The notes under the pieces are model-generated. The model was not told the origin of the DNA. It saw only the letters and a program-made list of their open reading frames with translations, and made no database searches. A stretch of DNA of 64,000 nucleotides. Origin: Gammaproteobacteria bacterium (GTDB taxonomy: Bacteria; Pseudomonadota; Gammaproteobacteria; Pseudomonadales; Pseudomonadaceae). The stretch is from contig JAHJYA010000067.1 of the NCBI GenBank assembly GCA_018826895.1, positions 62,001-126,000 of the forward strand, in the 5' to 3' direction. The translations under genes and the position numbers were made by a program. Each line of letters begins with the position of its first letter. Position 1 is the first letter of the stretch. Shown here one piece after another: positions 1 through 64,000 of the stretch.

Positions 1-804
<804 letters not shown>

Positions 805-1860
805 TTATTCGGTTACAGGCTGCTGCGTAGGGGCTGGGCTGGATCGGTAATCGGCCCGGCGATTGAGCTGATACTCGCGTACCGCCCGGTTGTGCGCCTC
901 AAGGGTTGTGGAGAATACATGGCTGCCATCGCCCCGGGCGACAAAGTACAGACTCTTGCCGTCCACCGGATGCAGCGCCGCATGAATCGCCTCACGCCCG
1001 ACCAGGGCTATCGGCGTCGGCGGCATGCCGTCGATCACGTAGGTGTTGTAAGGCGTTGGCTCACGCAGGTGAGCGCGGGTCAGGCGGCCGTTGTAGCGCT
1101 CGCCCAAGCCATAGATAACGGTCGGGTCGGTCTGCAACCGCATACCGATACGCAAACGACGCACGAAGACCCCGGCGATCTCGCCGCGTTCCTGAGGCAC
1201 ACCGGTCTCCTTCTCGATCATCGACGCCATGATCAGCGCCTCGTAGGGGTCACGGTAAGGTAATCCCTCGGCACGCTTGGCCCACTCTTCCGCCAGCACG
1301 TTCTCTAAGCGGGTGTGCGCCTGCTTGAGCAGGTCAAAATCACTCATGCCACGCACGAAACGATAGGTATCAGGGAAGAAACGCCCTTCGGGATTCATCC
1401 CTGGTGCGCCCAAACGCGTCATCAGCTCAGCATCACTGACCCCGTCCAGGGTCTGCTGCAGCTTCTCCTGGCGCGCCAGCGCGCTGCGTACCTGGCGGAA
1501 GCTCCAGCCCTCGACCAACGTCAGGCTGTATTGCACGACCTCCCCCTGGCGCCACATGGTCAACAGGTCACGCGCGTTCTGGCCGGCGGTCAGACGATAC
1601 TCACCGCTATGCAGTGGTTGATCTTTGAGATTGAAACGCCAATAGAGGCGCAACCAAAAGGCGTCATCCAGCACGCCGTCGGCCTCCAGGCGATTGAGTA
1701 CGCCACCCGGCGTGGCGCCTGCTGGCACATCAATCAGCCGCTCTTCACTGACATTCAGGGGCTGCTCCAGCGCAGCCTGTTGGCGCCAGGCACCAAAGCC
1801 CAACGTCAGGCCGGCAAACAGCACCGCACCTTCAAGCAATAGCAAAAATAGACGTATCAC
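805..1860 (-). CDS. mltG: Endolytic murein transglycosylase MltG (YceG-like)
   Basis: Membrane-anchored lytic transglycosylase that cleaves nascent glycan strands and is thought to set their length. The single N-terminal membrane segment is residues 1-20 (RLFLLLLEGAVLFAGLTLGF). A LysM-like/YceG periplasmic region follows, with the family signature IMASMIEKETG carrying the catalytic Glu near residue 220 and the later LQTDPTVIYG and PYNTY motifs. At 351 aa it is standard length. The start is GTG, 3 nt after the pabC stop, consistent with the conserved pabC-mltG-tmk-holB order. Confidence 0.96.
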   Translation of the reverse strand: MIRLFLLLLEGAVLFAGLTLGFGAWRQQAALEQPLNVSEERLIDVPAGATPGGVLNRLEADGVLDDAFWLRLYWRFNLKDQPLHSGEYRLTAGQNARDLLTMWRQGEVVQYSLTLVEGWSFRQVRSALARQEKLQQTLDGVSDAELMTRLGAPGMNPEGRFFPDTYRFVRGMSDFDLLKQAHTRLENVLAEEWAKRAEGLPYRDPYEALIMASMIEKETGVPQERGEIAGVFVRRLRIGMRLQTDPTVIYGLGERYNGRLTRAHLREPTPYNTYVIDGMPPTPIALVGREAIHAALHPVDGKSLYFVARGDGSHVFSTTLEAHNRAVREYQLNRRADYRSSPAPTQQPVTE

Positions 1861-1863
1861 GAA

Positions 1864-2678
1864 TCAACAGCCTGCCAGATGGCCAACGAAGCCCTGCAGT
1901 TTACGGGTCAGCGGGCCAACCGGCCAGTCATGCGCACCCAGCGCTCTTACCGGCCAGATACCGTACTGGCTGTTACAGAGCAACACCTCATCCGCTGCGA
2001 GCAACTCATCGAAACTGACATCGCGCACCTCATGAGGTACACCCTGCTCATCTGCGCAGGCCAGCAACTCGGCACGCATCACCCCGGCGACGCCACACCG
2101 GGTCAGCGCTGGAGTGATCAACAGGCCATTGCTGACCAGAAACAGGTTGCTGTAGACACCTTCGACCGCTCGCCCCTGGGTATCACACATCAACCCTTCG
2201 GCACAGGCAGCATCGCTCCACTCCGCACGAGCCATGACCTGCTCCAAGCGATTGAGGTGCTTGAGCCCGGCCAGCAGCGGCTGTTCGGCAAGACGCGTAC
2301 GACAGGGATACAGCCGAACACCCTCAAGGGTGTTGGCGGCAGGGTAAGCAGGTACGGGAGTAGCCTGCAGGATGCGCCGCGGCTGCGCTGGAATGGGTGG
2401 TGCGTAGCCACGCAGCCCGTCGCCGCGGGTGAGGATCAACTTGGCCACCCCATCACCGATTGCCGCTGCAAACGCCAGTAACTCGGTCCTGACCGGCTCA
2501 AGCTCTAGGGGAATGGACAGACGCGCGCAGCCGTCGGCCAAGCGCATCAGGTGACGCTCAAGCAAACGAGGTTCCCCGTTACGCACGGCGATGGTCTCAA
2601 ATAGTCCATCGCCGTACGCCAGGCCACGGTCGCGTACCGACAACAGCTCAGCCGGCCGACCATCGACCCAGGTCAGCA

Positions 2679-2679
<1 letters not shown>
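1864..2679 (-). CDS. pabC: Aminodeoxychorismate lyase
   Basis: PLP enzyme that converts 4-amino-4-deoxychorismate to p-aminobenzoate and pyruvate in folate synthesis. It belongs to fold-type IV: the N-terminal RGLAYGDGLFET motif, the lysine in LLAGLKHLNRLEQV as probable Schiff-base residue, and EGVYSNLFLV all fit the family. I prefer the ATG at 2679, which overlaps the fabF stop as TGATG, over the TTG one codon upstream used by the ORF track. This gives 271 aa. Confidence 0.94.
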
Positions 2680-3923
<1,244 letters not shown>

Positions 3924-3969
3924 AGCAATCTCCTTTTGTTCGATTGGCAGCGCTTGGAAAGCGCTTAAA

Positions 3970-4005
3970 GAAAAGCCGCACCCCTTTAACAGGCGTGCGG
4001 CTTTT
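3970..4005 (-). terminator. Hairpin between acpP and fabF, probable attenuator/terminator
   Basis: The arms AAAAGCCGCAC and GTGCGGCTTTT form a perfect 11-bp stem, followed on the minus strand by a U-rich TTTTCTTT tract. It sits between the acpP stop and the fabF ribosome-binding site. Partial termination here would make acpP mRNA more abundant than fabF mRNA, as is normal for the highly expressed carrier protein. Confidence 0.8.
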
Positions 4006-4029
4006 CCGTGTCAGAAATCGACGATTGAA

Positions 4030-4266
4030 TTATTGCGCGTGCGCAGTAACGTAATCGATGGCTTCCTGAACGGTGGTGATCTTCTCAGCTTGCTCGTCCG
4101 GGATTTCGGTCTCGAATTCTTCTTCGAGAGCCATCACCAGCTCAACGGTGTCAAGGGAGTCGGCACCCAGGTCTTCGACGAAGGAAGCGCTGTTGGTGAC
4201 TTCTTCTTCCTTAACGCCCAGTTGCTCGGCAACGATTTTCTTGACGCGTTCTTCGATGGTGCTCAT
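4030..4266 (-). CDS. acpP: Acyl carrier protein
   Basis: 78-aa acidic carrier protein. The phosphopantetheine attachment serine is in the invariant ADSLDTVE motif near residue 38. It carries acyl intermediates for fatty-acid, lipid A and related pathways. It has its own strong promoter (4320-4347) in the gap after fabG and a hairpin downstream, so it can be expressed above the rest of the fab operon. Confidence 0.99.
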
Positions 4267-4319
4267 ACGTTGTTCTCACTCCTAATGGGACAAATCCAGG
4301 CCACTGTGCTGCGGCCAAG

Positions 4320-4347
4320 TGTATAGAAAGGGTTTTTAGCATTTCAA
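4320..4347 (-). promoter_or_regulatory. Sigma-70-type promoter of acpP
   Basis: On the minus strand TTGAAA is followed by a 16-bp spacer and TATACA, close to consensus in both boxes. The predicted start point is about 45 nt upstream of the acpP ATG. It lies in the noncoding gap between fabG and acpP, which explains independent high expression of acpP. Confidence 0.8.
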
Positions 4348-4463
4348 GCTGAATGCCGGGGTGCCCCCAGGAACACTTCAACGATCTGTCTATAAACCTG
4401 TTGCAGCTTTATAACGGATTTTAGACAGCATCTATGACAGTTTTCTGAAGGCATCCGTCACAT

Positions 4464-5207
4464 TTAGCTCATATACATCCCGCCGTTCACAGGGATAGTA
4501 GCCCCTGTGACGTAAGCCGCGCCATCGGAAGCAAGGAAAGCGACCACTTTCGCGATCTCTTCGGCCTGCCCCAAACGGCCCAGCGGAATCTGTGTCAGCA
4601 ACGCATCACGCTGCGCCTCCGGCAGCTCACGGGTCATATCGGTGTCGATAAAGCCCGGCGCTACGGCATTCACGGTAATCGCTCGCGACCCCACTTCACG
4701 CGCCAACGCACGACCGAAACCTTCCAACCCTGCCTTGGCGGCAGCATAGTTTACCTGGCCGGCATTGCCCATGGCGCCTACAACCGAACCGATATTGATA
4801 ATGCGACCATAACGCGCCTTGGTCATACCGCGCAGTACGGCTTTAGTCAGGCGATACAGGCTGCTGAGGTTGGTATTGATGACATCGAACCACTCGTCAT
4901 CTTTCATGCGCAGCATCAGGTTATCGCGAGTGATACCGGCATTATTGACCAGGATCAGCGGCTGACCGAGGTGTTGCTGAATGTGTTCAAGGGTACTGGC
5001 AACGGACTCATCATTGCTCACATCCAGCACCAGACCAGCGCCTTCGATGCCGTTTTCTTTCAACGTTTCAGCAATGCGCTCCGCGCCGGAAGCCGATGTC
5101 GCGGTACCGATGACGACCGCACCCTGGCGCCCCAGCTCCAGGGCAATTGCCTGGCCAATGCCACGGCTCGCGCCAGTAACCAGCGCCACTTTACCTTGCA
5201 GGCTCAT
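4464..5207 (-). CDS. fabG: 3-oxoacyl-ACP reductase
   Basis: NADPH-dependent reductase that converts beta-ketoacyl-ACP to beta-hydroxyacyl-ACP. It is a classic short-chain dehydrogenase: TGASRGIG cofactor loop near residue 14, NNAG near 89, catalytic Ser in IGSVVGAMG near 141, and YAAAK Tyr/Lys near 154-158. At 247 aa it is normal length. It lies between fabD and acpP in the conserved order. Confidence 0.98.
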   Translation of the reverse strand: MSLQGKVALVTGASRGIGQAIALELGRQGAVVIGTATSASGAERIAETLKENGIEGAGLVLDVSNDESVASTLEHIQQHLGQPLILVNNAGITRDNLMLRMKDDEWFDVINTNLSSLYRLTKAVLRGMTKARYGRIINIGSVVGAMGNAGQVNYAAAKAGLEGFGRALAREVGSRAITVNAVAPGFIDTDMTRELPEAQRDALLTQIPLGRLGQAEEIAKVVAFLASDGAAYVTGATIPVNGGMYMS

Positions 5208-5221
5208 AAACCTCTCCTAAA

Positions 5222-6160
5222 TCAGGCCAGCGCCGCACGAGTGGCGGCGAAGGCGTCCGGGGTGTCCAGATTATGGGTATTGATACCCTTCACACAGCGC
5301 TTATTGAGGCCCGAAAGCACTTTACCTGGGCCACATTCGACAAGATCGGTCACGCCATTCTCAGCCAGGCAAACCATCGACTCGACCCAGCGAACCGGGC
5401 TGTAGAGCTGTGCCAACAGGTTTCCAGTGAGCGCCTCAAGATCGGCGACCACGGCGGCACTGACGTTCTGTACCAGCGGGATCTGCGGCGCTTGCCAGGC
5501 AATGGCTGCCACGGCTTCGGCAAAACGTTCGGCAGCCGGCCGCATCAGCTCACAATGCGACGGTACGCTGACCGGCAGCGGCATAGCGCGCTTGGCACCA
5601 CGCGCCTTGCAGGCCTCAATCGCCCGCGTCACGGCGGCTGCGGAACCGGCGATAACCACCTGCCCTGGTGCATTGAAATTCACCGCACTGACCACCTCAT
5701 CCTGAGCGGCTTCGGCACAGGCAGCCAGCACATCGGCATCTTCAAGACCGAGAATGGCGGCCATGCCACCCTGCCCGGCCGGCACAGCCTGCTGCATCAA
5801 TTGGCCGCGCAGCTCGACCAACTTCACCGCTTCGGCGAATGGCAGGCTACCAGCGGCGACCAACGCCGAATACTCGCCCAGGCTATGACCGGCAACAAAT
5901 GCCGGCTGCGCACCACCCTGAGCCAGCCACAGACGCCACAATGCGATCGATGCGGCCAGAATGGCGGGCTGGGTCTTGTCGGTCTGGTTGAGCAGCTCTT
6001 CCGGGCCTTGCTGGGTCAGCGCCCACAGGTCATAGCCAAGCGCGGCAGAGGCTTCGGCGAAAGTTTCGCCGATCAGCGCATGCTGCGCGCCGAGTTCGGC
6101 GAGCATGGTCAGCGACTGCGAGCCCTGGCCAGGAAAAACGAATGCGAGAGATGCGGACAT
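5222..6160 (-). CDS. fabD: Malonyl-CoA:ACP transacylase
   Basis: Transfers malonyl from CoA to ACP. Residues visible: FPGQGSQ near the N-terminus, the nucleophile motif GHSLGEYSA near residue 91, and the His in VSVPSHCELM near 201. At 312 aa it has family length. It is followed by fabG after 14 nt and preceded by plsX after a 143-nt gap. Confidence 0.98.
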   Translation of the reverse strand: MSASLAFVFPGQGSQSLTMLAELGAQHALIGETFAEASAALGYDLWALTQQGPEELLNQTDKTQPAILAASIALWRLWLAQGGAQPAFVAGHSLGEYSALVAAGSLPFAEAVKLVELRGQLMQQAVPAGQGGMAAILGLEDADVLAACAEAAQDEVVSAVNFNAPGQVVIAGSAAAVTRAIEACKARGAKRAMPLPVSVPSHCELMRPAAERFAEAVAAIAWQAPQIPLVQNVSAAVVADLEALTGNLLAQLYSPVRWVESMVCLAENGVTDLVECGPGKVLSGLNKRCVKGINTHNLDTPDAFAATRAALA

Positions 6161-6303
6161 GGGAAACGGATTCCTAAAGGTCTGATCGTCAGGAAATTAG
6201 CGCCAGGCCTGGCCGAGCGCAAGAAACTGACAGTTGGATGGCGGCCCGGCGCTCGCGGTCACATCGCCATGAGCGGCCCCCGCCCAAACAGCCTGACAGC
6301 CCA

Positions 6304-7317
6304 TCATTGCAGGAGCATGGCCTCAAGGCGGCCATGCAGACGCCTGGGCAGATCCTGCTCGACTTCTATACAGGCACGTCGAATGGCACTGCCGAAGCCC
6401 TGCGGACCTGCCGCACCATGGCTCTTCACCACGATACCCTGCAGACCAAGAAAGCTGGCACCGTTGTATTGCGCAGGCGCCAACTCGCTGCGCAGGCGGC
6501 GTAAGAACGGCATCGCCAACAGACCGACAAGACGCGAAAACAAACTGCGCCGGAAGCGTGCATCGAGCCTGGCACCGATCATGGCGGCAAGTCCTTCGCT
6601 GGACTTGAGCAGGACATTACCGACGAAACCATCGCACACCACCACATCGGCCTCACCACGAAACAGCCCATCACCCTCGACGAAGCCGATGTAATTGAGA
6701 CCCGAGGCGCCCTGCAACAGACTCGCAGCCAGCTTGACCTGCTGATTGCCTTTGACCTCCTCGGTACCGACATTCAGCAGCGCGACACGCGGCGACTGCA
6801 GGCCCAGCACCTCGGCCGCCACCGCCCCCATCACCGCAAACTGATAGAGATGCTCGGCGCTACAGTCGACATTGGCGCCTAGGTCCAGCAGATGACAAGC
6901 ACCCTCCTGGGTCGGAATCGCCGTCACCATAGCGGGCCGATCGATACCCGGCAGCGTCTTGAGCACGAAGCGCGACAGCGCCATCAGTGCCCCCGTGTTG
7001 CCGGCACTGACACAGGCATGAGCACGCCCATCACGCACCAGCTCAAGAGCCACGCGCATAGATGAGTCAGGTTTGCCACGTAATGCCTGCGCCGGCCGCT
7101 CGTCCATGCCGATCACCTCGGATGCAGACTCAACGTGCAGGCGCGCGCGATCAGCTCCAGCATGCTGGGCAATCAGCTCATTCAAAAGGCTTGGTTGGCC
7201 GACTAGGACCAGGTGCAACGAGGGGATCTCAGCCAGGCAGGCGATGCTGGCCGGAACAATGCAGTGGGGACCGAAGTCCCCACCCATTGCATCAATCGCG
7301 ATGATCGGAGCGGACAA
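6304..7317 (-). CDS. plsX: Phosphate acyltransferase PlsX
   Basis: Makes acyl-phosphate from acyl-ACP for phospholipid synthesis. The family N-terminus [13 protein letters not shown] and the [10 protein letters not shown] and [16 protein letters not shown] motifs are intact over 337 aa. The start must be TTG: the next in-frame ATG falls inside the conserved AMGGDFGP motif and would remove it. The gene begins 3 nt after the rpmF stop, so coupling to rpmF translation may compensate for the poor start codon. Confidence 0.96.
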
Positions 7318-7320
7318 GAT

Positions 7321-7503
7321 TTACTCGTCAGCGCCCTTGTCGATCACTTTGCGACCACGGTAAACGCCTTCTGGCGAAACGTGGTGACGCAGGTGAACTT
7401 CACCGGTGCTCTTCTCAACCGACAGAGCATTGCCTTCCAGTGCGTCGTGCGAACGGCGCATGTCACGGGCGGAACGGGATTTTTTGTTCTGCTGAACAGC
7501 CAT
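7321..7503 (-). CDS. rpmF: 50S ribosomal protein L32
   Basis: 60-aa basic protein of the large ribosomal subunit. The N-terminus [20 protein letters not shown] is typical of L32. It lies between yceD and plsX as in most gammaproteobacteria, linking ribosome and membrane-lipid synthesis in one operon. A GGAG ribosome-binding site precedes the ATG. Confidence 0.98.
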
Positions 7504-7516
7504 AACTTATTAACTC

Positions 7517-8044
7517 CTAAACGTTTGGGTCACGCTTTAACTGTGCCAATACACTGAACGGGTTGGACCGCGTTACCTCGTCCTCGCTCGGTTCGGGCTC
7601 ATCGAGACCCGCCGGCTGCTGGCAATCTTTAGGGTCATGTGCAGGCACGATGGGCAAAGCGAGCAACAACTCATCTTCGACCAGCGCCAGCAGATCCAGA
7701 GGATCCTCACCCACTTCCAGCACGTCATAGCCTTGCGGCACAGACTGGGTATTCGCACCTTCTTTCACCACAGCGTAATCACACGCGCTTTGGATAGGCA
7801 GAGCAACCAGTTCCAGACAACGCTGGCAAACCATCTTGACGTCCACTTCAAGCTCGCTATGGATAACCACAGCATTGCGCTCGTCACGCGCAAAGACGAA
7901 CTTCGCGCGCACCGTGCCGGCATTGTCGGCAAGCGGATCACAGAGACGCTGCAAATCGGCCAGCTGCAGCTCACCTTCTAGGGTAGCGCCGCGATCAGCC
8001 AACTTGCGGGGATCAACGTGAGGTGGAATCGGACCATTTGACAT
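7517..8044 (-). CDS. yceD: YceD family protein (DUF177), 23S rRNA accumulation factor
   Basis: 175 aa. It has the DUF177 paired cysteine motif MVCQRCLELV, an acidic VGEDPLDLLALVEDELLLALP segment and HDPKDC. Family members influence 23S rRNA accumulation, and the gene is nearly always upstream of rpmF. The promoter at 8054-8082 would place the transcript start only a few bases before the ATG, and no Shine-Dalgarno sequence fits. Confidence 0.94.
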   Translation of the reverse strand: MSNGPIPPHVDPRKLADRGATLEGELQLADLQRLCDPLADNAGTVRAKFVFARDERNAVVIHSELEVDVKMVCQRCLELVALPIQSACDYAVVKEGANTQSVPQGYDVLEVGEDPLDLLALVEDELLLALPIVPAHDPKDCQQPAGLDEPEPSEDEVTRSNPFSVLAQLKRDPNV

Positions 8045-8053
8045 AGGCGGCGC

Positions 8054-8082
8054 ATTCTAGGGATGAGACCGCCCCCTGTCAA
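8054..8082 (-). promoter_or_regulatory. Consensus sigma-70 promoter of the yceD-rpmF-plsX-fab operon
   Basis: Minus-strand TTGACA, a 17-bp spacer and TAGAAT. The -35 box is perfect and the -10 box differs at one base. With the usual 6-7 nt from -10 to start, transcription would begin near 8047, about 3 nt from the yceD ATG. Confidence 0.85.
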
Positions 8083-8153
8083 AGGGAAATTCAGCCTGTC
8101 GCCAACAGCAGCGGCCCACTAGAATCCCGGCCTATCTATATAAGGAGAACCCC

Positions 8154-8732
8154 ATGCCACCCCTGCTTCTGGCCTCCAGCTCACCCTATCGCCGCGAGCT
8201 GCTGGCTCGCCTGCAACTGCCGTTCGATTGCCAGGCACCGGACATCGACGAAAGCCGCTACCCTGACGAACCTGCCGAGGCCCTGGTCCGCCGCCTGGCC
8301 GAAGCCAAGGCCAGAGCCCTGAGCGCCCAGTATCCGCACCATCTGATCATAGGCTCGGACCAGGTCGCCGTACTGGACGACCAAGTGCTCGGCAAACCGC
8401 ACACCTTCGAGCGCGCCCAGCAGCAACTGCGCAGCGCCAGCGGCCGCAGCGTGACCTTCCTTACCGGACTGACCCTGCTCGACAGCGCCAGCGGTCAATG
8501 CCAGGTGGACTGCGTGCCCTTTACCGTACACTTTCGCACGCTCGACGACGCCTGCATCCAGCGCTACCTGCAACGAGAGCAACCTTACGACTGCGCCGGC
8601 AGCTTCAAATCCGAAGGTCTGGGCATCAGCCTGTTTCGCAGCACTGAGGGCAGCGACGCCACCAGCCTGATCGGCCTGCCACTGATCCGCCTGGTCGACA
8701 TGCTCCTGTCTACCGGCGTAGAGCTACCCTGA
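8154..8732 (+). CDS. maf: Maf-like nucleotide pyrophosphatase, YceF type
   Basis: Hydrolyses modified nucleoside triphosphates, probably 7-methyl-GTP, as a house-cleaning enzyme. The N-terminal LLLASSSPYRRELLARL motif, GSDQV near residue 67, LGKPHTFERA and the CAGSFKSEGLG region match the YceF subgroup rather than the dTTP/UTP-specific YhdE group. At 192 aa it has family length. It is divergent from yceD and preceded by an AAGGAG site. Confidence 0.94.
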   Translation: MPPLLLASSSPYRRELLARLQLPFDCQAPDIDESRYPDEPAEALVRRLAEAKARALSAQYPHHLIIGSDQVAVLDDQVLGKPHTFERAQQQLRSASGRSVTFLTGLTLLDSASGQCQVDCVPFTVHFRTLDDACIQRYLQREQPYDCAGSFKSEGLGISLFRSTEGSDATSLIGLPLIRLVDMLLSTGVELP

Positions 8733-8736
8733 ACGC

Positions 8737-8763
8737 ACAAGACCCGGCATTGCCGGGTCTTGT
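8737..8763. terminator. Hairpin between convergent maf and sppA
   Basis: ACAAGACCCGGCA pairs with TGCCGGGTCTTGT in the 50-nt gap between the convergent genes. The stem is long and GC-rich, but neither strand has a long T tract after it. It is probably a bidirectional terminator or 3'-end stabiliser. Confidence 0.7.
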
Positions 8764-8782
8764 GATGCAACAGCGCTAGCGC

Positions 8783-9772
8783 TTAACGCAGCGCCGGCCC
8801 CTGAAAGCCCATCCACAAAGCCAGATGCTCCGCCACGCTCGCACCGAGACGCTTGGCAAAACGATCGAATGGGGACTCCTGAGTGGTGAAGTCGACCATT
8901 TCCTTCTGCCCGATCACTTCACGCCCGACATAGCTCGTGCTGCCCAGCCCATCAACCAGGCCAAGCTCCAGCGCCTGCTCACCCGACCAGACCAACCCCG
9001 AGAACAGCTCAGGATGCTGCTGCCACTTGAGCCGCTCGCCACGCCCCTGCTTGACGCTCTCGATAAACTGCTTGTGAGTGGTATCCAGCACACCCTTCCA
9101 GAACAGTGCTTCCTCTTCTTTAGGAGGCTGGAACGGATCGAGGAATGCCTTGTGCTCACCCGAGGTGTAAACCCGGCGGTCGACACCCAGCTTCTCCATG
9201 ATGCCGACAAAACCAAAGCCCGCCGCCGTCACCCCAATGGAGCCGACCAAACTGGCCTTATCGGCATAGATTTCATCAGCCGCACTGGCGATGTAATAGG
9301 CACCCGAGGCACCCAGATCACTGATCACCGCATACAGTTTGATCGCCGGATACTCACCGCGCAGGCGGCGAATCTCGTCATAGATGTAGCCGGACTGCAC
9401 CGGACTACCGCCCGGACTGTTGATCCGCAGGATCACGCCACGGGTATTGGCATCCTCGAACGCCTTGCGCAGGCTGCCGACAATATTGTCAGCACTGGCC
9501 GACTCCTTGTCAGCGATCATGCCGCGCACATCAATCACCGCGGTATGCCCTGAGCCACTTGACTCGGAGGCACCGCCCGACGACAGCTTCAACAGCGGCG
9601 AGAACACCACCAAGGCGCCGAACAGATAAAGGAAGGTCAGGGACTTGAAAAAGATCCCCCAGCGCCGCGCACGCCGCTGCTCCTGCACACCCGCCAGGAG
9701 GGTTTTCTCCAGCAGCTTCCAGCTCTTCGCATCTTCCGGCTCGGCCTTTTCGGCCTTCCACTCATCAGCCAT
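8783..9772 (-). CDS. sppA: Signal peptide peptidase SppA, 36K type
   Basis: Inner-membrane serine protease that digests cleaved signal peptides. A single membrane segment lies near residues 44-63 (FFKSLTFLYLFGALVVFSPLL), followed by one S49 peptidase domain: RINSPGGSPVQSG, the nucleophile in DLGASGAYYIA, and the general-base lysine in YADKASLVGSIGV. I use the ATG at 9772 rather than the GTG two codons upstream. It overlaps the end of the HAD gene by 8 nt. Confidence 0.94.
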   Translation of the reverse strand: MADEWKAEKAEPEDAKSWKLLEKTLLAGVQEQRRARRWGIFFKSLTFLYLFGALVVFSPLLKLSSGGASESSGSGHTAVIDVRGMIADKESASADNIVGSLRKAFEDANTRGVILRINSPGGSPVQSGYIYDEIRRLRGEYPAIKLYAVISDLGASGAYYIASAADEIYADKASLVGSIGVTAAGFGFVGIMEKLGVDRRVYTSGEHKAFLDPFQPPKEEEALFWKGVLDTTHKQFIESVKQGRGERLKWQQHPELFSGLVWSGEQALELGLVDGLGSTSYVGREVIGQKEMVDFTTQESPFDRFAKRLGASVAEHLALWMGFQGPALR

Positions 9773-10457
9773 GCCCACTCACCCCAATTTCGGTTAAACC
9801 GCTAGACCGCGCCAACCACGCCGAAAGCTCGGCAAAGGTATCGAGCGCCACAGTCGGCTGATGCACGCGCAATACCGACAACGGCTGCGCCCCGCACCCG
9901 ACCGCCACGCTATGCATGCCGGCGCGGTGCGCCATTTGTATATCAAATACCGAGTCGCCGACCATCAGCGCTTCATGCGCCGCAACGCCGCACTGCGTCA
10001 ATATCTGCTGAAGCATCAGGGGATCAGGCTTACTCGCCGTTTCATCCGCGCAGCGTGTGGCGTCGAAATAGTCGTGCCAGCCATGCGCCTGCAAGACTCG
10101 CTGCAAGCCAGGCCGCCCCTTGCCGGTGGCAACAGCCAGCAGGCGCCCTTCCTGCCTGAACGCCGACAGCGCCTCGACCACCCCAGCAAACAACGGCGAG
10201 GGACTGGCCTCCAGCTTGAGGTAACAGGCGCCATAGTGCTGACGAAACCAGTCAATCCGTGCAGGATCGCGGACATCCGGATAGAGAACAGCGATCGCTT
10301 CCGGCAAGCCCAGACCGATAATGCCGCGCACCGTCTCATCACTGCGCCGCGCCCAACCACAGACATCCGCAGCATGGTGCATCGCCAGGACGATACGCCC
10401 GATGGAATCTACCAGCGTGCCGTCCCAATCAAAGATCAACAGCTTGTAGTCAGGCAC
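9765..10457 (-). CDS. HAD-superfamily phosphatase (phosphoglycolate phosphatase-like)
   Basis: Haloacid-dehalogenase fold hydrolase of subfamily IA. Motif I is [10 protein letters not shown], motif II/III segments are AVATGKGR and a conserved Lys in ETASKPDP, and motif IV is [11 protein letters not shown]. The real start is the GTG at 10457, which overlaps the rluC stop as GTGCCTGA and gives 230 aa. The longer ORF-track start would extend into rluC. The substrate cannot be told from sequence; phosphoglycolate or a pyrimidine nucleotide is plausible. It is coupled to rluC and sppA. Confidence 0.9.
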
Positions 10458-11403
10458 CCAGCCGCTCCAGGGTGCGACTCCAGATCTCATCGACCGGTGC
10501 CTCAAGCTTCAACACACCGCCCTCGGGGAGCGGCACGGTCAACGCATAGGCGTGCAGGAACAGGCGCTTGCCGCCCAGATCGCGAATCTCTTTACTGAAG
10601 TCGTCATCGCCGTACTTGCTGTCCCCGGCAATGCAATGTCCGGCGTACTGCGTATGCACACGAATCTGGTGGGTGCGGCCAGTGACCGGCTTCGCCTCAA
10701 CCAGGGTCGCGAACTCACCGAAGCGGCGCAGTACGCGGAACATCGTCAGCGCCTCTTTGCCTTCGGTATTGACCTCGACCATGCGCTCGCCAGAGCGCAG
10801 GTTGCTCTTCTGCAGCGGTGCATTGACCTGTTTCTTGGCGGTCGCCCAGTGCCCGCGGACCAGCGCCATGTAACGCTTGTCGACACCGTCACCGCGCAGC
10901 GCCTCATGCAAGTGCCGCAGCATGCTGCGCTTCTTGGCGATCATCAGCAGGCCGGAGGTGTCGCGGTCGAGGCGATGCACCAACTCCAGATCCTTGGCAT
11001 CCGGGCGCAGCTGGCGGAACGCCTCGATCACCCCGTAATTCAAACCACTGCCGCCATGCACGGCGATACCTGCCGGCTTGTTCAGCACGATCAGCGCTTT
11101 GTCCTCGAACACAATCGCCGCTTCAAGGCGCTGCAACAGTCCTTGGGCCAAAGGCTCGGGCTCATCGCGCTCAGCCAGGCGCAGTGGCGGCACGCGAATA
11201 ATGTCACCAGCCTGCAGCTTGTACTCAGGCTTGATCCGCCCTTTATTGACCCGCACCTCACCCTTACGCAGGATTCGGTAAATCAAGGTCTTGGGCACAC
11301 CCTTGAGCTGAGTGCGGAGAAAGTTATCGATGCGCTGGCCGGCAAGTTCCGGCGCAACCTCGAGCAGCTGAACGCCGGAGGTTGGAGGGGAAGGATTCGT
11401 CAT
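10450..11403 (-). CDS. rluC: 23S rRNA pseudouridine synthase RluC
   Basis: Isomerises uridines 955, 2504 and 2580 (E. coli numbering) in 23S rRNA. It has an N-terminal S4 RNA-binding domain ([12 protein letters not shown]...), then the RluA-type catalytic motif [12 protein letters not shown] with the active-site Asp near residue 142, and the RTHQIRVH motif. The true start is the ATG at 11403 (317 aa). The ORF-track extension to 449 aa covers the noncoding rne upstream region. rluC divergent to rne is the typical arrangement. Confidence 0.96.
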
Positions 11404-11431
11404 CGCGCAATCATAACAATTTTTTATGGAA

Positions 11432-11460
11432 TTGAAGCACTTAATCATTGCTGCTATAGT
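11432..11460 (+). promoter_or_regulatory. Sigma-70 promoter of rne
   Basis: TTGAAG, a 17-bp spacer, then TATAGT preceded by the extended -10 dinucleotide TG. The predicted start near 11467 gives a leader of about 494 nt before the rne ATG. It lies in the divergent gap just upstream of the rluC start codon. Confidence 0.82.
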
Positions 11461-11960
11461 CGCGAACGCCGCCAAAAGCGGTCCGGTTCGCGGATGATTG
11501 CCAAATTGCCATCCCGACCAACGCAATCCATTCAGGACGTGAGGCCGTCCGACGGGGTTTTCGCCGCAAAGGCCGCGAGACTCTCGGAAATAAAGCCTTA
11601 AGCCATGATGCGCAGCCGCCCTCCCTGGACGGTTGCGGTAATGCCAACCCGCTGCGGATTTCGCGAGCGGCACCCGATTTTCAGCGATACGTGTAGGGTG
11701 GAGATGTACAGCCGCTGGTCTGCGTAGCTTTATTGAAGACGCTTCATCTCGTCCGCTACCAGCAGCTGATTCCTCCTCCTGACTAGTGCTTACTGTCACA
11801 ACAGCGAGCAGGAGACGTCTGTCGCGGCCCAGCCCAACTGGCTGATTGCCGCTTGACGATGAAGCGATTTACGACCGTTTCTGACGCGCCTGACACCGAC
11901 CCCTGAGAGTCGTGTGTGCCGAACGCCCTTTCCAGCAGCACTGGAAACCGACGGTACTAC
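11461..11960 (+). promoter_or_regulatory. Long 5' leader of rne (probable autoregulatory UTR)
   Basis: About 500 nt with no supported gene between the rne promoter and its start codon. It contains several self-complementary GC-rich stretches, for example GGACGTGAGGCCGTCC near 11536. In E. coli the rne mRNA has a 361-nt structured leader through which RNase E cleaves and limits its own message. By analogy this leader probably does the same; the actual fold was not computed. Confidence 0.6.
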
Positions 11961-14900
11961 ATGAAAAGAATGCTGATTAACGCAACTCAACCCGAAGAGT
12001 TGCGTGTCGCTCTAGTCGACGGCCAACGCCTGTACGACCTGGACATCGAATCGGGTGCCCGTGAGCAAAAAAAGGCCAACATCTATAAAGGCCGAATCAC
12101 CCGCGTCGAACCCAGCCTCGAAGCCGCCTTCGTCGACTTCGGCTCCGAACGTCACGGCTTCCTCCCCCTAAAAGAAATTTCCCGCGAATACTTCAGCAAG
12201 GCCCCAGAAGGCCGCGTCAACATCAAGGACGTGCTCAAGGAAGGCCAGGAAGTCATCGTTCAGGTCGAGAAAGAAGAGCGTGGCAACAAGGGCGCAGCCC
12301 TGACCACCTTTATCAGCCTCGCCGGCCGCTACCTGGTGCTGATGCCGAACAACCCGCGTGCAGGCGGCATCTCCCGTCGTATCGAAGGCGAAGAGCGCAA
12401 CGAACTGCGTGAAGCGCTGAATGGCCTGGTCGCCCCGAGCGACATGGGGCTGATCGTGCGCACTGCAGGCCTGGGCCGCTCCAGCGAAGAAATGCAGTGG
12501 GACCTCGATTACCTGCTGCAACTCTGGACCGCCATTAAAGAAGCCTCCCTGGACCGCGCTGCGCCCTTCCTGATCTATCAGGAAAGCAACGTGATCATCC
12601 GCGCCATCCGCGACTACCTGCGCCAGGACATCGGCGAAGTGCTGGTCGACAGCGTCGAAGCCCAGCAGGAAGCCCTGAGCTTCATCAACCAGGTGATGCC
12701 GCAGTACGCCAGCAAGATCAAGCTGTACGAAGACAGCGTGCCGCTGTTCAACCGCTTCCAGATCGAAAGCCAGATCGAAACCGCCTTCCAGCGTGAAGTG
12801 AAGCTGCCGTCCGGTGGTTCGATCTTCATCGACCCGACCGAAGCCCTGGTGTCCATCGACATCAACTCGGCGCGCGCCACCAAAGGCAGCGACATCGAAG
12901 AAACCGCCCTGCAGACCAACCTGGAAGCGGCTGAAGAAATCGCTCGCCAACTGCGCCTGCGTGATATCGGCGGCCTGATCGTCATCGACTTTATCGACAT
13001 GACCCCGGCGAAGAACCAGCGCGCCGTGGAAGAGAAAGTCCGCGAAGCTCTGGAAGCCGACCGTGCCCGCGTACAAGTTGGGCGCATCTCGCGCTTCGGC
13101 CTGCTGGAAATGTCCCGTCAGCGTCTGCGTCCGTCCCTCGGCGAAACCAGCGGCATCGTCTGCCCACGCTGCAATGGTCAAGGCATCATCCGCGACGTCG
13201 AATCGCTGTCGCTGGCGATCCTGCGCCTGATCGAAGAAGAAGCCCTAAAGGACCGCACTGCCGAAGTACGTGCCCAGGTGCCGATCCCGGTTGCGGCCTT
13301 CCTGCTCAACGAAAAACGCAACTCGATCACCAAGATCGAACTGCGCACCCGCGCGCGCATCGTCATCCTGCCGAACGATCACCTGGAAACTCCGCACTTT
13401 GAAGTGCAGCGTATCCGTGACGACAGCCCGGAAGCCCAGAGCACGCAAACCAGTTACGAGATGGCGACTGCTGAAGTCGAAGAAGAGAAGCAGGCCAGCG
13501 CCACCCGCACCCTGGTGCGCCAGGAAGCCGCGATCAAGACCGCGCCGCAACGCGCTGCTGCTCCGGTCGCCGAAGCTCCTGCTGCCGCCCCTGCCCCGGC
13601 TACCGTACCCGAGCCGAGCCTGTTCAAGGGCCTGGTGAAGTCGCTGGTCAGCCTGTTCGCCGGCAAGGAAGAAGAAAAGCCGGTCGTTATCGAGAAGAAG
13701 AGCAGCGAGCGTCCACCGCGCGAAGAGCGTCGTAACGGTCGCCAGCAGAACCGCAACCGCAGCGGTCGTCGTGACGAAGAGCGCAAGCCCCGTGAAGAAC
13801 GTGCTCCGCGTGAAGAACGTGGCGCCCGTGAAGAGCGTCAACCGCGTCCGCCACGCGAAGAGCGCGCACCTCGCGAGGAACGTGCACCGCGCGAAGAGCG
13901 CAACACACGTGATGCCGTCGAAGTTCGCGAGCCGCAGGAAGTTCGTCAGTCGCGCCCACCGCGTGAAGACGGCCGTCGTGACCGCAAGCCTCGCGAAGAA
14001 CGCGCTCCGCGTGAACTGCGTGAGCCACTCGACGCCGCTCCAGCCGAAGCTGCAACCGCAGCCGTAGCGACCAGCGAAGAGCCACGTAGCGAACGCCCAC
14101 AGCGCGAGCCGCGTCAGCCACGCCAGCCCCGTGAAGAGCGCCAGCCGCGCCCGGAACAGGCCGCTGCTGCTGACGAAGAAGTTGTAAGCACTGATGCCGC
14201 CGCCCAGGATGACGAGCAAGACAACGCCGAAGGCGGTGATCGTCCTCGCCGTCGTTCGCGTGGCCAGCGCCGTCGCAGCAACCGCCGCGAGCGCCAGAGC
14301 GATGCCAACGGCAACCTGATCGAAGGCACTGAAGACGCTGGCGAAGAAAGCCAGGAGTCGACTGAAGCCGCACCGGTCGCCGCTGCCAGCGTGGTTGCTG
14401 CAACTGTAGTCGCCGAGACCGTAGAAGCTGCTGCTCAGCCAGCAGCCGAATCGAGCGAAGCGCCGGTTGTAGCCCCTGCTGTTGCCCAGGCTGAAGTCGC
14501 AGAGCCTGTCGTCAGCGAAGCTGCCGTCGAGCCGCGCGACCTCTTCACGCCGCAGGCTGAGGTTGTCACCACGCCAGTGGTTGCAGAACCGGCCGCCGAG
14601 CCTATCAACGAGATCGAAGCACGTGCCAGCGTCGTGGTTGACGTGCCTGCCGAAGCGCCAACACCTGAGCCTCAGGTTGAAGTCGCCGAAGTGGTTGCAC
14701 CTGTCGAAGCCCCTGCGCAAGTGGTCGAAACCCCTGCTGCCCCGGTCGAGGCGCCTGTCGCCGAAGCCGAGCCTGCAGCAGTGGCGGCCCAGGCTAGCGA
14801 AGTTGCCCAAGCCGAACCGGCCGAGGCTGCACCTGTAGCCGAAGCGCCGGTGGTCAGCGAAGCACCTGCAGTGGTTCTGCCCAGCAATGGCCGCGCGCCG

Positions 14901-15065
14901 AACGACCCACGGGAAGTACGCCGTCGCCAGCGCGAAGCCGAGCGCCTTGCGCGTGAAGCGACGCAAGCAGCGCCGGTAGTTGCCGAGGCTAGCGCAGAAA
15001 CCGCCCCGACCAGCGAACCCGCACAAGCGGACGCGCAGGACGAGAGCGAGAAGCCAAACGCCTAA
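11961..15065 (+). CDS. rne: Ribonuclease E
   Basis: Essential endoribonuclease and scaffold of the RNA degradosome; 1034 aa from the ATG at 11961 ([10 protein letters not shown]). Catalytic half: S1 domain near residues 35-125 ([13 protein letters not shown]), DNase-I-like part with catalytic aspartates in [12 protein letters not shown] and IVIDFIDM, and the zinc-link CPRCNGQG near 405. From about residue 530 the C-terminal half is disordered. It has repeated [10 protein letters not shown]-type arginine/glutamate blocks (RNA binding) and then Ala/Pro/Val/Glu-rich low complexity. The ORF-track start 15 codons upstream lacks the family N-terminus. Confidence 0.97.
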
Positions 15066-15080
15066 CGCGTCTGGTCAATG

Positions 15081-15109
15081 AAAAAGGGATGCCTCGGCAT
15101 CCCTTTTTT
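15081..15109 (+). terminator. Intrinsic terminator of rne
   Basis: AAAAAGGGATGC, tetraloop CTCG, GCATCCCTTTTTT: a perfect stem followed by six T residues, 15 nt after the rne stop. Confidence 0.93.
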
Positions 15110-15119
15110 GTGGGCGCTG

Positions 15120-15450
15120 TTTCAGCAATGGCCTGCAGACAGCGCTGCAAAATCGATAAGCCAAACATCAGCCTGCGTTGGCGCACCGGCGCAGGACCTA
15201 TACACCTCCGTAAGGTGCGCCGTGCGCCAAGAATCGACAACCGACGCGGTGCGCACAGCGAACCCTACCTGGCTGGCTCCGCTCGGTTTTAAGGCAACGC
15301 CGAAAAAGCCATGCCTCTTGATCGTTCCCACTTCGAGACGTCGAACCGTCCGCGTGGGCATGCAGCCAGAGACGCTCCACGTCTCGTTACAGCGGACGCA
15401 GAGCGTCCCAGGTGGGGTTACCACGCAGAGCGTAGGAACCATCGACATAC
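15120..15450. repeat. Noncoding gap with degenerate dispersed-repeat sequence
   Basis: No gene is supported here. The stretch holds several short inverted motifs of a kind scattered through Pseudomonas genomes: GCACCGGCGCAGG / GCGCCGTGCGCC near 15185-15230, and GTTCCCAC ... CCGCGTGGGCATGC ... GAGCGTAGGAACC between about 15325 and 15440. They look like a decayed palindromic repeat unit rather than coding sequence. Confidence 0.5.
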
Positions 15451-15451
15451 C

Positions 15452-15512
15452 TGTAGGAGCGAATTTATTCGCGAAACTCGCGGCACAATCGCGAATAAAT
15501 TCGCGCCTACAC
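15452..15512. repeat. REP palindrome (GAGCGAATTTATTCGCG class)
   Basis: TGTAGGAGCGAATTTATTCG is followed 12 nt after the inner CGCGA by its inverted copy CGCGAATAAATTCGCGCCTACA. Such paired REP units are abundant in intergenic DNA of Pseudomonas, and the same unit recurs at 42588. Confidence 0.85.
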
Positions 15513-15540
15513 AGCAGCACCAACCAAGGCATACATAGCC

Positions 15541-15570
15541 AAAAAAAAACCCGCCAAGGTGGCGGGTTTG
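15541..15570 (-). terminator. Intrinsic terminator of dctA
   Basis: On the minus strand CAAACCCGCCACCTTGGCGGGTT forms a stem followed by a run of nine T residues, about 40 nt beyond the dctA stop. Confidence 0.92.
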
Positions 15571-15610
15571 AGGAGCCTCTTTGACATGCGCAAAGAGGGA
15601 AAAAACAACC

Positions 15611-16954
15611 TCAGACGGATTCGCGCGCCTGTTCTACCGACGCAGCAGGCGCTGCCGGCACTGCAGAGGCCGCAGGCGCACCACTGGCCAGCTCCTGGCG
15701 CAGGGTGTCTTCGTCCAGCTCATTGCACCACTTGGCGACCACCAGCGTGGCCACGGCGTTGCCGATCAGGTTGGTCAGAGCACGGGCTTCGGACATAAAG
15801 CGGTCGATACCCAGAATCAGCGCCAGGCCGGCAACCGGCAGGTGCCCCACCGCCGACAGCGTGGCCGCCAGCACAATAAAGCCGCTACCGGTTACCCCGG
15901 CCGCACCCTTGGAGGCCACCAGCAACACCAGTAGCAGAGTGATTTGGTGAGTGATATCCATCGGTGTATCAGTGGCTTGGGCGATAAACACCGCCGCCAT
16001 GGTCAGGTAGATCGAGGTGCCGTCGAGGTTGAACGAGTAACCGGTGGGGATTACCAGACCGACCACCGACTTCTTCGCGCCCAGCTTCTCCATCTTGGTC
16101 AGCATGCGCGGCAGCACCGACTCGGACGACGAGGTGCCGAGCACAATCATCAGCTCTTCGCGGATATAGCGGATCAGACGGACCACGCTGAAGCCGTGTG
16201 CGCGGCAGATACCGCCCAGCACCACCAGCACGAAGAACACGCAGGTGATGTAGAAGCACAGCATCAACTGGCCCAGCTGCACCAGCGAACCCACGCCGTA
16301 CTGGCCGATGGTGAACGCCATGGCACCGAAGGCACCGATGGGCGCGAGCTTCATGATCATATTGATAATGCCGAACATCACCTGGGCAATCCGCTCGATG
16401 AAATCCAGCACTGGCCGGCCGTAATCACCCATGCGCTGCAGGGCGAAAGCGAAGATTACCGAGAAGAACAGCACCTGCAGAATGTCGCCATTGGCAAAGG
16501 CGCCGACCACAGTGGACGGAATCACATTAAGCAGGAAGCCAATCGTGGTCTGCTGCGCACCGGCTGTGGCGTAGGCCGCGATGCTGCTGGCATCCAGGGT
16601 CGCTGGGTCGATGTGCATGCCCACACCCGGCTGCACCAGGTTGACCACGATCAGGCCGATCACCAGGGCGATGGTCGACACGATCTCGAAGTACATCAAC
16701 GCGTAACCACCGGTCTTGCCGACCGTCTTCATGTCCTGCATGCCGGCGATACCGCTGACCACAGTGCAGAAGATGATGGGCGCGATGACCATCTTGATCA
16801 GTTTGACGAAGCCGTCACCCAGCGGCTTGAGCGCAACGCCGGTCTCCGGGTAGAAATGCCCCAGCAAAATACCCACGGTGATGGCGAACAGCACCTGGAT
16901 GTAGAGCACCTTGTAGAACGGTTGACGCACCGCGTCAGTCGTCGTGACAGTCAT
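15611..16954 (-). CDS. dctA: C4-dicarboxylate:cation symporter DctA
   Basis: Inner-membrane uptake carrier for succinate, fumarate and malate, of the DAACS/glutamate-transporter fold; 447 aa with 8 or more hydrophobic segments. Signatures: [31 protein letters not shown] (first hairpin serine motif), [15 protein letters not shown] and [15 protein letters not shown]. The C-terminal Ala/Pro-rich tail is soluble. A sigma-54-type promoter lies upstream (17079-17094), as expected for a DctBD-type controlled gene. Its regulators are not in the window. Confidence 0.95.
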
Positions 16955-17078
16955 GGCAGATCCTTAACGACAGCACGCGCCGACTCCATCGACCGCGCAC
17001 TGCCTATAAATGGCTAAACCTCCCTGGGCCGGAAGGCATTGTTATCAGCCCCCTTGTGGGGACTCTGCCGTCGCCTAT

Positions 17079-17094
17079 CGCAAAGCCCATGCCA
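17079..17094 (-). promoter_or_regulatory. Sigma-54 (RpoN) promoter of dctA
   Basis: Minus-strand TGGCATGGGCTTTGCG matches the -24/-12 consensus TGGCACG-N4-TTGCW. The invariant GG and GC are at exact spacing. It lies about 125-140 nt upstream of the dctA ATG. RpoN control of dctA with DctD-type activators is established in related bacteria. Confidence 0.8.
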
Positions 17095-17170
17095 CGCCGC
17101 CGAAAACGGCTAAAACCCTTTAAAAACAGCCATATACGGTTAAAAAATAGACACATCCCAGGGCATAAAT

Positions 17171-17218
17171 GGCGGGTTTCCGCACGCCCGCCTACACCGC
17201 CGTGGCGGAAACCCCGCC
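17171..17218. repeat. Inverted repeat upstream of the AraC-family gene
   Basis: GGCGGGTTTCCGC is repeated in inverted form as GCGGAAACCCCGCC about 20 nt away, differing by one inserted base. It could be a binding site for the adjacent regulator or a transcript hairpin; no T tract follows, so a terminator is less likely. Confidence 0.6.
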
Positions 17219-17320
17219 TTTAGCATGGCCGAAATGCCAGGTTGATCGACCTGATGCCGGCTTGTGATCGCGCCCCACAGCTGCCTACCATCGAACGATC
17301 CGCCACTGCCGAGCCGCCCC

Positions 17321-18319
17321 ATGCGCGAACGTACCATCGCCAGCCACTTCGTGCGCGCCGCCCTGCGCGGGGCGCAACGCCATGGCGTCGACACCGCCGC
17401 GCTGCTGCGCCAACTCGGTATCCAACCGGCCCTGCTCGACGAACCCCGCGCACGCATCGACCCCGCGCAGTTCGCCCGCTTGATGCAACAACTCTGGCAA
17501 TGCCTGGATGACGAATACCTGGGCTTTGGCCGCGTGCGCAGCGCCCGTGGCACCTTCGCCATGATGTGCCACGCGATCATCCACTGCCGCTCGCTGGACA
17601 AAGCCCTGCAACGCGGCGCGCTGTTCTACGGCCTGTTCGAGCAGGCACCGGCCATTCGTCTGGAGCGTGAAGGCGACTGGGCGCGCCTGAGCGTGGACGA
17701 CAGCGCCCTCTGGGACCCCGACCACTTTATGCTGGAGAGCCTACTGGTCATCTGGCACCGCCTGGGCAGTTGGCTGATCGGCCAGCGCATGCGCCTGGAA
17801 GAAGCCACCTTCACCCACGCCGAACCCGCCCACGCCGCAGAATACGACCTGCTCTTCCCCTGCCCCCGGCGCTTCGGTGCCGGGCGCAGCAGCCTGCTGT
17901 TCCACGCCCGCTACCTGGACATGCCGCTGCTGCAAGACGAACGCACCCTTAAACAGTTCCTCCAGCACTCCCCCGCCGACCTCCTCGCCCGCCCCGACGG
18001 CGGCGACAGCCTCAGCAGCCGCATCCGCCGCCAACTCGGCCGCGACTGCAACACCTGGCCCGACCTCGACACCGTCGCCCGCCACCTGCACATAAGCCCA
18101 CAAACCCTGCGCCGCCACCTGCGCGAAGAAGGCTCCAGCTTCCAGGAACTCAAAGACCACCTGCGCCGCGACCTGGCCATCTACCACCTGGGCCGTGATG
18201 ACCTGGCGATTCAGGACATTGCCGAGCAGCTGGGCTTCTCCGAACCCTCAGCATTCCACCGCGCCTTTAAAAAATGGACTGGGCTAACGCCGGGCGCTTA
18301 TAGGGCGCAAGAGGGCTAA
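17321..18319 (+). CDS. AraC-family transcriptional regulator (OruR/ArgR-like architecture)
   Basis: 332 aa from the ATG at 17321 (MRERTIASHFVRAAL). The N-terminal two-thirds matches the Arabinose_bd-type ligand domain with the ALLRQLGIQPALLDEPRARI start seen in this class. The C-terminal 100 residues hold two helix-turn-helix motifs: TVARHLHISPQTLRRHLREEG, and IQDIAEQLGFSEPSAFHRAFKKWTG. The ligand is unknown. Nothing in the immediate neighbourhood other than dctA suggests a target. Confidence 0.88.
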   Translation: MRERTIASHFVRAALRGAQRHGVDTAALLRQLGIQPALLDEPRARIDPAQFARLMQQLWQCLDDEYLGFGRVRSARGTFAMMCHAIIHCRSLDKALQRGALFYGLFEQAPAIRLEREGDWARLSVDDSALWDPDHFMLESLLVIWHRLGSWLIGQRMRLEEATFTHAEPAHAAEYDLLFPCPRRFGAGRSSLLFHARYLDMPLLQDERTLKQFLQHSPADLLARPDGGDSLSSRIRRQLGRDCNTWPDLDTVARHLHISPQTLRRHLREEGSSFQELKDHLRRDLAIYHLGRDDLAIQDIAEQLGFSEPSAFHRAFKKWTGLTPGAYRAQEG

Positions 18320-18717
18320 GCCCACGCACACTGCTTGCCGTTTACCGGGCAAATGCTTATGGTCAGAGCCAACTAGCCGGCCAATTGCCAGCACCTCAGA
18401 CAGCCGACACCAAAGGGAAATTGGAATGCGCTGCAGACTCGCCGAAATTACACCCTTCTCTGCCGCCATTTACACCGACTTACCGACGCCTTTGAGCGTG
18501 GCTGGCGGGGTTGGCACGACTGCGCAAAAAGCGGAAGTCGCGCAAATACGCAGTGTTGGTTTGTCGAGGATAGTAACTAGTTGATGGGAAAGTATTTTTA
18601 TAGAGGCCGCTGGGGATAGGCGGCGTTGTTATGTGGAATCCTCTCATAATGGTTTAGTGAGGAATTCGGTCTAATCACTTTTATGAGCCAAGTTTTTGCC
18701 GGAGCGCTAAAATAAAA
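18320..18717. other. Noncoding left border of the AT-rich island
   Basis: About 400 nt with no supported gene. The first 200 nt have the host's base composition. From about 18560 onward the DNA becomes AT-rich and stays so to about 20990. A sequence resembling the right half of an integron attC site (ATAGGCGGCGTTGTTATG, around 18615-18634) lies near the composition shift, but I could not pair it with a left half. Confidence 0.5.
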
Positions 18718-19701
18718 ATGACGCCAAAGAAAAAGCGACAGCGCCGAGAATACTTACGACTCCTAGATAAATCTAAGGAGGCAGCTGAATGCGCAATTGA
18801 TAATTTCAATCGTACAAAGAGCGCATTCAGCACTGAAGCTACTCTTATGTTACTTGGCGTAGCTTGGGAGTTGCTTGCAAAGGCAATTTTAGTACACACA
18901 AAAAAGACAATAAAAAAGACCAATTCAGAAGATTCAATATCTGCTGAGGTTGCCGTATCAAGGCTTCTATCTGAAAAGAAAATTGATAAGCATCATTCCG
19001 ACATAGTCCAGCAAATAATCTCACTTAGAAACGCCTCAGCTCACGATGTACTTCCTGATATTCCAATAGAAGTGCAGCATCATCTTATGTACTATGCATG
19101 CAAATTCTACAGAGAAATTATACTTGCAAATTTCAAAGGCCATGCATCTGATCTCAACCAGCACTATCTGAGCTTGTCATTCGGCAATTTAACAACTTAC
19201 GCTGACAAAGTTCACAAAGCAGTTTCACAAATCAGAAAAAAAGATTCAGCAAAGACATTGGTCTGGTTGCTCGAGAGAGGTATTACCTTCGACGGATCAA
19301 AATACCTAACTCAAAAGCAATTTGATGCAAAAATCAAAGGAAAAAGCAGGACACTGCCCTACCTAGAGCTTGGCAAGCACCTTAACGGATCAGATATGGT
19401 TCGCATCGTGCCTGTCGAAGCCCCAAAGAACTATACGGCCGACCTAGTTTTAAGAAAAGGCAACTCAAATGACCTGTCGCTTCCTGTCGTCTTGAAACGT
19501 ACGGATCTTGAGAAAGACTACCCTTACCTAACAAACGAGCTAGCTACCCTAATCGGCAAAAATACCAACTTTGTTGCGAAGGCCGTATCTGTGCTTGGGT
19601 TAAAAGGAAATGAAAGATTTCATCAAACCATTAGATCTTCTAAGTCCGGTGAAATTCAGCGCTACAGCGAGGCAGCAAAGTCTAGATTACAAAAAAATTA
19701 G
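18718..19701 (+). CDS. HEPN/DUF3644-like protein, candidate defence RNase
   Basis: 327 aa, lysine-rich, with codon use far more AT-rich than its neighbours. The N-terminal half is helical and resembles DUF3644: a WELLAKAIL helix near residues 50-58, followed by the HEPN active-site motif R-x4-H in SLRNASAHD (R104, H109). The C-terminus (YPYLTNELATLIG, then KGNERFHQTIRSS and QRYSEAA) looks like a winged helix-turn-helix. HEPN proteins of this type are commonly toxin or abortive-infection RNases. That function is inference here. A GGAG lies 13 nt before the ATG. An attC-like site follows the stop. Confidence 0.65.
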   Translation: MTPKKKRQRREYLRLLDKSKEAAECAIDNFNRTKSAFSTEATLMLLGVAWELLAKAILVHTKKTIKKTNSEDSISAEVAVSRLLSEKKIDKHHSDIVQQIISLRNASAHDVLPDIPIEVQHHLMYYACKFYREIILANFKGHASDLNQHYLSLSFGNLTTYADKVHKAVSQIRKKDSAKTLVWLLERGITFDGSKYLTQKQFDAKIKGKSRTLPYLELGKHLNGSDMVRIVPVEAPKNYTADLVLRKGNSNDLSLPVVLKRTDLEKDYPYLTNELATLIGKNTNFVAKAVSVLGLKGNERFHQTIRSSKSGEIQRYSEAAKSRLQKN

Positions 19702-19747
19702 CAGAAGACCCCAGTTTCAATCCATACAGAGAACAAAGGTAGTGGCT

Positions 19748-19822
19748 CATAACAAATGGGTAAAACTGCTCGCATCGCTCACTGGGACGAGCTAAAGCAC
19801 GCCCCTTAACCAAACGTTATAA
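19748..19822 (+). repeat. Integron attC-like recombination site
   Basis: About 75 bp between the two island genes. The outer arms are CATAAC and GTTAT, which pair. Next inside, TGGGTAA pairs imperfectly with TTAACCA. The centre has GCTCG (19768-19772) and CGAGC (19788-19792) around a 15-nt loop. The right end CGCCCCTTAACCAAACGTTATAA resembles the conserved end of attC sites in chromosomal integrons. Position just after a stop codon and before the next gene is as expected for a gene cassette. Confidence 0.65.
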
Positions 19823-19841
19823 ATCATGGAGAGGGCAGCAG

Positions 19842-20981
19842 ATGTCGTCTGAATTAACCGTATCTTTAACGAGTGAAATTTTTAAGAAGATCCTAAAAAG
19901 CTCTCTTTCCGAAAAGTTTGAGGAGGCTCTTTTCTTGTTTAGAGGAGCCGAAAAGTCACAAAAACAAAAACTTGAAGTGGTTACTACGTGGTATAGAGAG
20001 CAAAGGCTGGTAATGGTATTAGGCGCGGGCTCATCGGTTTCATATGGACTACCCAATTGGGATACATTACTCCAAAAGCTATTGCTAATAACTATAAAAT
20101 CTGATGATGAAAAAAGCGAAAATAATGGAGAAAAAGCAGGGGTCTTAGCAAGAACCTTTAATAGCATATTCGAGCCAAATTCGTTAATTTCAGCTAGATA
20201 TCTCCACAATTATTTTAAAAAGAAAAACCCAAAATCTAACCTAGCATTTGAAAATGCTATCCGAGATTCGCTATATGACGGAATAGATATAGAGGACGAC
20301 TCTGACTTACTTAAAGAAATTAGACAGTTTTGCATTGCAGCAGGAAAGAGCCCGAATTTAGATTCAATAATCACTTATAATTATGACGACTTACTTGAAC
20401 AATGCCTTCAAAAAATCGACGTCGACATCCCATTTTCATCAATTCATGCTAGGGGAATGAAACACCAGCAACATCATCTTCCTATATATCATGTTCATGG
20501 ATATTTACCTCAGAAAGGACAGTTAACCTCTAAAAACAAAGTTGTTTTAAGTGAGGATGGATACCATCAGCAGTACACTGACGCGTATGGATGGAGCAAT
20601 CTAATACAAATAAATAAGTTTAAAGATCTTAACTGCTTATTAATAGGCCTGTCTTTTTCAGATCCTAACTTGCGGCGATTACTTGATATTGCCAAGAACG
20701 AGAGAGGCGATGATGAAGTCCACCATTATTGCTTTAAAAAAAGGCATGAAAAATCAAAAATAAAATGGCAACTAGAGAAACTTCTTTCAGAGCATGAAGA
20801 TATCTTGGATGAAAAAATTGGAGCTCAACTACAGCTGGATGAAGTTGTCAGTGAGTTGATCAAGCTAATGGAGAAATTTGAAGAAAATGATGCACTGTCT
20901 TTTGGCGTTGGCATAATTTGGGTAGACAAATACGAAGAGATACCTGAATTACTCAAGCAAATCAGAGTCGGTATCAAATAA
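19842..20981 (+). CDS. SIR2-like NAD-binding protein, candidate defence NADase
   Basis: 379 aa, AT-rich. The SIR2_2-type domain spans about residues 50-300: GAGSS (61-65), TYNYDDLLE with the catalytic-type Asn180 and Asp182, HVHG with His219, and IGLSFSDPNLRRLL (268-281). Such proteins in Thoeris, DSR and SIR2-Argonaute systems deplete NAD+ on phage infection. A 50-residue helical N-terminal leader and a C-terminal helix replace the large sensor domains of known systems. A strong GGAGAGGG ribosome-binding site precedes the ATG. The partner may be the upstream HEPN gene. Confidence 0.75.
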   Translation: MSSELTVSLTSEIFKKILKSSLSEKFEEALFLFRGAEKSQKQKLEVVTTWYREQRLVMVLGAGSSVSYGLPNWDTLLQKLLLITIKSDDEKSENNGEKAGVLARTFNSIFEPNSLISARYLHNYFKKKNPKSNLAFENAIRDSLYDGIDIEDDSDLLKEIRQFCIAAGKSPNLDSIITYNYDDLLEQCLQKIDVDIPFSSIHARGMKHQQHHLPIYHVHGYLPQKGQLTSKNKVVLSEDGYHQQYTDAYGWSNLIQINKFKDLNCLLIGLSFSDPNLRRLLDIAKNERGDDEVHHYCFKKRHEKSKIKWQLEKLLSEHEDILDEKIGAQLQLDEVVSELIKLMEKFEENDALSFGVGIIWVDKYEEIPELLKQIRVGIK

Positions 20982-21270
20982 TCTATAACAATGCATTGCA
21001 GCAAGTAGCCCGGATACCCAACGCGCCCCATTAGCGGATGAGAAAAGCGTCATCCACCCTACGCGGTAGCATGCAGTTGGTGGCCTGTAGGGTGGACAAC
21101 GCGAAGCTTGTCCACCGTGATGCGTCCAGAACAGCCATCACCTATCTGGCAATACGATTCGGTATTGGCCGCGTCTACGGGTGGTTGTCGGTTGGTGGAA
21201 CTGGCTGCTCGTCGTTATCGCGTCGACTCTCTAAAAATCTCGCGGCTAAAGCCCCTCCCACACGCTGTAT
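20982..21270. repeat. Right border of the island: dispersed Pseudomonas repeats
   Basis: No gene is supported. TCTATAACAATGC right after the SIR2-gene stop resembles the left end of another attC site, apparently truncated. From 21009 come repeats of host type: CATCCACCCTACG and GTAGGGTGGACAACGCGAAG (21051-21115), an inverted pair common in Pseudomonas intergenic DNA, and a REP half-site GCGGCTAAAGCCCCTCCCAC at 21242-21261 next to the phoQ stop. Confidence 0.6.
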
Positions 21271-22653
21271 CTAGTCGTAGAGCCGAATACGAAAGCAGGC
21301 GCCGCCGAGGGGGGAGTCGTCGAGGCTGAGCTCGCCTTCGTAGCTGTCGATGATGTCTTTGACTACAGCGGTGCCGATGCCTTGGCCGGGGTGTTGGGCG
21401 TCGAGGCGGACGCCGCGTTCGAGGATGCGCGCACGTTGGTCGGGGGGGATGCCGGGACCGTCGTCTTCCACGCAGAGGTCGCACACGCCATTGCGCAGCC
21501 GGGCGCTGACTTTGACCTGGCCGAGGCACAGGCGGTAGGCGTTTTCCAACAGGTTGCCGAGCAGTTCGAGCAGCGCGCCGCGCTCCATGGGCACCAATAG
21601 TGCGATGTCGAAGTCGCGCAGCACGCGCACCTGTTTATCGCGGTAGACCTTGTCCAGTGCGCTGCACAGGGTGTCGAGCAGTGGTTCCAGGGCGACCTGA
21701 TGGCGGATCAAGCCGCTTTTACGCAGGCTGGCGCGCTGCAGTTGGTAGTCGATCTGCTGGCTCATGCGCTCGACTTGGCCTTGCAGAATCTGCGCTTGCT
21801 CACGCTGGCGGGTTTCGGCGGCGATCACGTCACCGACGCTTTGCAGCACCGACAGCGGGGTTTTCAGGCTGTGCGCCAGGTCGTCGAGCGAGTGCCGGTA
21901 GCGCTCGCGCTGGCGCCGTTCGCTGTCGAGCAGGCGGTTGAGCGAGCGGGTCAGGCGCAGCAGCTCGCGCGGGTGGTCGGCGCTCAGGCGCTCGCGGGTG
22001 CCGGATTCCACTTCATCGAGTTCGGCACTCAGCCCGCGCAGGCTGCGAAAGCCCCAGGTCAGGCCAAACCAGAGCAGCCCGAGCAACAGCAACAGGGCGC
22101 CGCCAAGCCACAGGTAGAGCTGGTTCATAAAACCGTTATAGAGAGCCTGATAGTCGCGGTTGGGCTGCATGGTGACCACGCTGAAGGCCGCGGCCTGGCC
22201 GCGCAGCAGGTCGATCTCCACGTCATAGACGAAGAACACCTCGCCGCGCCCATCGTCCATGCGCACGAACTCGTGGCCACGGCCGTCGTAGCGCGGCCGA
22301 TAGTGGATGCTTTCGTCTTCGGAGGAGCGCGAGCGCCAGACCAGGTTGCCATCGCGATCGTAGATAAAGCCCAGCAGCTTGGCGTCCAGGGAGTCGAATT
22401 CCTCGTCGGGCAGTTGCTCGGGCATGCGCAGCTGGCCGCCTTCACTGCGCGCGGCGGACACCAGCGAGGCGGCGTCGGCAGCCAGGCGTTTTTCGATGGA
22501 CTGCTCCATGGCGATAACGAAGGCGCCGCGCAACGCCGGCAACAGCGCCAGCATAAACAGCACGGCGAGCACCGTGGCACCCAGCATCAGGCGCAGGCGC
22601 AGGGAGAAACGCCGCTGCCAGGGCGAGGGAATCGGCAGAGGGTGTTGCATCAC
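21271..22653 (-). CDS. phoQ: Sensor histidine kinase PhoQ
   Basis: 460-aa membrane sensor for low Mg2+ and cationic peptides, partner of PhoP. TM1 is near residues 23-46, followed by a periplasmic sensor of about 130 residues and TM2 near 180-203 (LWLGGALLLLLGLLWFGL). Then come a HAMP-like linker, the H-box DDLAHSLKTPLSVLQS with phospho-accepting His, and the ATP-binding motifs NLLENAYR, VEDDGPGIP and GQGIGTAVVKDI. It overlaps phoP by 4 nt. The acidic loop DGRGEVFFVYDVEIDL is in keeping with a metal-binding sensor. Confidence 0.92.
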   Translation of the reverse strand: MMQHPLPIPSPWQRRFSLRLRLMLGATVLAVLFMLALLPALRGAFVIAMEQSIEKRLAADAASLVSAARSEGGQLRMPEQLPDEEFDSLDAKLLGFIYDRDGNLVWRSRSSEDESIHYRPRYDGRGHEFVRMDDGRGEVFFVYDVEIDLLRGQAAAFSVVTMQPNRDYQALYNGFMNQLYLWLGGALLLLLGLLWFGLTWGFRSLRGLSAELDEVESGTRERLSADHPRELLRLTRSLNRLLDSERRQRERYRHSLDDLAHSLKTPLSVLQSVGDVIAAETRQREQAQILQGQVERMSQQIDYQLQRASLRKSGLIRHQVALEPLLDTLCSALDKVYRDKQVRVLRDFDIALLVPMERGALLELLGNLLENAYRLCLGQVKVSARLRNGVCDLCVEDDGPGIPPDQRARILERGVRLDAQHPGQGIGTAVVKDIIDSYEGELSLDDSPLGGACFRIRLYD

Positions 22654-23327
22654 CGGCAGCGCTCGGTAAACAGGTAGCCCTGGCCGCGCACGGTGTCGAT
22701 AGGTTTGAAGCCCGTCTCGCCTTCCAGCTTGCGCCGCAGGCGGCCGACCAGCACTTCGATAACGTTGGCGTCGCGCTCCTCGTCATCGGGGTAAAGCTGT
22801 TCGATCAGCCGCTCTTTGGGCACCACCTGCTGCTGATGCAGCATCAGGTATTCGAGGATGCGGTATTCGTAGGCCGTCAGGTGCAGGTTCGTGCCCTGCA
22901 TGCTGGCCTGCTTGCGGTTAAGGTCCAGTTGCAGCGGGCCAGCCTCGATGGTCGCCTGGGTAAAACCGCTGGAGCGGCGCAGCAGCGCATTGAGCCGCGC
23001 CTCCAGCTCCTCGAACTGGAAGGGTTTGACCACATAATCATCCGCGCCGCCAGCCAGACCCTCGACCTTGTCCTGCCAATTGCCACGGGCGGTGAGGATC
23101 AGAATAGGGAACTGCTTGCCCTGCCCGCGCAGCTGGCGGATCAGGTCCAGCCCGCTGATGCCGGGCAGGCCCAGGTCGATCACGGCGAGGTCATGATGGT
23201 ATTGCTCGGCGCGGTACAGCGCCTCTTCGGCACTGGCGACCGCATCCACCTGATGCCCCTGCTCACCCAGCCGGGTATACAGGTGGTGACGCAGCAGCGC
23301 CTCGTCCTCCACGATCAGCAGCTTCAT
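22650..23327 (-). CDS. phoP: Response regulator PhoP
   Basis: 225-aa OmpR-family regulator. The receiver domain has the acidic pair EDE near residue 7, phospho-acceptor Asp in VIDLGLPG near 51, and Lys in VVKPF near 101. The C-terminal winged helix has LTAYEYRILEYLM and DANVIEVLVGRLRRKL. It is transcribed with oprH upstream and phoQ downstream, as in P. aeruginosa. Confidence 0.95.
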   Translation of the reverse strand: MKLLIVEDEALLRHHLYTRLGEQGHQVDAVASAEEALYRAEQYHHDLAVIDLGLPGISGLDLIRQLRGQGKQFPILILTARGNWQDKVEGLAGGADDYVVKPFQFEELEARLNALLRRSSGFTQATIEAGPLQLDLNRKQASMQGTNLHLTAYEYRILEYLMLHQQQVVPKERLIEQLYPDDEERDANVIEVLVGRLRRKLEGETGFKPIDTVRGQGYLFTERCR

Positions 23328-23445
23328 GGTGCTGTCCCTCTTTTGCCTGTTGCGCGTGCGCCAAAGCCGGGCCTGACTTCCCGAGGCGGCGACGCAATGC
23401 GCGCAACCGTATCAGGAGGCCAGACCCGGCTCCAGCTGTCATGTA

Positions 23446-24051
23446 TTAGAACTTGTAGTTGGCACCCAGGTAGAACTGCGAGCTGCTGTGCAGATCGAGT
23501 GAGCCGGCTTTGCCTGCGTCATGGGGCGACATTTCGGTGCTGGCGTTGGTGCGCAGGTAACGGTAGCCGCCCTCGACCGAGGTGTTGGCGGTGATGTCCT
23601 GGATCACCCCGGCCTGCAGGCCGATGGCATAGCCGATATCGGAGTCACGGCTGAAGCCGCGGCTTTCCTGGTCCAGTTTGACCAGGCCGGCGGTGGCGCC
23701 GCCAAACAGCTTGGTGTTGTAGTCACCAACGGGCAGGAACAGATCGTAGCTGCCGAGCAGGTTCTGCTGACGCAGCTTGAAGCCGTCCGAGCTGTCGGAG
23801 ACATTCTCATAGGTGGCGTAGTAGCGGCCGTCAGCGGTCTGCTGGCCGGCGCGTACGCCCCAGGTGCCGCTGTCGTTGATCACATTATCCAACGCCGGGT
23901 TGTCCAGGTTACGATTCAGTGCGCTGGATTTCTGAATGTTGTTGTCGGTCTGGCCCCAGGTCAGGCCGGCGAAATTATCGGCCGCTTGCGCCATGGCGGT
24001 ACCGAAGGCGAGCGTGCTTGCGAGGGCCAGCTTGGTCAGAGTGAATTTCAT
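23446..24051 (-). CDS. oprH: Outer membrane protein OprH
   Basis: 201-aa small beta-barrel protein of the outer membrane that stabilises lipopolysaccharide when divalent cations are scarce. The signal peptide is MKFTLTKLALASTLAFGTAMAQA. Alternating aromatic/polar strands follow, ending in the outer-membrane C-terminal pattern QFYLGANYKF with terminal Phe. I use the ATG at 24051; the ORF-track extension adds 17 residues before the signal peptide. It is the first gene of the oprH-phoP-phoQ operon. Confidence 0.92.
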   Translation of the reverse strand: MKFTLTKLALASTLAFGTAMAQAADNFAGLTWGQTDNNIQKSSALNRNLDNPALDNVINDSGTWGVRAGQQTADGRYYATYENVSDSSDGFKLRQQNLLGSYDLFLPVGDYNTKLFGGATAGLVKLDQESRGFSRDSDIGYAIGLQAGVIQDITANTSVEGGYRYLRTNASTEMSPHDAGKAGSLDLHSSSQFYLGANYKF

Positions 24052-24139
24052 GGAGTGTTCCTCTTTCAGGTGGCAAAGGGTTGTTAATCCAACGCCATGC
24101 ATACTGCCAACCTGCTCCTGAACACCGCCTTAACCCCCA

Positions 24140-24156
24140 CTGAACCTAAGCTGAAC
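24140..24156 (-). promoter_or_regulatory. PhoP box upstream of oprH
   Basis: Minus-strand GTTCAG-N5-GTTCAG, an exact direct repeat about 90 nt before the oprH start codon. It matches the Pseudomonas PhoP recognition pattern as I know it. It predicts positive autoregulation of oprH-phoP-phoQ. I could not place the -10 box with confidence. Confidence 0.85.
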
Positions 24157-24187
24157 AACACTTTAACGCCGCACAAACACCGCCATC

Positions 24188-24539
24188 CCGTAGGAGCGTC
24201 GCCCCGGCGCGAAGCCGTTTGGCGTTCTGAAGCACCGCTGGATGGCCACTATTCGTCGCGGGGCGCGACTCCCACGAAGATCTCAAAAGCACCGTCGCCA
24301 CGCCCACGCCGCTATAACACAGGCAAAAAAACGGGAGCCTTCGCAGGCTCCCGCACTCATTCTCAGAGAAAACGCCAGCACCCACCCGGGCGCTCGCTCA
24401 ACAACCTCACCTACGCTCCCTTGGAAGCGCATCACCAGTCTGGCAAAGCGCGCTGCATTTCTCCGTTTAGCTTTGTTGTTGCTATGCAACCTTTTGTAAA
24501 CGCCAGCGGCGCTGGCGATACACAGGGCGAGCCGGCAAA
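24188..24539. other. Noncoding gap between oprH and the PPTase gene
   Basis: About 350 nt without a supported protein gene. It contains a REP-like inverted pair (GTAGGAGCGTCGCCCC near 24189 and GGGGCGCGACTCCCAC near 24259) and a strong minus-strand terminator (24326-24354) that ends no annotated gene. GCCAGCGGCGCTGGC at 24502-24516 is a short palindrome. Confidence 0.6.
24326..24354 (-). terminator. Orphan intrinsic terminator, minus strand
   Basis: On the minus strand GCGGGAGCCTGCGAAGGCTCCCG forms an 8-9 bp GC-rich stem followed by TTTTTTT. The nearest upstream gene on this strand is about 1.2 kb away, beyond the oppositely oriented PPTase gene, so the terminator probably ends a small RNA starting within roughly 24400-24520. 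Confidence 0.75.
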
Positions 24540-25259
24540 ATGCCGCCCATGATCAGATCCCATTTACCGAGCTGCTGCTCGCCGCTACAGACCCACTGGC
24601 CCCTGCCCCATGCATTGCAAGCGGTCACGCTGGTCAGCACTCAATTCAACCCTGAGCAATTCGAGCCCGACGACTTCCAGCGCTGCGCCATCGCTCCGGT
24701 GCGCGGTGTGGCCAAGCGTCAGGCCGAGCACCTGGCTGGGCGCCTGTGTGCCCGTGAGGCGCTGTGGCGCCAGGCGGCGATTGATGGCGTACCGGCGGTG
24801 GGCGAAGACCGCGCGCCACAGTGGCCAGCCGCCGTGTGTGGGTCGATCACCCATGGTCATGGCTGGGCAGCAGCGGTGGTCGGTGAGCGCAACCAGTGGC
24901 GTGGCCTGGGCCTGGATGTGGAACAGCGTCTGGCGCCTGAGCGTGCCCTCAACCTGGCCAGCGAGCTGCTGACCCCAGCCGAGCTGCAACGCCTGCAGGG
25001 GCTGGATGAAACGGCCCAGGCGCTGCAGATCACCCTGACCTTCTCGCTCAAGGAGAGCCTGTTCAAGGCGCTGTATCCCCTGGCCGGGGTGCGCTTTTAC
25101 TTTCAGGATGCCGAGGTGCTCAGCTACACGCCCGACGGCCACGCCCAGCTGCGCCTGCTGACGCACCTGAGCGACAGCTGGCCGGCGGGTAGCCCGTTGC
25201 AGGGGCAGTTCAGCGTATGGCCCGAGCAGGTGCTGACCCTGGTTGCTATCCCGGCGTAA
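24540..25259 (+). CDS. 4'-phosphopantetheinyl transferase (EntD/PcpS type)
   Basis: Transfers phosphopantetheine from CoA to carrier proteins of fatty-acid, siderophore or other synthases. At 239 aa it has EntD-family length. Motifs: KRQAEHLAGRLCAREAL near residue 58, SITHGHGWAAAV near 101, the metal-binding GLDVEQ near 122, and FSLKESLFKALYP near 168. A second ATG three codons in is an alternative start. It is divergent from the oprH operon. Pseudomonas usually has a single such enzyme, so this may also serve AcpP. Confidence 0.92.
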   Translation: MPPMIRSHLPSCCSPLQTHWPLPHALQAVTLVSTQFNPEQFEPDDFQRCAIAPVRGVAKRQAEHLAGRLCAREALWRQAAIDGVPAVGEDRAPQWPAAVCGSITHGHGWAAAVVGERNQWRGLGLDVEQRLAPERALNLASELLTPAELQRLQGLDETAQALQITLTFSLKESLFKALYPLAGVRFYFQDAEVLSYTPDGHAQLRLLTHLSDSWPAGSPLQGQFSVWPEQVLTLVAIPA

Positions 25260-25275
25260 GCCCCGCCCCAATCGT

Positions 25276-25573
25276 TAGGGTCTGTTCCCGTTTCGTCGCG
25301 AGCCGCGTTGCTGCGAAAAATCTCGCCAGGCCGGGCGGCGTTCCGCTAGGCGGAGGACGCAGGGAATGGACTCGCCGTCCACGTTGTTCCCTTGCCAAGT
25401 CCTCCAACAACGCATGGCGAGATTTTGCGCGCAACCCGCAGGGCCGGGCCCGTTTTAGCGCGATGCTGCGTTTCTCGATGGCTCATTTAGCCCACTAAAC
25501 TTCGCATCTCGTGCCTTGCCTCGCGCTCAAACTGGCTCCGGCGCGGCCGCGAACGAAACGGGAACAGACCCTA
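25276..25573. mobile_element. Miniature inverted-repeat transposable element (MITE)
   Basis: 298 bp bounded by perfect inverted repeats: TAGGGTCTGTTCCCGTTTCG at the left and CGAAACGGGAACAGACCCTA at the right. There is no transposase gene inside. The flanking TA at each end is consistent with a TA target duplication as made by IS630/Tc1-type transposases, which would mobilise it in trans. It sits just after the PPTase gene and touches the end of the next minus-strand gene, whose TAG stop is formed at its right end. Confidence 0.85.
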
Positions 25574-26182
25574 GGGCTGCTTGAACGCCTTGCGCGGCAC
25601 GGCGTGCAGCATGCGCACGCGCTCGTCGACAACGTGTAGCGTCAGCCCGCGCTGGGGATAGACCCAGGCCTGCCCATCGGCCAATTCCAGACGCAGACGC
25701 GGCGCGCCGAGGGTGCTGGCGATGGCATCAGCCGGCTGATCATCGGGTGCCAGCAACTGCAGGTTGATAATGCGGTAGCGGCTCATCTGCTCCAGCAGCG
25801 GCCGGCCCAGTTGCTGCTCGCCCCCGCCGGGCGCGGCATTCACTGCTGCCAGCAAGCTGTCGCGCTCGGCCGCGCTGAGCTCCAGCTCGGCATCCAGTTG
25901 CCAGATCCCGCCCTCGACCTGCAGTGCCACCCGGTAGAACAGTCGCGCACCGTCCAGCCTGGGCTGCAGCCACAACTCGGCGTCCTCGGCGGCCGGTAAC
26001 TGGGACATCGCCAGGCGGTCATCGGCCAGAGGCGTGAGCACCGCCCGGTCAAAATCGGCCAGCCAGGGCAAAGGCGCTGCCGGTGCGCGCTCGCGCATTA
26101 GCCAGGCACCCCAGGCAAAAAACAGCACGCCGATCAGCGTAATGATCAGCAGGTGCTGAGGGCGCAGTGGCGGACGCGACAT
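25571..26182 (-). CDS. Conserved membrane-anchored protein of unknown function
   Basis: 203 aa from the ATG at 26182, which has a GGAGATCC site; the ORF-track start 10 codons upstream runs into the rpoH terminator. One N-terminal membrane helix is visible (LLIITLIGVLFFAWGAWLM, residues 9-27), with the rest predicted periplasmic and no motif I recognise. Its position next to rpoH matches a hypothetical gene seen there in P. aeruginosa. The TAG stop codon is supplied by the adjacent MITE, so the C-terminus may differ from the ancestral one. Confidence 0.8.
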   Translation of the reverse strand: MSRPPLRPQHLLIITLIGVLFFAWGAWLMRERAPAAPLPWLADFDRAVLTPLADDRLAMSQLPAAEDAELWLQPRLDGARLFYRVALQVEGGIWQLDAELELSAAERDSLLAAVNAAPGGGEQQLGRPLLEQMSRYRIINLQLLAPDDQPADAIASTLGAPRLRLELADGQAWVYPQRGLTLHVVDERVRMLHAVPRKAFKQP

Positions 26183-26200
26183 AAAGGATCTCCAGACAGT

Positions 26201-26228
26201 AAAAAGCCGCACCTGGATAGGTGCGGCT
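26201..26228 (-). terminator. Intrinsic terminator of rpoH
   Basis: Minus-strand AGCCGCACCTATCCAGGTGCGGCT followed by TTTT, about 30 nt after the rpoH stop. It leaves only about 20 nt before the next start codon, so that gene must use read-through or a promoter overlapping the terminator. Confidence 0.9.
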
Positions 26229-26257
26229 CCTGTAACAGCAATGCAGCCCTGAGATGA

Positions 26258-27112
26258 TCAGGCAGCGATCGAGCCCTTGAGCTTGTTCATCGCGTTCTTT
26301 TCCAACTGACGAATACGCTCGGCCGAGACGTTGTACTTGGCCGCCAGCTCGTGCAGCGTGGCTTTCTCTTCGGCCAGCCAGCGCTGGTAGAGAATGTCGC
26401 GGCTGCGCTCGTCCAGACCTTCCAGCGCTTCGTGCAGGTTCGCGGTGGAGCTGTCGCTCCAGTCCGAGTCCTCCAGCTGGCGCGCCGGATCGTAGCGGTT
26501 GTCTTCCAGGTACTGCGCCGGGGAGTGGAAAGCACTCTCGTCATCGGCATCGGCAGCCGGGTCGAAGGCCATATCGTGGCCCGTCAGGCGGCTTTCCATC
26601 TCACGCACTTCGCGCGGCTCGACGCCCAGGCTTGCAGCTACGGCATGCACTTCGTCGTTGTTCAGCCAGGCCAGACGCTTCTTCTGGCTGCGCAGATTGA
26701 AGAACAGCTTGCGTTGCGCCTTGGTGGTGGCAACTTTGACAATGCGCCAGTTCTTAAGGATGAACTCGTGAATCTCGGCGCGAATCCAGTGCACGGCGAA
26801 GGACACCAAGCGCACACCCATTTCCGGGTTGAAGCGTTTGACCGCCTTCATCAGGCCGACGTTGCCTTCCTGGATCAGGTCAGCCTGGGCCAAGCCGTAA
26901 CCGGAGTAACTGCGGGCGATATGCACGACAAAACGCAGGTGGGCGAGCACCATCTGCCGAGCGGCTTCGAGGTCCTGCTTATAGAAAAGATTGCCGGCCA
27001 GCTCGCGTTCCTGCTCCGGGGTCAGCAGCGGGATGCTGTTGACCGCGTGCACGTAGGCCTCCAGGTTTGCGCCTGGGACCAAGGCATGAACAGGTTGCAA
27101 AGAAGTGGACAT
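26258..27112 (-). CDS. rpoH: Heat-shock sigma factor RpoH (sigma-32)
   Basis: 284-aa sigma factor that directs RNA polymerase to heat-shock promoters. Region 2 has [33 protein letters not shown] and the RpoH-box-like QRKLFFNLR near residue 130. Region 4 has [26 protein letters not shown]. The ATG at 27112 has a GGAGG ribosome-binding site; the ORF-track start 13 codons upstream lies in the leader. It follows ftsYEX on the same strand. Confidence 0.97.
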
Positions 27113-27141
27113 TTGAATCCTCCGACTCATGAATCTGATGC

Positions 27142-27170
27142 AGTGTAGCACTGAGCACTCTGACTAGGAA
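27142..27170 (-). promoter_or_regulatory. Probable rpoH promoter
   Basis: Minus-strand extended -10 TGCTACACT with a weak -35 TTCCTA at 17-bp spacing, about 35 nt before the rpoH ATG. The -35 box overlaps one arm of the palindrome at 27164-27189. Other promoters in the gap are possible. Confidence 0.5.
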
Positions 27171-27189
27171 CGCACATACAAGTTCCTAG
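27164..27189. promoter_or_regulatory. Perfect 8-bp inverted repeat in the rpoH upstream region
   Basis: CTAGGAAC-N10-GTTCCTAG. No T tract follows on either strand, so it is not a terminator. Its position across the putative -35 box suggests an operator. Confidence 0.6.
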
Positions 27190-27223
27190 CCAGATAGTCA
27201 ATATCAAGCAAATCAATACTTTA

Positions 27224-28243
27224 CTAGCGCGGCGCCAATTCGCTCAAGTGCCGCGCCACCGCCAGCCAGGCGCCAATGTAACCCAACAGCACCGCGCCGA
27301 GCACCAGCGAAAAACCATCGCCCAGCGGCACACCGCCCAGGGCGAAATCGCTGCCATATAAACCGGCTAGACGCACCACGGCGTCGTTGAGCCAGTTCAG
27401 CCCGTAAGCCAGTACCAGCCAGGCCAGCAAGCCGGCACCCAGACCGTAAAGCGCGCCCATATAAAGGAAGGGCCGCCGCACGTAGCTGTCGGTGCCGCCG
27501 ACCAGCTTGATCACCTCGATTTCGGTGCGCCGGTTCTCGATGTGCAAACGGATGGTGTTGCCGATCACCAGCAGTAGGGCCAGCACCAGCAGCAGGGTCA
27601 GGCCGAAGACGAAGCGGTCGCCCAGCTTGAGAATCGCGGTAAGCCGCTCGACCCAGAGCAGGTCGAGCTGCGCCTGCTCCACGCCGGGCAGTTCGGCCAG
27701 GCGCTGGCGCAGGGCTTCGAGGGTGGCTTTATCGACTTCGGCCGGGGTCACCAGGACCACGCCCGGTAGCGGGTTTTCCGGCAGTTCGCGCAGCGCCTGA
27801 CCCAGGCCCGACTCCTGCTGGAACGCCTGCAGCGCCTGTTCGCGGCTGATCCACTCGGCTTCGGCAACATCGTCCAGGCCAGCGATCTGCTCGCGCAACG
27901 CCTGACCCTGGCTGTCACTGGTTTCCAGGGTGAGAAATACCGATATCTGCGCAGCGCGCTGCCACGAGCCACCGAGGCGCTCGACGTTGTCCAGCAGCAG
28001 GGCCAGGCCCATCGGCAGGCTCAGGGCCACGGCCATCACCAGGCAGGTGAAGAAGCTGCCGACCGGTTGCCGCGCGAGGCGGCGCAGGCTGTCGGACAGG
28101 CTCGCGCGGTGCGCCTCCAGCCAGGCGCGCAATTGGCTGCGCAGGTCCGGGCCGTCCGGGGTTGGCGCGGCCGGGGCGGGCTTTTTCGGCGCGGCGCCGA
28201 CACGCTGGGCCGGTTGCGGTGGCGGGATGCGGGTGGCGCTCAT
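27224..28243 (-). CDS. ftsX: Cell division protein FtsX
   Basis: Permease partner of FtsE that links the divisome to peptidoglycan hydrolases; 339 aa. It has a soluble proline-rich N-terminus, TM1 near residues 66-86, a periplasmic loop containing LPGVEQAQLDLLWVERLTAI, and three C-terminal TM segments (LTLLLVLALLLVIGNT, ALYGLGAGLLAWLVLAYG, SLVLGAVLLGYIGAWLAV). The start overlaps the ftsE stop by 1 nt (TGATG). Confidence 0.96.
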   Translation of the reverse strand: MSATRIPPPQPAQRVGAAPKKPAPAAPTPDGPDLRSQLRAWLEAHRASLSDSLRRLARQPVGSFFTCLVMAVALSLPMGLALLLDNVERLGGSWQRAAQISVFLTLETSDSQGQALREQIAGLDDVAEAEWISREQALQAFQQESGLGQALRELPENPLPGVVLVTPAEVDKATLEALRQRLAELPGVEQAQLDLLWVERLTAILKLGDRFVFGLTLLLVLALLLVIGNTIRLHIENRRTEIEVIKLVGGTDSYVRRPFLYMGALYGLGAGLLAWLVLAYGLNWLNDAVVRLAGLYGSDFALGGVPLGDGFSLVLGAVLLGYIGAWLAVARHLSELAPR

Positions 28244-28911
28244 CAGACCGCCTCCCCATCGCCAATCAGGCGGCCGCGCTGCAGGGTCAACATGCGATGG
28301 CGCATACGCGCGATCAGGGCCAGGTCGTGGCTGGCGATCAGCACGCTGGTGCCGAGTTTGTTGATGTCTTCAAACACGCCCATGATTTCCGCCGCCAGAC
28401 GCGGGTCGAGGTTGCCGGTGGGTTCGTCAGCGAGCAGCAAGGCCGGCTGATGGACGATGGCGCGGGCAATACCGACGCGCTGCTGCTGACCGGTGGAAAG
28501 GTCGCCCGGAAACTGCTCGGCCTTGTCCGACAGCGACACCCGCTCCAGCGCCGAGCCGACCCGCGTGCCAATATCGGCCTTGGACAAGCCGAGAATCTGC
28601 AACGGCAGGGCGACGTTGTCGAACACGCTGCGGTCGAACAGCAGCTGATGATTCTGAAACACCACACCGATCTGCCGGCGCAGGAAGGGGATCTGCGCGT
28701 TAGTGATCTGCCCCAGATCCTGCCCGGCGAGCAGCAGTTTGCCGCTGGTCGGCCGCTCCATCGCCAGCAGCAGGCGCAACAGGGTGCTCTTGCCAGCGCC
28801 GGAGTGGCCGGTGACGAACAGAAACTCGCCGCGACGCACGCGAAAGCTCAGTTCGTGCAGCCCGACGTGCCCGTTGGGGTAACGCTTACCGACCTGCTCG
28901 AAGCGAATCAT
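28243..28911 (-). CDS. ftsE: Cell division ATP-binding protein FtsE
   Basis: 222-aa ABC ATPase. Walker A GHSGAGKST near residue 36, Q-loop VVFQNHQLL, signature LSTGQQQRVGIARA near 139, Walker B LLLADEPTGNLD near 160, and switch His in IASHD. It pairs with FtsX at the septum. It starts within the TAATG overlap with ftsY. Confidence 0.97.
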   Translation of the reverse strand: MIRFEQVGKRYPNGHVGLHELSFRVRRGEFLFVTGHSGAGKSTLLRLLLAMERPTSGKLLLAGQDLGQITNAQIPFLRRQIGVVFQNHQLLFDRSVFDNVALPLQILGLSKADIGTRVGSALERVSLSDKAEQFPGDLSTGQQQRVGIARAIVHQPALLLADEPTGNLDPRLAAEIMGVFEDINKLGTSVLIASHDLALIARMRHRMLTLQRGRLIGDGEAV

Positions 28912-30152
28912 TACGACTCCCGAGTCTGGAACAGTGCTTGGACGAAGGGCTCGGCTTCGAACGTGCGCAGGTCGTCGATGCCTTCGCCCACGCCGATATA
29001 GCGAATCGGCAGGGCAAACTGCTTGGCCAGGGCGAAGATCACCCCGCCCTTGGCGGTGCCGTCGAGCTTGGTCAGTGCCAGGCCGGTGAGGTTGACCGTC
29101 TGGTTGAACTGCTTGGCCTGGTTGATCGCGTTCTGCCCGGTGCCGGCGTCGAGCACCAGCAGCACTTCGTGAGGCGCGGCTTCGTCGAGCTTGCCGATCA
29201 CCCGGCGCACCTTCTTCAGCTCTTCCATCAAATTGTCTTTGGTGTGCAGGCGCCCGGCGGTGTCAGCGATCAGCACGTCCATGCCGCGGGCTTTGGCCGC
29301 CTGCACGGCATCGAAGATCACCGAGGCGGAATCGGCGCCGGTGTGCTGGGCGATGACTGGAATCTTGTTGCGCTCGCCCCACACCTGCAGCTGCTCGACT
29401 GCCGCAGCGCGGAAGGTGTCGCCCGCCGCGAGCATGACCTTCTTGCCTTCGCCCTGCAGTTTCTTCGCCAGTTTGCCGATGGTGGTGGTCTTGCCGGCGC
29501 CGTTGACGCCCACCACCAGAATCACAAAAGGCTGCTTGCTGGTATCGATCACCAGGGGTTGCTCGACCGGTTTGAGCAGCGCCGCCAGCTCGCCCTGCAG
29601 CGCCTTGTATAGGGCGCCGCTGTCGGTGAGCTGCTTGCGCGCCACGCGCTGGGTCAGGTTCTGGATGATCGCGGTGGTCGCCTCGACGCCGACGTCGGCG
29701 GTCAGCAGGCGGGTTTCCAGCTCGTCGATCAGGTCGTCGTCGATTTCCTTCTCGCCGAGGAACAGGCTGGCCATGCCTTCGCCCAGGCTGGCGCTGGTCT
29801 TGCTCAGGCCCTGACGGAGGCGGGCAAACCAGCCACCGCGGTTATCGCCCGGTTTGTCCTGCTCGACCGGGGCAGCAGCAACGACAGGCGCTGCAGGCGC
29901 GGGCTCGACAGGAGCCAGTGCCGGCACAGCAACGGGTTCAGGGATGGGCTCTACGCGCGCCTCAATCGGCGCCGGAGCAGGTTGCGGCTCGCTCGCGGGC
30001 GGCGTTTCAGGGGCCGCAGCGGGCTCGGCGGCAGGCGTCGGCTCGGGCTTTTTGCGCAGCCAGCCGAACAGGCCTTTCTTCTCGGTGCTTTGCCCGGCAG
30101 CAGGCTCGGCGGCGGGCGCGGGGGACTTCTTGTCGTCTTGGGAACCAAACAT
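28911..30152 (-). CDS. ftsY: Signal recognition particle receptor FtsY
   Basis: 413-aa GTPase that receives SRP-bound ribosomes at the membrane. The N-terminal A domain (residues 1-100) is acidic, Ala/Pro-rich and low complexity. The NG domain follows: helical N part, then GVNGAGKTTTIGKLA (G1) near residue 215, DTFRAAAVEQL, DTAGRLHTKDNLMEEL (G3), and TKLDGTAKGG (G4). It is the first gene of ftsY-ftsE-ftsX-rpoH, divergent from the M16 peptidases. Confidence 0.97.
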   Translation of the reverse strand: MFGSQDDKKSPAPAAEPAAGQSTEKKGLFGWLRKKPEPTPAAEPAAAPETPPASEPQPAPAPIEARVEPIPEPVAVPALAPVEPAPAAPVVAAAPVEQDKPGDNRGGWFARLRQGLSKTSASLGEGMASLFLGEKEIDDDLIDELETRLLTADVGVEATTAIIQNLTQRVARKQLTDSGALYKALQGELAALLKPVEQPLVIDTSKQPFVILVVGVNGAGKTTTIGKLAKKLQGEGKKVMLAAGDTFRAAAVEQLQVWGERNKIPVIAQHTGADSASVIFDAVQAAKARGMDVLIADTAGRLHTKDNLMEELKKVRRVIGKLDEAAPHEVLLVLDAGTGQNAINQAKQFNQTVNLTGLALTKLDGTAKGGVIFALAKQFALPIRYIGVGEGIDDLRTFEAEPFVQALFQTRES

Positions 30153-30346
30153 GGAGGACGGCTATCTCAGGGGGCGACGCGCCTGAAGCGCAGGATGCAG
30201 CAGGTGCCTGCTATGCAGGACAAAACACCTCAGCATCTGCAACAGGCTGATCAGGCATGGTCGCCAGTAAAACGGATGAGTATCCTAGCACCTCCGCGCC
30301 CGCCGACGCTAAGACCACGCGGGCCCGTCCGACAGGTCGATATTGA

Positions 30347-31702
30347 ATGAAGATGATTGCCCGCCACAGCGCCGGCCTTTTACTCGCCGCGCTCTGCTTA
30401 CCTTTCACCGCCACCGCCGCAGCACCGCAACCGACCCACGAATTCAGCCTCGATAACGGCCTCAAGGTCATCGTGCGCGAAGACCATCGCGCGCCCGTAG
30501 TGGTCAGCCAGCTCTGGTACAAGGTCGGCTCCAGCTACGAGACGCCCGGCCAGACCGGCCTGTCCCACGCCCTGGAACACATGATGTTCAAGGGCAGCGC
30601 CAAACTCGGCCCAGGCGACGCCTCGCGGGTGCTGCGTGAACTGGGCGCCGAAGAGAACGCTTTCACCAGCGACGACTACACCGCCTACTACCAGGTACTG
30701 GCGCGCGACCGCCTGGCCGTGGCCTTCGAGCTGGAGGCCGACCGCCTGGCCAGCCTGCGGCTGCCGCCAGATGAGTTCAAACGCGAAATCGAAGTGATCA
30801 AGGAAGAACGGCGTCTGCGTACCGACGACCGCCCCTCTAGCCTGGCCTTTGAGCGCTTCAAGGCCATGGCCTACCCGGCCAGCGGCTACCACACGCCGAC
30901 CATCGGCTGGATGGCCGACCTCGACCGCATGACCGTCGAGGAGCTGCGCACCTGGTACGAAGCCTGGTACGCCCCCAACAACGCCACCCTGGTGGTGGTC
31001 GGCGACGTCAGCGCCAGCGAGGTCAAGGTGCTCGCCGAGCGTTACTTCGGCCCCATCCCGGCGCGCACGGTACCGCCGGCGAAGATGCCGCTTGAGCTCG
31101 CCGCCCCTGGCGAACGGCGCATGACCCTGTACCTCAAGACCCAACTGCCGAGCCTGATCATGGGCTTCAACGTCCCCGGTCTGGCCACCGCCGAGGCACC
31201 GCGCCAGGTACACGCTCTGCGCCTGATCGCCGCCCTGCTCGACGGCGGTTACAGCGCGCGCCTGCCGACCCGCCTGGAGCGCGGCGAGGAACTCGTCTCC
31301 GGCGCCTCGGCCTGGTACAACGCCTACCCGCGCGGCGACAGCCTGTTTATCCTCTCGGCAACGCCCAACTCGCAAACCGGCAAGACCCTGGAACAGGCCG
31401 AAGCCGGCCTGTGGCGCGAGCTGCAAGACCTGCAGGCCAACCCGCCATCGGCTGAAGAGCTGGCCCGCGTGCGCGCCCAGGTGATTGCCGAGCTGGTCTA
31501 CGAGCGCGACTCGATCACCAGCCAGGCCACCACCATCGGTCAGTTGGAAACGGTTGGCCTGTCCTGGACCCTGATCGACCAGGAACTGGCCGAGCTGGAA
31601 GCCGTGACCCCGGCCGACATCCAGGCCGCCGCAAAAACCTTCTTCACCCGCGACCGCCTCAGCGTCGCCCATGTATTGCCCGAGGAAAACCGCGATGAGT
31701 GA
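30347..31702 (+). CDS. M16-family zinc peptidase, catalytic member
   Basis: 451-aa periplasmic peptidase of the pitrilysin/processing-peptidase family. The signal peptide MIARHSAGLLLAALCLPFTATAAA follows the first two residues. The inverted zinc motif HxxEH is in SHALEHMMFKG near residues 75-79, and a downstream acidic ligand lies in the EIEVIKEER segment. The substrate is unknown. It overlaps the next M16 gene by 8 nt, and the pair probably forms a heterodimer of active and inactive subunits. Confidence 0.92.
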   Translation: MKMIARHSAGLLLAALCLPFTATAAAPQPTHEFSLDNGLKVIVREDHRAPVVVSQLWYKVGSSYETPGQTGLSHALEHMMFKGSAKLGPGDASRVLRELGAEENAFTSDDYTAYYQVLARDRLAVAFELEADRLASLRLPPDEFKREIEVIKEERRLRTDDRPSSLAFERFKAMAYPASGYHTPTIGWMADLDRMTVEELRTWYEAWYAPNNATLVVVGDVSASEVKVLAERYFGPIPARTVPPAKMPLELAAPGERRMTLYLKTQLPSLIMGFNVPGLATAEAPRQVHALRLIAALLDGGYSARLPTRLERGEELVSGASAWYNAYPRGDSLFILSATPNSQTGKTLEQAEAGLWRELQDLQANPPSAEELARVRAQVIAELVYERDSITSQATTIGQLETVGLSWTLIDQELAELEAVTPADIQAAAKTFFTRDRLSVAHVLPEENRDE

Positions 31703-33182
31703 CCGTAACGGCCTACGCTATGGCCTGCTCGGCCTGGTATTGATCGCCCTGCTGGTGGTGATGGTGCTGGTCTTCCAGCGCCCCGAGACACCGACAGATA
31801 CCCCCACAGCCGCCCCGGTTGCGGCGCCTGTGATTGAGTCGCTGGCCGCCCTGGACCAGCAGGCGCCAAGCCGTCGCGACCTGAACATCCAGACCTGGCA
31901 GACCGCCGAAGGCGCCAAGGTGCTGTTCGTCGAAGCCCGTGAGCTGCCGATGTTCGACCTGCGCCTGACCTTTGCCGCTGGCAGCAGCCAGGATGGCGAC
32001 ACCCAGGGCCTGGCCATGCTGACCAACGCCATGCTCAACGAAGGCGTTGCCGGCAAGGATGTCGGCGCCATCGCCGCCGGCTTCGAGGGTTTGGGTGCCG
32101 AATTCGGCAACGGTGCCTACCGCGACATGGCAGTGGCCAGCCTGCGCAGCCTGAGCGCGGCCGAGCAGCGCGAACCAGCCCTGAAACTGTTCACCGAAGT
32201 CCTGGGCGCGCCGACCTTCCCGGCCGACTCCCTGGCGCGGATCAAGAACCAGATCCTCGCCGGCTTCGAGTTCCAGAAGCAAAACCCCGGCAAGCTGGCC
32301 AGCCTGGCGCTGTTCGAGCGCCTCTACGGCAGCCATCCCTACGCCCACCCGAGCGAAGGCACACCCAGCTCGGTGCCGAGCATCAGCCGCGAACAGCTGC
32401 AGGCCTTTCACGCCCGCGCCTACACCGCCGGTAACGCGGTGATCGCCCTGGTCGGCGACCTCTCGCGCGCCGATGCCGAGGCCATGGCCGCGCGCGTCTC
32501 CGCCGCCCTGCCTGCTGGTCCGGCCTTGCCGCCACCGGCCGAGCCGAGCGTACCGGCCCCTGGCCCCAGCCATGTCGAGTTCCCCTCCAACCAGACTCAC
32601 CTGATGATCGCCCAGCTCGGCATCGACCGCCGCGACCCTGACTATGCCGCGCTCTACCTCGGCAACCAGGTGTTCGGCGGCGGGGGCTTCGGCACCCGCC
32701 TGATGACCGAAGTGCGCGAGAAACGCGGCCTGACCTACGGCGTCTACTCCGGCTTCAGCGCCATGCAGGCGCGCGGCCCGTTTATGATCAACCTGCAGAC
32801 CCGCGCCGACCAAAGCGCCGGCACCCTGCAACTGATCAAAGACCTGCTGGCCGACTTCATCGCCAACGGCCCGACCCAGGAAGAGCTGGACAACGCCAAG
32901 CGAGAAATGGCCGGCAGCTTCCCGCTGTCCACCGCGAGCAACGCGGCGATCGTCGGCCAACTCGGCTCCATGGGGTTCTACGACCTGCCGCTGACCTACC
33001 TGGAAGACTTTATGAACCAAGTCCAGGCGCTGAGCGTCGAGCAAGTGCGCGAGGCCATGGCCCGCCACCTCGACAGCGATGCCCTGGTGATCGTCAGCGC
33101 CGGGCCGACGGTCGAGCAGAAAGAACTGCCGCCGCCCAGCGATACACCGATCGAACAACCCACTGGCGTTCCGGAGCACTGA
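31695..33182 (+). CDS. M16-family peptidase homologue lacking the zinc motif
   Basis: 495 aa from the ATG at 31695 (MSDRNGLRYGLLG), which overlaps the previous stop; the ORF-track start is 8 codons upstream. An N-terminal membrane/signal segment (YGLLGLVLIALLVVMVLVFQ) anchors it. At the place of HxxEH it has LAMLTNAMLNEG, so it should not bind zinc. It keeps the substrate-binding R/Y signature (FGTRLMTEVREKRGLTYGVYS) in its C-terminal half, as in non-catalytic subunits of two-chain M16 peptidases. Confidence 0.9.
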   Translation: MSDRNGLRYGLLGLVLIALLVVMVLVFQRPETPTDTPTAAPVAAPVIESLAALDQQAPSRRDLNIQTWQTAEGAKVLFVEARELPMFDLRLTFAAGSSQDGDTQGLAMLTNAMLNEGVAGKDVGAIAAGFEGLGAEFGNGAYRDMAVASLRSLSAAEQREPALKLFTEVLGAPTFPADSLARIKNQILAGFEFQKQNPGKLASLALFERLYGSHPYAHPSEGTPSSVPSISREQLQAFHARAYTAGNAVIALVGDLSRADAEAMAARVSAALPAGPALPPPAEPSVPAPGPSHVEFPSNQTHLMIAQLGIDRRDPDYAALYLGNQVFGGGGFGTRLMTEVREKRGLTYGVYSGFSAMQARGPFMINLQTRADQSAGTLQLIKDLLADFIANGPTQEELDNAKREMAGSFPLSTASNAAIVGQLGSMGFYDLPLTYLEDFMNQVQALSVEQVREAMARHLDSDALVIVSAGPTVEQKELPPPSDTPIEQPTGVPEH

Positions 33183-33781
33183 TGCGCAAACCCAACAAGG
33201 CCGCACCCGCCCACGGCGGCGACGGTCAGCTGCGCATCATCGCCGGGCAATGGCGCTCGCGGCAGTTCAACTTTCCCATGGCGGCGGGGCTGCGGCCCAC
33301 GCCGAACCGGGTGCGCGAGACGCTGTTCAACTGGCTGGCGCCCTATGTCGAAGGCGCCAAGGTGCTCGACCTGTTCGCCGGCAGCGGCGCGCTGTTTCTC
33401 GAAGCGCTGTCACGCGGTGCCGGCAGCGCCCTGGCCCTGGACCTCAACCCAGCGGCCATCGCCAGCCTGCGCAGCCACCTGCAAACGCTGAAATGCGACA
33501 ACGGCCAGCTGCAGCAGATCGACGCCCTGCTCTACCTGCAAAATCCAACAACTGCGCCCTACGACCTGGTGTTTCTCGACCCGCCCTTCGGCCAGGAACT
33601 GCTGCTGCCAGCCTGCACACTGCTCGAGCAGAACGGCTGGCTCGCGGCGGACGCCTGGGTCTACACCGAAAGCGAACAACCGCCTTCCAGCCTCGGTTTG
33701 CCCGTCAACTGGCGCCAGCACCGCGAACAAAAAGCCGGCCAGGTGTACTACGCGCTGTGGCAGCGCACCGCAGTGGCGTAA
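33182..33781 (+). CDS. rsmD: 16S rRNA (guanine-966-N2)-methyltransferase RsmD
   Basis: 199 aa. The N-terminal RIIAGQWRSRQFNFP and RPTPNRVRETLFNWL motifs are family signatures, with AdoMet motif VLDLFAGSGALFLEAL near residue 60 and the catalytic-type DPPFGQ near 137. It modifies the small-subunit rRNA. The start overlaps the preceding stop by 1 nt. Confidence 0.96.
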   Translation: MRKPNKAAPAHGGDGQLRIIAGQWRSRQFNFPMAAGLRPTPNRVRETLFNWLAPYVEGAKVLDLFAGSGALFLEALSRGAGSALALDLNPAAIASLRSHLQTLKCDNGQLQQIDALLYLQNPTTAPYDLVFLDPPFGQELLLPACTLLEQNGWLAADAWVYTESEQPPSSLGLPVNWRQHREQKAGQVYYALWQRTAVA

Positions 33782-33810
33782 CCCAGCAATCGCATAGCTG
33801 TGCCGTGCGG

Positions 33811-33870
33811 GTCGCGGCTAAAGCCCCTCCCACAGAGTGCGCAATACTGTGGGAGGCGCTTCAGCGGCGA
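33811..33870. repeat. REP palindrome (GCGGCTAAAGCCCCTCCCAC class)
   Basis: TCGCGGCTAAAGCCCCTCCCACA and its inverted partner TGTGGGAGGCGCTTCAGCGGCGA with a 13-nt loop, in the gap between rsmD and the AlbA-domain gene. Half-units of the same class occur at 21242 and 42634. Confidence 0.85.
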
Positions 33871-34023
33871 GCTTTTAGGGCCACCTACGCTTTACCCCGC
33901 CTGCCGGTTACTATCCCTACCTGCTCTCTTGGCACGGAAGGCAAGGCCGCCCATGACGTCGCTGCTCAATCGGCACCAGTCACACCCCAATGCGCTCCAC
34001 GCTACTCGTATGAGTAAAGGGCG

Positions 34024-35523
34024 ATGACTCCCGAGCATCTGATGCAATTGCTGCGCGCAGGCGAAGGCCTGACAGTCGAGTTCAAACGCGCCCGCGAGGC
34101 GCTGAACCGCGATGTCTACGAGACCATCTGCGCCTTTCTCAACCAACGCGGCGGCACCTTGGTACTGGGCGTAGCAGACGATGGCAGCATTACCGGCATC
34201 GCCCCCGAAGCGGTGGCGCAAATCCGCAAGGACCTGGTCAACACCCTGCACAACACGCAGAAGATCAACCCGCCGATGCAGCTGGTGCCCGAACAGCTGG
34301 AACTGGACGGACAAATTTTGCTGGTGCTGAACGTGCCGGAAAGCTCCCAGGTGCATAGCTGCAACAATCGAGTTTTCAGCCGCAACGAGGATGGCGACTT
34401 CGATATCACTGGCTACAGCCAGCTGTTGAGCGAGCTGTATCTGCGCAAGCAGGTGAGTTACAGCGAAAACCGTATCTTCCCGTTTATCCGCCTGGAGGAC
34501 CTGCGCAGCGACTTGATCGAACGCGTGCGGCATAACGTGCGACTGCAGCGCAGCGGTCATCCCTGGGCCGAGCTGGATGATCTGGAGCTGCTGAAAAGCG
34601 CGCGACTGTACCAGCGTGATTATCAGACTGGCGAAGAAGGCATCTCCATGGCCGGTGCGCTGCTGTTCGGTCGCGACGAGGTGGTACTGGGCGTGGTGCC
34701 GCACCACCGCACCGACGCCATCCTGCGGGTGCAGAACCTGGATCGTTACGACGATCGCGACGATATCCGCACCAACCTGCTGGAGAGCTATGACCGGCTG
34801 ATGGCCTTTGTCGGCAAACACATTGCCGATCCGTTCTACCTGGACGGCGACCAGCGCGTCAGCCTGCGCGAGCGGATCTTCCGCGAGGTGGTGGCCAACC
34901 TGTTGATCCACCGCGAATACCTCAATCCGTTCCCGGCCAAGTTGATTATCCAGCGCGACCGGGTCACCACTGAGAACAGCAACAATTCCCACGGCCTGGG
35001 CCTGCTGCGTCCGGACGATTTTGCCCCCTCGCCAAAAAACCCGGCCATCGCCCGAGTATTCCGCGAGATGCAGTGGGCCGAGGAGCTGGGCTCCGGGGTG
35101 CGCAACCTGTTCAAGTATGCCCGCGCCTTCGGCGGCCAGGACCCGACTCTCAGTGAAGAGTCGATCTTCCGGGTGACTGTGATGCTGCCGCCATTGGCAG
35201 GCATCAACACTACTCTGCCCAGGCTTACGCTGGAGGCGACCCTGGTAAAGCCAGAGTCGCAGCCAGAGTCGCAGCCAGAGTCACAGCCAGAGTCGCTGGA
35301 AATCCGGATACTGCGTTGCCTGCTGACTGGCGCAGCGAGCAAAGCGAGTCTTTCTAGCGCGCTGGGGCAAAAGAGTATCTCCGGGCCACTCAACCAGGCG
35401 GTACGTCAGCTTCTGGCTGATGGCCGGGTCGAGTACACGCAACCTGACAAACCCAATAGCCGGCTGCAACAATACCGCCTCACGCCCGCCGGGCAGGCAC
35501 ACCTGAATCAGTTGGACGCTTAA
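34024..35523 (+). CDS. AlbA/Schlafen-domain ATPase (COG2865-like, RecG-related annotation)
   Basis: 499 aa. The N-terminal AlbA_2/Schlafen domain spans about residues 10-120 (VEFKRAREALNRDVYETICAFLNQRGGTLVLGVADDG). A middle domain of about 250 residues has a GHKL-like ATP-binding pattern (REVVANLLIHREY, ENSNNSHGLG). A PESQ-repeat linker follows, and the C-terminal winged helix (EIRILRCLLTG..., SGPLNQAVRQLLADGRVEYT) is near 425-490. Proteins of this build are annotated as transcriptional regulators or helicase-related, and some lie in defence islands; the role here is unknown. It lies between rsmD and the YheT gene, adjacent in P. aeruginosa as I recall, suggesting insertion. Confidence 0.75.
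   Translation: MTPEHLMQLLRAGEGLTVEFKRAREALNRDVYETICAFLNQRGGTLVLGVADDGSITGIAPEAVAQIRKDLVNTLHNTQKINPPMQLVPEQLELDGQILLVLNVPESSQVHSCNNRVFSRNEDGDFDITGYSQLLSELYLRKQVSYSENRIFPFIRLEDLRSDLIERVRHNVRLQRSGHPWAELDDLELLKSARLYQRDYQTGEEGISMAGALLFGRDEVVLGVVPHHRTDAILRVQNLDRYDDRDDIRTNLLESYDRLMAFVGKHIADPFYLDGDQRVSLRERIFREVVANLLIHREYLNPFPAKLIIQRDRVTTENSNNSHGLGLLRPDDFAPSPKNPAIARVFREMQWAEELGSGVRNLFKYARAFGGQDPTLSEESIFRVTVMLPPLAGINTTLPRLTLEATLVKPESQPESQPESQPESLEIRILRCLLTGAASKASLSSALGQKSISGPLNQAVRQLLADGRVEYTQPDKPNSRLQQYRLTPAGQAHLNQLDA
35251..35298 (+). repeat. 12-bp in-frame tandem repeat encoding PESQ
   Basis: Four consecutive copies of CCAGAGTCGCAG with small changes in the last two. The unit length is a multiple of three, so copy-number change would lengthen or shorten the linker without a frameshift. 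Confidence 0.9.
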
Positions 35524-35526
35524 GCA

Positions 35527-36510
35527 ATGAGCAACACCTTCAAACCCGCCTGGTGGCTCCCCGGCCCGCACCTGCAGACCCTGTGGAACCCGATGTGCCG
35601 CAAACCGCCGCAGCTTGCGCGCACGCGCGAGCGGCTGTGGCTGGCCGATGGCGACTTTCTTGATCTGGACTGGCACGGCCCGCACCAAGCCGATGCACCG
35701 TTGGTATTGGTGCTGCATGGTTTGACCGGCTCATCCAGCTCGCTCTATGTGCTGGGTTTGCAGCAGCAACTGGCGGCCCAGGGCTGGGCCAGCGTGGCGC
35801 TGAACTGGCGCGGCTGTTCCGGCGAGCCGAATTTGTTGCCGCGCGGTTATCACTCCGGCGCCAGCGAAGACCTTGCCGAAACTGTTGCCCACCTGCGCGC
35901 GCAGCGGCCGATGGCGCCGCTGTATGCGGTCGGTTATTCGCTGGGCGGCAACGTGCTACTCAAGTACCTGGGTGAAAGTGGCGCCGAGAGTCAGCTGCAG
36001 GGCGCGGCGGCGGTCTCGGTGCCGTTCCGTCTGGATCAGTGCGCAGACCGTATCGGCCTGGGCTTCTCGCGGGTTTACCAGGCGCACTTTATGCGCGAGA
36101 TGGTCGCTTACGTGCAGGGCAAGCAGCGCTCGTTCAGCGACCAGGGCCAGGCAGATCGCCTGTCAGTGCTCGAGCGTCTCGGCCCACTGGATGGCATGCG
36201 CACCTTCTGGGATTTCGACGGCCGCATAACTGCGCCACTGCACGGCTATACCGATGCCGCCGACTACTACGCCCGCGCCTCCAGCCGCTTCTACCTCGGC
36301 CGCATCCAGACACCGACCCTGCTGATCCAGGCCGAGGACGATCCCTTCGTGTTCCGCCACAGCCTGCCAGAACCCGCCGAGCTGGCGCCCGGCACCGAGC
36401 TTGAACTGCACGCCCATGGCGGTCACGTCGGCTTCGTCGCTGGCACGCCCTGGCAGCCGGACTACTACCTGGAAAGGCGCATCCCCGCCTGGTTGGCGGG
36501 GCTGGCCTGA
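35527..36510 (+). CDS. Alpha/beta hydrolase of the YheT family
   Basis: 327 aa. The family N-terminus WWLPGPHLQTLWNP is present. The oxyanion segment is LHGLTGSSSS near residue 66, nucleophile serine in GYSLGGNVLLKYLG near 140, and probable Asp and His in QAEDDPFVF and HAHGGHVGFV. The substrate is not known; relatives hydrolyse carboxylesters. It starts 3 nt after the AlbA gene's stop. Confidence 0.9.
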   Translation: MSNTFKPAWWLPGPHLQTLWNPMCRKPPQLARTRERLWLADGDFLDLDWHGPHQADAPLVLVLHGLTGSSSSLYVLGLQQQLAAQGWASVALNWRGCSGEPNLLPRGYHSGASEDLAETVAHLRAQRPMAPLYAVGYSLGGNVLLKYLGESGAESQLQGAAAVSVPFRLDQCADRIGLGFSRVYQAHFMREMVAYVQGKQRSFSDQGQADRLSVLERLGPLDGMRTFWDFDGRITAPLHGYTDAADYYARASSRFYLGRIQTPTLLIQAEDDPFVFRHSLPEPAELAPGTELELHAHGGHVGFVAGTPWQPDYYLERRIPAWLAGLA

Positions 36511-36511
36511 G

Positions 36512-37018
36512 TCACTTGGCGGCGAGCTGTTCCGGCATCGCCGAGGAGTGGTGCTTGAGGATTTTCCACTCACCGGCGACCTTCTGGTACACGAAGGTGT
36601 AACGCGCCTGCACGTTACGCACCTTGCCGTCCTGGGTCAGGGCGAAGGTGTACACGCCGGAGTCGATAGCCGCATCAGGGCCTACCTGGCGAATTTCACG
36701 CATATTGATCGTGCCGACCGGCTTGGCCTGCAGGAAGTGGTCGAAATAGTCTTGAATCTCTGCATGGTTGACCCGTACCCGGTTCGATACCGTGGGCTGC
36801 AGGACCGCGTTTTCGGCATACAGGGCCGTGACCTTGGCCGAGTCACCGCTCTGCAGGGCCGCATTCCAGCGCTCGAACAGGCTGGCGACTTGCTGATCCT
36901 GCTCCTGGCTAGGCATCGCTGCCGTGCCGCTGTAGACATAAGGCGCCTCGGCGGCCTGAACCATGGGGGCAGACAGGGCGAGCAACAGGGCGCAGGAACT
37001 GAGCAAAGGTTTCAACAT
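36512..37018 (-). CDS. Exported SnoaL-like (SgcJ/EcaC, DUF4440-type) protein
   Basis: 168 aa from the ATG at 37018, preceded by GGAGATAAGACC. The signal peptide is MLKPLLSSCALLLALSAPMVQAAEA. The rest fits the NTF2/SnoaL alpha+beta fold (VASLFERWNAALQSGDSAKVTALYAENAVLQP, KVRNVQARYTFVYQKVAGEWKILKHHSSAMP). This fold binds small molecules or acts as an isomerase; no substrate can be named. It is convergent with the YheT-like gene. The ORF-track extension upstream is not supported. Confidence 0.82.
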   Translation of the reverse strand: MLKPLLSSCALLLALSAPMVQAAEAPYVYSGTAAMPSQEQDQQVASLFERWNAALQSGDSAKVTALYAENAVLQPTVSNRVRVNHAEIQDYFDHFLQAKPVGTINMREIRQVGPDAAIDSGVYTFALTQDGKVRNVQARYTFVYQKVAGEWKILKHHSSAMPEQLAAK

Positions 37019-37198
37019 GGTCTTATCTCCGGCTAAGGGTGGTGCCGTGGGTGACACCGTGATGCCAGAATGCGCGCCCAGGCCCGCCTGCACATCGGCC
37101 AGATGGGGCAGCCGGCCTATGCCAGGTGGCAGATGCGCATCGTGGCCCGAGGTATTAGCCTGCGGCGTGTTATGACGCCCAAATATGCGGAGGCGCAG

Positions 37199-38371
37199 AT
37201 GCTGCACACCTCACCCGACAGCGTGCTGGCCCTGCGCGCCGATTACCGCCAGGCACAAAGCCGCGCCGCCCGCCTGCGCCTGCTGGTAGAAAGTGGCCGC
37301 ACCCTGAATGCCCTGCCCGCCGCCGAAAGCGGTGCGTTGGCCCTGCAACGCGCCTGCAGCTTCTGCGCCATGGATGGCGGCGTCCTATTGCAAACGCAAG
37401 CCGATGGCGGCGTTGCCGTCACGGCGGGCTTCGGCCCGGTGGCGCTGCAGCAACAGCTCGTCAACCTGCCTTGGCAAGGCGCAGCCCAGGTACTCGAAAA
37501 TCCTCTACCGGAGTTGCCACTGGCGCTTTGTTTGCCGCTCTATGCCGCATCGGGCGAGGTCTTCGGCGCCCTGCTGCTGGGCAATGCCAGCAGCATGCGC
37601 TGCCCAGACGAAGAGGACCTCGAGGCCCTGCAACTGCTTGCCACCCTGCTCGCCGGGCACCTGCAGAACAGCCAGTTGATGGAGGCCCTCAGCGCCCGCG
37701 AGCGCAGCATGTCGGAGCTGGTGCACCGCCAAATGACCGCCCAGGAAGACGAGCGTGCGCGGGTGGCTTACGACCTGCACGATGGCCTGGCGCAAACCCT
37801 AGCGGGCTTGCACCAGCACTTGCAGGGGTTCGCCCAGCACCGCCAACTGAACGACGACCTACGCGCCGCCCTGGCGCCGATCCTGCAACTGGCGCAGCGC
37901 AGCATGGGTGAAACGCGCCAGGCGATCGGCGGCCTACGGCCCACCCTGCTGGATGACTTTGGCCTGGCGCCGGCTCTGGACCGTGAACTCGACCGCCTGC
38001 GCGCCCTCGGCCGCCCCGTGCAGTGGCGGCGTCGGGATACCCAGCGCCTGCGCCCCGCAGTGGAGATTGCGCTGTTTCGCATTGGCCAGGAGGCGATCAA
38101 CAACATCTGCAAGCACACCGACGCGGGGGCGGTCAGCCTGGATTTGCACCTCGACGGCGATACCGCTCATCTGCTGGTCGAGGATCAAGGCCAGGGCTTT
38201 GTAGCGCCTGCACAGGGCGCCTCGACGGACGGGCAGGGCATTGGCCTGGTCGCCATGCGCGAGCGCTGCCTGCTGCTCGACGGGCAGTTCAGTTGTAACA
38301 GTCAGCCCGGCCAAGGCACGCGCCTGCTGGCCAGCATTCCGCGAGCGCGGTCTGACGAGGACGCCACATGA
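37199..38371 (+). CDS. Cytosolic GAF-domain sensor histidine kinase (NarX-type HisKA_3)
   Basis: 390 aa from the ATG at 37199, which has GGAGG 5 nt upstream; the ORF-track start 43 codons earlier lacks one. A GAF-like sensor covers residues 20-170 (ALALQRACSFCAMDGGVLLQ...). The HisKA_3 phospho-acceptor region is EDERARVAYDLHDGLAQTLAGLHQHL near 180-205, and the HATPase C-terminus has FRIGQEAINNICKHTDAG and GQGIGLVAMRERCLLL. No membrane segment is seen. It overlaps the next gene by 4 nt, forming a two-component pair. Confidence 0.9.
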   Translation: MLHTSPDSVLALRADYRQAQSRAARLRLLVESGRTLNALPAAESGALALQRACSFCAMDGGVLLQTQADGGVAVTAGFGPVALQQQLVNLPWQGAAQVLENPLPELPLALCLPLYAASGEVFGALLLGNASSMRCPDEEDLEALQLLATLLAGHLQNSQLMEALSARERSMSELVHRQMTAQEDERARVAYDLHDGLAQTLAGLHQHLQGFAQHRQLNDDLRAALAPILQLAQRSMGETRQAIGGLRPTLLDDFGLAPALDRELDRLRALGRPVQWRRRDTQRLRPAVEIALFRIGQEAINNICKHTDAGAVSLDLHLDGDTAHLLVEDQGQGFVAPAQGASTDGQGIGLVAMRERCLLLDGQFSCNSQPGQGTRLLASIPRARSDEDAT

Positions 38372-39033
38372 GCGCACCGATTCGCCTGCTGCTCGCCGAT
38401 GACCATGAGGTGACCCGTGCCGGCTTCGCCGCCATGCTCGCCGACTGCCCCGAGTTCAGCATCGTTGGCCAGGCCGTGGATGGCCGTCAGGCCCTGGAGC
38501 TGTGCGCCGAGCTCAATCCGGACATCGCCATCCTCGACATTCGCATGCCGCACCTCAACGGCCTGGCCACCGCGCGCCTGCTTCACGAGCGCCTGCCGGC
38601 GATCAAGGTGCTGCTGTTCACCATGTACGACAGCCCCGACCACCTGGAAGCGGCGATCAGCGCCGGCGCCGTAGGCTATCTGCTCAAGGACGCCAGCCGC
38701 CAGGAGGTCATCGACGGTCTGCGCCAGGTCGCGGCCGGGCAGAGTGCGCTCAACGGCATGGTCAGCGCGCAACTGCTGCGCCGCGTGGTCGAGCGCGGGC
38801 AAAGCGGTGCGGCCGCCAGCAATGCGCTGACGCCGCGCGAACGCCAGGTGCTCGGGCTGATCGCGGGCGGTTTCACCAACCGCGAAATCGGCGAAAAACT
38901 CGGCATCGCCACCGGCACAGCCAAGGCCCATGTTGAGCGGGTAATCAGCAAGCTGGGCGTTGCCGACCGTACCCAGGCAGCTGTGCAAGGCCTCGCCCTG
39001 GGCCTGGTCGCGCCTGCGGAGAACAACGTGTGA
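38368..39033 (+). CDS. NarL/LuxR-family response regulator
   Basis: 221 aa. Receiver: LLADDHEVTRAGF acidic patch near residue 11, phospho-Asp in IAILDIRMPHLNG near 56, Lys in GYLLKDASRQEV near 106. The LuxR-type helix-turn-helix is at the C-terminus (LTPRERQVLGLIAGGFTNREIGEKLGIATGTAKAHVERVISKLG). It is cotranscribed with the kinase before and the hybrid kinase after, with 4-nt overlaps on both sides. Confidence 0.93.
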   Translation: MSAPIRLLLADDHEVTRAGFAAMLADCPEFSIVGQAVDGRQALELCAELNPDIAILDIRMPHLNGLATARLLHERLPAIKVLLFTMYDSPDHLEAAISAGAVGYLLKDASRQEVIDGLRQVAAGQSALNGMVSAQLLRRVVERGQSGAAASNALTPRERQVLGLIAGGFTNREIGEKLGIATGTAKAHVERVISKLGVADRTQAAVQGLALGLVAPAENNV

Positions 39034-41402
39034 GGCCGCTGATTACTCGCTGGACCGACCGCCCCCTGCGCAGCAAAAGCCTGGTGATCATTGCCCTGCC
39101 CCTGGCGGTGCTGCTGATTTCGCTGGTGCTGGTCTACATCACCGAACGCCAGACCTCGCGGGTCGAGGACGATGTGCGCCGTGCCCTGCGCGTGCAGGGC
39201 GATGTGCAGGCGGTGCACAGCCTGCTGGCCGAGGCGGCGGCCAGCGTGCGCGGTTACCTGCTAATCCAGCGCAACGACTTTCTGCCGTCCTACCGCAGCG
39301 CCGTGGAGCGTATCGACAGCGCCCTGCAGCGCCTCGACACGGACATTCGCGACCCGCAAATGCGCAGCAGCCTGCAACGCCTGCGCCCGCTGATCGTGAT
39401 CAAACTGCAAGGCCTGGAACAGCTCATGGCCCTGGCCAGCAGCGAAGACAGGGCCGCGATGACGCGCATCCTGGTCGACAACAAGCATGTACTCGATGAT
39501 TTGCGCCTGGAGATCCAGCAGATGCTCGAGCGCGAGCAAGCCCTGCTTGATGAGCGCAATGTCGAGGCCGGCGCCGTACGCTCGCGCATGCTCCTGGCCA
39601 CCGGGCTGTCTGCCGCATTCGGCGTACTTGGTGCGCTGTTCGCCGTGTCGCTGTTATCCACAGGTATCGTGCACCGGGTGCAGCAGGTCGAACGCAACGC
39701 GCGGCGCCTGGCCCTTGGCCAACCGCTGATCGCCCACGCCCCGGGCGCCGATGAAATCGGCCAGCTTGCTGCCAGCCTGGAAGAGGCCGGGCAACTGCTG
39801 GCCGAACGCGAGCGGGCCTTGCGCGACAACGAAGAACGTCTGCGCCTGATCATCGACGGAGTCAAGGAATACGGCATTTTCGGCCTAGACCCCAGCGGCC
39901 ACGTTACCTCCTGGAACACCGGCGCCGAACGCATCAAGGGCTACCGCGAGGCCGATATCCTTGGCCGGCACTTCTCCCTGTTCTACCCGCCCCAGGCCCG
40001 CGACACGGCACCGCAGCACGCCCTGCAGGTGGCCACCCGCGAGGGCCGCTACGAGGAAGAAGCCTGGCGCCAGCGCCGCGATGGCTCACTGTTCTGGGCC
40101 AACGTGGTGATCACCGCGCAGCGTGACGCCAGCGGCACCTTGCGTGGTTTTTCCAAGATTACCCGCGACATCACCGACCGGCGTAATGCCGAGGCTGCCC
40201 TGCGCACCGCCCGCGAAGAGGCGGAAAACGCCAGCCGGGCGAAAAGCGAATTCCTCTCGCGCATGAGCCATGAGCTGCGCACCCCGCTCAACTCGATCCT
40301 CGGCTTCGCCCAACTGCTGGAAATGGACAAGGGGACACCCGCACAACAGGCCCAGGTCCGCCATATTCTGCGCGCCGGGCGGCACCTGCTGGGGTTGATC
40401 AACGAAGTGCTGGACATCGCCCGCATCGAATCCGGACGCCTGGCGCTAAGCCCCGAGCCACTGGCGCTGCGCCCGCTGCTGCAGGAAGTCAGCCTGCTGC
40501 TCTCGCCCCAGGCTGCTGCCGCCGACATTCGCCTGCACCTGCCAGGCGACCTGCCGGCAACCCTCAATGTGCAAGCCGACCGCCAGCGCCTGGTGCAGGT
40601 GCTGCTCAACCTGCTGTCCAATGCGATCAAATACAACCATCGCGGCGGACAGGTCGAGGTGCAGGTCGAGGCCGACGCCCGCAAGGTCGCCCTGAGCGTA
40701 ATCGACAACGGCCCCGGCATCGCGCTGGAAGACCAGCAGCGCCTGTTCACCCCGTTCGAACGCCTGGGCGCCGCCACCAGCGAGGTCGAAGGCACCGGCC
40801 TGGGCCTGGCCCTGAGCAAGAGCCTGCTGGAACAGATGGATGGCAGCTTGAGCGTGAACAGCGCGCCCGGCCAGGGCAGCACGTTTCGCCTGACACTGCC
40901 GCGGTCGCAGGCGGGCAGCGTGGTACTGCCTGTCGACACAATAGCGCCGAGCGCCGCGATCAACGTGACGGCGCCACCTGAGCAACCCCTGCGTGTGCTG
41001 TGCATCGAAGACAACCTGTCCAGCCTGGCGCTGATCGAAACCCTTCTGTCGCGCTGGCCGCAGGTGCAGGTGATCTCGGCCATGCAGGGGCAGTTGGGTC
41101 TCGATCTGGCCTGGCAGCACCGTCCCGAGGTGATCCTGCTGGACCTCGACCTGCCTGATCTATCAGGCCAGGAGGTACTCAAGCGCCTGCGCCTGAATAC
41201 CTGCAGCGCCGCCACCCCGGTGCTGCTGATTACCGCCGACGCCAGTGCCGCCACCCAGCGCGACTTGCTGGCGTCCGGTGCCTCCGCTGTGCTGAGCAAA
41301 CCCCTGCACGTACCGACCTTTCTCGCCACCCTGCGCCAGCACCTGGATGCTGCGCGGCCGGCGGCCACCACCCAGCCGGAGTCAGACGATGGCCAGCCAT
41401 GA
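39030..41402 (+). CDS. Hybrid sensor histidine kinase with CHASE3, PAS and receiver domains
   Basis: 790 aa, GTG start within a GTGA overlap. TM1 is near residues 20-38, followed by a CHASE3-like periplasmic domain (residues 40-180) and TM2 near 188-210, then a HAMP-like linker. PAS lies at 265-385 (IDGVKEYGIFGLDPSGHVTSWN). HisKA has SRMSHELRTPLNSILGFAQLLE near 405-425; HATPase motifs are LLNLLSNAIKYN, VIDNGPGIA and GTGLGLALSK. The C-terminal receiver has Asp in VILLDLDLPDLSG near 705. It probably passes phosphate to the NarL-type or stand-alone receiver in this operon. Confidence 0.92.
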   Translation: MRPLITRWTDRPLRSKSLVIIALPLAVLLISLVLVYITERQTSRVEDDVRRALRVQGDVQAVHSLLAEAAASVRGYLLIQRNDFLPSYRSAVERIDSALQRLDTDIRDPQMRSSLQRLRPLIVIKLQGLEQLMALASSEDRAAMTRILVDNKHVLDDLRLEIQQMLEREQALLDERNVEAGAVRSRMLLATGLSAAFGVLGALFAVSLLSTGIVHRVQQVERNARRLALGQPLIAHAPGADEIGQLAASLEEAGQLLAERERALRDNEERLRLIIDGVKEYGIFGLDPSGHVTSWNTGAERIKGYREADILGRHFSLFYPPQARDTAPQHALQVATREGRYEEEAWRQRRDGSLFWANVVITAQRDASGTLRGFSKITRDITDRRNAEAALRTAREEAENASRAKSEFLSRMSHELRTPLNSILGFAQLLEMDKGTPAQQAQVRHILRAGRHLLGLINEVLDIARIESGRLALSPEPLALRPLLQEVSLLLSPQAAAADIRLHLPGDLPATLNVQADRQRLVQVLLNLLSNAIKYNHRGGQVEVQVEADARKVALSVIDNGPGIALEDQQRLFTPFERLGAATSEVEGTGLGLALSKSLLEQMDGSLSVNSAPGQGSTFRLTLPRSQAGSVVLPVDTIAPSAAINVTAPPEQPLRVLCIEDNLSSLALIETLLSRWPQVQVISAMQGQLGLDLAWQHRPEVILLDLDLPDLSGQEVLKRLRLNTCSAATPVLLITADASAATQRDLLASGASAVLSKPLHVPTFLATLRQHLDAARPAATTQPESDDGQP

Positions 41403-41868
41403 ACCCACAGAGGATTTTCGCATTCTGGTGATCGACGACCAGCCCGCCAACCTGGAGCTGGTCGAGCAACTACTGGCCCGCGAAGGCCTGCACAACGTCC
41501 TCAGCTGCACCGACCCGGCCCAGGCGCTGGCCCTGTTCAGCAGCTTCGAGCCCGACCTGCTCATCCTCGATCTGCACATGCCCGGCCTCGATGGCTTCGC
41601 CGTGCTCGAACAGCTGCAGCGGCGCATACCCGCCGATGACTACCTGCCAATCCTGGTGCTCACCGCCGACGCCACCCGCGAAGCCCGCCTGCGCGCCCTG
41701 GCCCTGGGTGCGCGGGACTTCATCAGCAAACCGCTGGACGCCATCGAAACCCTGCTGCGGGTATGGAACCTGCTCGAAACCCGAGCCCTCTACCGCCAGT
41801 TACGCCGCCTGCAACCCGACCACCCACCCCTGCGGGCCAGGCCGGCAATGCTGGGCAGCAAACGTTAG
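41389..41868 (+). CDS. Stand-alone receiver-domain response regulator
   Basis: 159 aa from the ATG at 41389, overlapping the hybrid kinase by 14 nt; the ORF-track start is 14 codons upstream. Receiver motifs: VIDDQPANLELVE, phospho-Asp in LLILDLHMPGLDGF near 64, Lys in DFISKPLDA near 115. A short helical tail (LETRALYRQLRRL) resembles the linker of RpfG-type regulators, but no HD-GYP output domain follows, so it may be a truncated relative or a phosphorelay intermediate. Confidence 0.88.
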   Translation: MASHEPTEDFRILVIDDQPANLELVEQLLAREGLHNVLSCTDPAQALALFSSFEPDLLILDLHMPGLDGFAVLEQLQRRIPADDYLPILVLTADATREARLRALALGARDFISKPLDAIETLLRVWNLLETRALYRQLRRLQPDHPPLRARPAMLGSKR

Positions 41869-41869
41869 C

Positions 41870-42529
41870 TCAAAGCACCTGCTCCAGCGGCACATGCAGC
41901 TTGGCATACAACGCCTCCACCGCTTCGCGCGCGCTGGGGGCGATGTAGCCGCCTTCCAGCGCCAGCACCTGGTAGATACCGCGGCGCAGCATGTCCTGGC
42001 TAAGGTCGTCCGAGCTGCCGCGGGAGGTGCCCAAGAAACGCACCCAGGAGGTCATGATGATCCAGCTGTTGAGCGCCAGGGCTTCGATCTGCGCGGCATC
42101 CATCAGCAGGATGCCGGCCTCGACGAAGCCGCGGTAGATGTCCTGGGCCTGCACCAGGCAGCGCTGGGCGAACTGCCGGTAACGCGCGGCCAGCTCGGTA
42201 TCGCTTTCGAGCAGGTGCTCCAGGTCACGGTGCAAGAAGCGGTAGTGCCACATCGCAGCGAGCAGGGCTTCGAGGTAGAAGGTCTTGTCGGCCACGGTCA
42301 GGACGCGCCCACTGGGACGGCGCAGAAAGGTATCGACCTGGCTTTCATACACGGCGAACAGCTCGGCGATAATCGCCTGCTTGTTACGGAAGTGGTAGTA
42401 CAGGTTGCCCGGCGAAATACCCAGGTGGGCGGCGATATGGTTGGTGGTGACACTGCGCTCGCCCTGAGCGTTGAACAGCTCCAGGCTGGCCTGAATGATG
42501 CGCTCGCGGGTTTTCAGTGGGGCTGGCAT
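41870..42529 (-). CDS. TetR-family transcriptional regulator
   Basis: 219 aa. The N-terminal DNA-binding domain is KTRERIIQASLELFNAQGERSVTTNHIAAHLGISPGNLYYHFRNKQAIIAEL. The C-terminal ligand domain is helical and of a type seen near fatty-acid or aldehyde metabolism genes. It is divergent from the aldehyde dehydrogenase operon and probably represses it through the palindrome at 42763-42780. The ORF track joins it to a 911-aa open frame, but only this part is real. Confidence 0.92.
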   Translation of the reverse strand: MPAPLKTRERIIQASLELFNAQGERSVTTNHIAAHLGISPGNLYYHFRNKQAIIAELFAVYESQVDTFLRRPSGRVLTVADKTFYLEALLAAMWHYRFLHRDLEHLLESDTELAARYRQFAQRCLVQAQDIYRGFVEAGILLMDAAQIEALALNSWIIMTSWVRFLGTSRGSSDDLSQDMLRRGIYQVLALEGGYIAPSAREAVEALYAKLHVPLEQVL

Positions 42530-42587
42530 AACGGCTCGTTCTTGTTGCAAAAGCCTAGTGTTGCGACACCAATCATCTGTTGCACTC

Positions 42588-42655
42588 TGTAGGAGCGAAT
42601 TTATTCGCGATAGATCTTGCAGCGCTGAAAGTGTCGCGGCTAAAGCCCCTCCCAC
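42588..42655. repeat. Two REP half-units of different classes
   Basis: TGTAGGAGCGAATTTATTCG (same class as 15452) followed 20 nt later by TCGCGGCTAAAGCCCCTCCC (same class as 33811). It is an unusual mixed pair rather than an inverted copy of one unit. Confidence 0.8.
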
Positions 42656-42754
42656 GCCGGCTGATATTTGATGCGAGACCCTAGCACAGGTACAGGCTAA
42701 AGCAGCCGACGTGTTACCCCCAAACGCCGCCGGCTGGTGACTGCAGTCGAGCAT

Positions 42755-42783
42755 TTGACAGATTAGAGTAATTGCTCTAAAAA
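42755..42783 (+). promoter_or_regulatory. Promoter of the aldehyde dehydrogenase operon with palindromic operator
   Basis: TTGACA, a 17-bp spacer and TAAAAA. The spacer is filled by TTAGAGTAATTGCTCTAA (42763-42780), a perfect 6-bp inverted repeat around TAATTG. A repressor bound here would block RNA polymerase directly. The adjacent TetR-family protein is the natural candidate. Confidence 0.8.
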
Positions 42784-42856
42784 TCCAGCACACCCTTTCT
42801 GCAGCGACGCAGCCCGCCTGACGCCCTGCATTGCCGCAATGCCGAGGAGCTGGACC

Positions 42857-44302
42857 ATGGCCGCCGCCGACGTCGCCTATCTGGAAAACAGCCTGCAACA
42901 GAGCCAACAGCAGCTCAGCCAACTGGCCGATACCTTTGCCCGCCAGCGCCTCGCGTTCAAGGCCAACCCCATGCCCGCCGCCGAGCAGCGCATTGCCTGG
43001 CTCAAGGCCTTGGCCGAGCTGCTCAGCGCTGAGCGCGAGGCGCTGATCCGCGCTATTTCCCAGGATTTCAGCAACCGCAGCGCCGACGAAACCCTGCTTG
43101 CCGAGCTGATGCCCAGCCTGCACGGCATCCACTACGCCACCAAGCGCATCAAGAAGTGGATGAAGCCCTCGCGGCGCAGTGTCGGCATGCAATTTATGCC
43201 GGCCTCGGCCAAGGTGATCTACCAGCCACTGGGCGTGGTCGGGGTAATAGTGCCGTGGAATTACCCGCTGTTTCTCGCCATTGGCCCGCTGGTTGGCGCC
43301 CTGGCCGCCGGTAACCGGGTGATGATCAAGATGAGCGAGTCGACCCCGGCCACCTCGCAATTGATCAAGGACCTGCTGGCCAAGGTCTTCCCCGAGGACC
43401 TGGTCAGTGTGGTGCTCGGCGAAGCGGATGTGGGCATGGCCTTCTCCAAGCTGCCGTTCGACCACCTGCTGTTTACCGGCGCCACCAGCATCGGCAAGCA
43501 CGTCATGCGCGCCGCCGCCGAGAATCTGACCCCGGTGACCCTGGAGCTGGGCGGCAAGTCCCCGGCCATCGTTTCCGCTGACGTACCGCTGAGCGACGCC
43601 GCCGAGCGCATTGCCTTCGGCAAGACCCTCAACGCCGGGCAAACCTGCGTGGCCCCGGATTACGTGCTGGTACCGAAAAACCGCGTCGACGGTTTTGTCG
43701 AGGCCTACCGCAACGCAGTGCAGAGCTTTTACCCGACGCTGGCGGACAACCCGGACTACACCGCGATCATCAACGAGCGCCAACTGCAGCGCCTCAATGG
43801 CTACCTGCAGGACGCCGAAAGCAAGGGCGCGACCATCATCCCGCTGTACCCCGCAGCCCAGGGCCGGCGCATGCCGCAGGCCGTGCTGCTGAACGTGACG
43901 GATGAGATGAAGGTGATGCAGGACGAGATCTTCGGCCCGCTGCTGCCGATCATCCCCTACGACAAGCTGGAAGATGCCTTCGCCTTTATCAATGAGCGCG
44001 ACCGGCCGTTGGCGCTGTACTACTTCGGTTACGACAAGGACGAACAACAGCGCGTGCTGCACGAGACCCACTCTGGCGGCGTATGCCTCAACGACACCCT
44101 GCTGCATGTGGCCCAGGACGACATGCCATTCGGCGGCGTCGGCCCGTCCGGTATGGGCCATTACCACGGCCATGAGGGTTTTCTGACCTTCAGCAAGGCC
44201 AAGGGTGTGTTTATCAAGCAGCGCTTCAATGCTGCCCGGATGATCTACCCACCCTACGGCAAAGCCCTGCAAAAGCTGGTGTACAAGCTGTTCGTCCGTT
44301 AA
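42857..44302 (+). CDS. Coniferyl-aldehyde-dehydrogenase-type NAD(P)+ aldehyde dehydrogenase
   Basis: 481 aa from the ATG at 42857, which has GAGGAG 7 nt upstream; an earlier ATG at 42839 lacks one. It oxidises an aldehyde to the acid. Motifs: VPWNYPLFLAIGPL near residue 135, FTGATSIGKHV near 210, ELGGKSPAIV with catalytic Glu near 232, and the nucleophile Cys in NAGQTCVAPDYV near 266. It resembles the CalB subgroup. The operon partners suggest oxidation of long-chain or aromatic alcohols through the aldehyde; substrate unproven. Confidence 0.92.
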   Translation: MAAADVAYLENSLQQSQQQLSQLADTFARQRLAFKANPMPAAEQRIAWLKALAELLSAEREALIRAISQDFSNRSADETLLAELMPSLHGIHYATKRIKKWMKPSRRSVGMQFMPASAKVIYQPLGVVGVIVPWNYPLFLAIGPLVGALAAGNRVMIKMSESTPATSQLIKDLLAKVFPEDLVSVVLGEADVGMAFSKLPFDHLLFTGATSIGKHVMRAAAENLTPVTLELGGKSPAIVSADVPLSDAAERIAFGKTLNAGQTCVAPDYVLVPKNRVDGFVEAYRNAVQSFYPTLADNPDYTAIINERQLQRLNGYLQDAESKGATIIPLYPAAQGRRMPQAVLLNVTDEMKVMQDEIFGPLLPIIPYDKLEDAFAFINERDRPLALYYFGYDKDEQQRVLHETHSGGVCLNDTLLHVAQDDMPFGGVGPSGMGHYHGHEGFLTFSKAKGVFIKQRFNAARMIYPPYGKALQKLVYKLFVR

Positions 44303-44357
44303 TTGCGGTGCGCCCTGGCTAGCCAGGGCAGCCGCCTGCATCGGTGATAACAATAAA

Positions 44358-44903
44358 ATGCACGACACCACTTTTGCTCTGCCCCAGCTGTCACGCCGCC
44401 ATCTGCTCAAAATTGGCCTGCTGGGCAGCGCGCTACTCGGCACCGCCGGGCTGACCACCAGCCTCAGTGGCTGCTCGGCGAGCACGCCCAAAGCCGGTTT
44501 TGCGGTAATCCGTGAAACCGACCTGGCATTTCTCCAGGCGCTGATCCCGGTGATGCTCGAGGGCGCCGTGCCGCCGGCGCAGATGCCGGCGGCCGTCAGC
44601 GCCACGCTCCAAGGCCTCGACTACAGCCTCAATCACCTGTCGCCGGAGCTGCTCAAGCTGACCGTGCAACTGTTCGACGTGCTCGCCCTGCCCATCACCC
44701 GCGGCCCGCTGACGGGCGTCTGGGGCAGTTGGCAGCAGGCCTCGGCCGCCGATATTCAGGCGTTTCTCGCACGCTGGCAGAACAGCTCCATCGGCTTGCT
44801 GCAAATGGGCCATGCCTCCTTGCTGCAACTGGTGATGATGAGCTGGTACAGCCGCCCCGAGTCGTGGGCGCACTGCGGCTACCCCGGTCCTCCTACAGTC
44901 TGA
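44358..44903 (+). CDS. Tat-exported lipoprotein-like protein, gluconate-dehydrogenase-subunit-3-like
   Basis: 181 aa. The twin-arginine leader is SRRHLLKIGLLGSALLG, and a lipobox-like LSGC follows near residue 38, so it may be a Tat-dependent lipoprotein. The body is short and helical, like the small subunit that assists GMC-type membrane dehydrogenases. It lies between the aldehyde dehydrogenase and the GMC oxidoreductase, supporting a role as accessory subunit of the latter. Confidence 0.78.
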   Translation: MHDTTFALPQLSRRHLLKIGLLGSALLGTAGLTTSLSGCSASTPKAGFAVIRETDLAFLQALIPVMLEGAVPPAQMPAAVSATLQGLDYSLNHLSPELLKLTVQLFDVLALPITRGPLTGVWGSWQQASAADIQAFLARWQNSSIGLLQMGHASLLQLVMMSWYSRPESWAHCGYPGPPTV

Positions 44904-44953
44904 CGGCTGGCTCAGTCATGCATGCAACACAACAATAAGAAAGAGAGCCTCAC

Positions 44954-46549
44954 ATGCCCGTACCCGACATGTTCAAGCAAGGCCTGGCGAGCGGCTGGAA
45001 AACCTACGATGGCTCGCGCCTGGACAGCGACATGACCCTGGAGGCCGACGTAGCCATCGTCGGCAGCGGCGCGGGGGGTGGCACCACCGCGGAAATTCTC
45101 AGCGCGGCCGGCTTCAAGGTGCTGCTGATCGAGGAAGGCCCGCTGAAGACCAGCGACGACTTCAAGATGCTCGAAGACCAGGCCTACGCCGAGCTCTACC
45201 AGGAAGGTATTGGCCGTATGAGCAAGGACGGTGCCATCACCATCATGCAGGGCCGTGCGGTGGGCGGCACCACCCTGATCAACTGGACCTCAAGCTTTCG
45301 TACACCCACCCCGACCCTGGAACACTGGGCCAGCGAGCACGGCGTCAAAGGCCACAGCGCCGAGGACATGGCGCCCTGGTTCGAGCGCATGGAGCAACGC
45401 CTGGGCATCGCACCCTGGGCCATGCCACCAAACGCCAACAACGCGGTGATCAGCAGCGGCTGCGACAAGCTCGGCTACAGCTGGCAGACGATTCCGCGCA
45501 ATGTGCGCGGCTGCTGGAACCTTGGCTACTGCGGCATGGGCTGCCCAGTCAACGCCAAGCAGTCGATGCTGGTCACCAGCATTCCCGCCACGTTGGCCAA
45601 AGGCGGCAAGCTGCTCTACCTGGCCCGTGCGCACAAGCTGCTGATTGTCGGCGATCAGGTCACCGGGATCGAATGTCTCGCCATGGATGCGCGCAGCGTG
45701 GCGCCCACGGGTCGCACCATCACCGTCAAGGCTCGGCATTACGTGCTCGCCGGCGGCGGCATCAACACGCCGGGGCTGCTGCTGCGCTCAGGCGCGCCCA
45801 ACCCACACCAGCGCGCCGGCAAACGCACTTACCTGCACCTGGTTAACTTCTCGGCGGCGCTGTTCGAGCAGGTGATCAATCCCTTCTACGGCGCACCACA
45901 GTCGGTCTATTCCGACCATTTCCAATGGCACACCGGCACCGCCGGGCCGCTCTCCTACAAACTCGAAGTGCCACCCCTGCAACCGGCCATCGCGGCCACC
46001 CTGCTTGGCCGTTTTGGCGTCGACAACGCCCTGCGCATGGAGCAACTGCCCAATACCAACGTGATGCTGGCGTTGATGCGCGACGGCTTCCACCCCGACA
46101 GCGCCGAAGGCCGCGTCGAGCTGCGTGGCGACGGCAGCCCGGTGCTCGATTACCCGATGACCGATTACACCTGGGACGGCATCCGCCGCGCCTTTCACAG
46201 CATGGCCGAGATTCAGTTCGCCGCCGGAGCCAAGGCGGTGATGCCCATGCACAGTGACGCTGGCTACGTGAAGAGCCTGGCCGAGGCGACCCGCCTGATT
46301 GATGACCTCAGCCTGACGCTGTACCGCACCCGCCTGGGCAGCGCCCATGTGATGGGCGGCTGCGCCATGGGCGAAGACCCGCGCCAGGCGGTCACCGACA
46401 GCCTCGGCCGCCACCACCAGCTCGGCAACCTGTCGATCCACGACGGCTCGCTATTCCCTACCAGCATCGGCGCCAACCCGCAGCTATCGGTCTACGGCCT
46501 GACCGCCAAGCTGGCCAGCGCCCTGGCCGAGCGCCTGTCGCACGGGTGA
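44954..46549 (+). CDS. GMC-family FAD oxidoreductase (alcohol/choline-dehydrogenase-like)
   Basis: 531 aa. The FAD-binding VAIVGSGAGGGTTAEILSAAG lies near residue 33, followed by a GGTTLINWTSS segment near 102. A cysteine-containing stretch GCWNLGYCGMGCPVNAKQ lies near 192, and the C-terminal VMGGCAMGEDP and SLFPTSIGANPQLSVYGLTAKLA carry the GMC active-site region. It probably oxidises an alcohol to the aldehyde that the operon's dehydrogenase then converts to acid. It has no leader of its own and might ride on the Tat-exported subunit. Confidence 0.9.
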   Translation: MPVPDMFKQGLASGWKTYDGSRLDSDMTLEADVAIVGSGAGGGTTAEILSAAGFKVLLIEEGPLKTSDDFKMLEDQAYAELYQEGIGRMSKDGAITIMQGRAVGGTTLINWTSSFRTPTPTLEHWASEHGVKGHSAEDMAPWFERMEQRLGIAPWAMPPNANNAVISSGCDKLGYSWQTIPRNVRGCWNLGYCGMGCPVNAKQSMLVTSIPATLAKGGKLLYLARAHKLLIVGDQVTGIECLAMDARSVAPTGRTITVKARHYVLAGGGINTPGLLLRSGAPNPHQRAGKRTYLHLVNFSAALFEQVINPFYGAPQSVYSDHFQWHTGTAGPLSYKLEVPPLQPAIAATLLGRFGVDNALRMEQLPNTNVMLALMRDGFHPDSAEGRVELRGDGSPVLDYPMTDYTWDGIRRAFHSMAEIQFAAGAKAVMPMHSDAGYVKSLAEATRLIDDLSLTLYRTRLGSAHVMGGCAMGEDPRQAVTDSLGRHHQLGNLSIHDGSLFPTSIGANPQLSVYGLTAKLASALAERLSHG

Positions 46550-46570
46550 GTCAACCGGGCATCCGCCTGA

Positions 46571-47532
<962 letters not shown>

Positions 47533-47534
47533 CC

Positions 47535-49223
47535 ATGATGCAGACCCGGCACCCGTCCATGCGCCTGCTGTTGGGCGCGCTGTGCCTGGTGCTGGGCCTC
47601 ACCGCCCAGGCGCAACCACAACCCGGCCGCGCGGCCATCGCCAGCGCCCACCCCGCAGCCACCGTGGCCGGCGAAGAAACCCTGGCCCAAGGCGGCAACG
47701 CCTTTGACGCGGCGGTCGCCATCAGCGCCGCCCTGGCGGTGGTCGAACCCTACGGCTCGGGCCTGGGTGGCGGTGGATTCTTTCTGCTGCGCGAAGCGGG
47801 CGAAACCCCGGCCTTTCGTTTTATCGATGCCCGCGAACGCGCGCCCCTGGCCGCCGATGCTGACCTGTACCGCCGCGATGGCAAGGTCCAGCGCGAGCTG
47901 TCGCTGAACGGCGCCCTGGCCGCGGCGATCCCCGGCCTGCCCGCTGCACTGGTCCACCTCGCCGAACGCTACGGCAGCCTGCCCCTGGCCGACAGCCTGG
48001 CCCCGGCTATACGCCTGGCCCGCGACGGTTTCACGGTCGACCGGGTATACCGCGAGCGCGCCACCTGGCGCCTGGCCGCGCTGCGCGATGATCCGGAAAG
48101 CGCCCGTCTGTTTCTCACCGACGGCGAGATACCCGCCGAACTCACCCTGCTGCGCCAACCCGAGCTGGCCACCACCCTGCAACGTCTGGCCGAACAGGGC
48201 CACGCCGGCTTCTATGCCGGGGCCACCGCACACGCTCTGGTCGAAGGCGTGCGTGCCGCCGGCGGCATCTGGCAGCTCGACGACCTGCGCCAGTACCAGG
48301 TGGTCGAGCGCGAGCCACTGCGCGTCAGCCTGAATGAGCAGCGCGAGCTGATCAGCGCCCCACCGCCGTCAGCCGGAGGTCTGGCCATCGCCCAGAGCCT
48401 GCTGATGCTGCAGCAATTGCCCTGGCGCAAGGCCGAGCCGGTGCAGCGAACCCACTATGTGGTCGAGGCCCTGCGCCGCGCCTACCGTGACCGCGGCCTG
48501 CTCGGCGACCCGGATTTCGTACGCAACCCAACCGCACAACTGCTAGCCCCCGCGCACCTGCGCGAGCTGACCCAGAGCATCGACGCCGAGCGTGCCACGC
48601 CCAGCGACCAGCTGGAAGCCGCGCCCGGTATCCACGAAGGCGATCACACCACTCACTTCTCGGTGCTCGACGCCCAGGGCAATGCGGTGGCCGCCACCCT
48701 GTCGATCAACCTGCCATTCGGTGCTGCCTTTACCGTGCCGGGCACTGGCGTACTGCTCAACGACGAGATGGACGACTTCGCCGCCGATGTCGAAGGCGCC
48801 AACGCCTATGGCCTGGTCGGCAGCCACGCCAATGCCATCGCCGCCGGCAAGCGTCCGCTGTCGAGCATGAGCCCGACCTTTATCGAAAGCCCCGAGGCCT
48901 TCACCAGTTTCGGTACACCGGGCGGCAGCCGTATTCCGAGCATGGTGCTGTTGTCGATCCTCGCCTATCTGGATGAGCAGCCCATCGAGCAATGGCCCGC
49001 AGTGGCGCGCTACCACCACCAGTTCCGCCCTGATGTGATCGAGCACGAGCCGGACACCTTCAGCGCCGAACAGCGCCAAGCGCTTGAGGCCCGCGGCCAC
49101 ACCCTAAAAGCCCTCGACCGCACCTACGGCAACCAGCAGGTCTTGCGCTGGAGCAAGCACGACAATCAGGTCGAAGCCGCCAGCGACCCACGCGGCATCG
49201 GCACCTCTGTAGTCACCCCCTAA
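47535..49223 (+). CDS. ggt: Gamma-glutamyltransferase
   Basis: 562-aa periplasmic Ntn hydrolase that cleaves or transfers gamma-glutamyl from glutathione. The signal peptide is RLLLGALCLVLGLTAQAQ. After autocleavage the catalytic Thr leads the small subunit, at the THFSV motif near residue 373 (DHTTHFSVLDAQGNAVA). GSGLGGGGFFLL and PLSSMSPTFI are further family motifs. It starts 3 nt after the ferredoxin stop. Confidence 0.94.
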   Translation: MMQTRHPSMRLLLGALCLVLGLTAQAQPQPGRAAIASAHPAATVAGEETLAQGGNAFDAAVAISAALAVVEPYGSGLGGGGFFLLREAGETPAFRFIDARERAPLAADADLYRRDGKVQRELSLNGALAAAIPGLPAALVHLAERYGSLPLADSLAPAIRLARDGFTVDRVYRERATWRLAALRDDPESARLFLTDGEIPAELTLLRQPELATTLQRLAEQGHAGFYAGATAHALVEGVRAAGGIWQLDDLRQYQVVEREPLRVSLNEQRELISAPPPSAGGLAIAQSLLMLQQLPWRKAEPVQRTHYVVEALRRAYRDRGLLGDPDFVRNPTAQLLAPAHLRELTQSIDAERATPSDQLEAAPGIHEGDHTTHFSVLDAQGNAVAATLSINLPFGAAFTVPGTGVLLNDEMDDFAADVEGANAYGLVGSHANAIAAGKRPLSSMSPTFIESPEAFTSFGTPGGSRIPSMVLLSILAYLDEQPIEQWPAVARYHHQFRPDVIEHEPDTFSAEQRQALEARGHTLKALDRTYGNQQVLRWSKHDNQVEAASDPRGIGTSVVTP

Positions 49224-49319
49224 CGACCTACTGGCACAACGCCACACCCCATGCTAGCCTGCGCGCCCCGCGCCTCCTGGGTGCGGCAGGATTACTATGG
49301 ACAGTCGTAAGGAATACCC

Positions 49320-49748
49320 ATGCCGTACATGCGAATGCTGTTTGCCGCGACCCTGATCGCCCTCACCACCGGCTGCGCCAGCGGCCTGAACTCCTACCAG
49401 AAATCCGAATACGCCTACTTCAAATCCAAGGGAATGGTCGTCGAGGAAAAGAACCCCGGCGCGGGCGCGGCATTGGGCCTGCTGCCAGGCGGCGGCTCGT
49501 TCTACGGCCGTGAATATGGCTTTGGTGTGGTCAACCTGCTGTTCTGGCCGCTGTCGATTCTCTGGGACCCGATCAGCGGCTATGACGCCTCGACCACCAT
49601 TAACTACCACGCCACCAAGGAACACGTGGCCAGCCTGCAGTCCAAGGAAATGGACGAACTCGACAGCTCACTCGCCACCGGCGAGCTGACCATGGCGCAG
49701 TACACCCTGGCCAAGCGCAAGATCGACAAGAAATACCGCTACAACTAA
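49320..49748 (+). CDS. Small lipoprotein of unknown function
   Basis: 142 aa. The signal peptide MRMLFAATLIALTTGC ends in a lipobox, so the mature protein would start at that Cys. A glycine-rich hydrophobic centre (GAGAALGLLPGGGSFYGREYGFGVVNLLFWPLSILWDP) and a lysine-rich tail follow. The tail's LATGELTMAQYTLAKRKID looks like a SHOCT-type short C-terminal motif. It is preceded by AAGGAA and followed by a terminator. Confidence 0.85.
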   Translation: MPYMRMLFAATLIALTTGCASGLNSYQKSEYAYFKSKGMVVEEKNPGAGAALGLLPGGGSFYGREYGFGVVNLLFWPLSILWDPISGYDASTTINYHATKEHVASLQSKEMDELDSSLATGELTMAQYTLAKRKIDKKYRYN

Positions 49749-49802
49749 GGCTCAGGTCGTTCGCGCCTGCGGAGGTGCAATGGCCAGCTCGGCATAGCCA
49801 AT

Positions 49803-49840
49803 AAAAAACGCCGCACTCCTCTCGGAGCTGCGGCGTTTTT
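49803..49840. terminator. Bidirectional intrinsic terminator
   Basis: AAAAACGCCGCA and TGCGGCGTTTTT with a CTCC/GGAG inner stem form a long hairpin with A and T tracts on either side, between the convergent lipoprotein gene and the 49866 gene. Confidence 0.92.
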
Positions 49841-49865
49841 GTACCAGTCGCTTAAGCGGGCAGAT

Positions 49866-50204
49866 TCAGTTCTGCTGGTAGCCACTGCTGGTGCAACCCA
49901 GGCAACGCACAAAGGCCTCACGACCCGGCTCGACTACCAGCGCCTGGCCGGCTTCGCCGACATTGCCGCCCAGCGCAGTGAAGGGCAGGCTAACCACGAA
50001 GGCTGCCGCACCAATGACGGTGGCGCCGATCAGCAGTGGCCGGGCGATCAGCAGGTCACCGATCATCGAGTACGCTTTCGGCGCTTCGACGGTGTAGGTG
50101 GGATCACCGCTGGTATTCTGCTGCGCCACGTCCGCCTGCGCCTGCAGCGCCAGCAAGCCAGTGGTCAGCGCCAGGACAACAGCGGTCGAACGGAACAGTT
50201 TCAT
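49866..50204 (-). CDS. Small exported membrane-associated protein of unknown function
   Basis: 112 aa from the ATG at 50204; the ORF-track start is 19 codons upstream without a leader. The signal peptide is [24 protein letters not shown]. One hydrophobic segment follows ([24 protein letters not shown]). The C-terminal CLGC has two cysteines. I do not recognise a functional domain. Confidence 0.8.
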
Positions 50205-50382
50205 GGCGGAATCCTTGAGGTCGGAGGTGGCGTGCCAGTAACTATAACAGCGCCTTGGCAAATGTCAGCGTGACGCCCGTCAATCGCCGAGAAACACGTA
50301 TACCGCCGTTTTAGCCTGAAAGACCGGCGATTGCACTACCCCACCGCGGACGACCCGGGCTCTTGGCGAGCCGAGCGGCCAA

Positions 50383-51195
50383 TCAGCGCTGGCAGCGCGG
50401 GCAGTAGACACTGGCACGCTGGCCCAGCTTGACCTCGCGTAATGTACTGCCACACAGCTTGCAGAACTCGCCGCCACGGCCATAAACGAACAGCTCCTGC
50501 TGGAAATAGCCCGGCTGGCCGTCCCCCCCGACAAAGTCGCGCAGGGTGGTGCCGCCGCGCTCGATGGCATGGGCGAGGATACGTTTGATCTCAGCGGCAA
50601 GCTTCACGTAGCGCGCCCGCGACACAGTACCGGCCTCACGGCGCGGGTCGATACCGGCGGCAAACAGCGCCTCGGAGGCATAGATGTTGCCGACGCCGAC
50701 CACCACGGCGTTGTCCATGATGAACGGTTTGATCGCCATCGCCCGACCGCGCGACAGCTGGAACAATCGCTCGCCATCGAACAAATCGGTCAAGGGTTCT
50801 GGACCGAGTTTGCTCAGCAGCACATGCTCCAGCGGTGCCTGGCTCCAGAGCAGCGCACCAAACCGCCGTGGGTCGGTGTAGCGCAGCGCCAGACCCGACT
50901 CCAGCTCGATGTCGACATGCTCGTGTTTGGCCGCGGGCAAGCCACACTCGACCAGACGCAGGCTGCCGGACATGCCCAGATGGCTGATCAAGCTACCGCT
51001 TTCGGCGCGGATCAGCAGGTATTTGGCACGCCGCTCGACCGCTTCGATGCGCTGCCCGGACAGGCGGATGTCCAGGTCCTCGGGAATCGGCCAGCGCAAG
51101 CGCCGCTCGCGCACGATCACGCGGGTTACGCGTTGACCTTCGAGGTAAGGGGCAATGCCGCGGCGGGTGGTTTCGACTTCGGGCAGTTCAGGCAT
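50383..51195 (-). CDS. mutM: Formamidopyrimidine-DNA glycosylase
   Basis: 270-aa base-excision repair enzyme that removes 8-oxoguanine. The N-terminal [14 protein letters not shown] includes catalytic Pro and Glu, the H2TH region is [18 protein letters not shown], and the C-terminal zinc finger [24 protein letters not shown] is complete. It is monocistronic here. Confidence 0.98.
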
Positions 51196-51270
51196 GTTGG
51201 TAATCAGGGTGCAGACGGCGGGCGGCTACAGTAGCAGCAAGCGGCGGCGCCGGGAACGTGCGGTGGCGCC

Positions 51271-52137
51271 TCAGTTGGCGCCCAGATCGCGGATGCTCTC
51301 GCGCAGGTTCTCGAAGTCGTACTGCGAAAGCCCCACGTACTCCAGCACCAGTTGCTCGATGCTTTGCCACTCGTGATCCACTGCTTGTCCGCCGAGGATC
51401 TGGTGGCAACGGCAAATGTGCTCGGCCATCTTGAGGATCGCCAGCAGGTTTTTCAGCTGTGCATCGCGCGGGCTGTCATCGCTGAAAATAATCAGGGCGT
51501 TGTGGTGGTTGGCAATCGCCTCGCACAGGTGCAGCGGCAGGTTCCACGACTTGGCGGTGAAGTAGCCGACCACCGCATGATTGGTATTGAGCAGACGGTT
51601 CTCGGTATCGACGATGCGCCGTTCAACACTGGCGCTGGCATAAGACTCTTCCAACACAGTCATGTAATTGGGAAAGCGCTTGAGCATCAGCGGGATGCCG
51701 CAATTGTGGAATAACCCCAGGGTATAGGCCTCATCCACCGCTTCGCTGCCAATGCGTTTGGCCAAGGTCAGACAGGTCATGGCCACGTCCTGGGCGGTGT
51801 CCCAGAAGCGGTTGAGGGTGACGATGGTTTCGTCGCTCATCTCGCCCTTGATCGACAGGGCATTGACCATGTTGATCACCGAACGGCTGCCAAGCAGATT
51901 CACCGCCCGCTGGATCGAGCTGACCTTGTTGGCCAGGCCGAAATACGGCGAGTTGACGATTTTCAGCAGCGCACCCGACAACCCGGGATCCTGGCTGATC
52001 AGCTTGGCGATCGCCTTGAGGTCCGGGTTGGGCATCACCTGCTCCATCTGCAGGTCGACCATGATCTGCGGCTGCGGCGGCACGCTGATGCCCTGCAGAA
52101 CCTTATGAATCTGTTCGGCGGTAAGTTCGTGTTCCAT
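51271..52137 (-). CDS. HDOD-domain signalling protein
   Basis: 288 aa from the ATG at 52137 (MEHELTAEQIHKVL); the ORF-track start 30 codons upstream is not conserved-looking. The HDOD domain covers about residues 20-220: IAKLISQDPGLSGALLKIVNSPYFGL, INMVNALSIKG, AYTLGLFHNCGIPLM, CEAIANHHN. These proteins are non-enzymatic relatives of HD hydrolases used in signalling. The target is unknown. Confidence 0.88.
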   Translation of the reverse strand: MEHELTAEQIHKVLQGISVPPQPQIMVDLQMEQVMPNPDLKAIAKLISQDPGLSGALLKIVNSPYFGLANKVSSIQRAVNLLGSRSVINMVNALSIKGEMSDETIVTLNRFWDTAQDVAMTCLTLAKRIGSEAVDEAYTLGLFHNCGIPLMLKRFPNYMTVLEESYASASVERRIVDTENRLLNTNHAVVGYFTAKSWNLPLHLCEAIANHHNALIIFSDDSPRDAQLKNLLAILKMAEHICRCHQILGGQAVDHEWQSIEQLVLEYVGLSQYDFENLRESIRDLGAN

Positions 52138-52409
52138 GTTCGACGACGGCACGGGAAAAGGCTCAGTCTTGGGGCTGTTGAAGAACAACCCAGGCTCTTG
52201 GGGTGAAACAGCCCGCACGAGTAGCACGGTTGCCGCTGCACGACGTGTGGGTATGTTTTACCTGAACTTTCTCGATCTCGCAGATTGGATTTTACATAGC
52301 CCTCAAATAAAGAAGCGCAACGCCCGTTCTCGTCATTCCAACCACCTGAGCGGGCGCTCTCAGCGCCGCAGCCTTTGGTATACTTCCGCTCTTTTTTCGG
52401 AGCCATCCC

Positions 52410-53606
52410 ATGACCCTGCCCAGCCTGCGCCTGAAAGCCAACGCCGATCGACGCCTGCGCGCCGGTCACCTGTGGGTCTACAGCAACGAGATCGACGTCG
52501 CCGCAACGCCTCTGGGCGCTTTTGCCCCCGGTGCCCAGGCAATCCTCGAAGCCGCTGGCGGCAAGCCGCTGGGGGTCGTGGCCATGAGCCCGAACAACCT
52601 GATTTGTGCACGCTTGCTGTCGCGCGACACCCAACACGTATTGGACAAGTCCCTGCTGGTACACCGTCTCAACGTCGCCCTGTCCCTGCGCGAGCGCCTG
52701 TTCGACCAGCCTTGCTACCGTCTGGTCTACGGCGACTCCGACCTGCTGCCAGGCCTGGTGGTCGACCGCTTCTTCGACATCCTGGTGGTGCAGATCGCCT
52801 CCGCGACCATGGAGCAGCACAAGGATGACGTGCTCGCCGCGTTGGTTCAGGTGCTCAAGCCGCGCGGCATTTTGCTCAAGAACGACTCGGCAGCCCGCGA
52901 TGCCGAAGGCCTCAACCGTTACGTGGAAACCGCGTTCGGCGCGGTGCCGGAGTGGGTCGCTCTGGAAGAGAACGGCGTCAAGTTTGAAGCCCCGGTAATC
53001 GACGGCCAGAAAACCGGCTGGTTCTACGACCATCGCATGAACCGCGCGCGCCTCGCCCCTTACGTCAAAGGCAAGCGTGTACTCGACCTGTTCAGCTACA
53101 TCGGCGGCTGGGGCGTGCAGGCCGCCGCGTTCGGCGCCAGCGACGTGATGTGCGTCGACGCTTCGGCCTTCGCCCTGGATGGCGTGGAGCGCAACGCCGC
53201 GCTCAACGGCCTGACCGACCAGGTCGCCTGCGTCGAAGGCGACGTGTTCGAAGCCCTCAAGCAGCTCAAGGCTGCCGAGGAACGCTTCGACGTGATCGTC
53301 GCCGACCCGCCCGCCTTTATCAAACGCAAGAAAGACCTGAAAAACGGCGAAGCCGCCTACCGCCGCCTCAACGAGCAAGCCATGCGCCTGCTCAACAAGG
53401 ACGGCATCCTGATCAGTGCGTCCTGCTCCATGCACCTGGAAGAAGACAACCTGCAGAACATCCTGCTGACCAGCGCCCGCCATCTGGATCGTAATATCCA
53501 GCTGCTCGAACGCGGCGCCCAGGGCCCTGACCATCCGGTGCACCCGGCCATCGCCGAGACCCGCTATATCAAGAGCCTGACGGTGCGCCTGCTGCCCAAT
53601 AGCTAG
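52410..53606 (+). CDS. rlmI: 23S rRNA (cytosine-1962-C5)-methyltransferase RlmI
   Basis: 398 aa. The N-terminal PUA-like RNA-binding domain (LRLKANADRRLRAGHLWVYSNEI) is followed by a Rossmann methyltransferase: VLDLFSYIGGWGVQAAAFGA near residue 226, ADPPAFIKRKKDL near 299, and the catalytic cysteine region SASCSMHLEEDN near 336. It is preceded by a TATACT -10-like box at 52379-52384, without a clear -35. Confidence 0.92.
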   Translation: MTLPSLRLKANADRRLRAGHLWVYSNEIDVAATPLGAFAPGAQAILEAAGGKPLGVVAMSPNNLICARLLSRDTQHVLDKSLLVHRLNVALSLRERLFDQPCYRLVYGDSDLLPGLVVDRFFDILVVQIASATMEQHKDDVLAALVQVLKPRGILLKNDSAARDAEGLNRYVETAFGAVPEWVALEENGVKFEAPVIDGQKTGWFYDHRMNRARLAPYVKGKRVLDLFSYIGGWGVQAAAFGASDVMCVDASAFALDGVERNAALNGLTDQVACVEGDVFEALKQLKAAEERFDVIVADPPAFIKRKKDLKNGEAAYRRLNEQAMRLLNKDGILISASCSMHLEEDNLQNILLTSARHLDRNIQLLERGAQGPDHPVHPAIAETRYIKSLTVRLLPNS

Positions 53607-53839
53607 GTCCGGTGGCTCTGCCTCCTGCAACAGCGAATGCTCGCCCACCTGACGCCCCTGATCCGCCTTCAATGAGGGCGGGCAGGTCCGCTGCCATCAA
53701 CGTCGCCTACACGTACGGATGAATGGCACTGCTGCGTTTCGGCCAAAGCACCTGGCCTTGCCGACATTCGTCTCTAGCCCCCAGCACTTTCCTAAAACTG
53801 ACCCATACTCATTCGTCTTGTACTTAAGGAGGAGGGAGC

Positions 53840-55645
53840 ATGGGCGATTATTCACAGGACGCCGCCCTATTCCGTGCGGTCTTCGACTCCGCACCGCTGG
53901 GGATGGCGCTGCTCGACCTTGAGGGGCGGCTGCAATACGCCAACCCGGCACTGACACAACAGCTTAAATACGCACCGCATGCCCTGGTCGGGAAGTCCCT
54001 CGTCGAGTTGTTACACCCCCAGGACCAAAGCCCCTACCTACAGGCGCTGGAGCAGGCCAAGCGCCTGCAGAAGGATATCGCCTGCGGCGAAATGCGCGTG
54101 CAGCAGGGGGACGATGATTATCTGTGGTTCCGCCTCAACCTCTGCCCGGTGACCGCAGACGAGAACGCCACCAGCCATTACCTGGCACGCCTGGAACAGC
54201 CGCGCACTAACCAAACTCGGGCCGAGCAGGTCTATCTGCTCAGCTTTGCCCTGGATTACACCGCTGACGGCGTGCTGCTGCTGGATGACCAGCTGTGCAT
54301 CCACTACCTCAACGAAGCCGCTAGCCGCCTGCTGGGGCAAGCCAGGCAGTATTTGCTGGGGCAAGGCATTGGCCAGGCGCTGCCACCCTTGGCCCAGCAC
54401 AGTGACGACGACCTGCGCGAAGTCATCGATATGCAGCGCGTGCTGTCCCTGGAGCTGATCCATCCAGCTGACGCGCGGCACTCCCATGTCTCGGTGCAGT
54501 TCAACCGGTTTCGCTATGACCGCCGTGGATACAGCCTGGTGCTGATTCAGGATGTCACCGAGCAGCAGCGCATGGCGACCACCCTGCGGCACAATGAAAG
54601 CCAGTTCCGCGCCCTGATCGAAAACACCCACGACGCGATCGGTCGCCTTACGCCGGACTTCCGCCTGCTCTATGCCAACCCAGCCCTTGAAGCCCTCAGC
54701 CTGCGCCCACTGAGCCAGGCGCAGGGGCGCTCGGCCCGCTACGCCTTTGGCAATAACTCCCAGATCGATATCTGGGCCAGCATGGTGCAAGCCGTGGCGA
54801 GCAGCGGCACCTCAATGGAGGAAGAGCTGATCCACGGGGTCGATGGACCGCCTGATCAGCAACAGCATTACCTCGTGCAGTTGGTCGCTGAGTACAACAC
54901 CCACGGCGAAGTCGCCAGCGTCCTGTCGCTGGCACGCAATATTACCGATATCCGCAAGGCCGAACGGCGTCTCGCCGAAAGTAACCAGCAATTGCGCGAA
55001 CTGGCCAGCCGCCGCGAATCCACCCGCGAGGAGGAGCGCAAGCTGATTGCCCAGGAAATTCATGACGAGCTGGGTCAGCATCTTACCGCCCTACGCATGG
55101 GCATCTCGATGCTACGCCTGCAGTTCGGCGAGCAGGCCCCTGGCCTGAGCGATAAGGTTGAACACCTCATGGCGGTATGTGATCGAACCATTCAGGTGGT
55201 TCGCTCCATCGCCACCAGCCTACGCCCGGCGGCCCTGAACATGGGTCTGTATCCGGCCCTGGAATGGTTGATTGGCGAATTCCGCCAGCACGCGCAGATC
55301 GCCTGTGAGTTCACCACCCACTGCGACGAGCCAGTGCTGGCCGACGACCAGGCGACACGGGCATTCCGCGTCGTTCAGGAGGCCCTGAATAACGTGGCAC
55401 GGCACTCCGGTGCCAGCCGAGCGGAGGTTAGCCTGGAGCGCCTTGATGACATCTACAAACTGGACATCACCGACAACGGCCGCGGCTTCAATACCGCGTC
55501 AGTCAGCAAGCGTTCGCTGGGTTTGACCGGCATGCGTGAGCGGGGCATCAGCCTGGGAGGCGAGGTCGTCATCTTCAGCTACCCCGGGCAGGGCACCACC
55601 GTGCAGGCCACATTTCCCGTCAGCATGCTGCAGGAGGTCTTGTGA
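53840..55645 (+). CDS. Cytosolic multi-PAS sensor histidine kinase (HisKA_3 type)
   Basis: 601 aa, preceded by a strong AAGGAGGAGG site. Three PAS domains are visible: FDSAPLGMALLDLEGRLQYANPAL (15-40), LDYTADGVLLLDDQLCIHYLNEA (135-160), IENTHDAIGRLTPDFRLLYANPAL (255-280). A coiled linker follows, then HisKA_3 EEERKLIAQEIHDELGQHLTALRMGISM near 395-425 and HATPase DNGRGFNT and LGLTGMRERG. No membrane segment is seen, so it senses an internal signal. It is paired by a 4-nt overlap with the NarL-type regulator. Confidence 0.92.
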   Translation: MGDYSQDAALFRAVFDSAPLGMALLDLEGRLQYANPALTQQLKYAPHALVGKSLVELLHPQDQSPYLQALEQAKRLQKDIACGEMRVQQGDDDYLWFRLNLCPVTADENATSHYLARLEQPRTNQTRAEQVYLLSFALDYTADGVLLLDDQLCIHYLNEAASRLLGQARQYLLGQGIGQALPPLAQHSDDDLREVIDMQRVLSLELIHPADARHSHVSVQFNRFRYDRRGYSLVLIQDVTEQQRMATTLRHNESQFRALIENTHDAIGRLTPDFRLLYANPALEALSLRPLSQAQGRSARYAFGNNSQIDIWASMVQAVASSGTSMEEELIHGVDGPPDQQQHYLVQLVAEYNTHGEVASVLSLARNITDIRKAERRLAESNQQLRELASRRESTREEERKLIAQEIHDELGQHLTALRMGISMLRLQFGEQAPGLSDKVEHLMAVCDRTIQVVRSIATSLRPAALNMGLYPALEWLIGEFRQHAQIACEFTTHCDEPVLADDQATRAFRVVQEALNNVARHSGASRAEVSLERLDDIYKLDITDNGRGFNTASVSKRSLGLTGMRERGISLGGEVVIFSYPGQGTTVQATFPVSMLQEVL

Positions 55646-56271
55646 TACGCGTCCTTATCGCCGACGACCACGCCATCATGCGCGGGGGGCTCAAACAACT
55701 GATCGAGTTCGACAGCCACCTGCAGGTCGTGGCCGAGGCGGAGAACGGTGGGCAGGTGCTCGAACGGCTGCGCGACAAAACGGTCGACCTGCTGTTGCTG
55801 GACATGAGCATGCCTGGCTTGAGCGGTGAAGACCTGATCGCCCGGGTGCATGCCCATCATGCCAAGCTGCCGATTCTGGTGCTGAGCATGCATAACGAAC
55901 CGCAAATCGCGCAGCGCGCACTGCGCGCCGGAGCCAGTGGCTACCTGACCAAAGACCAGAACCCGGAAACTCTACTCGCGGTGATCCACAAGATGGCCGG
56001 CGGTGGGCGCTACCTCGACCCACGCATTGCCGAGCAGTTGGCCTTTTCCAGCACCTCGCCCTCCGAGAATGCCCTGAAGAGTTTGTCGGATCGTGAGTTC
56101 CAGATCCTGCGCATGCTGGCCCAGGGCCTGAGTGTCAACCAGGTGGCCGAGCAACTGGTGATCAGCAACAAAACCGTTAGCACCCATAAAACCCGTCTGA
56201 TGGAAAAGATGGGGTTTGCTTGTAACGCCGACATCATCAAGTACGCCCTGGCCCAGGGGCTGGCAGAGTAG
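55642..56271 (+). CDS. NarL/LuxR-family response regulator
   Basis: 209 aa, GTG start in a GTGA overlap. Receiver: LIADDHAIMRGGLKQL, phospho-Asp in LLLLDMSMPGLSGED near 54, Lys in GYLTKDQNPE near 105. The C-terminal helix-turn-helix is LSDREFQILRMLAQGLSVNQVAEQLVISNKTVSTHKTRLMEKMG. It is the partner of the preceding PAS kinase. The chemosensory operon starts 130 nt downstream, so joint control is possible. Confidence 0.93.
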   Translation: MIRVLIADDHAIMRGGLKQLIEFDSHLQVVAEAENGGQVLERLRDKTVDLLLLDMSMPGLSGEDLIARVHAHHAKLPILVLSMHNEPQIAQRALRAGASGYLTKDQNPETLLAVIHKMAGGGRYLDPRIAEQLAFSSTSPSENALKSLSDREFQILRMLAQGLSVNQVAEQLVISNKTVSTHKTRLMEKMGFACNADIIKYALAQGLAE

Positions 56272-56403
56272 GGAAATCCCTACAAAAAAGCAGGATGTTC
56301 CGATGCCGTCATCGGAATCAGCCGATGTTCTGTTTCTCTCCCAGACGCCACTCTAAGAACCGCCGCTCAGCCCTGCATAGACGGGCCTGCTGTTCAATGG
56401 AGT

Positions 56404-57564
56404 ATGAACGTGACAAATCCGGCCCCTGCTTCCATCCCCCTCTGGCTACCCACTGCACTGTCGACTGCCAGCTGCGTGCTACTGCTCTGGCTGGCAGAGC
56501 AGCTACCCTCCAGCTACTGGCTGGCCAGTGCGCTGCTGCCGGGCATCCTGGTCTACCTTTGCCTGCACCGCGCAACCGCCGCCCAAGCGCAAGCCGCGCA
56601 GCAGGCTCATCAGCACGCAGTGCTGGAGGCGCAAGCACTAGAAACCGAGCAGCACGTCGAAGGACTGCCCGACCTCTGCCGCGCCGTCACCCCCGTCTGG
56701 TCGCAACAGATTGATGCGGCCCGCCAGCACACCCAGACCGCTATCGACGCCCTCAGCGAGCGCTTCACCCATCTGGCTGAACGCATCAACACCGCCGTCG
56801 GCACCGGCGCTCAATACGACAATCACACCCTGCTCAACTTGCTGGCCGGCAGTGAGCAGGAGCTGGAAGGCATCGTCAGCCAGCTGCGCCTGGCCCTCAG
56901 CAGTAAAGAAACGCTGCTTGCCGAAGTCGTCAGCCTGAACAGCTTCACCACGCAACTCAGGGCCATGGCCCAGGAAGTCGGCGACGTCGCCAAACAAACC
57001 AACCTGCTGGCGCTCAATGCCGCCATCGAAGCCGCGCGGGCCGGCGAGGCGGGCCGCGGCTTCGCCGTGGTCGCAGATGAGGTGCGCACGCTCTCCACGC
57101 GCTCAGAACAAACCGGCCGGCGTATCGGCGAAACCATCGCAACGGTCAGCGCCGCCATCGAGCACACCCTGCAGGTGTCCAACGAGCACACCAGTCGCGA
57201 CGCCGGCACCCTGGGCAGCGCCAGCCAGGTGATTCGCCAGGTTATCGAAGACTTCCGCACAGGGGTCACCCACCTGGTCGAGCACGGCAACGTCCTGCAG
57301 AGCCAGAACCAGGCCGTCGGCGAGGAAATTTCCGAGGTCCTGGTCGCCCTGCAGTTCCAGGACCGGGTCAGCCAGATGCTCAGCCACATACGCGCCGACA
57401 TCGACAAGCTGGGACTACGCCTGAGCGAGCCGGCGCAGCATATCGATGCCCGCAGCTGGCTGGATGACCTGTCACACACCTATACCACCCCAGAGCAGCA
57501 TGCCATCCACCATGGCCGCGGCACCCCGGCCGCCAGCAGCGCGTCCGACATTACCTTCTTCTGA
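56404..57564 (+). CDS. Receptor-like chemotaxis protein without periplasmic sensor, with QDxxxQ motif
   Basis: 386 aa. Two hydrophobic segments (residues 10-27 and 37-55) form a tight hairpin with no ligand domain. A helical signalling region follows with the conserved receptor tip [33 protein letters not shown] near 200-232. After the hairpin, [11 protein letters not shown] carries D320 and Q324 spaced as in the catalytic QDxxxQ motif of CheZ. It could be an inner-membrane hub that both binds CheA/CheW and dephosphorylates CheY. That is inference. Confidence 0.82.
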
Positions 57565-57575
57565 GGACACCTTTC

Positions 57576-57944
57576 ATGGCCAAGACCATTCTCATCGTCG
57601 ACGACTCCGCCTCAATCCGCCAAGTGGTCGGCATGACCCTGAAAAATGCCGGCTATGAGGTGATCGAGGGCGTCGACGGCAAAGACGCCCTGACCAAGCT
57701 CGACGGGCGCAAAGTTCACCTGATCATCAGCGACGTGAACATGCCGAACATGGACGGCATCACCTTCGTCAAGAACGTCAAGCAGATGCCGGCCTACAAG
57801 TTCACCCCGGTGATCATGCTCACCACAGAGGCCGGTGACGGCAAAAAAGGCGAAGGCCAGGCAGCCGGGGCCAAGGCGTGGGTGGTCAAACCCTTCCAAC
57901 CGGCACAGATGCTGACCGCGGTCTCCAAGTTGATCCTGCCATGA
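57576..57944 (+). CDS. cheY: CheY-like single-domain response regulator
   Basis: 122 aa. Acidic pair IVDDSAS near residue 8, phospho-Asp in LIISDVNMPNMDGITFV near 53, Thr in MLTTEAGDGKK near 83, Lys in AWVVKPFQPAQ near 105. It is the output of the chemosensory operon. No CheZ gene is present in the visible part. Confidence 0.94.
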   Translation: MAKTILIVDDSASIRQVVGMTLKNAGYEVIEGVDGKDALTKLDGRKVHLIISDVNMPNMDGITFVKNVKQMPAYKFTPVIMLTTEAGDGKKGEGQAAGAKAWVVKPFQPAQMLTAVSKLILP

Positions 57945-57954
57945 GGGCACAGCC

Positions 57955-58275
57955 ATGAGCAGTGCCTCTGCAGAAAACCTGTATCGCATTCTCCCCCTGG
58001 AAGGCAGCTTGAGCATCTACAGCGCCACAGAGCACATGGGGCTTTTGCTACAGGTGCTAGCGCCCGATGCCGAAGTGGAGCTGGACCTTTCGGCCATCGA
58101 CGAACTGGACTGCGCCGGCCTGCAATTATTGGTGCTGGCCAAACAGGAAGCCGGCCGTATTGGCTGCGACTTGCGCCTGAGCAACCACAGCCCAGCCGTC
58201 ATAGAGGCCTTTGAGCTGAGCGGGCTTGGCACGTTTTTCGGCGACCCCATCCTGATCAAGCCAGCCAGCGAGTAG
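57955..58275 (+). CDS. STAS-domain protein of the chemosensory operon
   Basis: 106 aa, single STAS domain (LDLSAIDELDCAGLQLLVLAKQEA ... LELSGLGTFFG pattern). STAS proteins bind partners through a conserved Ser/Thr that can be phosphorylated. Here the position is Cys in DELDCAGLQ, so classical anti-sigma-type phosphorylation seems impossible. STAS genes next to cheA occur in several additional chemosensory clusters; the role is unclear. Confidence 0.85.
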   Translation: MSSASAENLYRILPLEGSLSIYSATEHMGLLLQVLAPDAEVELDLSAIDELDCAGLQLLVLAKQEAGRIGCDLRLSNHSPAVIEAFELSGLGTFFGDPILIKPASE

Positions 58276-58280
58276 CGACC

Positions 58281-60464
58281 ATGGACATGGACGAGGTACT
58301 AAAAACCTTTATCGCCGAAAGCCAGGAACTGCTGCTGCAGATGGAGGATGCCCTGCTGCAGTTGGAACACACCCCAGGCGATGCAGACACCATCAATGCG
58401 ATCTTCCGCGCGGCGCACACCATCAAAGGCTCGGCTGGCCTGTTCGGCCTGGACCTGATCGTCGCGTTCACCCATATCGCCGAAAGTGTGCTCGATCGCG
58501 TGCGCAGCAATGAGCTGCAGTTCAATGCCGAACTGACAGCGCTGTTTCTCCAGGTGGGTGATCATCTGGCGCGCCTGATTGCGCTGGTCGATGCAGGCAC
58601 CGACCTCAACACGCTGGAGATCGAGGTAAAGGCCACGCACGAGACACTGAGTGAACAACTCAGTTATTACCTGGCGCCCGCGATGGCCGCCAAACCCGTA
58701 GCCAGCCAGCCCACTCGTATCGAACGTGGCAACGGTTCAGGGCTCAGTGCCGATCATTGGCACCTGTCTCTGCGCTTTGGCCCGGACACCCTGCGCAATG
58801 GCATGGACCCTCTCGGCCTGTTCCGCTACCTGAACACCTTCGGTCGTATCGTCAGCATCGTGCCGCTGCTTGACCGCCTGCCAAGCGCTGCCGAGATGGA
58901 CCCGGAAACCTGCTACCTGGGCTTCGAGATTGCCTTCGCCAGCGACGCCGACAAGGCCACGATTGATGGCACGTTCGAGTTCGTCCGCGAGGACAGCCTG
59001 ATTCGCATTCTGCCGCCCCATAGCAAGTCGGACGAATACCTGGAGCTGATCCGCACGCTGCCCGAAGAAGACATGCGCCTGGGCGAGATCCTGATGCGCT
59101 GCGGCACCCTCACCGCCGCCGAGCTGCAGGAAGTCCTGCTGGCACAGGTTGAGGGCCAGCAACGCGATGAGGCCCAACCCATCGGCCAGGTGCTGATGGA
59201 ACACAGTTTGGTGCAAGCACCGGTGATCGCCGCCGCCCTGCAGAAACAGCAACAAATCAAGGATAACCGCAGCAACGAAAACAGCCTGATCCGCGTGGAT
59301 GCCAACAAGCTCGATAAGCTGATCGACCTGGTCGGCGAATTGATCATCGCCGGTGCCGGTGCACGCATGACCGCGAAAAACTGCGGCCACAGCGAGATGC
59401 TGGAAGCCACCGAACTGCTCTCACGCCTGGTTGAAGAGGTTCGTGACTCCGCCCTACCGCTGCGCATGGTGCAGATCGGCGCGACCTTTAACCGCTTCCA
59501 GCGGGTGGTGCGCGATGTGTCCAAGGAAATCGGCAAGGACATAACCCTGTCGATCAGCGGCGGCGAGACCGAACTGGACAAGAGCGTGGTCGAGCGCATG
59601 GCCGACCCCCTCACCCACCTGGTGCGCAATGCCATGGACCATGGCATTGAATCGCAGGAAACACGCCAGGCGAACGGCAAGCCGGCACAAGGCAATGTGT
59701 GCCTGAACGCCTGCCATGACGGCGGCAGCATCATTATTGAAGTGACCGATGACGGCGGCGGCCTCGACCCCCAGAGGATTCTCGCCAAAGCCCGCGAACG
59801 CGGCTTGGTCAGCGACAGCCAGACGCTGACGGAAAAGGAAATCTTCAACCTGATCTTCGAGCCGGGTTTCTCCACCGCCGAGCAGGTCAGCAACCTCTCT
59901 GGCCGTGGCGTCGGCATGGACGTGGTCAAGCGCAATATCAGCGCCCTGCGCGGCACCATCGAGCTCAGCAGCGCCCTCGGCCAGGGCACCAGTGTGCGCA
60001 TCCGCCTGCCGCTGACCCTGGCAATCATCGACGGCTTTCTGGTCAACGTCGGTCAAGCCGGCTACGTGATCCCGCTGGAGCAGGTCGAAGAATGCATTGA
60101 GCTGTACAGCGACAGCGCTATAACGCGTGGCCACCTGGAACTGCGTGGGCAGATGCTGCCAGTGGTACGCCTGCGCGAACTGTTCGACGACGACAGCACA
60201 CCACCACGCCGTGAAAGCGTGGTGGTGGTGCAACAAGGCGGTCTGCGCGCAGGTCTGGTGGTCGATCAACTGGTCGGCGAATTCCAGACCGTTATCAAGC
60301 CGCTGGGCAAGGTCTTTGCTGCCTGCCGCGTGCTCGGCGGCTTCACCATTCTCGGCGATGGCACAGTCGCCCTGATTCTGGACATCCCCAGGCTACTGAC
60401 CCAGCTCGCCGCACCCCGCAATACCCTGCCCTTTGAAACCAAACAGAGCTACGCCCATGAATGA
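58281..60464 (+). CDS. cheA: Chemotaxis histidine kinase CheA with unusual P2 region
   Basis: 727 aa. P1 HPt domain with phospho-accepting H46 in RAAHTIKGSAG. In place of a recognisable CheY-docking P2, residues about 150-250 hold an alpha/beta domain (WHLSLRFGPDTLRNGMDPLGL). Residues 266-323 contain two MshEN-like 24-residue units (RLGEILMRCGTLTAAELQEV..., PIGQVLMEHSLV...). Then P3 dimerisation (RVDANKLDKLIDLVGELIIAGAG), P4 ATPase (VRNAMDHGIE, DDGGGLDP, GRGVGMDVVK) and CheW-like P5. Confidence 0.93.
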   Translation: MDMDEVLKTFIAESQELLLQMEDALLQLEHTPGDADTINAIFRAAHTIKGSAGLFGLDLIVAFTHIAESVLDRVRSNELQFNAELTALFLQVGDHLARLIALVDAGTDLNTLEIEVKATHETLSEQLSYYLAPAMAAKPVASQPTRIERGNGSGLSADHWHLSLRFGPDTLRNGMDPLGLFRYLNTFGRIVSIVPLLDRLPSAAEMDPETCYLGFEIAFASDADKATIDGTFEFVREDSLIRILPPHSKSDEYLELIRTLPEEDMRLGEILMRCGTLTAAELQEVLLAQVEGQQRDEAQPIGQVLMEHSLVQAPVIAAALQKQQQIKDNRSNENSLIRVDANKLDKLIDLVGELIIAGAGARMTAKNCGHSEMLEATELLSRLVEEVRDSALPLRMVQIGATFNRFQRVVRDVSKEIGKDITLSISGGETELDKSVVERMADPLTHLVRNAMDHGIESQETRQANGKPAQGNVCLNACHDGGSIIIEVTDDGGGLDPQRILAKARERGLVSDSQTLTEKEIFNLIFEPGFSTAEQVSNLSGRGVGMDVVKRNISALRGTIELSSALGQGTSVRIRLPLTLAIIDGFLVNVGQAGYVIPLEQVEECIELYSDSAITRGHLELRGQMLPVVRLRELFDDDSTPPRRESVVVVQQGGLRAGLVVDQLVGEFQTVIKPLGKVFAACRVLGGFTILGDGTVALILDIPRLLTQLAAPRNTLPFETKQSYAHE

Positions 60465-61005
60465 GCTCACCGCCTCCGACGCAAGCGCTCGCGCCAATGC
60501 GCACCTGCAGCGTAACGCAGGGGAACAGCGCAAACAGCAATACCTCAGTTTCATGCTGCATGGCCGCTGCTATGCCCTCGACGGCCTGAGTGTCAGAGAG
60601 ATCATCCAGTACGGCAGGCCGACCAAGGTGCCCATGGTCAGCCCCTGCATTCATGGCGTGATCAACCTGCGTGGCGCCGTGGTTCCGGTGATTGACCTCG
60701 GCCTGCGTTTCGCCTTGGCGAAAACCCAGGTGGACCGCCGCACCTGCATCATCATCGTCGAAGTCAGCGACGCCGAAAGCACGCAGACGCTAGGCATTCT
60801 CGTCGATGCGGTCAGCGAAGTTCTGGAAGTGATGCCCGACGAAATGAGCCCGCCCCCCGCATTTGGCAACCCGATTCGCAGTGATTTCATCCAGGCAATG
60901 GTTCACCAGCAGAATGATTTCATCATCGTACTGAACATCGAAAACGCCCTCGCGGTCGCCGAGATTGCGGGCCTAGCAGACGGTAACAACGCATTGACCG
61001 CCTGA
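60457..61005 (+). CDS. cheW: CheW coupling protein (first copy)
   Basis: 182 aa from the ATG at 60457, overlapping the cheA stop by 8 nt. It couples receptors to CheA. Motifs: FMLHGRCYALDGLSVREIIQYGRPTKVPMV, INLRGAVVPVIDLGLRF, and GILVDAVSEVLEV. It is paired with a second cheW after the MCP gene, which may confer receptor preference. Confidence 0.94.
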   Translation: MNELTASDASARANAHLQRNAGEQRKQQYLSFMLHGRCYALDGLSVREIIQYGRPTKVPMVSPCIHGVINLRGAVVPVIDLGLRFALAKTQVDRRTCIIIVEVSDAESTQTLGILVDAVSEVLEVMPDEMSPPPAFGNPIRSDFIQAMVHQQNDFIIVLNIENALAVAEIAGLADGNNALTA

Positions 61006-61038
61006 CCAGGCAGCCAAGCACCATAGAGGGAATAAACC

Positions 61039-62685
61039 ATGTTCAAAGATCTGCGTGTGTCAACCAAGCTTGGCTTTGGCTTTGGCACGGTCATCATCCT
61101 GCTCTTGATCGCCTTGACGTTAGGTATCACAAGGATGAGCGCCATCAATGAGAGCAGTGAATTCATCGTCAATGATCGCTATGTGAAAATCCAACAGGCC
61201 ACGGCCATCAAGGAGGAAACGCTGAATCAGGCGCGCTTTGTGCGTGACATCATGCTCCACGACGAAGAGGCGTCGGTTAAGAAAAACCTCGAACTCATCG
61301 CAGCCAGCCGCGATCGTCGGACCAAAATCGCGGAAGAGCTAGATCAATCCGTCACCACACCGCAAGGCCGAGAACTCATGGCGCGCCTCAATGCCACGCG
61401 GGAAACTCTCGGTAATCGCTACGATGAGTTGTTTCAGCTCTTGGACGAGCCAGAGAAAGCCGAAGCCTATCTATTCAGCGAGCTGATTCCCGCCAACAAC
61501 GCGCTACTGGACGCCGCCACAGCACTCGTGGACAACCAGAGCGAGCTGATGGACAAGAGTGCGGAAGAAGCCAACGAACTCTATACAAGCGCTCGCCTGC
61601 AACTCATGATCATTGGTGGCGTAGCCATCTTTATTTCTATCCTGCTGGGCTGGCTGATTACCCGCAGCCTGTTGAAGCAACTGGGCGGCGAACCCGCCTA
61701 TGCCGCCGAGGTGGTGACCCGGATTGCCGAAGGTGATCTGAGCGTGCAAGTGAAGGTCAAGCCCGGTGACACCAGCAGCATGCTGGCCTCCATCCACAAC
61801 ATGTCCACCCGCCTCACGCAAATCATCACCGAGGTACGCGGTTCTGCCGACTCACTGTCCAGCGCCTCCGAGGAGATTTCCGCCACGGCGCAGAGCATGA
61901 GCCAGGCCGCCTCCGAGCAAGCGGCCTCGGTGGAGGAAACCAGCGCCTCAATGGAGCAAATGGCCGCGTCCATCTCGCAGAACACCGAGAACGCCCGCGT
62001 CACCGATGGCATGGCCAGCAAAGCCTCAACCGAAGCGGGCGAAGGGGGTCAGGCAGTCAAAGACACCGTGCGCGCCATGAAAACCATCGCCGACAAAATC
62101 GGCATCGTCGACGACATCGCCTACCAGACCAACCTGCTAGCCCTCAACGCCGCCATCGAAGCCGCCCGGGCTGGCGAACATGGCAAAGGCTTCGCTGTGG
62201 TCGCCGCCGAGGTGCGCAAACTGGCCGAGCGCAGCCAGGTCGCCGCCCAGGAAATCGGTGAGGTGGCCAAGAGCAGCGTGGCCCTGGCCGAACGCGCCGG
62301 CAGCTTGCTCGACGAGATCGTGCCGTCCATTGCCAAGACCTCCGACCTGGTCCAGGAAATTGCCGCCGCCTCGGAAGAGCAAAGCAGCGGGGTCAACCAG
62401 ATCAATACCGCAATGAACCAACTCAGCGAGCTAACCCAGCAGAGTGCTTCGGCCTCTGAAGAGCTGGCCGCGACCTCCGAAGAGATGAGTGGCCAGGCCG
62501 AGCAACTGCAACAACTGATGGAGTTCTTCCAGCTCAGTGGCGGCAGCACCTCAAGCAACAACCAAAAGAGCAAAACACACAGCGGTCGGCCCACTAAACC
62601 GGTGCGTTCCTCACGAACCGGCGATGACCACGCGTCGACGCACATGGCCGGCCTGCCAGCCGGTTATGCACGCTTCCAGGAGTGA
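61039..62685 (+). CDS. Methyl-accepting chemotaxis protein with four-helix-bundle sensor
   Basis: 548 aa. TM1 is at residues 12-31 and TM2 near 191-210; a 4HB_MCP periplasmic domain of about 160 residues lies between. HAMP follows ([30 protein letters not shown]), then the signalling domain with tip [42 protein letters not shown] and Glu/Gln-rich methylation helices ([30 protein letters not shown]). There is no C-terminal CheR-tether pentapeptide. The ligand is unknown. The genes before and after are cheW. Confidence 0.95.
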
Positions 62686-62688
62686 GCC

Positions 62689-63216
62689 ATGAGCGCCGAC
62701 ACACGGCTCCTCCCGAGTGCCACAGCCCCTTCAGGCCAGTACCTGACCTTCACCCTGGCTCAGGAACTGTTTGCCGTTGAGATCCGCGCTGTACGCGAGA
62801 TTATCGAATACGGGCACCTGACCAGCGTGCCGATGCTGCCGCCGAGCATCCTCGGCGTGATCAACCTGCGCGGCGCCGTGGTACCGGTGATCGACCTCGG
62901 CTTGCGCTTCGGCAACTCAGCCACGCTGATCGGGCCGCGCACCTGCATCGTGATACTGGAAGTTGAGCAAAACGGCAGCACTCAGGTGCTCGGCATGGTG
63001 GTCGACGCGGTCAACGAAGTACGCGACCTCTCAGCCGGGGAGATCGAGCCGACGCCCAACTTCGGTGGCCGTATTCGTACCGACTTTATCCTCGGTATGG
63101 GTAAGCTCGATGATCGCCTGGTGGTGATGCTCGACGTTGGCCGGGTGATTTCTGCAGAAGAGATGGTGCTGCTGAATCAGGCTGGGGAGTTGAGCCATGA
63201 CCTCGACTCACGTTGA
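62689..63216 (+). CDS. cheW: CheW coupling protein (second copy)
   Basis: 175 aa. The same signatures as the first copy appear: FTLAQELFAVEIRAVREIIEYGHLTSVPMLP and INLRGAVVPVIDLGLRFG. The two CheW proteins are clearly paralogous but diverged, especially at the N-terminus and in the VNEVRDLSAGEIEPTPNFG segment. It overlaps cheR by 20 nt. Confidence 0.94.
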   Translation: MSADTRLLPSATAPSGQYLTFTLAQELFAVEIRAVREIIEYGHLTSVPMLPPSILGVINLRGAVVPVIDLGLRFGNSATLIGPRTCIVILEVEQNGSTQVLGMVVDAVNEVRDLSAGEIEPTPNFGGRIRTDFILGMGKLDDRLVVMLDVGRVISAEEMVLLNQAGELSHDLDSR

Positions 63217-64000
63217 CGCACTCGCCTGTACGCCCTCTGCACTGTCAGACCGGGAGTTCGAGCAGTTCCAGCGCCTGATCCACCAGATTGCCGGCATCCA
63301 CCTGTCCGACGCGAAGAAACCGCTGGTAGCCGGGCGCTTGAGCAAGCGTTTGCGCAGCCTCGGCATGGCCAGCTACGGCGAGTACTTCAAGCGCCTGAGC
63401 AAAGACACCGCAGAGCTACAGACCTGCGTCGATCTGCTGACCACCAACGAGACCTATTTTTTCCGCGAACCTAAGCATTTCGACTTTCTCCGTGAGCAGC
63501 TCAGCAAACCCGGCGCCATCCCCAACGGGCGCCCCCTGCGGATCTGGAGCGGCGCCTGCTCCAGCGGCGAAGAGCCCTACACCCTGGCCCTGTTACTGGC
63601 CGACATACTCGGTGAGCGGCCCTGGGAAATTCTCGCATCGGACATCAGCCAACGCATCCTCGACCGCGCGCGCACCGGCGTCTACGACCTCGAAGACGGC
63701 CAGAACATCCCCCGCCACCTGCTGATAAAACACTGCCTGCGCGGGATCGACGACAATGTCGGGCGCATGATGGTCGCGCCAGCGCTGCGTAAGCGCATCC
63801 GCTTCGAGCAGATCAACCTGAATACCGCGCTGCCGGATCACGGCCTGTTCGATACGATCTTTCTGCGCAACGTGATGATCTACTTTAATGCCGAGACCAA
63901 GCGCCAGGTGGTTAGCCGCCTTATCAAGCATCTGCGGCCAGGCGGTTACTTCTTTGTCAGCCACTCGGAAAGCCTCAACGGCGTCGACGACACGCTCAAG
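63197..64000 (+). CDS. cheR: Chemotaxis methyltransferase CheR (partial, runs off the right edge)
   Basis: 268 codons visible and still open at the window end; the ORF is absent from the supplied track. Methylates receptor glutamates using AdoMet. N-terminal helical domain (FEQFQRLIHQIAGIHLSDAKKPLVAGRLSKRLRSLG), then TTNETYFFREPKHFDFL, IWSGACSSGEEPYTLALLLAD, ILASDISQRILDRARTGVY, FLRNVMIYFNAETKRQVV, and the SHSESL motif near the end. CheD and CheB are expected just outside the window. Confidence 0.94.
   Translation, partial: MTSTHVDALACTPSALSDREFEQFQRLIHQIAGIHLSDAKKPLVAGRLSKRLRSLGMASYGEYFKRLSKDTAELQTCVDLLTTNETYFFREPKHFDFLREQLSKPGAIPNGRPLRIWSGACSSGEEPYTLALLLADILGERPWEILASDISQRILDRARTGVYDLEDGQNIPRHLLIKHCLRGIDDNVGRMMVAPALRKRIRFEQINLNTALPDHGLFDTIFLRNVMIYFNAETKRQVVSRLIKHLRPGGYFFVSHSESLNGVDDTLK

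What the first reader, a model, noticed from the sequence alone, without database searches (positions are those of the whole stretch)
19748..19822. attC-like site between the two island genes: cassette-borne defence genes outside an obvious integron
The 75-bp intergenic segment has paired outer arms (ATAAC/GTTAT), a second imperfect pair, a central GCTCG/CGAGC stem, and the CCCCTTAAC...CGTTAT right end typical of chromosomal-integron attC sites. No integrase gene is in the window. Sedentary integrons are now known to store anti-phage cassettes; here cassette(s) seem to have landed at a secondary chromosomal site. If so, the two genes are separate cassettes and their pairing could be by chance.
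Basis: partly seen in the sequence, partly recalled or inferred. Interest (0 to 1): 0.75.

Follow-up and report, generated by a model that had tools for sequence, protein, structure and literature searches.

The report
Gene cassette at an orphan integron dock
A bacterial gene cassette that probably carries a virus-defence gene sits in a stray copy of an integron's docking site that has no integrase gene beside it, and many such stray docks, used again and again with different cassettes, turn up across Pseudomonas, Aeromonas and Halomonas genomes.

Summary
The 75-bp segment is a real attC site: 80-90% identical to dozens of array attCs in related Pseudomonas, and the only attC-model hit in the window. 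Directly left of gene 1 lies a conserved element (18524-18680) ending in an attI-type crossover. The cassette's first bases (TTATGAGCCA) complement the attC's left arm (TGGCTCATAA) exactly, which fixes cassette 1 at 18681-19816. The same element is the genuine attI beside an intact or nearly intact intI in about 11 related Pseudomonas genomes, but most copies have no intI: 52 of 68 fetched copies are orphans, and 41 of these have a cassette at the crossover. At five chromosomal positions shared between species, the flank is conserved up to the crossover G and the next 300 bp are unrelated. In nine closed genomes, 8 of 11 attC clusters without intI start at such an element. So many integrase-less arrays appear to be built on dispersed attI docks served in trans. 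Gene 2 has only a truncated attC. The window's own dock is degenerate (G to T at the crossover) and no intI was found in its 88%-complete genome. Recombination was not tested.

The parts
18332..18523 (+). Leader of the orphan platform, with a promoter-like box (TTGCCG-16-TTATGG); shared with a second platform in the same genome (G000:C112)
   Evidence: 71.6% identity over 18332-18690 to G000:C112. Similar leading box in several other orphan copies. The simple sigma-70 scan found no promoter.
18524..18684 (+). attI-homologous element (box GGAAGTCGCGCAAATACGC, inverted repeat, L and R boxes of the crossover site)
   Evidence: Model R1 146 bits, E=1.6e-42 (the window copy was one of the 7 training sequences). 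Intact or partial intI lies divergently beside homologous copies in other genomes.
18626..18676 (+). Inverted repeat of the attI core (GTTATGTGGAA...TTCGGTCTAATC)
   Evidence: Across 68 copies 85% of cells paired; 70 double-change cells against 43.7 in shuffles, 0 of 500 shuffles as high. Imperfect in the window copy.
18680..18681 (+). Crossover junction attI|cassette 1; the conserved G is a T here (CACTT|TTATGAGCC)
   Evidence: Alignment of copies.
18681..19816 (+). Gene cassette 1 (gene 1 plus attC)
   Evidence: TTATGAGCCA at 18681 is the exact reverse complement of the attC left arm TGGCTCATAA at 19743-19752, followed by C.
18718..19701 (+). Gene 1, 327 aa: DUF3644 (PF12358), matches PADLOC candidate defence family PDC-S19
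   Evidence: Pfam E=7e-18; PADLOC E=2e-21.
19743..19826 (+). attC of cassette 1 (core 19750-19819)
19817..21004 (+). Second cassette, truncated: begins at the crossover, carries gene 2, keeps only the left part of its attC (20980-21004, AATCTATAACAATGCATTGCAGCAA)
   Evidence: 8 of 10 bases of AATCTATAAC match the expected arm GATTTATAAC (by eye); no attC model hit there.
19842..20981 (+). Gene 2, 379 aa: SIR2_2 domain, ThsA/SIR2-like candidate anti-phage NADase
   Evidence: Pfam E=2e-19; PADLOC ThsA E=1e-20.
21005..21270 (.). Host repeat DNA between the truncated array and phoQ
   Evidence: Short stretches recur elsewhere in the genus.

Best explanation
The attC belongs to a cassette carrying gene 1 that an integron integrase inserted at a dedicated attI site which exists here without an integrase gene. 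This orphan attI is one of several dispersed copies in the genome. Such copies descend from complete integron platforms (the intI-attI intergenic region); intI was lost or left behind while attI stayed usable. One integrase elsewhere in the cell, or one passing through, inserts and exchanges cassettes at all docks in trans. Shown: homology to intI-linked attI, exact cassette boundaries, multiple orphans per genome, and different first cassettes at shared positions. Inferred: action in trans, platform decay as the origin, expression from a leader promoter, and the anti-phage function of the genes. The window's dock looks crippled (G to T), so its cassette is probably fixed.
For: Boundary complementarity in the window. 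Boundary test over 68 copies: 36 positive against a mean of 3.7 (max 6) with shuffled junctions. Intact or nearly intact intI lies about 70 bp from the start of the conserved element (about 200 bp from the crossover) in 12 copies from 11 genomes, with remnants in 4 more. 41 of 52 orphans have a detectable cassette at the crossover. Five positions shared across species (24 loci): conserved upstream flank, 23-29% downstream identity. [quoted passage not shown] Same motif in GTDB genomes of Aeromonas, Halomonas, Marinobacter and others, with intI beside most Halomonas copies and almost never beside Aeromonas copies. Orphans cluster by locus and intI-linked copies are not one clade.
Against: No integrase of this clade was found in the window's genome, which is a draft, 88% complete. 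None of the five genomes compared at shared position Y (nor G416 at the same position) has the cognate intI now, so the in-trans source there must have been lost or transient, or another IntI did it. The window site has T instead of G at the crossover. 11 of 52 orphans show no detectable cassette by the tests used (one of these, C112, has one by eye). No recombination was measured. At position Z two attI sequence types occur, so that group is not simply one inherited attI.
Confidence: 0.78

Rival explanations
1. A cassette landed at an arbitrary secondary chromosomal site (attG type).
For: No intI nearby; araC-phoQ is normally a short intergenic gap in relatives; attG insertion is a known reaction (own knowledge; mentioned in PMC12444791).
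Against: The left flank is a 157-bp conserved element homologous to intI-linked attI, present many times with the crossover at the same base.
Confidence: 0.06
2. Dead integron: a complete integron sat here, its intI was deleted after the cassettes had arrived, and the remaining array is a fossil with no use in trans.
For: intI remnants at several orphans; the usual view of CALINs as degraded integrons (PMC9024848); window crossover G to T; no intI in the genome held.
Against: At five positions no member has intI and the upstream context is shared, so loss looks ancestral, yet every species carries a different cassette at the crossover.
Confidence: 0.14
3. The element is a mobile unit (MITE-like) that carries attI around the genome, rather than a leftover of integrons.
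For: Several copies per genome at unrelated loci; two related copies sharing about 350 bp in the window's genome; homology of many orphans ends within 155-250 bp.
Against: No common sharp left end, no terminal repeats or target duplications were identified; orphans cluster by locus across species.
Confidence: 0.1

Closest known systems
Sedentary chromosomal integrons of Pseudomonas (intI + attI + attC array)
   Same: attC type, attI element, G|TT crossover, divergent intI with LexA box beside the linked copies
   Different: Here attI and cassettes occur with no intI, at several loci per genome
CALIN (cluster of attC sites lacking an integron-integrase; IntegronFinder, PMC9024848)
   Same: Cassettes without neighbouring intI
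   Different: CALINs are defined by attC alone and proposed to be degraded integrons; here most begin at a recognisable attI with cassette exchange. Strictly, the window has one full attC, below the two-attC threshold.
CALINs at conserved chromosomal loci in Xanthomonas (PMC12444791)
   Same: Integrase-less arrays at positions conserved across species
   Different: No attI-based cause was found in the passages read; not tested here
attG secondary sites
   Same: Cassettes outside the integron
   Different: attG sites are not conserved homologues of attI; this element is
Class 4-like integron of Aeromonas sp. 3925 (PMC10609294)
   Same: Aeromonas chromosomal integron with intI, attI and cassettes
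   Different: Its attI sequence was not compared here; the Aeromonas copies found here are nearly all without intI

Membership tests
attC site | Paired R''/R' arms with AAC...GTT | tested here: met
   TAAC 19750-19753, GTTA 19816-19819
attC site | Homology to attC in intI-linked arrays | tested here: met
   80-90% identity, arrays beside intI
attC site | Cassette start complementary to the left arm | tested here: met
   10 of 10 bases
attC site | Stable single-strand fold of the bottom strand | tested here: inconclusive
   z=-0.54
attC site | Recombined by an IntI | not testable with these tools
   Needs an assay
attI site | Homology to attI adjacent to intI | tested here: met
   R1 element beside intact or nearly intact intI in 12 copies
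attI site | G|TT crossover followed by a cassette | tested here: inconclusive
   Cassette starts exactly at the crossover, but the window has T|TT instead of G|TT
attI site | intI next to it | tested here: not met
   None in the window; hence called an orphan attI homologue
CALIN | At least two attC sites and no intI | tested here: not met
   One full attC plus a truncated one
attG secondary site | Site unrelated to attI or attC | tested here: not met
   Element homologous to attI
PDC-S19 candidate defence family (gene 1) | Profile match | tested here: met
   E=2e-21, best stretch residues 10-140 only
SIR2/ThsA-like defence effectors (gene 2) | SIR2-like domain | tested here: met
   PF13289 E=2e-19
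SIR2/ThsA-like defence effectors (gene 2) | Anti-phage activity | not testable with these tools
   Needs phage challenge

The most novel reading that the evidence does not exclude
In several genera (Pseudomonas, Aeromonas, Halomonas and others) the integron is a distributed system: one integrase, resident or transient, serves a set of dispersed attI docks kept at fixed chromosomal positions across species. Many integrase-less cassette arrays (CALINs) would then be live docks rather than fossils.
Probability: 0.6. Interest if true: 0.85.

Novelty: new variant of a known kind. Interest (0 to 1): 0.72.

Why it matters
About half of integron-like loci reported with IntegronFinder are CALINs, generally described as decayed integrons, and attI sites outside class 1 are poorly described (PMC9024848). 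A recognisable attI at the head of most such arrays in closed Pseudomonas genomes gives a concrete, testable origin for them, explains why some sit at conserved positions, and means the cassette-accessible part of a chromosome is larger than the intI locus. It also places candidate defence genes in a system that can swap them without disturbing neighbouring genes.

Tried and rejected
Rfam gave nothing relevant. Thermodynamic folding did not separate the attC from shuffles. A sigma-70 scan found no promoter in the platform. The first boundary test (9 bases) missed short arms; a 7-base test plus the attC model was used for the final tally. Gene 1 gave one weak plasmid hit only. The attG paper of 2024 is not in the library, so attG is cited from own knowledge and from passages in other papers. 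'attG only', 'dead integron only' and 'MITE' are kept as rivals.

Full report
THE OBSERVATION. The segment 19748-19822 has the arms and right end described. BLAST against 57 related genomes returned 19750-19819 at 80-90% identity in many places of same-genus genomes, in head-to-tail arrays, for example G014:C1:137.6-144.8 kb and G001:C2:368.4-373.7 kb, each next to an integron integrase. A covariance model of 33 such sites finds one attC in the 64-kb window (84 bits, E=8e-21; the window's copy is in the training set) and nothing else of note in 18300-21300 with filters off. Folding alone does not distinguish it from shuffles. It is a genuine attC, with some mismatches in its stems.

THE LEFT BOUNDARY. 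Window 18332-18690 is 72% identical to a second place in the same genome (G000:C112), where another cassette-like gene followed by a different attC starts at the same point. The shared element ends in GTTA-inverted repeat-TCTAATCACTG|TTA. In the window the bases after the junction, TTATGAGCCA, are the exact reverse complement of the left arm of the attC at 19743. That fixes cassette 1 as 18681-19816, containing gene 1 and its attC.

THE ELEMENT IS AN attI. Model R1 was built from seven copies. In 400 Pseudomonas genomes it hits 50, with roughly 70 strong full-length hits and up to several per genome. Among 68 copies fetched with flanks, 12 (11 genomes) have an intact or nearly intact integron integrase transcribed away from the element; two of these genes are interrupted or frameshifted (G086, one of two in G198). 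The integrase starts about 70 bp from the start of the conserved element and about 200 bp from the crossover; four more copies have intI fragments. A LexA-type box (CTGT-N8-ACAG) sits about 186 bp from the crossover in most intI-linked copies and is missing from most orphans.

MOST COPIES ARE ORPHANS AND ARE OCCUPIED. 52 of 68 copies have no trace of intI; 41 of these have a detectable cassette directly at the crossover. The boundary test (nine bases, one mismatch allowed, then C and a right arm) is met by 36 of 68 copies against a mean of 3.7 and a maximum of 6 with shuffled junctions. [quoted passage not shown] Single attC sites are different: only 3 of 13 have the element within 4 kb, so other routes, such as attG insertion or decay, are likely for those.

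CASSETTE EXCHANGE AT INTEGRASE-LESS DOCKS. Five chromosomal positions are shared by 3 to 8 species each (24 loci). Upstream flanks align up to the crossover (position Y: 96% at -500..-350 and 80-94% closer in), but the first 300 bp downstream have 23-29% global identity, the level of unrelated sequence, and each species has a different cassette start. No member of these groups has intI at the position, so intI loss there appears ancestral and the exchange later. Caveats: in the genomes of position Y no cognate intI exists anywhere now, and position Z holds two attI sequence types. A tree of the elements groups orphans by locus (Y support 0.97, W 1.0) and does not unite the intI-linked copies, which points to several independent losses of intI.

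BEYOND PSEUDOMONAS. The 19-base motif TTCCRTCTAATCACTGTTA, expected about four times by chance in the collection (own estimate), gave 84 stretches, chiefly Pseudomonas, Aeromonas (up to five in one genome) and Halomonas, plus Marinobacter, Stutzerimonas, Trabulsiella and Enterobacter. Somewhat under half are followed within 3 kb by a matching attC arm. An integrase of the same clade lies beside 19 Pseudomonas and 5 Halomonas copies but only as a 67-aa fragment beside one of 32 Aeromonas copies (20 of them with at least 1.4 kb of upstream sequence and no intI). The integrase is about 58% identical in Halomonas.

THE INVERTED REPEAT. Across the 68 copies 85% of cells are paired, with 70 double changes against 43.7 in shuffles (0 of 500 as high) and at most 53 in slid controls. 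The alignment was fitted to the structure, so this leans in its favour. It may be a hairpin or an inverted pair of integrase-binding boxes; the data do not decide.

THE RIGHT SIDE AND THE LOCUS. Cassette 2 starts properly at 19817 and carries gene 2, but only the left arm of its attC remains before host repeat DNA. In nine relatives the araC homologue and phoQ are about 40-250 bp apart, so the platform plus cassettes is an insertion of about 2.7 kb.

THE GENES. Gene 1 is a DUF3644 protein matching the PADLOC candidate family PDC-S19; gene 2 is a SIR2-like protein closest to ThsA profiles. Neither function was tested. No gene 1 homologue was found in 299 other Pseudomonas genomes; three have distant gene 2 homologues (34-37%) without gene 1. 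Their adjacency therefore looks like array order rather than a conserved two-gene system.

VERDICT. The window's dock has T for G at the crossover and is probably no longer efficient. In the papers searched I found no description of dispersed orphan attI sites; most subscription journals are not held, so priority is not established.

Noticed in passing
L129:3404-4522; L021:6546-7613: Insertion sequences whose transposase looks like IS110/IS1111 (by sequence, not scanned) sit inside or next to attC sites at several cassette arrays; the same end sequence (TATATGGA..CCCCACAAGTAGTGAGCAATAGC) interrupts attCs in L057, L113, L129, L133 and L139.
   Followed up: partly
L023:122, L021:6490, L027:10666, L018:1098: A repeated sequence GGCGCGGGGAGAGTCCATTACAGCATTCAA replaces the left half of attC in arrays of two genomes (G000, G001); probably the end of a mobile element inserted in attC. 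An IS3-like transposase lies just upstream in L027.
   Followed up: partly
G000: C6:49.7-51.4 kb, C62:0.1-1.8 kb, C122:81.7-82.5 kb, C14:0.8 kb, C33:13.2 kb, C79:42.1 kb: The window's genome has further cassette clusters; only the one at C79 is near one of the four R1 attI elements. What heads the others was not determined.
   Followed up: no
L025, L027, L029, L030 (between intI and the first attC): Another Pseudomonas integrase lineage has an attI of similar layout but different sequence (GTTATGCGACA-inverted repeat-GTCTACTTATAG|TTAGG).
   Followed up: no
L141:2600-3650: The intI-linked attI of Pseudomonas sp. 8Z is interrupted by an IS5-like insertion, while orphan attI copies elsewhere in that genome are intact and occupied.
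   Followed up: partly
L237 (Aeromonas australiensis, 4.4 kb contig): Two attI elements in the same orientation 2.5 kb apart, each followed by its own cassette.
   Followed up: no
window 18332-18370; L051:3161; L053:3297; L054:3051; L167: A promoter-like leader box CTTGCCGTTTACCGGGCAA...CTTATGGTC occurs upstream of some orphan attI copies and also at two loci without a strong attI match.
   Followed up: no

What the first reader, a model, noticed from the sequence alone, without database searches (positions are those of the whole stretch)
24326..24520. Orphan terminator suggests a small RNA beside oprH
A strong minus-strand terminator (GC-rich stem plus seven T) has no gene in front of it for over 1 kb on that strand. 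The 100-200 nt before it lack a credible protein gene. A small RNA of roughly 100-180 nt is the simplest explanation. It lies upstream of a PhoP-controlled operon, so PhoP or sigma-E-type control is worth testing.
Basis: inference. Interest (0 to 1): 0.5.

Follow-up and report, generated by a model that had tools for sequence, protein, structure and literature searches.

The report
Conserved RstA-linked small RNA family
The lone terminator is the end of a real, unannotated ~106-nt small RNA gene conserved across many Pseudomonas and some more distant relatives, whose promoter carries the binding box of the RstA stress regulator and whose gene in many of them sits beside the RstA/RstB genes, so it is probably the RNA arm of that two-component system.

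Summary
In detail: a strong minus-strand terminator (stem 24354-24332, seven U) has no same-strand gene within 1.2 kb upstream. It ends a conserved RNA gene. A covariance model finds it at 129.5 bits here, in 83 of 299 sampled Pseudomonadaceae genomes (6 of 19 genera), and in remote copies in at least four other families of the order. Three helices covary (109 double-changed cells; shuffled mean 28). No reading frame is conserved. An unpaired GGUGAGGUUGU stretch is near-invariant. An extended -10 (TGnCAnnnT) sits just before the first hairpin, so the RNA is about 106 nt (24430-24325).

Control is not PhoP or sigma-E. The PhoP-like repeats lie beyond the terminator, and the oprH neighbourhood is lineage-specific. 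All 76 distinct Pseudomonadaceae promoters carry TACA-N6-TRCA, the RstA box, 86-92 nt before the seed. In distant families the RNA lies directly downstream of rstA-rstB, with perfect TACA-N6-TACA boxes in four loci; in Pseudomonadaceae the usual order is rstA-rstB, inverted pcpS, RNA.

Best reading: an RstA-activated trans-acting sRNA. It matches no Rfam family. A P. aeruginosa sRNA-seq and northern survey (SPA0167, between PA1166 and pcpS) probably saw its orthologue. Targets are unknown; RstA control is inferred, not shown.

The parts
24325..24430 (-). predicted small RNA (about 106 nt): SL1, unpaired GGUGAGGUUGUUG, SL2, U-rich linker, terminator
   Evidence: CM hit 129.5 bits with R1 and 90.2 bits with R2; covariation; fold z -3.7. 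The 5' end is inferred from the -10 element; no transcript data.
24413..24430 (-). first hairpin SL1, GCGCUUC-CAAG-GGAGCGU
   Evidence: helix 1 of the consensus: 97.4% of cells paired, 4 of 6 pairs with double changes
24399..24412 (-). near-invariant, mostly unpaired segment AGGUGAGGUUGUUG, proposed seed
   Evidence: UGAGGUU invariant in all 53 aligned members, two members of another family included
24374..24397 (-). second hairpin SL2, sequence variable and shape kept
   Evidence: helix 2: all 6 pairs have double changes
24325..24354 (-). intrinsic terminator, GC-rich stem plus seven U
   Evidence: helix 3 97% paired
24437..24445 (-). extended -10 element TGC-CAGACT
   Evidence: among 73 distinct promoters picked by a TGnCAnnnT anchor, the unanchored positions around it are also conserved (T-17, T-16, A-9, C-8), at a near-fixed distance from the -47..-32 block; 5 of 96 members lack the exact motif
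24462..24477 (-). conserved block AACAAAGCTAAACGGA at about -47 to -32 (-35 region)
   Evidence: conservation profile; followed by 13 unconserved bases of near-constant length
24485..24498 (-). RstA-type box TACA-AAAGGT-TGCA at about -68 to -55
   Evidence: box in all 76 distinct Pseudomonadaceae promoters, 86-92 nt before the seed; 0.4% of shuffled stretches carry one; position in the window confirmed
24540..25259 (+). pcpS (4'-phosphopantetheinyl transferase), divergent neighbour; not part of the RNA gene
   Evidence: phmmer to 7bcz E 7.5e-74; divergent from the RNA in almost all Pseudomonadaceae copies
24140..24156 (-). GTTCAG-N5-GTTCAG, PhoP-type repeat of oprH (consensus from memory), downstream of the RNA terminator
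   Evidence: sequence; the same repeats precede oprH in loci without the RNA

Best explanation
Window 24430-24325 (minus) encodes a trans-acting regulatory small RNA of about 106 nt. Transcription is proposed to start just downstream of an extended -10 and to be activated by phosphorylated RstA of the RstA/RstB two-component system, bound to a TACA-N6-TGCA box at about -68 to -55. The RNA would fold into two hairpins and a terminator, exposing a near-invariant GGUGAGGUUGU segment that base-pairs with target mRNAs, probably with Hfq on the 3' U-tail. Shown: conservation, covariation, no conserved frame, promoter-like conservation, box, linkage to rstAB. Inferred: transcription here, RstA activation, Hfq use, base-pairing. 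Unknown: targets.
For: RNA gene: R1 finds it at 129.5 bits; 27 of 200 genus genomes score at least 98 bits, the next hits about 31 bits; 83 of 299 family genomes at E<=1e-6. Structure: 93.7% of cells paired, 109 double-changed cells against 28.4 shuffled, 0 of 500 shuffles reach any measure, sliding by one column collapses pairing to 46-48%. No conserved ORF. Independent unit: downstream genes differ between lineages (oprH, NapC-like, MFS, dienelactone-hydrolase-like); box and RNA are present or absent together at the pcpS locus (28 with box and RNA; 25 without RNA, all with at least 2 mismatches to the box). RstA: neighbouring regulator and kinase best match RstA and RstB models; RNA directly downstream of rstB in g11 (L169, L170), f35/g73 (L201), f7 (L191) and, found by looking there, f7/g66, f20 and f39; rstA-rstB-pcpS-RNA order at 1-6 kb in g13, g9, g2 and part of g1; perfect TACA-N6-TACA in L169, L170, L382, L384, L382 matching TACATNTNGTTACA, the E. 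coli SELEX consensus quoted in PMC4117788. Own genome has RstA and RstB homologues.
Against: No transcript data for this strain. Own rstAB is on another contig and unlinked. The second half-site in Pseudomonas is usually TGCA, not TACA, and in f35 TTCY. No RstA box precedes rstA itself. rstB is kept in Pseudomonas without the RNA, so the RNA is dispensable to the system. RstA models are matched below their equivalog cut-offs, and the closest solved relative is Acinetobacter BfmR rather than enterobacterial RstA. Exact-match seed scans gave only coding-sequence hits.
Confidence: 0.75

Rival explanations
1. The same small RNA, but the conserved TTACA-N5-TTGCA box is bound by another OmpR-family regulator (CpxR, OmpR/AmgR type) or another activator.
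For: TTTAC-N5-TTTGC also resembles a CpxR box (GTAAA-N5-GTAAA read from the other strand; from memory). The half-site is TGCA in 74 of 76 distinct promoters. rstAB is unlinked in the own genome.
Against: Adjacency to rstAB in several families and perfect TACA-N6-TACA boxes in four rstB-linked loci, one fitting the full RstA consensus.
Confidence: 0.17
2. The RNA works by binding a protein or by exposing an SD-like AGGUGA, not by pairing with mRNAs.
For: Near-invariant single-stranded GGUGAGGUUGU; no conserved pairing site found near start codons.
Against: Anatomy of a usual trans-acting sRNA: single-stranded conserved segment, U-rich linker, terminator with seven U or more. The scan only tested exact 10-mers.
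Confidence: 0.12
3. It is a leader or attenuator of the downstream oprH-phoPQ operon rather than an independent RNA.
For: oprH follows on the same strand here (start 24051), in P. cuatrocienegasensis (L030) and in g13.
Against: Downstream genes differ or are convergent in other lineages; oprH keeps its own GTTCAG repeats where the RNA is absent.
Confidence: 0.03
4. Not an RNA gene: a chance terminator, or a terminator for read-through from upstream.
For: Terminator-like sites are frequent in this GC-rich region.
Against: Conservation and covariation of the whole unit.
Confidence: 0.01

Closest known systems
SPA0167, a P. aeruginosa sRNA candidate (PMC3349714, Table 2)
   Same: Lies between PA1166 and pcpS on the minus strand of PA14, about 80 nt, in a table of northern-validated candidates. 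The PA7-sized genome G319 has the present RNA at that place and strand (L165).
   Different: Listed there as an antisense RNA of PA1166/pcpS, with no family, regulator or function. Identity is inferred from position and strand; the PA14 sequence was not compared.
sRNAs controlled by two-component systems or envelope sigma factors (OmrA/B, MicA, RybB, MgrR, CpxQ; from knowledge)
   Same: Works like them: short, intrinsic terminator, conserved single-stranded seed, promoter with a response-regulator box.
   Different: No sequence relation seen; the regulator is RstA-type; no RstA-controlled sRNA is known to me; targets unknown.
GcvB sRNA (from knowledge)
   Same: G/U-rich single-stranded segment as the putative seed.
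   Different: No Rfam match, different length and promoter.
RstA regulon genes: E. coli asr and csgD; P. fluorescens emhABC and mexCD-oprJ (PMC4117788, PMC8562477)
   Same: RstA-regulated promoters; the E. coli ones carry the TACA-N6-TACA type of box.
   Different: Those are protein genes; the P. fluorescens RstA paper mentions no sRNA, and the P. fluorescens lineage largely lacks this RNA.

Membership tests
independent bacterial small RNA gene | own promoter and own terminator | tested here: met
   conserved extended -10 and upstream blocks; terminator. Computational only.
independent bacterial small RNA gene | conserved RNA structure with covariation | tested here: met
independent bacterial small RNA gene | no conserved coding frame | tested here: met
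   chance frames differ in start, phase and length between members
independent bacterial small RNA gene | transcript detected | not testable with these tools
   only indirect: SPA0167 in P. aeruginosa
Hfq-dependent trans-acting sRNA | Hfq binding and base-pairing with trans targets | not testable with these tools
   3' tail of seven or more U is compatible; a 10-mer seed scan found no convincing target
RstA regulon | TACA-N6-TACA box in the promoter | tested here: met
   TACA-N6-TGCA here; TACA-N6-TRCA in all 76 distinct Pseudomonadaceae promoters; perfect TACA-N6-TACA in L169, L170, L382, L384. The window copy is an imperfect repeat.
RstA regulon | RstA binding and RstA-dependent expression | not testable with these tools
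   none
Rfam families (release 15) | score at or above a family's gathering score | tested here: not met
   no family over the RNA in the window or in 16 homologous loci; best chance hits far below threshold
PhoP regulon | PhoP box in the RNA's own promoter | tested here: not met
   GTTCAG-N5-GTTCAG lies at 24156-24140, downstream of the terminator; none upstream
sigma-E (AlgU) regulon | GAACTT-N16-TCTGA promoter (consensus from memory) | tested here: not met
   no GAACTT at -35; conserved -35 region is AACGGA
SPA0167 (P. aeruginosa) | same position, strand and sequence | tested here: inconclusive
   position and strand agree in G319, taken as P. paraeruginosa PA7 from its length of 6,588,339 bp (memory); sequence not compared

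The most novel reading that the evidence does not exclude
An old sRNA that arose as part of the rstA-rstB locus before the families of Pseudomonadales split and acts as the RNA output of RstA/BfmR-type two-component systems, which would add post-transcriptional repression to a regulon known so far only for protein genes.
Probability: 0.55. Interest if true: 0.72.

Novelty: new member of a known kind. Interest (0 to 1): 0.6.

Why it matters
RstA/RstB is a widespread but poorly understood two-component system; related systems are tied to efflux and nitrate respiration in P. fluorescens and to biofilm and resistance in Acinetobacter (BfmRS). A conserved sRNA with an RstA box, often encoded next to rstAB, gives a simple reporter for the system's activity and a concrete test of what it controls after transcription. 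It also gives an sRNA that had at most been seen once in a P. aeruginosa survey a family, a structure, a promoter and a likely regulator.

Tried and rejected
PhoP and sigma-E control: boxes absent or on the wrong side of the terminator. Rfam at gathering score and at loose E-values: nothing meaningful. Small-protein reading: no conserved start or frame. oprH leader: neighbours vary. Seed-target scan: 10-mer ACAACCTCAC in 12 genomes is about three times as frequent as the reversed control, but every site shared between the genomes examined (nine of them fetched) lies inside coding sequence, mostly Asn-Leu-Thr codons, so no target is claimed. RstA box upstream of rstA itself: not found. A diverged RNA near rstB in seven Pseudomonadaceae genomes that lack it, and in three f26 genomes (probably Acinetobacter): not found. 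Class-level search outside the order: only terminator-like chance hits. The ~30-bit hits in large Pseudomonas genomes (G172, G016, G126) show no pcpS nearby and are treated as chance. My first model (R1) included about 45 nt of promoter; the 5' end was revised after the conservation profile. Literature searches for PP_1183/1184, PA1165 and seed strings found nothing beyond SPA0167.

Full report
OBSERVATION. The minus strand carries GCGGGAGCC-TGCG-AAGGCTCCCG followed by seven T, at 24354-24325. The nearest plausible minus-strand gene upstream ends at 25571, 1.2 kb away, and the divergent plus-strand gene pcpS (24540-25259) starts 110 nt from the predicted RNA start. The 157 nt before the end of the terminator fold better than all 200 shuffles (z -3.5).

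CONSERVATION. A blastn search of 200 genus genomes returned matches in 28 genomes; 22 loci proved to be true copies that share the terminator, the upstream blocks and the divergent pcpS, the rest matching by the terminator hairpin or a short stretch only. A covariance model (R1, from 22 copies) separates true copies (98-158 bits, 27 of 200 genus genomes) from chance (about 31 bits). In the family, 83 of 299 genomes in 6 of 19 genera have it, including at least 24 of the 25 genomes of the genus that holds a genome with the length of P. paraeruginosa PA7 (G319). Named species with it include P. cuatrocienegasensis, P. oleovorans, P. mendocina, P. peli, P. guineae, P. alcaliphila, P. chengduensis, P. 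indica and P. carbonaria; P. straminea, P. punonensis, P. dryadis, P. argentinensis, Azotobacter and Stutzerimonas lack it at the pcpS locus.

STRUCTURE AND EXTENT. On 53 aligned members the three helices are paired in 93.7% of cells, with 109 double-changed cells against 28 expected; sliding the partners by one column drops pairing to 46-48%. No reading frame is conserved. All covarying helices lie downstream of TTTTGCCAGACT, whose conserved T-15 G-14 C-12 A-11 A-9 C-8 T-7 has the form of an extended -10; a 13-nt unconserved spacer of near-constant length separates it from a conserved block ending in AACGGA (the alignment there was anchored on TGnCAnnnT, so the invariance of those five letters is partly by construction, and 5 of 96 members lack the exact motif). 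The RNA is therefore predicted to be 24430-24325. Its order is: hairpin, near-invariant single-stranded GGUGAGGUUGUUG, variable hairpin, UUUUCUCU linker, terminator. In this species' minimum-energy fold GAGG of the seed pairs with CUCU of the linker; this pairing is not universal.

INDEPENDENCE. The gene after the terminator is oprH here, in P. cuatrocienegasensis and in genus g13, but an MFS-acyltransferase-like gene, NapC-like, an MFS transporter, dienelactone-hydrolase-like and others elsewhere, on either strand (names read from the translations, not tested against a library). In 25 Pseudomonadaceae pcpS loci without the RNA the TTACA-N5-TTGCA box is also missing (2-4 mismatches), while all 28 with the RNA have it exactly. 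So box, promoter, RNA and terminator are one unit, and the box does not belong to pcpS or oprH.

REGULATOR. In genus g11 and in more distant families the RNA lies directly downstream of a response regulator and histidine kinase whose best NCBIfam matches are RstA and RstB, though below the equivalog cut-offs. Looking directly downstream of rstB in other families then gave three further diverged copies (L382, L384, L385; R2 E about 1e-4 in 57 kb, filters off). The E. coli RstA consensus is TACATNTNGTTACA, classic form TACA-N6-TACA (PMC4117788; PMC8562477). Perfect TACA-N6-TACA boxes precede the RNA in L169, L170, L382 (TACATTTCGTTACA, full consensus) and L384; L191 has TACA-N6-TACT. All 76 distinct Pseudomonadaceae promoters have TACA-N6-TRCA, 86-92 nt before the seed, and L382, another family, has it at 88. 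In Pseudomonadaceae the order rstA-rstB, inverted pcpS, RNA holds at 1-6 kb in g13, g9, g2 and part of g1; it is broken in the own genome, in four other sampled genus members and in G218 of g2. rstB is kept in sRNA-less Pseudomonas, and in four of these the sequence after rstB looks like the 3' end of an inverted pcpS (read by eye), so there the RNA was probably lost. The own RstA homologue is also very close to Acinetobacter BfmR by its receiver and DNA-binding domains.

KNOWN. Rfam has no family for it. Ferrara et al. 2012 (PMC3349714) list SPA0167 between PA1166 and pcpS, minus strand of PA14, about 80 nt, in the table of northern-validated candidates; in G319 the RNA has exactly that position and strand. 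PA14 locus numbers put PA1157/PA1158 (PA14_49440/49420) near pcpS, as rstAB is in G319; that these are RstA/RstB is inferred from position. The P. fluorescens RstA study mentions no sRNA.

MECHANISM. Most likely: an envelope or metabolic cue acts through RstB, RstA-P binds the box at -68 to -55, the extended -10 promoter fires, and the RNA represses mRNAs through GGUGAGGUUGU. The steps after transcription are inferred from anatomy. An exact seed-complement scan gave only coding-sequence matches, so no target is named.

VERDICT. Observation confirmed; the sRNA interpretation is supported; the proposed PhoP or sigma-E control is not. New sRNA family of a known kind, with an inferred RstA regulator.

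Noticed in passing
window 25276-25573: A 298-bp element with 32-nt terminal inverted repeats (AGGGTCTGTTCCCGTTTCG ends, 84% complementary) lies just after pcpS, like a MITE; a similar end (GGGTCTGTTGCCGTTTCG) was seen between pcpS and the RNA in L008.
   Followed up: partly
window 24190-24290: A REP-like inverted sequence (GTAGGAGCGTCGCCCC...GGGGCGCGACTCCCACG) lies between the RNA terminator and oprH.
   Followed up: no
window 11687-11951 (+): rne-II 5' leader (RF01756), 207 bits: the cis-regulatory leader of RNase E.
   Followed up: no
L010:2567-2685 and L013:2630-2748: Matches to Bcj11 (Burkholderia RNA 11), 41-42 bits, just below the gathering score of 49, in Pseudomonas genomes.
   Followed up: no
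L394 (G470, family f4), about 20 nt after rstB: A perfect TACA-N6-TACA box follows rstB, but no sRNA copy was found there by the model; the next reading frame starts about 100 nt on.
   Followed up: no
L171 (G218): A copy with promoter, first hairpin and seed but without the usual second hairpin plus terminator; possibly decaying or ending at its second hairpin.
   Followed up: no
L188, L201 (family f35), L391-L393 (family f26): In f35 a MetR-like gene lies convergent after the RNA, with MetE-like sequence beyond; in f26 a LysR-type, apparently MetR-like gene follows the rstB homologue without the RNA (read from the sequence).
   Followed up: no

Follow-up and report, generated by a model that had tools for sequence, protein, structure and literature searches.

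A CheA histidine kinase with an MshEN_N-type unit between P2 and P3 as a plausible direct receptor of c-di-GMP in a Pseudomonas-related bacterium

The chemosensory gene cluster in the last part of the window (i.e., the whole stretch of 64,000 nucleotides that was analysed) encodes a CheA histidine kinase with two repeats resembling the motif by which MshEN domains bind c-di-GMP. This raises the question of whether a chemotaxis kinase may itself read this messenger. Where c-di-GMP is known to influence chemotaxis, it does so at points surrounding the kinase, by way of adaptors, receptors, the motor or CheY-like proteins. Wang et al. (2016; PMC5013675) named the chemotaxis kinase CheA among the proteins with MshEN in the accessible part of their paper and, consequently, the domain combination is not unprecedented. 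In that part the CheA-MshEN fusions, which have the same domain combination as the protein studied here, are listed only, without residue-level analysis or a binding test of a CheA, and a search of the open-access literature turned up no experimental account of a CheA that binds c-di-GMP.

The cluster comprises, in this order, genes for an MCP, CheY, a STAS-domain protein, CheA, CheW, a second MCP, a second CheW, CheR, a CheD-like protein and CheB (Table 1). By analogy with the P. syringae literature, assignment to chemosensory class F8 is suggested. The transmembrane MCP ends in GYARFQE (62650-62685), resembling a C-terminal CheR-tethering pentapeptide, and such a pentapeptide has been described for the receptor of the P. 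syringae F8 cluster.

Table 1. Features of the chemosensory cluster and of the CheA protein (positions are those of the window).
Feature	Position	Strand	CheA residues	Basis or remark
Methyl-accepting chemotaxis protein (MCPsignal)	56404..57564	+		domain scan
cheY, single receiver domain	57576..57944	+		domain scan
STAS-domain protein	57955..58275	+		domain scan
cheA, 727 aa histidine kinase	58281..60464	+		translation, domain scan
Hpt (P1)			5-99	H46 in HTIKGSAG
P2-like ferredoxin-fold CheY-docking domain (putative)	58749..59015	+	157-245	AlphaFold2, Foldseek, weak Pfam P2
MshEN_N-type four-helix unit (predicted)	59064..59270	+	262-330	
MshEN motif I	59076..59147	+	266-289	translation; near-perfect consensus
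Inter-motif loop, 10 residues	59148..59177	+		length and sequence variable among relatives; 5 in MshE
MshEN motif II	59178..59249	+	300-323	Pro in place of Arg; retains Gly302 and Gln323
P3			335-391	
HATPase			442-579	
CheW-like domain			585-708	
cheW	60433..61005	+		domain scan
Transmembrane MCP, 4HB sensor domain	61039..62685	+		domain scan
Second cheW	62689..63216	+		domain scan
cheR, then cheD-like ORF and cheB	from 63197			cheR starts here, the rest past the window in L030; CheD by eye

The protein has the intact domains of a CheA histidine kinase in the usual order (Hpt with the phospho-acceptor His, H-kinase_dim, HATPase, CheW-like), and the kinase boxes HLVRNAMDHG, DDGGGL and SGRGVGMDV are intact in the translation. 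The initial annotation described an alpha/beta stretch ahead of the repeats, saw no usual P2 and placed the repeats where the CheY-docking domain should be. The alpha/beta stretch is indeed there, but it has the fold of a P2: for residues 156-335 AlphaFold2 predicts (pLDDT 82) a beta-alpha-beta-beta-alpha-beta domain followed by helices, and this ferredoxin-like domain lies between P1 and P3 at residues 157-245. Foldseek ranks P2 of the Thermotoga CheA (1u0s_A) third for this region (probability 1.00, E 3.3e-3), with other ferredoxin-like folds also matching. The Pfam P2 score, at 13.7-14.3 bits, does not reach the gathering cut-off of 23, and Pfam P2 matches weakly, below threshold, in 31 out of 50 CheA relatives. 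On the basis of this topology, the 1u0s_A match and the weak Pfam matches in relatives, we rejected replacement of P2 by MshEN; docking of CheY by residues 157-245 is putative. Since P2 is present, the MshEN unit was added between P2 and P3 and not in place of P2, and in the predicted structure it sits in the P2-P3 linker as an additional domain. P2-type proteobacterial CheAs without MshEN (e.g., L013-L017, L209-L228) share the P1-P2-P3-P4-P5 order and a homologous P2, but have a low-complexity linker at this place.

Motif I reads RLGEILMRCGTLTAAELQEVLLAQ (residues 266-289) and motif II reads PIGQVLMEHSLVQAPVIAAALQKQ (residues 300-323). The only departure of motif I from RLGxxLVxxGxxxxxxLxxxLxxQ is V to M, as had been noted before, and a match of this kind would be expected by chance about 0.001 times per 1.4 million residues (a simple composition estimate). 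A second, divergent copy beginning at residue 300 is likewise confirmed by the translation. It had been described as lacking the Arg and the Gly: the Arg is Pro300 and the turn Gly is Ser309, in addition to a change of Leu to Ile, but the Gly at the third position (Gly302) is kept, as are Leu320 and Gln323. As motif II retains the key Gly and Gln and has lost, to Pro, only the Arg, the earlier doubt about it appears, from the sequence, weaker than stated.

The NCBIfam family NF053729 (c-di-GMP_motif, MshE-related) spans exactly residues 266-323 of the window CheA (E 4e-6 to 6e-5), at 22.7-26.5 bits and thus under the curated cut-off of 38. A scan with Pfam MshEN (PF05157) did not report the window CheA. 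Among aligned CheA relatives, NF053729 matches all 50 (best E 2.6e-13), and several CheAs of other genera score above the cut-off (48.8 bits in G264, 45.1 in G373, 52.3 in G209, 45.2 and others), which settles the homology of the window CheA to MshEN. Aligned by hhalign with MshEN units from further proteins encoded in related genomes (pilus/secretion ATPases for the most part), the profile of the CheA unit gave a probability of 98.2% (E 2.8e-14), and the P2 control 0.4%. A search of PDB sequences with the CheA profile returned PilF first (E 2.9e-20; the best stretch, 293-360, is GSPII-C), followed by PilB and MshE (5htl). The AlphaFold2 model of the unit (pLDDT 85.7, pTM 0.72) has the four-helix MshEN_N fold. 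Its sole confident Foldseek matches are c-di-GMP-bound structures of PilF GSPII-B (probabilities 0.98, 0.98 and 0.93), although the E-values are weak (0.44-0.98), and it deviates from 8pkz by an rmsd of 1.9 Å over 61 columns. The MshEN_C alpha/beta subdomain is absent, motif II leading straight into the P3 region, and MshEN_N by itself binds c-di-GMP according to the literature. Judged from sequence and model, motifs I and II together are a real MshEN_N-type four-helix unit. A DEP domain, to which an overlapping but weak Pfam match pointed (15.8-18.1 bits against a cut-off of 32.7; the window protein only, 1 out of 50 relatives), was rejected. Pfam DUF4388 weakly matches around motif I in 39 out of 50 relatives (59064-59270), hinting that the MshEN-like hairpin is possibly common to DUF4388.

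Residues that contact the ligand in MshE are strongly conserved. Among 80 CheA relatives, picked by similarity and therefore a somewhat biased set, the equivalents of MshE G11, L29, Q32, G40 and Q61 are invariant, and those of L25 (79), L58 (78) and R9 (74) nearly so; the L39 equivalent is Ile or Leu in 79 and that of L54 is Val, Ile, Met or Leu, while surface positions adjoining the ligand sites vary freely. The exception is the R38 equivalent at position 1 of motif II, where 62 of these proteins have Pro and only 4 have Arg. A set of 46 CheAs drawn more evenly across the class gave the same residues at Q32 (41), Q61 (44), G11 (45) and G40 (43), with Pro in 22 and Arg in 9 at the R38 equivalent. 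Among Pseudomonas orthologues pN/pS is 0.12 for the MshEN unit, 0.11 for P2 and 0.65 for the P1-P2 linker; the unit is under strong purifying selection. The CheA-MshEN combination is real and probably functional.

CheAs with both P2 and the MshEN unit were found in gamma- and betaproteobacteria, i.e., in Pseudomonas, Methylobacter (methanotrophs), Gallionella/Sideroxydans, Aquabacterium, Rhizobacter, Methylovorus and others. A shorter form occurs in CheAs of another class of the same phylum, where the Gln of motif I is mostly missing (in 12 out of 16 members of clade L163-L178). In this clade the two motifs are almost fused and the motif II Gln is invariant. On a tree of P2 and the kinase core, built without the columns of the MshEN unit and with its root not fixed, presence of the unit is clustered, yet several changes are needed. 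Several Pseudomonas CheAs (L012, L024, L025, L013, L014, L239) have a decayed unit or none, and since they kept the kinase, the unit is dispensable there. L012, L024, L025, L110, L230 and L239 (Pseudomonas/Stutzerimonas and others) hold recognisable decaying remnants or none, and some of these CheAs accompany a second CheA with an intact one in the same genome (G006, G008, G578). We read this distribution as that of an old unit that was lost repeatedly, although the unrooted tree also allows gains.

How does the unit compare with MshEN and GSPII domains of known behaviour? With the N-terminal MshEN of V. cholerae MshE (5htl; PMC5013675), it has in common two 24-residue motifs (the second divergent in CheA), the predicted four-helix unit and the Gly, Gln and hydrophobic positions; it differs in its longer loop, the Pro that opens motif II, the lack of MshEN_C and its host, a CheA instead of a secretion ATPase. 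For MshE the same source reports that the hydrophobic contacts and G11 are most important, and that the charged residues tested changed the affinity at most fivefold. The Gln pair of MshEN has documented hydrogen bonds to ribose and phosphate. The best solved sequence match of the CheA unit is GSPII-C of Thermus thermophilus PilF (PMC11731258), which has RLG.../PLG... motif starts, the Pro and a longer loop in common with it, but also carries a third motif and belongs to a traffic ATPase instead of a kinase. This Pro is the only departure of GSPII-C from the motif, and GSPII-C binds c-di-GMP with a KD of ~0.3-0.5 µM (PMC11731258). GSPII-B, whose ligand-bound structures the CheA model matches, has Lys and Leu where the motif has Arg and binds at 6 nM; these replacements accompany higher affinity (PMC11731258), and a change of the motif II Leu to Ile costs 2.4-fold in binding (PMC12002112). 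The motif sequence by itself is insufficient for binding: with helix 1 N-capped and packed, as in GSPII-A of PilF, binding may fail even for a perfect pair of motifs, and a rebuilt GSPII-A construct no longer bound with Ser at position 1 of motif II (PMC12002112).

That this CheA is directly tuned by c-di-GMP is plausible from its sequence. Our preferred explanation, to which we assign a probability of about 0.6, is that it carries an MshEN_N-type c-di-GMP receptor unit and that the ligand alters phosphoryl flow to CheY. Binding itself appears likely from sequence and model; an effect on kinase output is about as likely as not. One c-di-GMP would most likely be held between the two helical hairpins, with R266, L282, L286, I301 and Q289 around one guanine, L267, I316, L320, Pro300 and Q323 around the other, and the backbone NH groups of G268 and G302 in contact with the ligand. 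The ligand would close and stiffen the unit by locking the two hairpins, and the closed unit may shift the hold and reach of P1/P2 relative to the P4 kinase core and CheY. Such a change of reach is suggested by analogy with PilF GSPII-B, where, on binding of c-di-GMP, the first turn of helix 1 comes unwound and the adjoining subdomain takes another orientation (PMC11731258). Phosphoryl flow to CheY would thereby become c-di-GMP-dependent; our guess is that output is damped at high c-di-GMP.

The unit might, however, have lost nucleotide binding and serve a structural or docking purpose, keeping P2 at a distance from P3 or holding a partner protein, e.g., the STAS protein. Domains that retain this fold but do not bind c-di-GMP are documented (GspE of Xanthomonas, PilF GSPII-A), the window CheA has Pro for Arg and Ser for the turn Gly in motif II and scores under the NF053729 cut-off, and in the allied clade the fold persists in the absence of the Gln of motif I. 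We nevertheless consider this rather unlikely: none of the 80 relatives departs from the two Gln and the two RLG-type Gly, whereas their neighbours vary, the hydrophobic stacking positions are kept, and GSPII-C tolerates Pro at the same place. Against our preferred explanation stand, in addition to the low NF053729 score, the Pfam MshEN miss and the weak Foldseek E-values, the failure of even a perfect motif pair to bind in the setting of GSPII-A and the effect of Ser at position 1, the three motifs of GSPII-C, which allow more than one binding pair, the 12 out of 16 CheAs of clade L163-L178 that keep the unit without the motif I Gln, and the several Pseudomonas CheAs that lost it yet keep the kinase.

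Binding could also be near-constitutive, c-di-GMP then carrying no varying signal but helping, as a structural cofactor, to pack the array or to bind a partner. The 6 nM affinity of GSPII-B, for which its authors raise the cofactor option, and the higher affinity that hydrophobic residues at position 1 conferred on it (PMC11731258) fit this idea. It seems improbable given that the KD of the Pro-sharing GSPII-C lies inside reported cellular ranges (PMC11731258) and that repeated loss in close relatives speaks against an essential structural role. An alpha-helical linker that resembles the motif by chance would explain the sub-threshold match of the single sequence and the overlapping DEP match; we rejected it as extremely improbable in view of the hhalign and PDB profile searches, the NF053729 matches in all 50 relatives and the predicted fold.

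The closest named relative of the organism is Pseudomonas cuatrocienegasensis (97-99% identity over the compared regions). The genome that contains the window encodes about 40 GGDEF domains. A simple regex search found diguanylate cyclase or phosphodiesterase genes beside cheA at only two of 80 loci (L075, L085) and, therefore, no consistent neighbourhood link. In this 88%-complete genome NF053729 matches (E up to 0.01) no protein but the window CheA, which is sub-cut-off; three other proteins (G000, L001-L003) match PF05157 but not NF053729 at this E-value. Directly upstream of the cluster lies a pair of a PAS-rich HisKA_3 histidine kinase and a LuxR-type response regulator (53840-56271), and just past the window a large two-partner-secretion-like pair, in which an ORF resembling an outer-membrane transporter accompanies one of 1455 aa resembling a filamentous adhesin (L030:11766-17946).

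For the family as a whole we tentatively propose, as a possibility slightly short of even, that the CheAs of a large gamma- and betaproteobacterial subfamily bind c-di-GMP directly by means of a Pro-type MshEN unit, that the messenger thereby gates CheY phosphotransfer, and that several Pseudomonas lineages discarded this route. The subfamily is wide, its small domains suit direct tests, and close natural variants without the MshEN unit provide controls. If true, this route would differ from those by PilZ adaptors, PilZ chemoreceptors and CheY-like proteins that bind c-di-GMP, and a c-di-GMP-reading kinase would join the messenger of sessile and motile life and the chemosensory array in one molecule.
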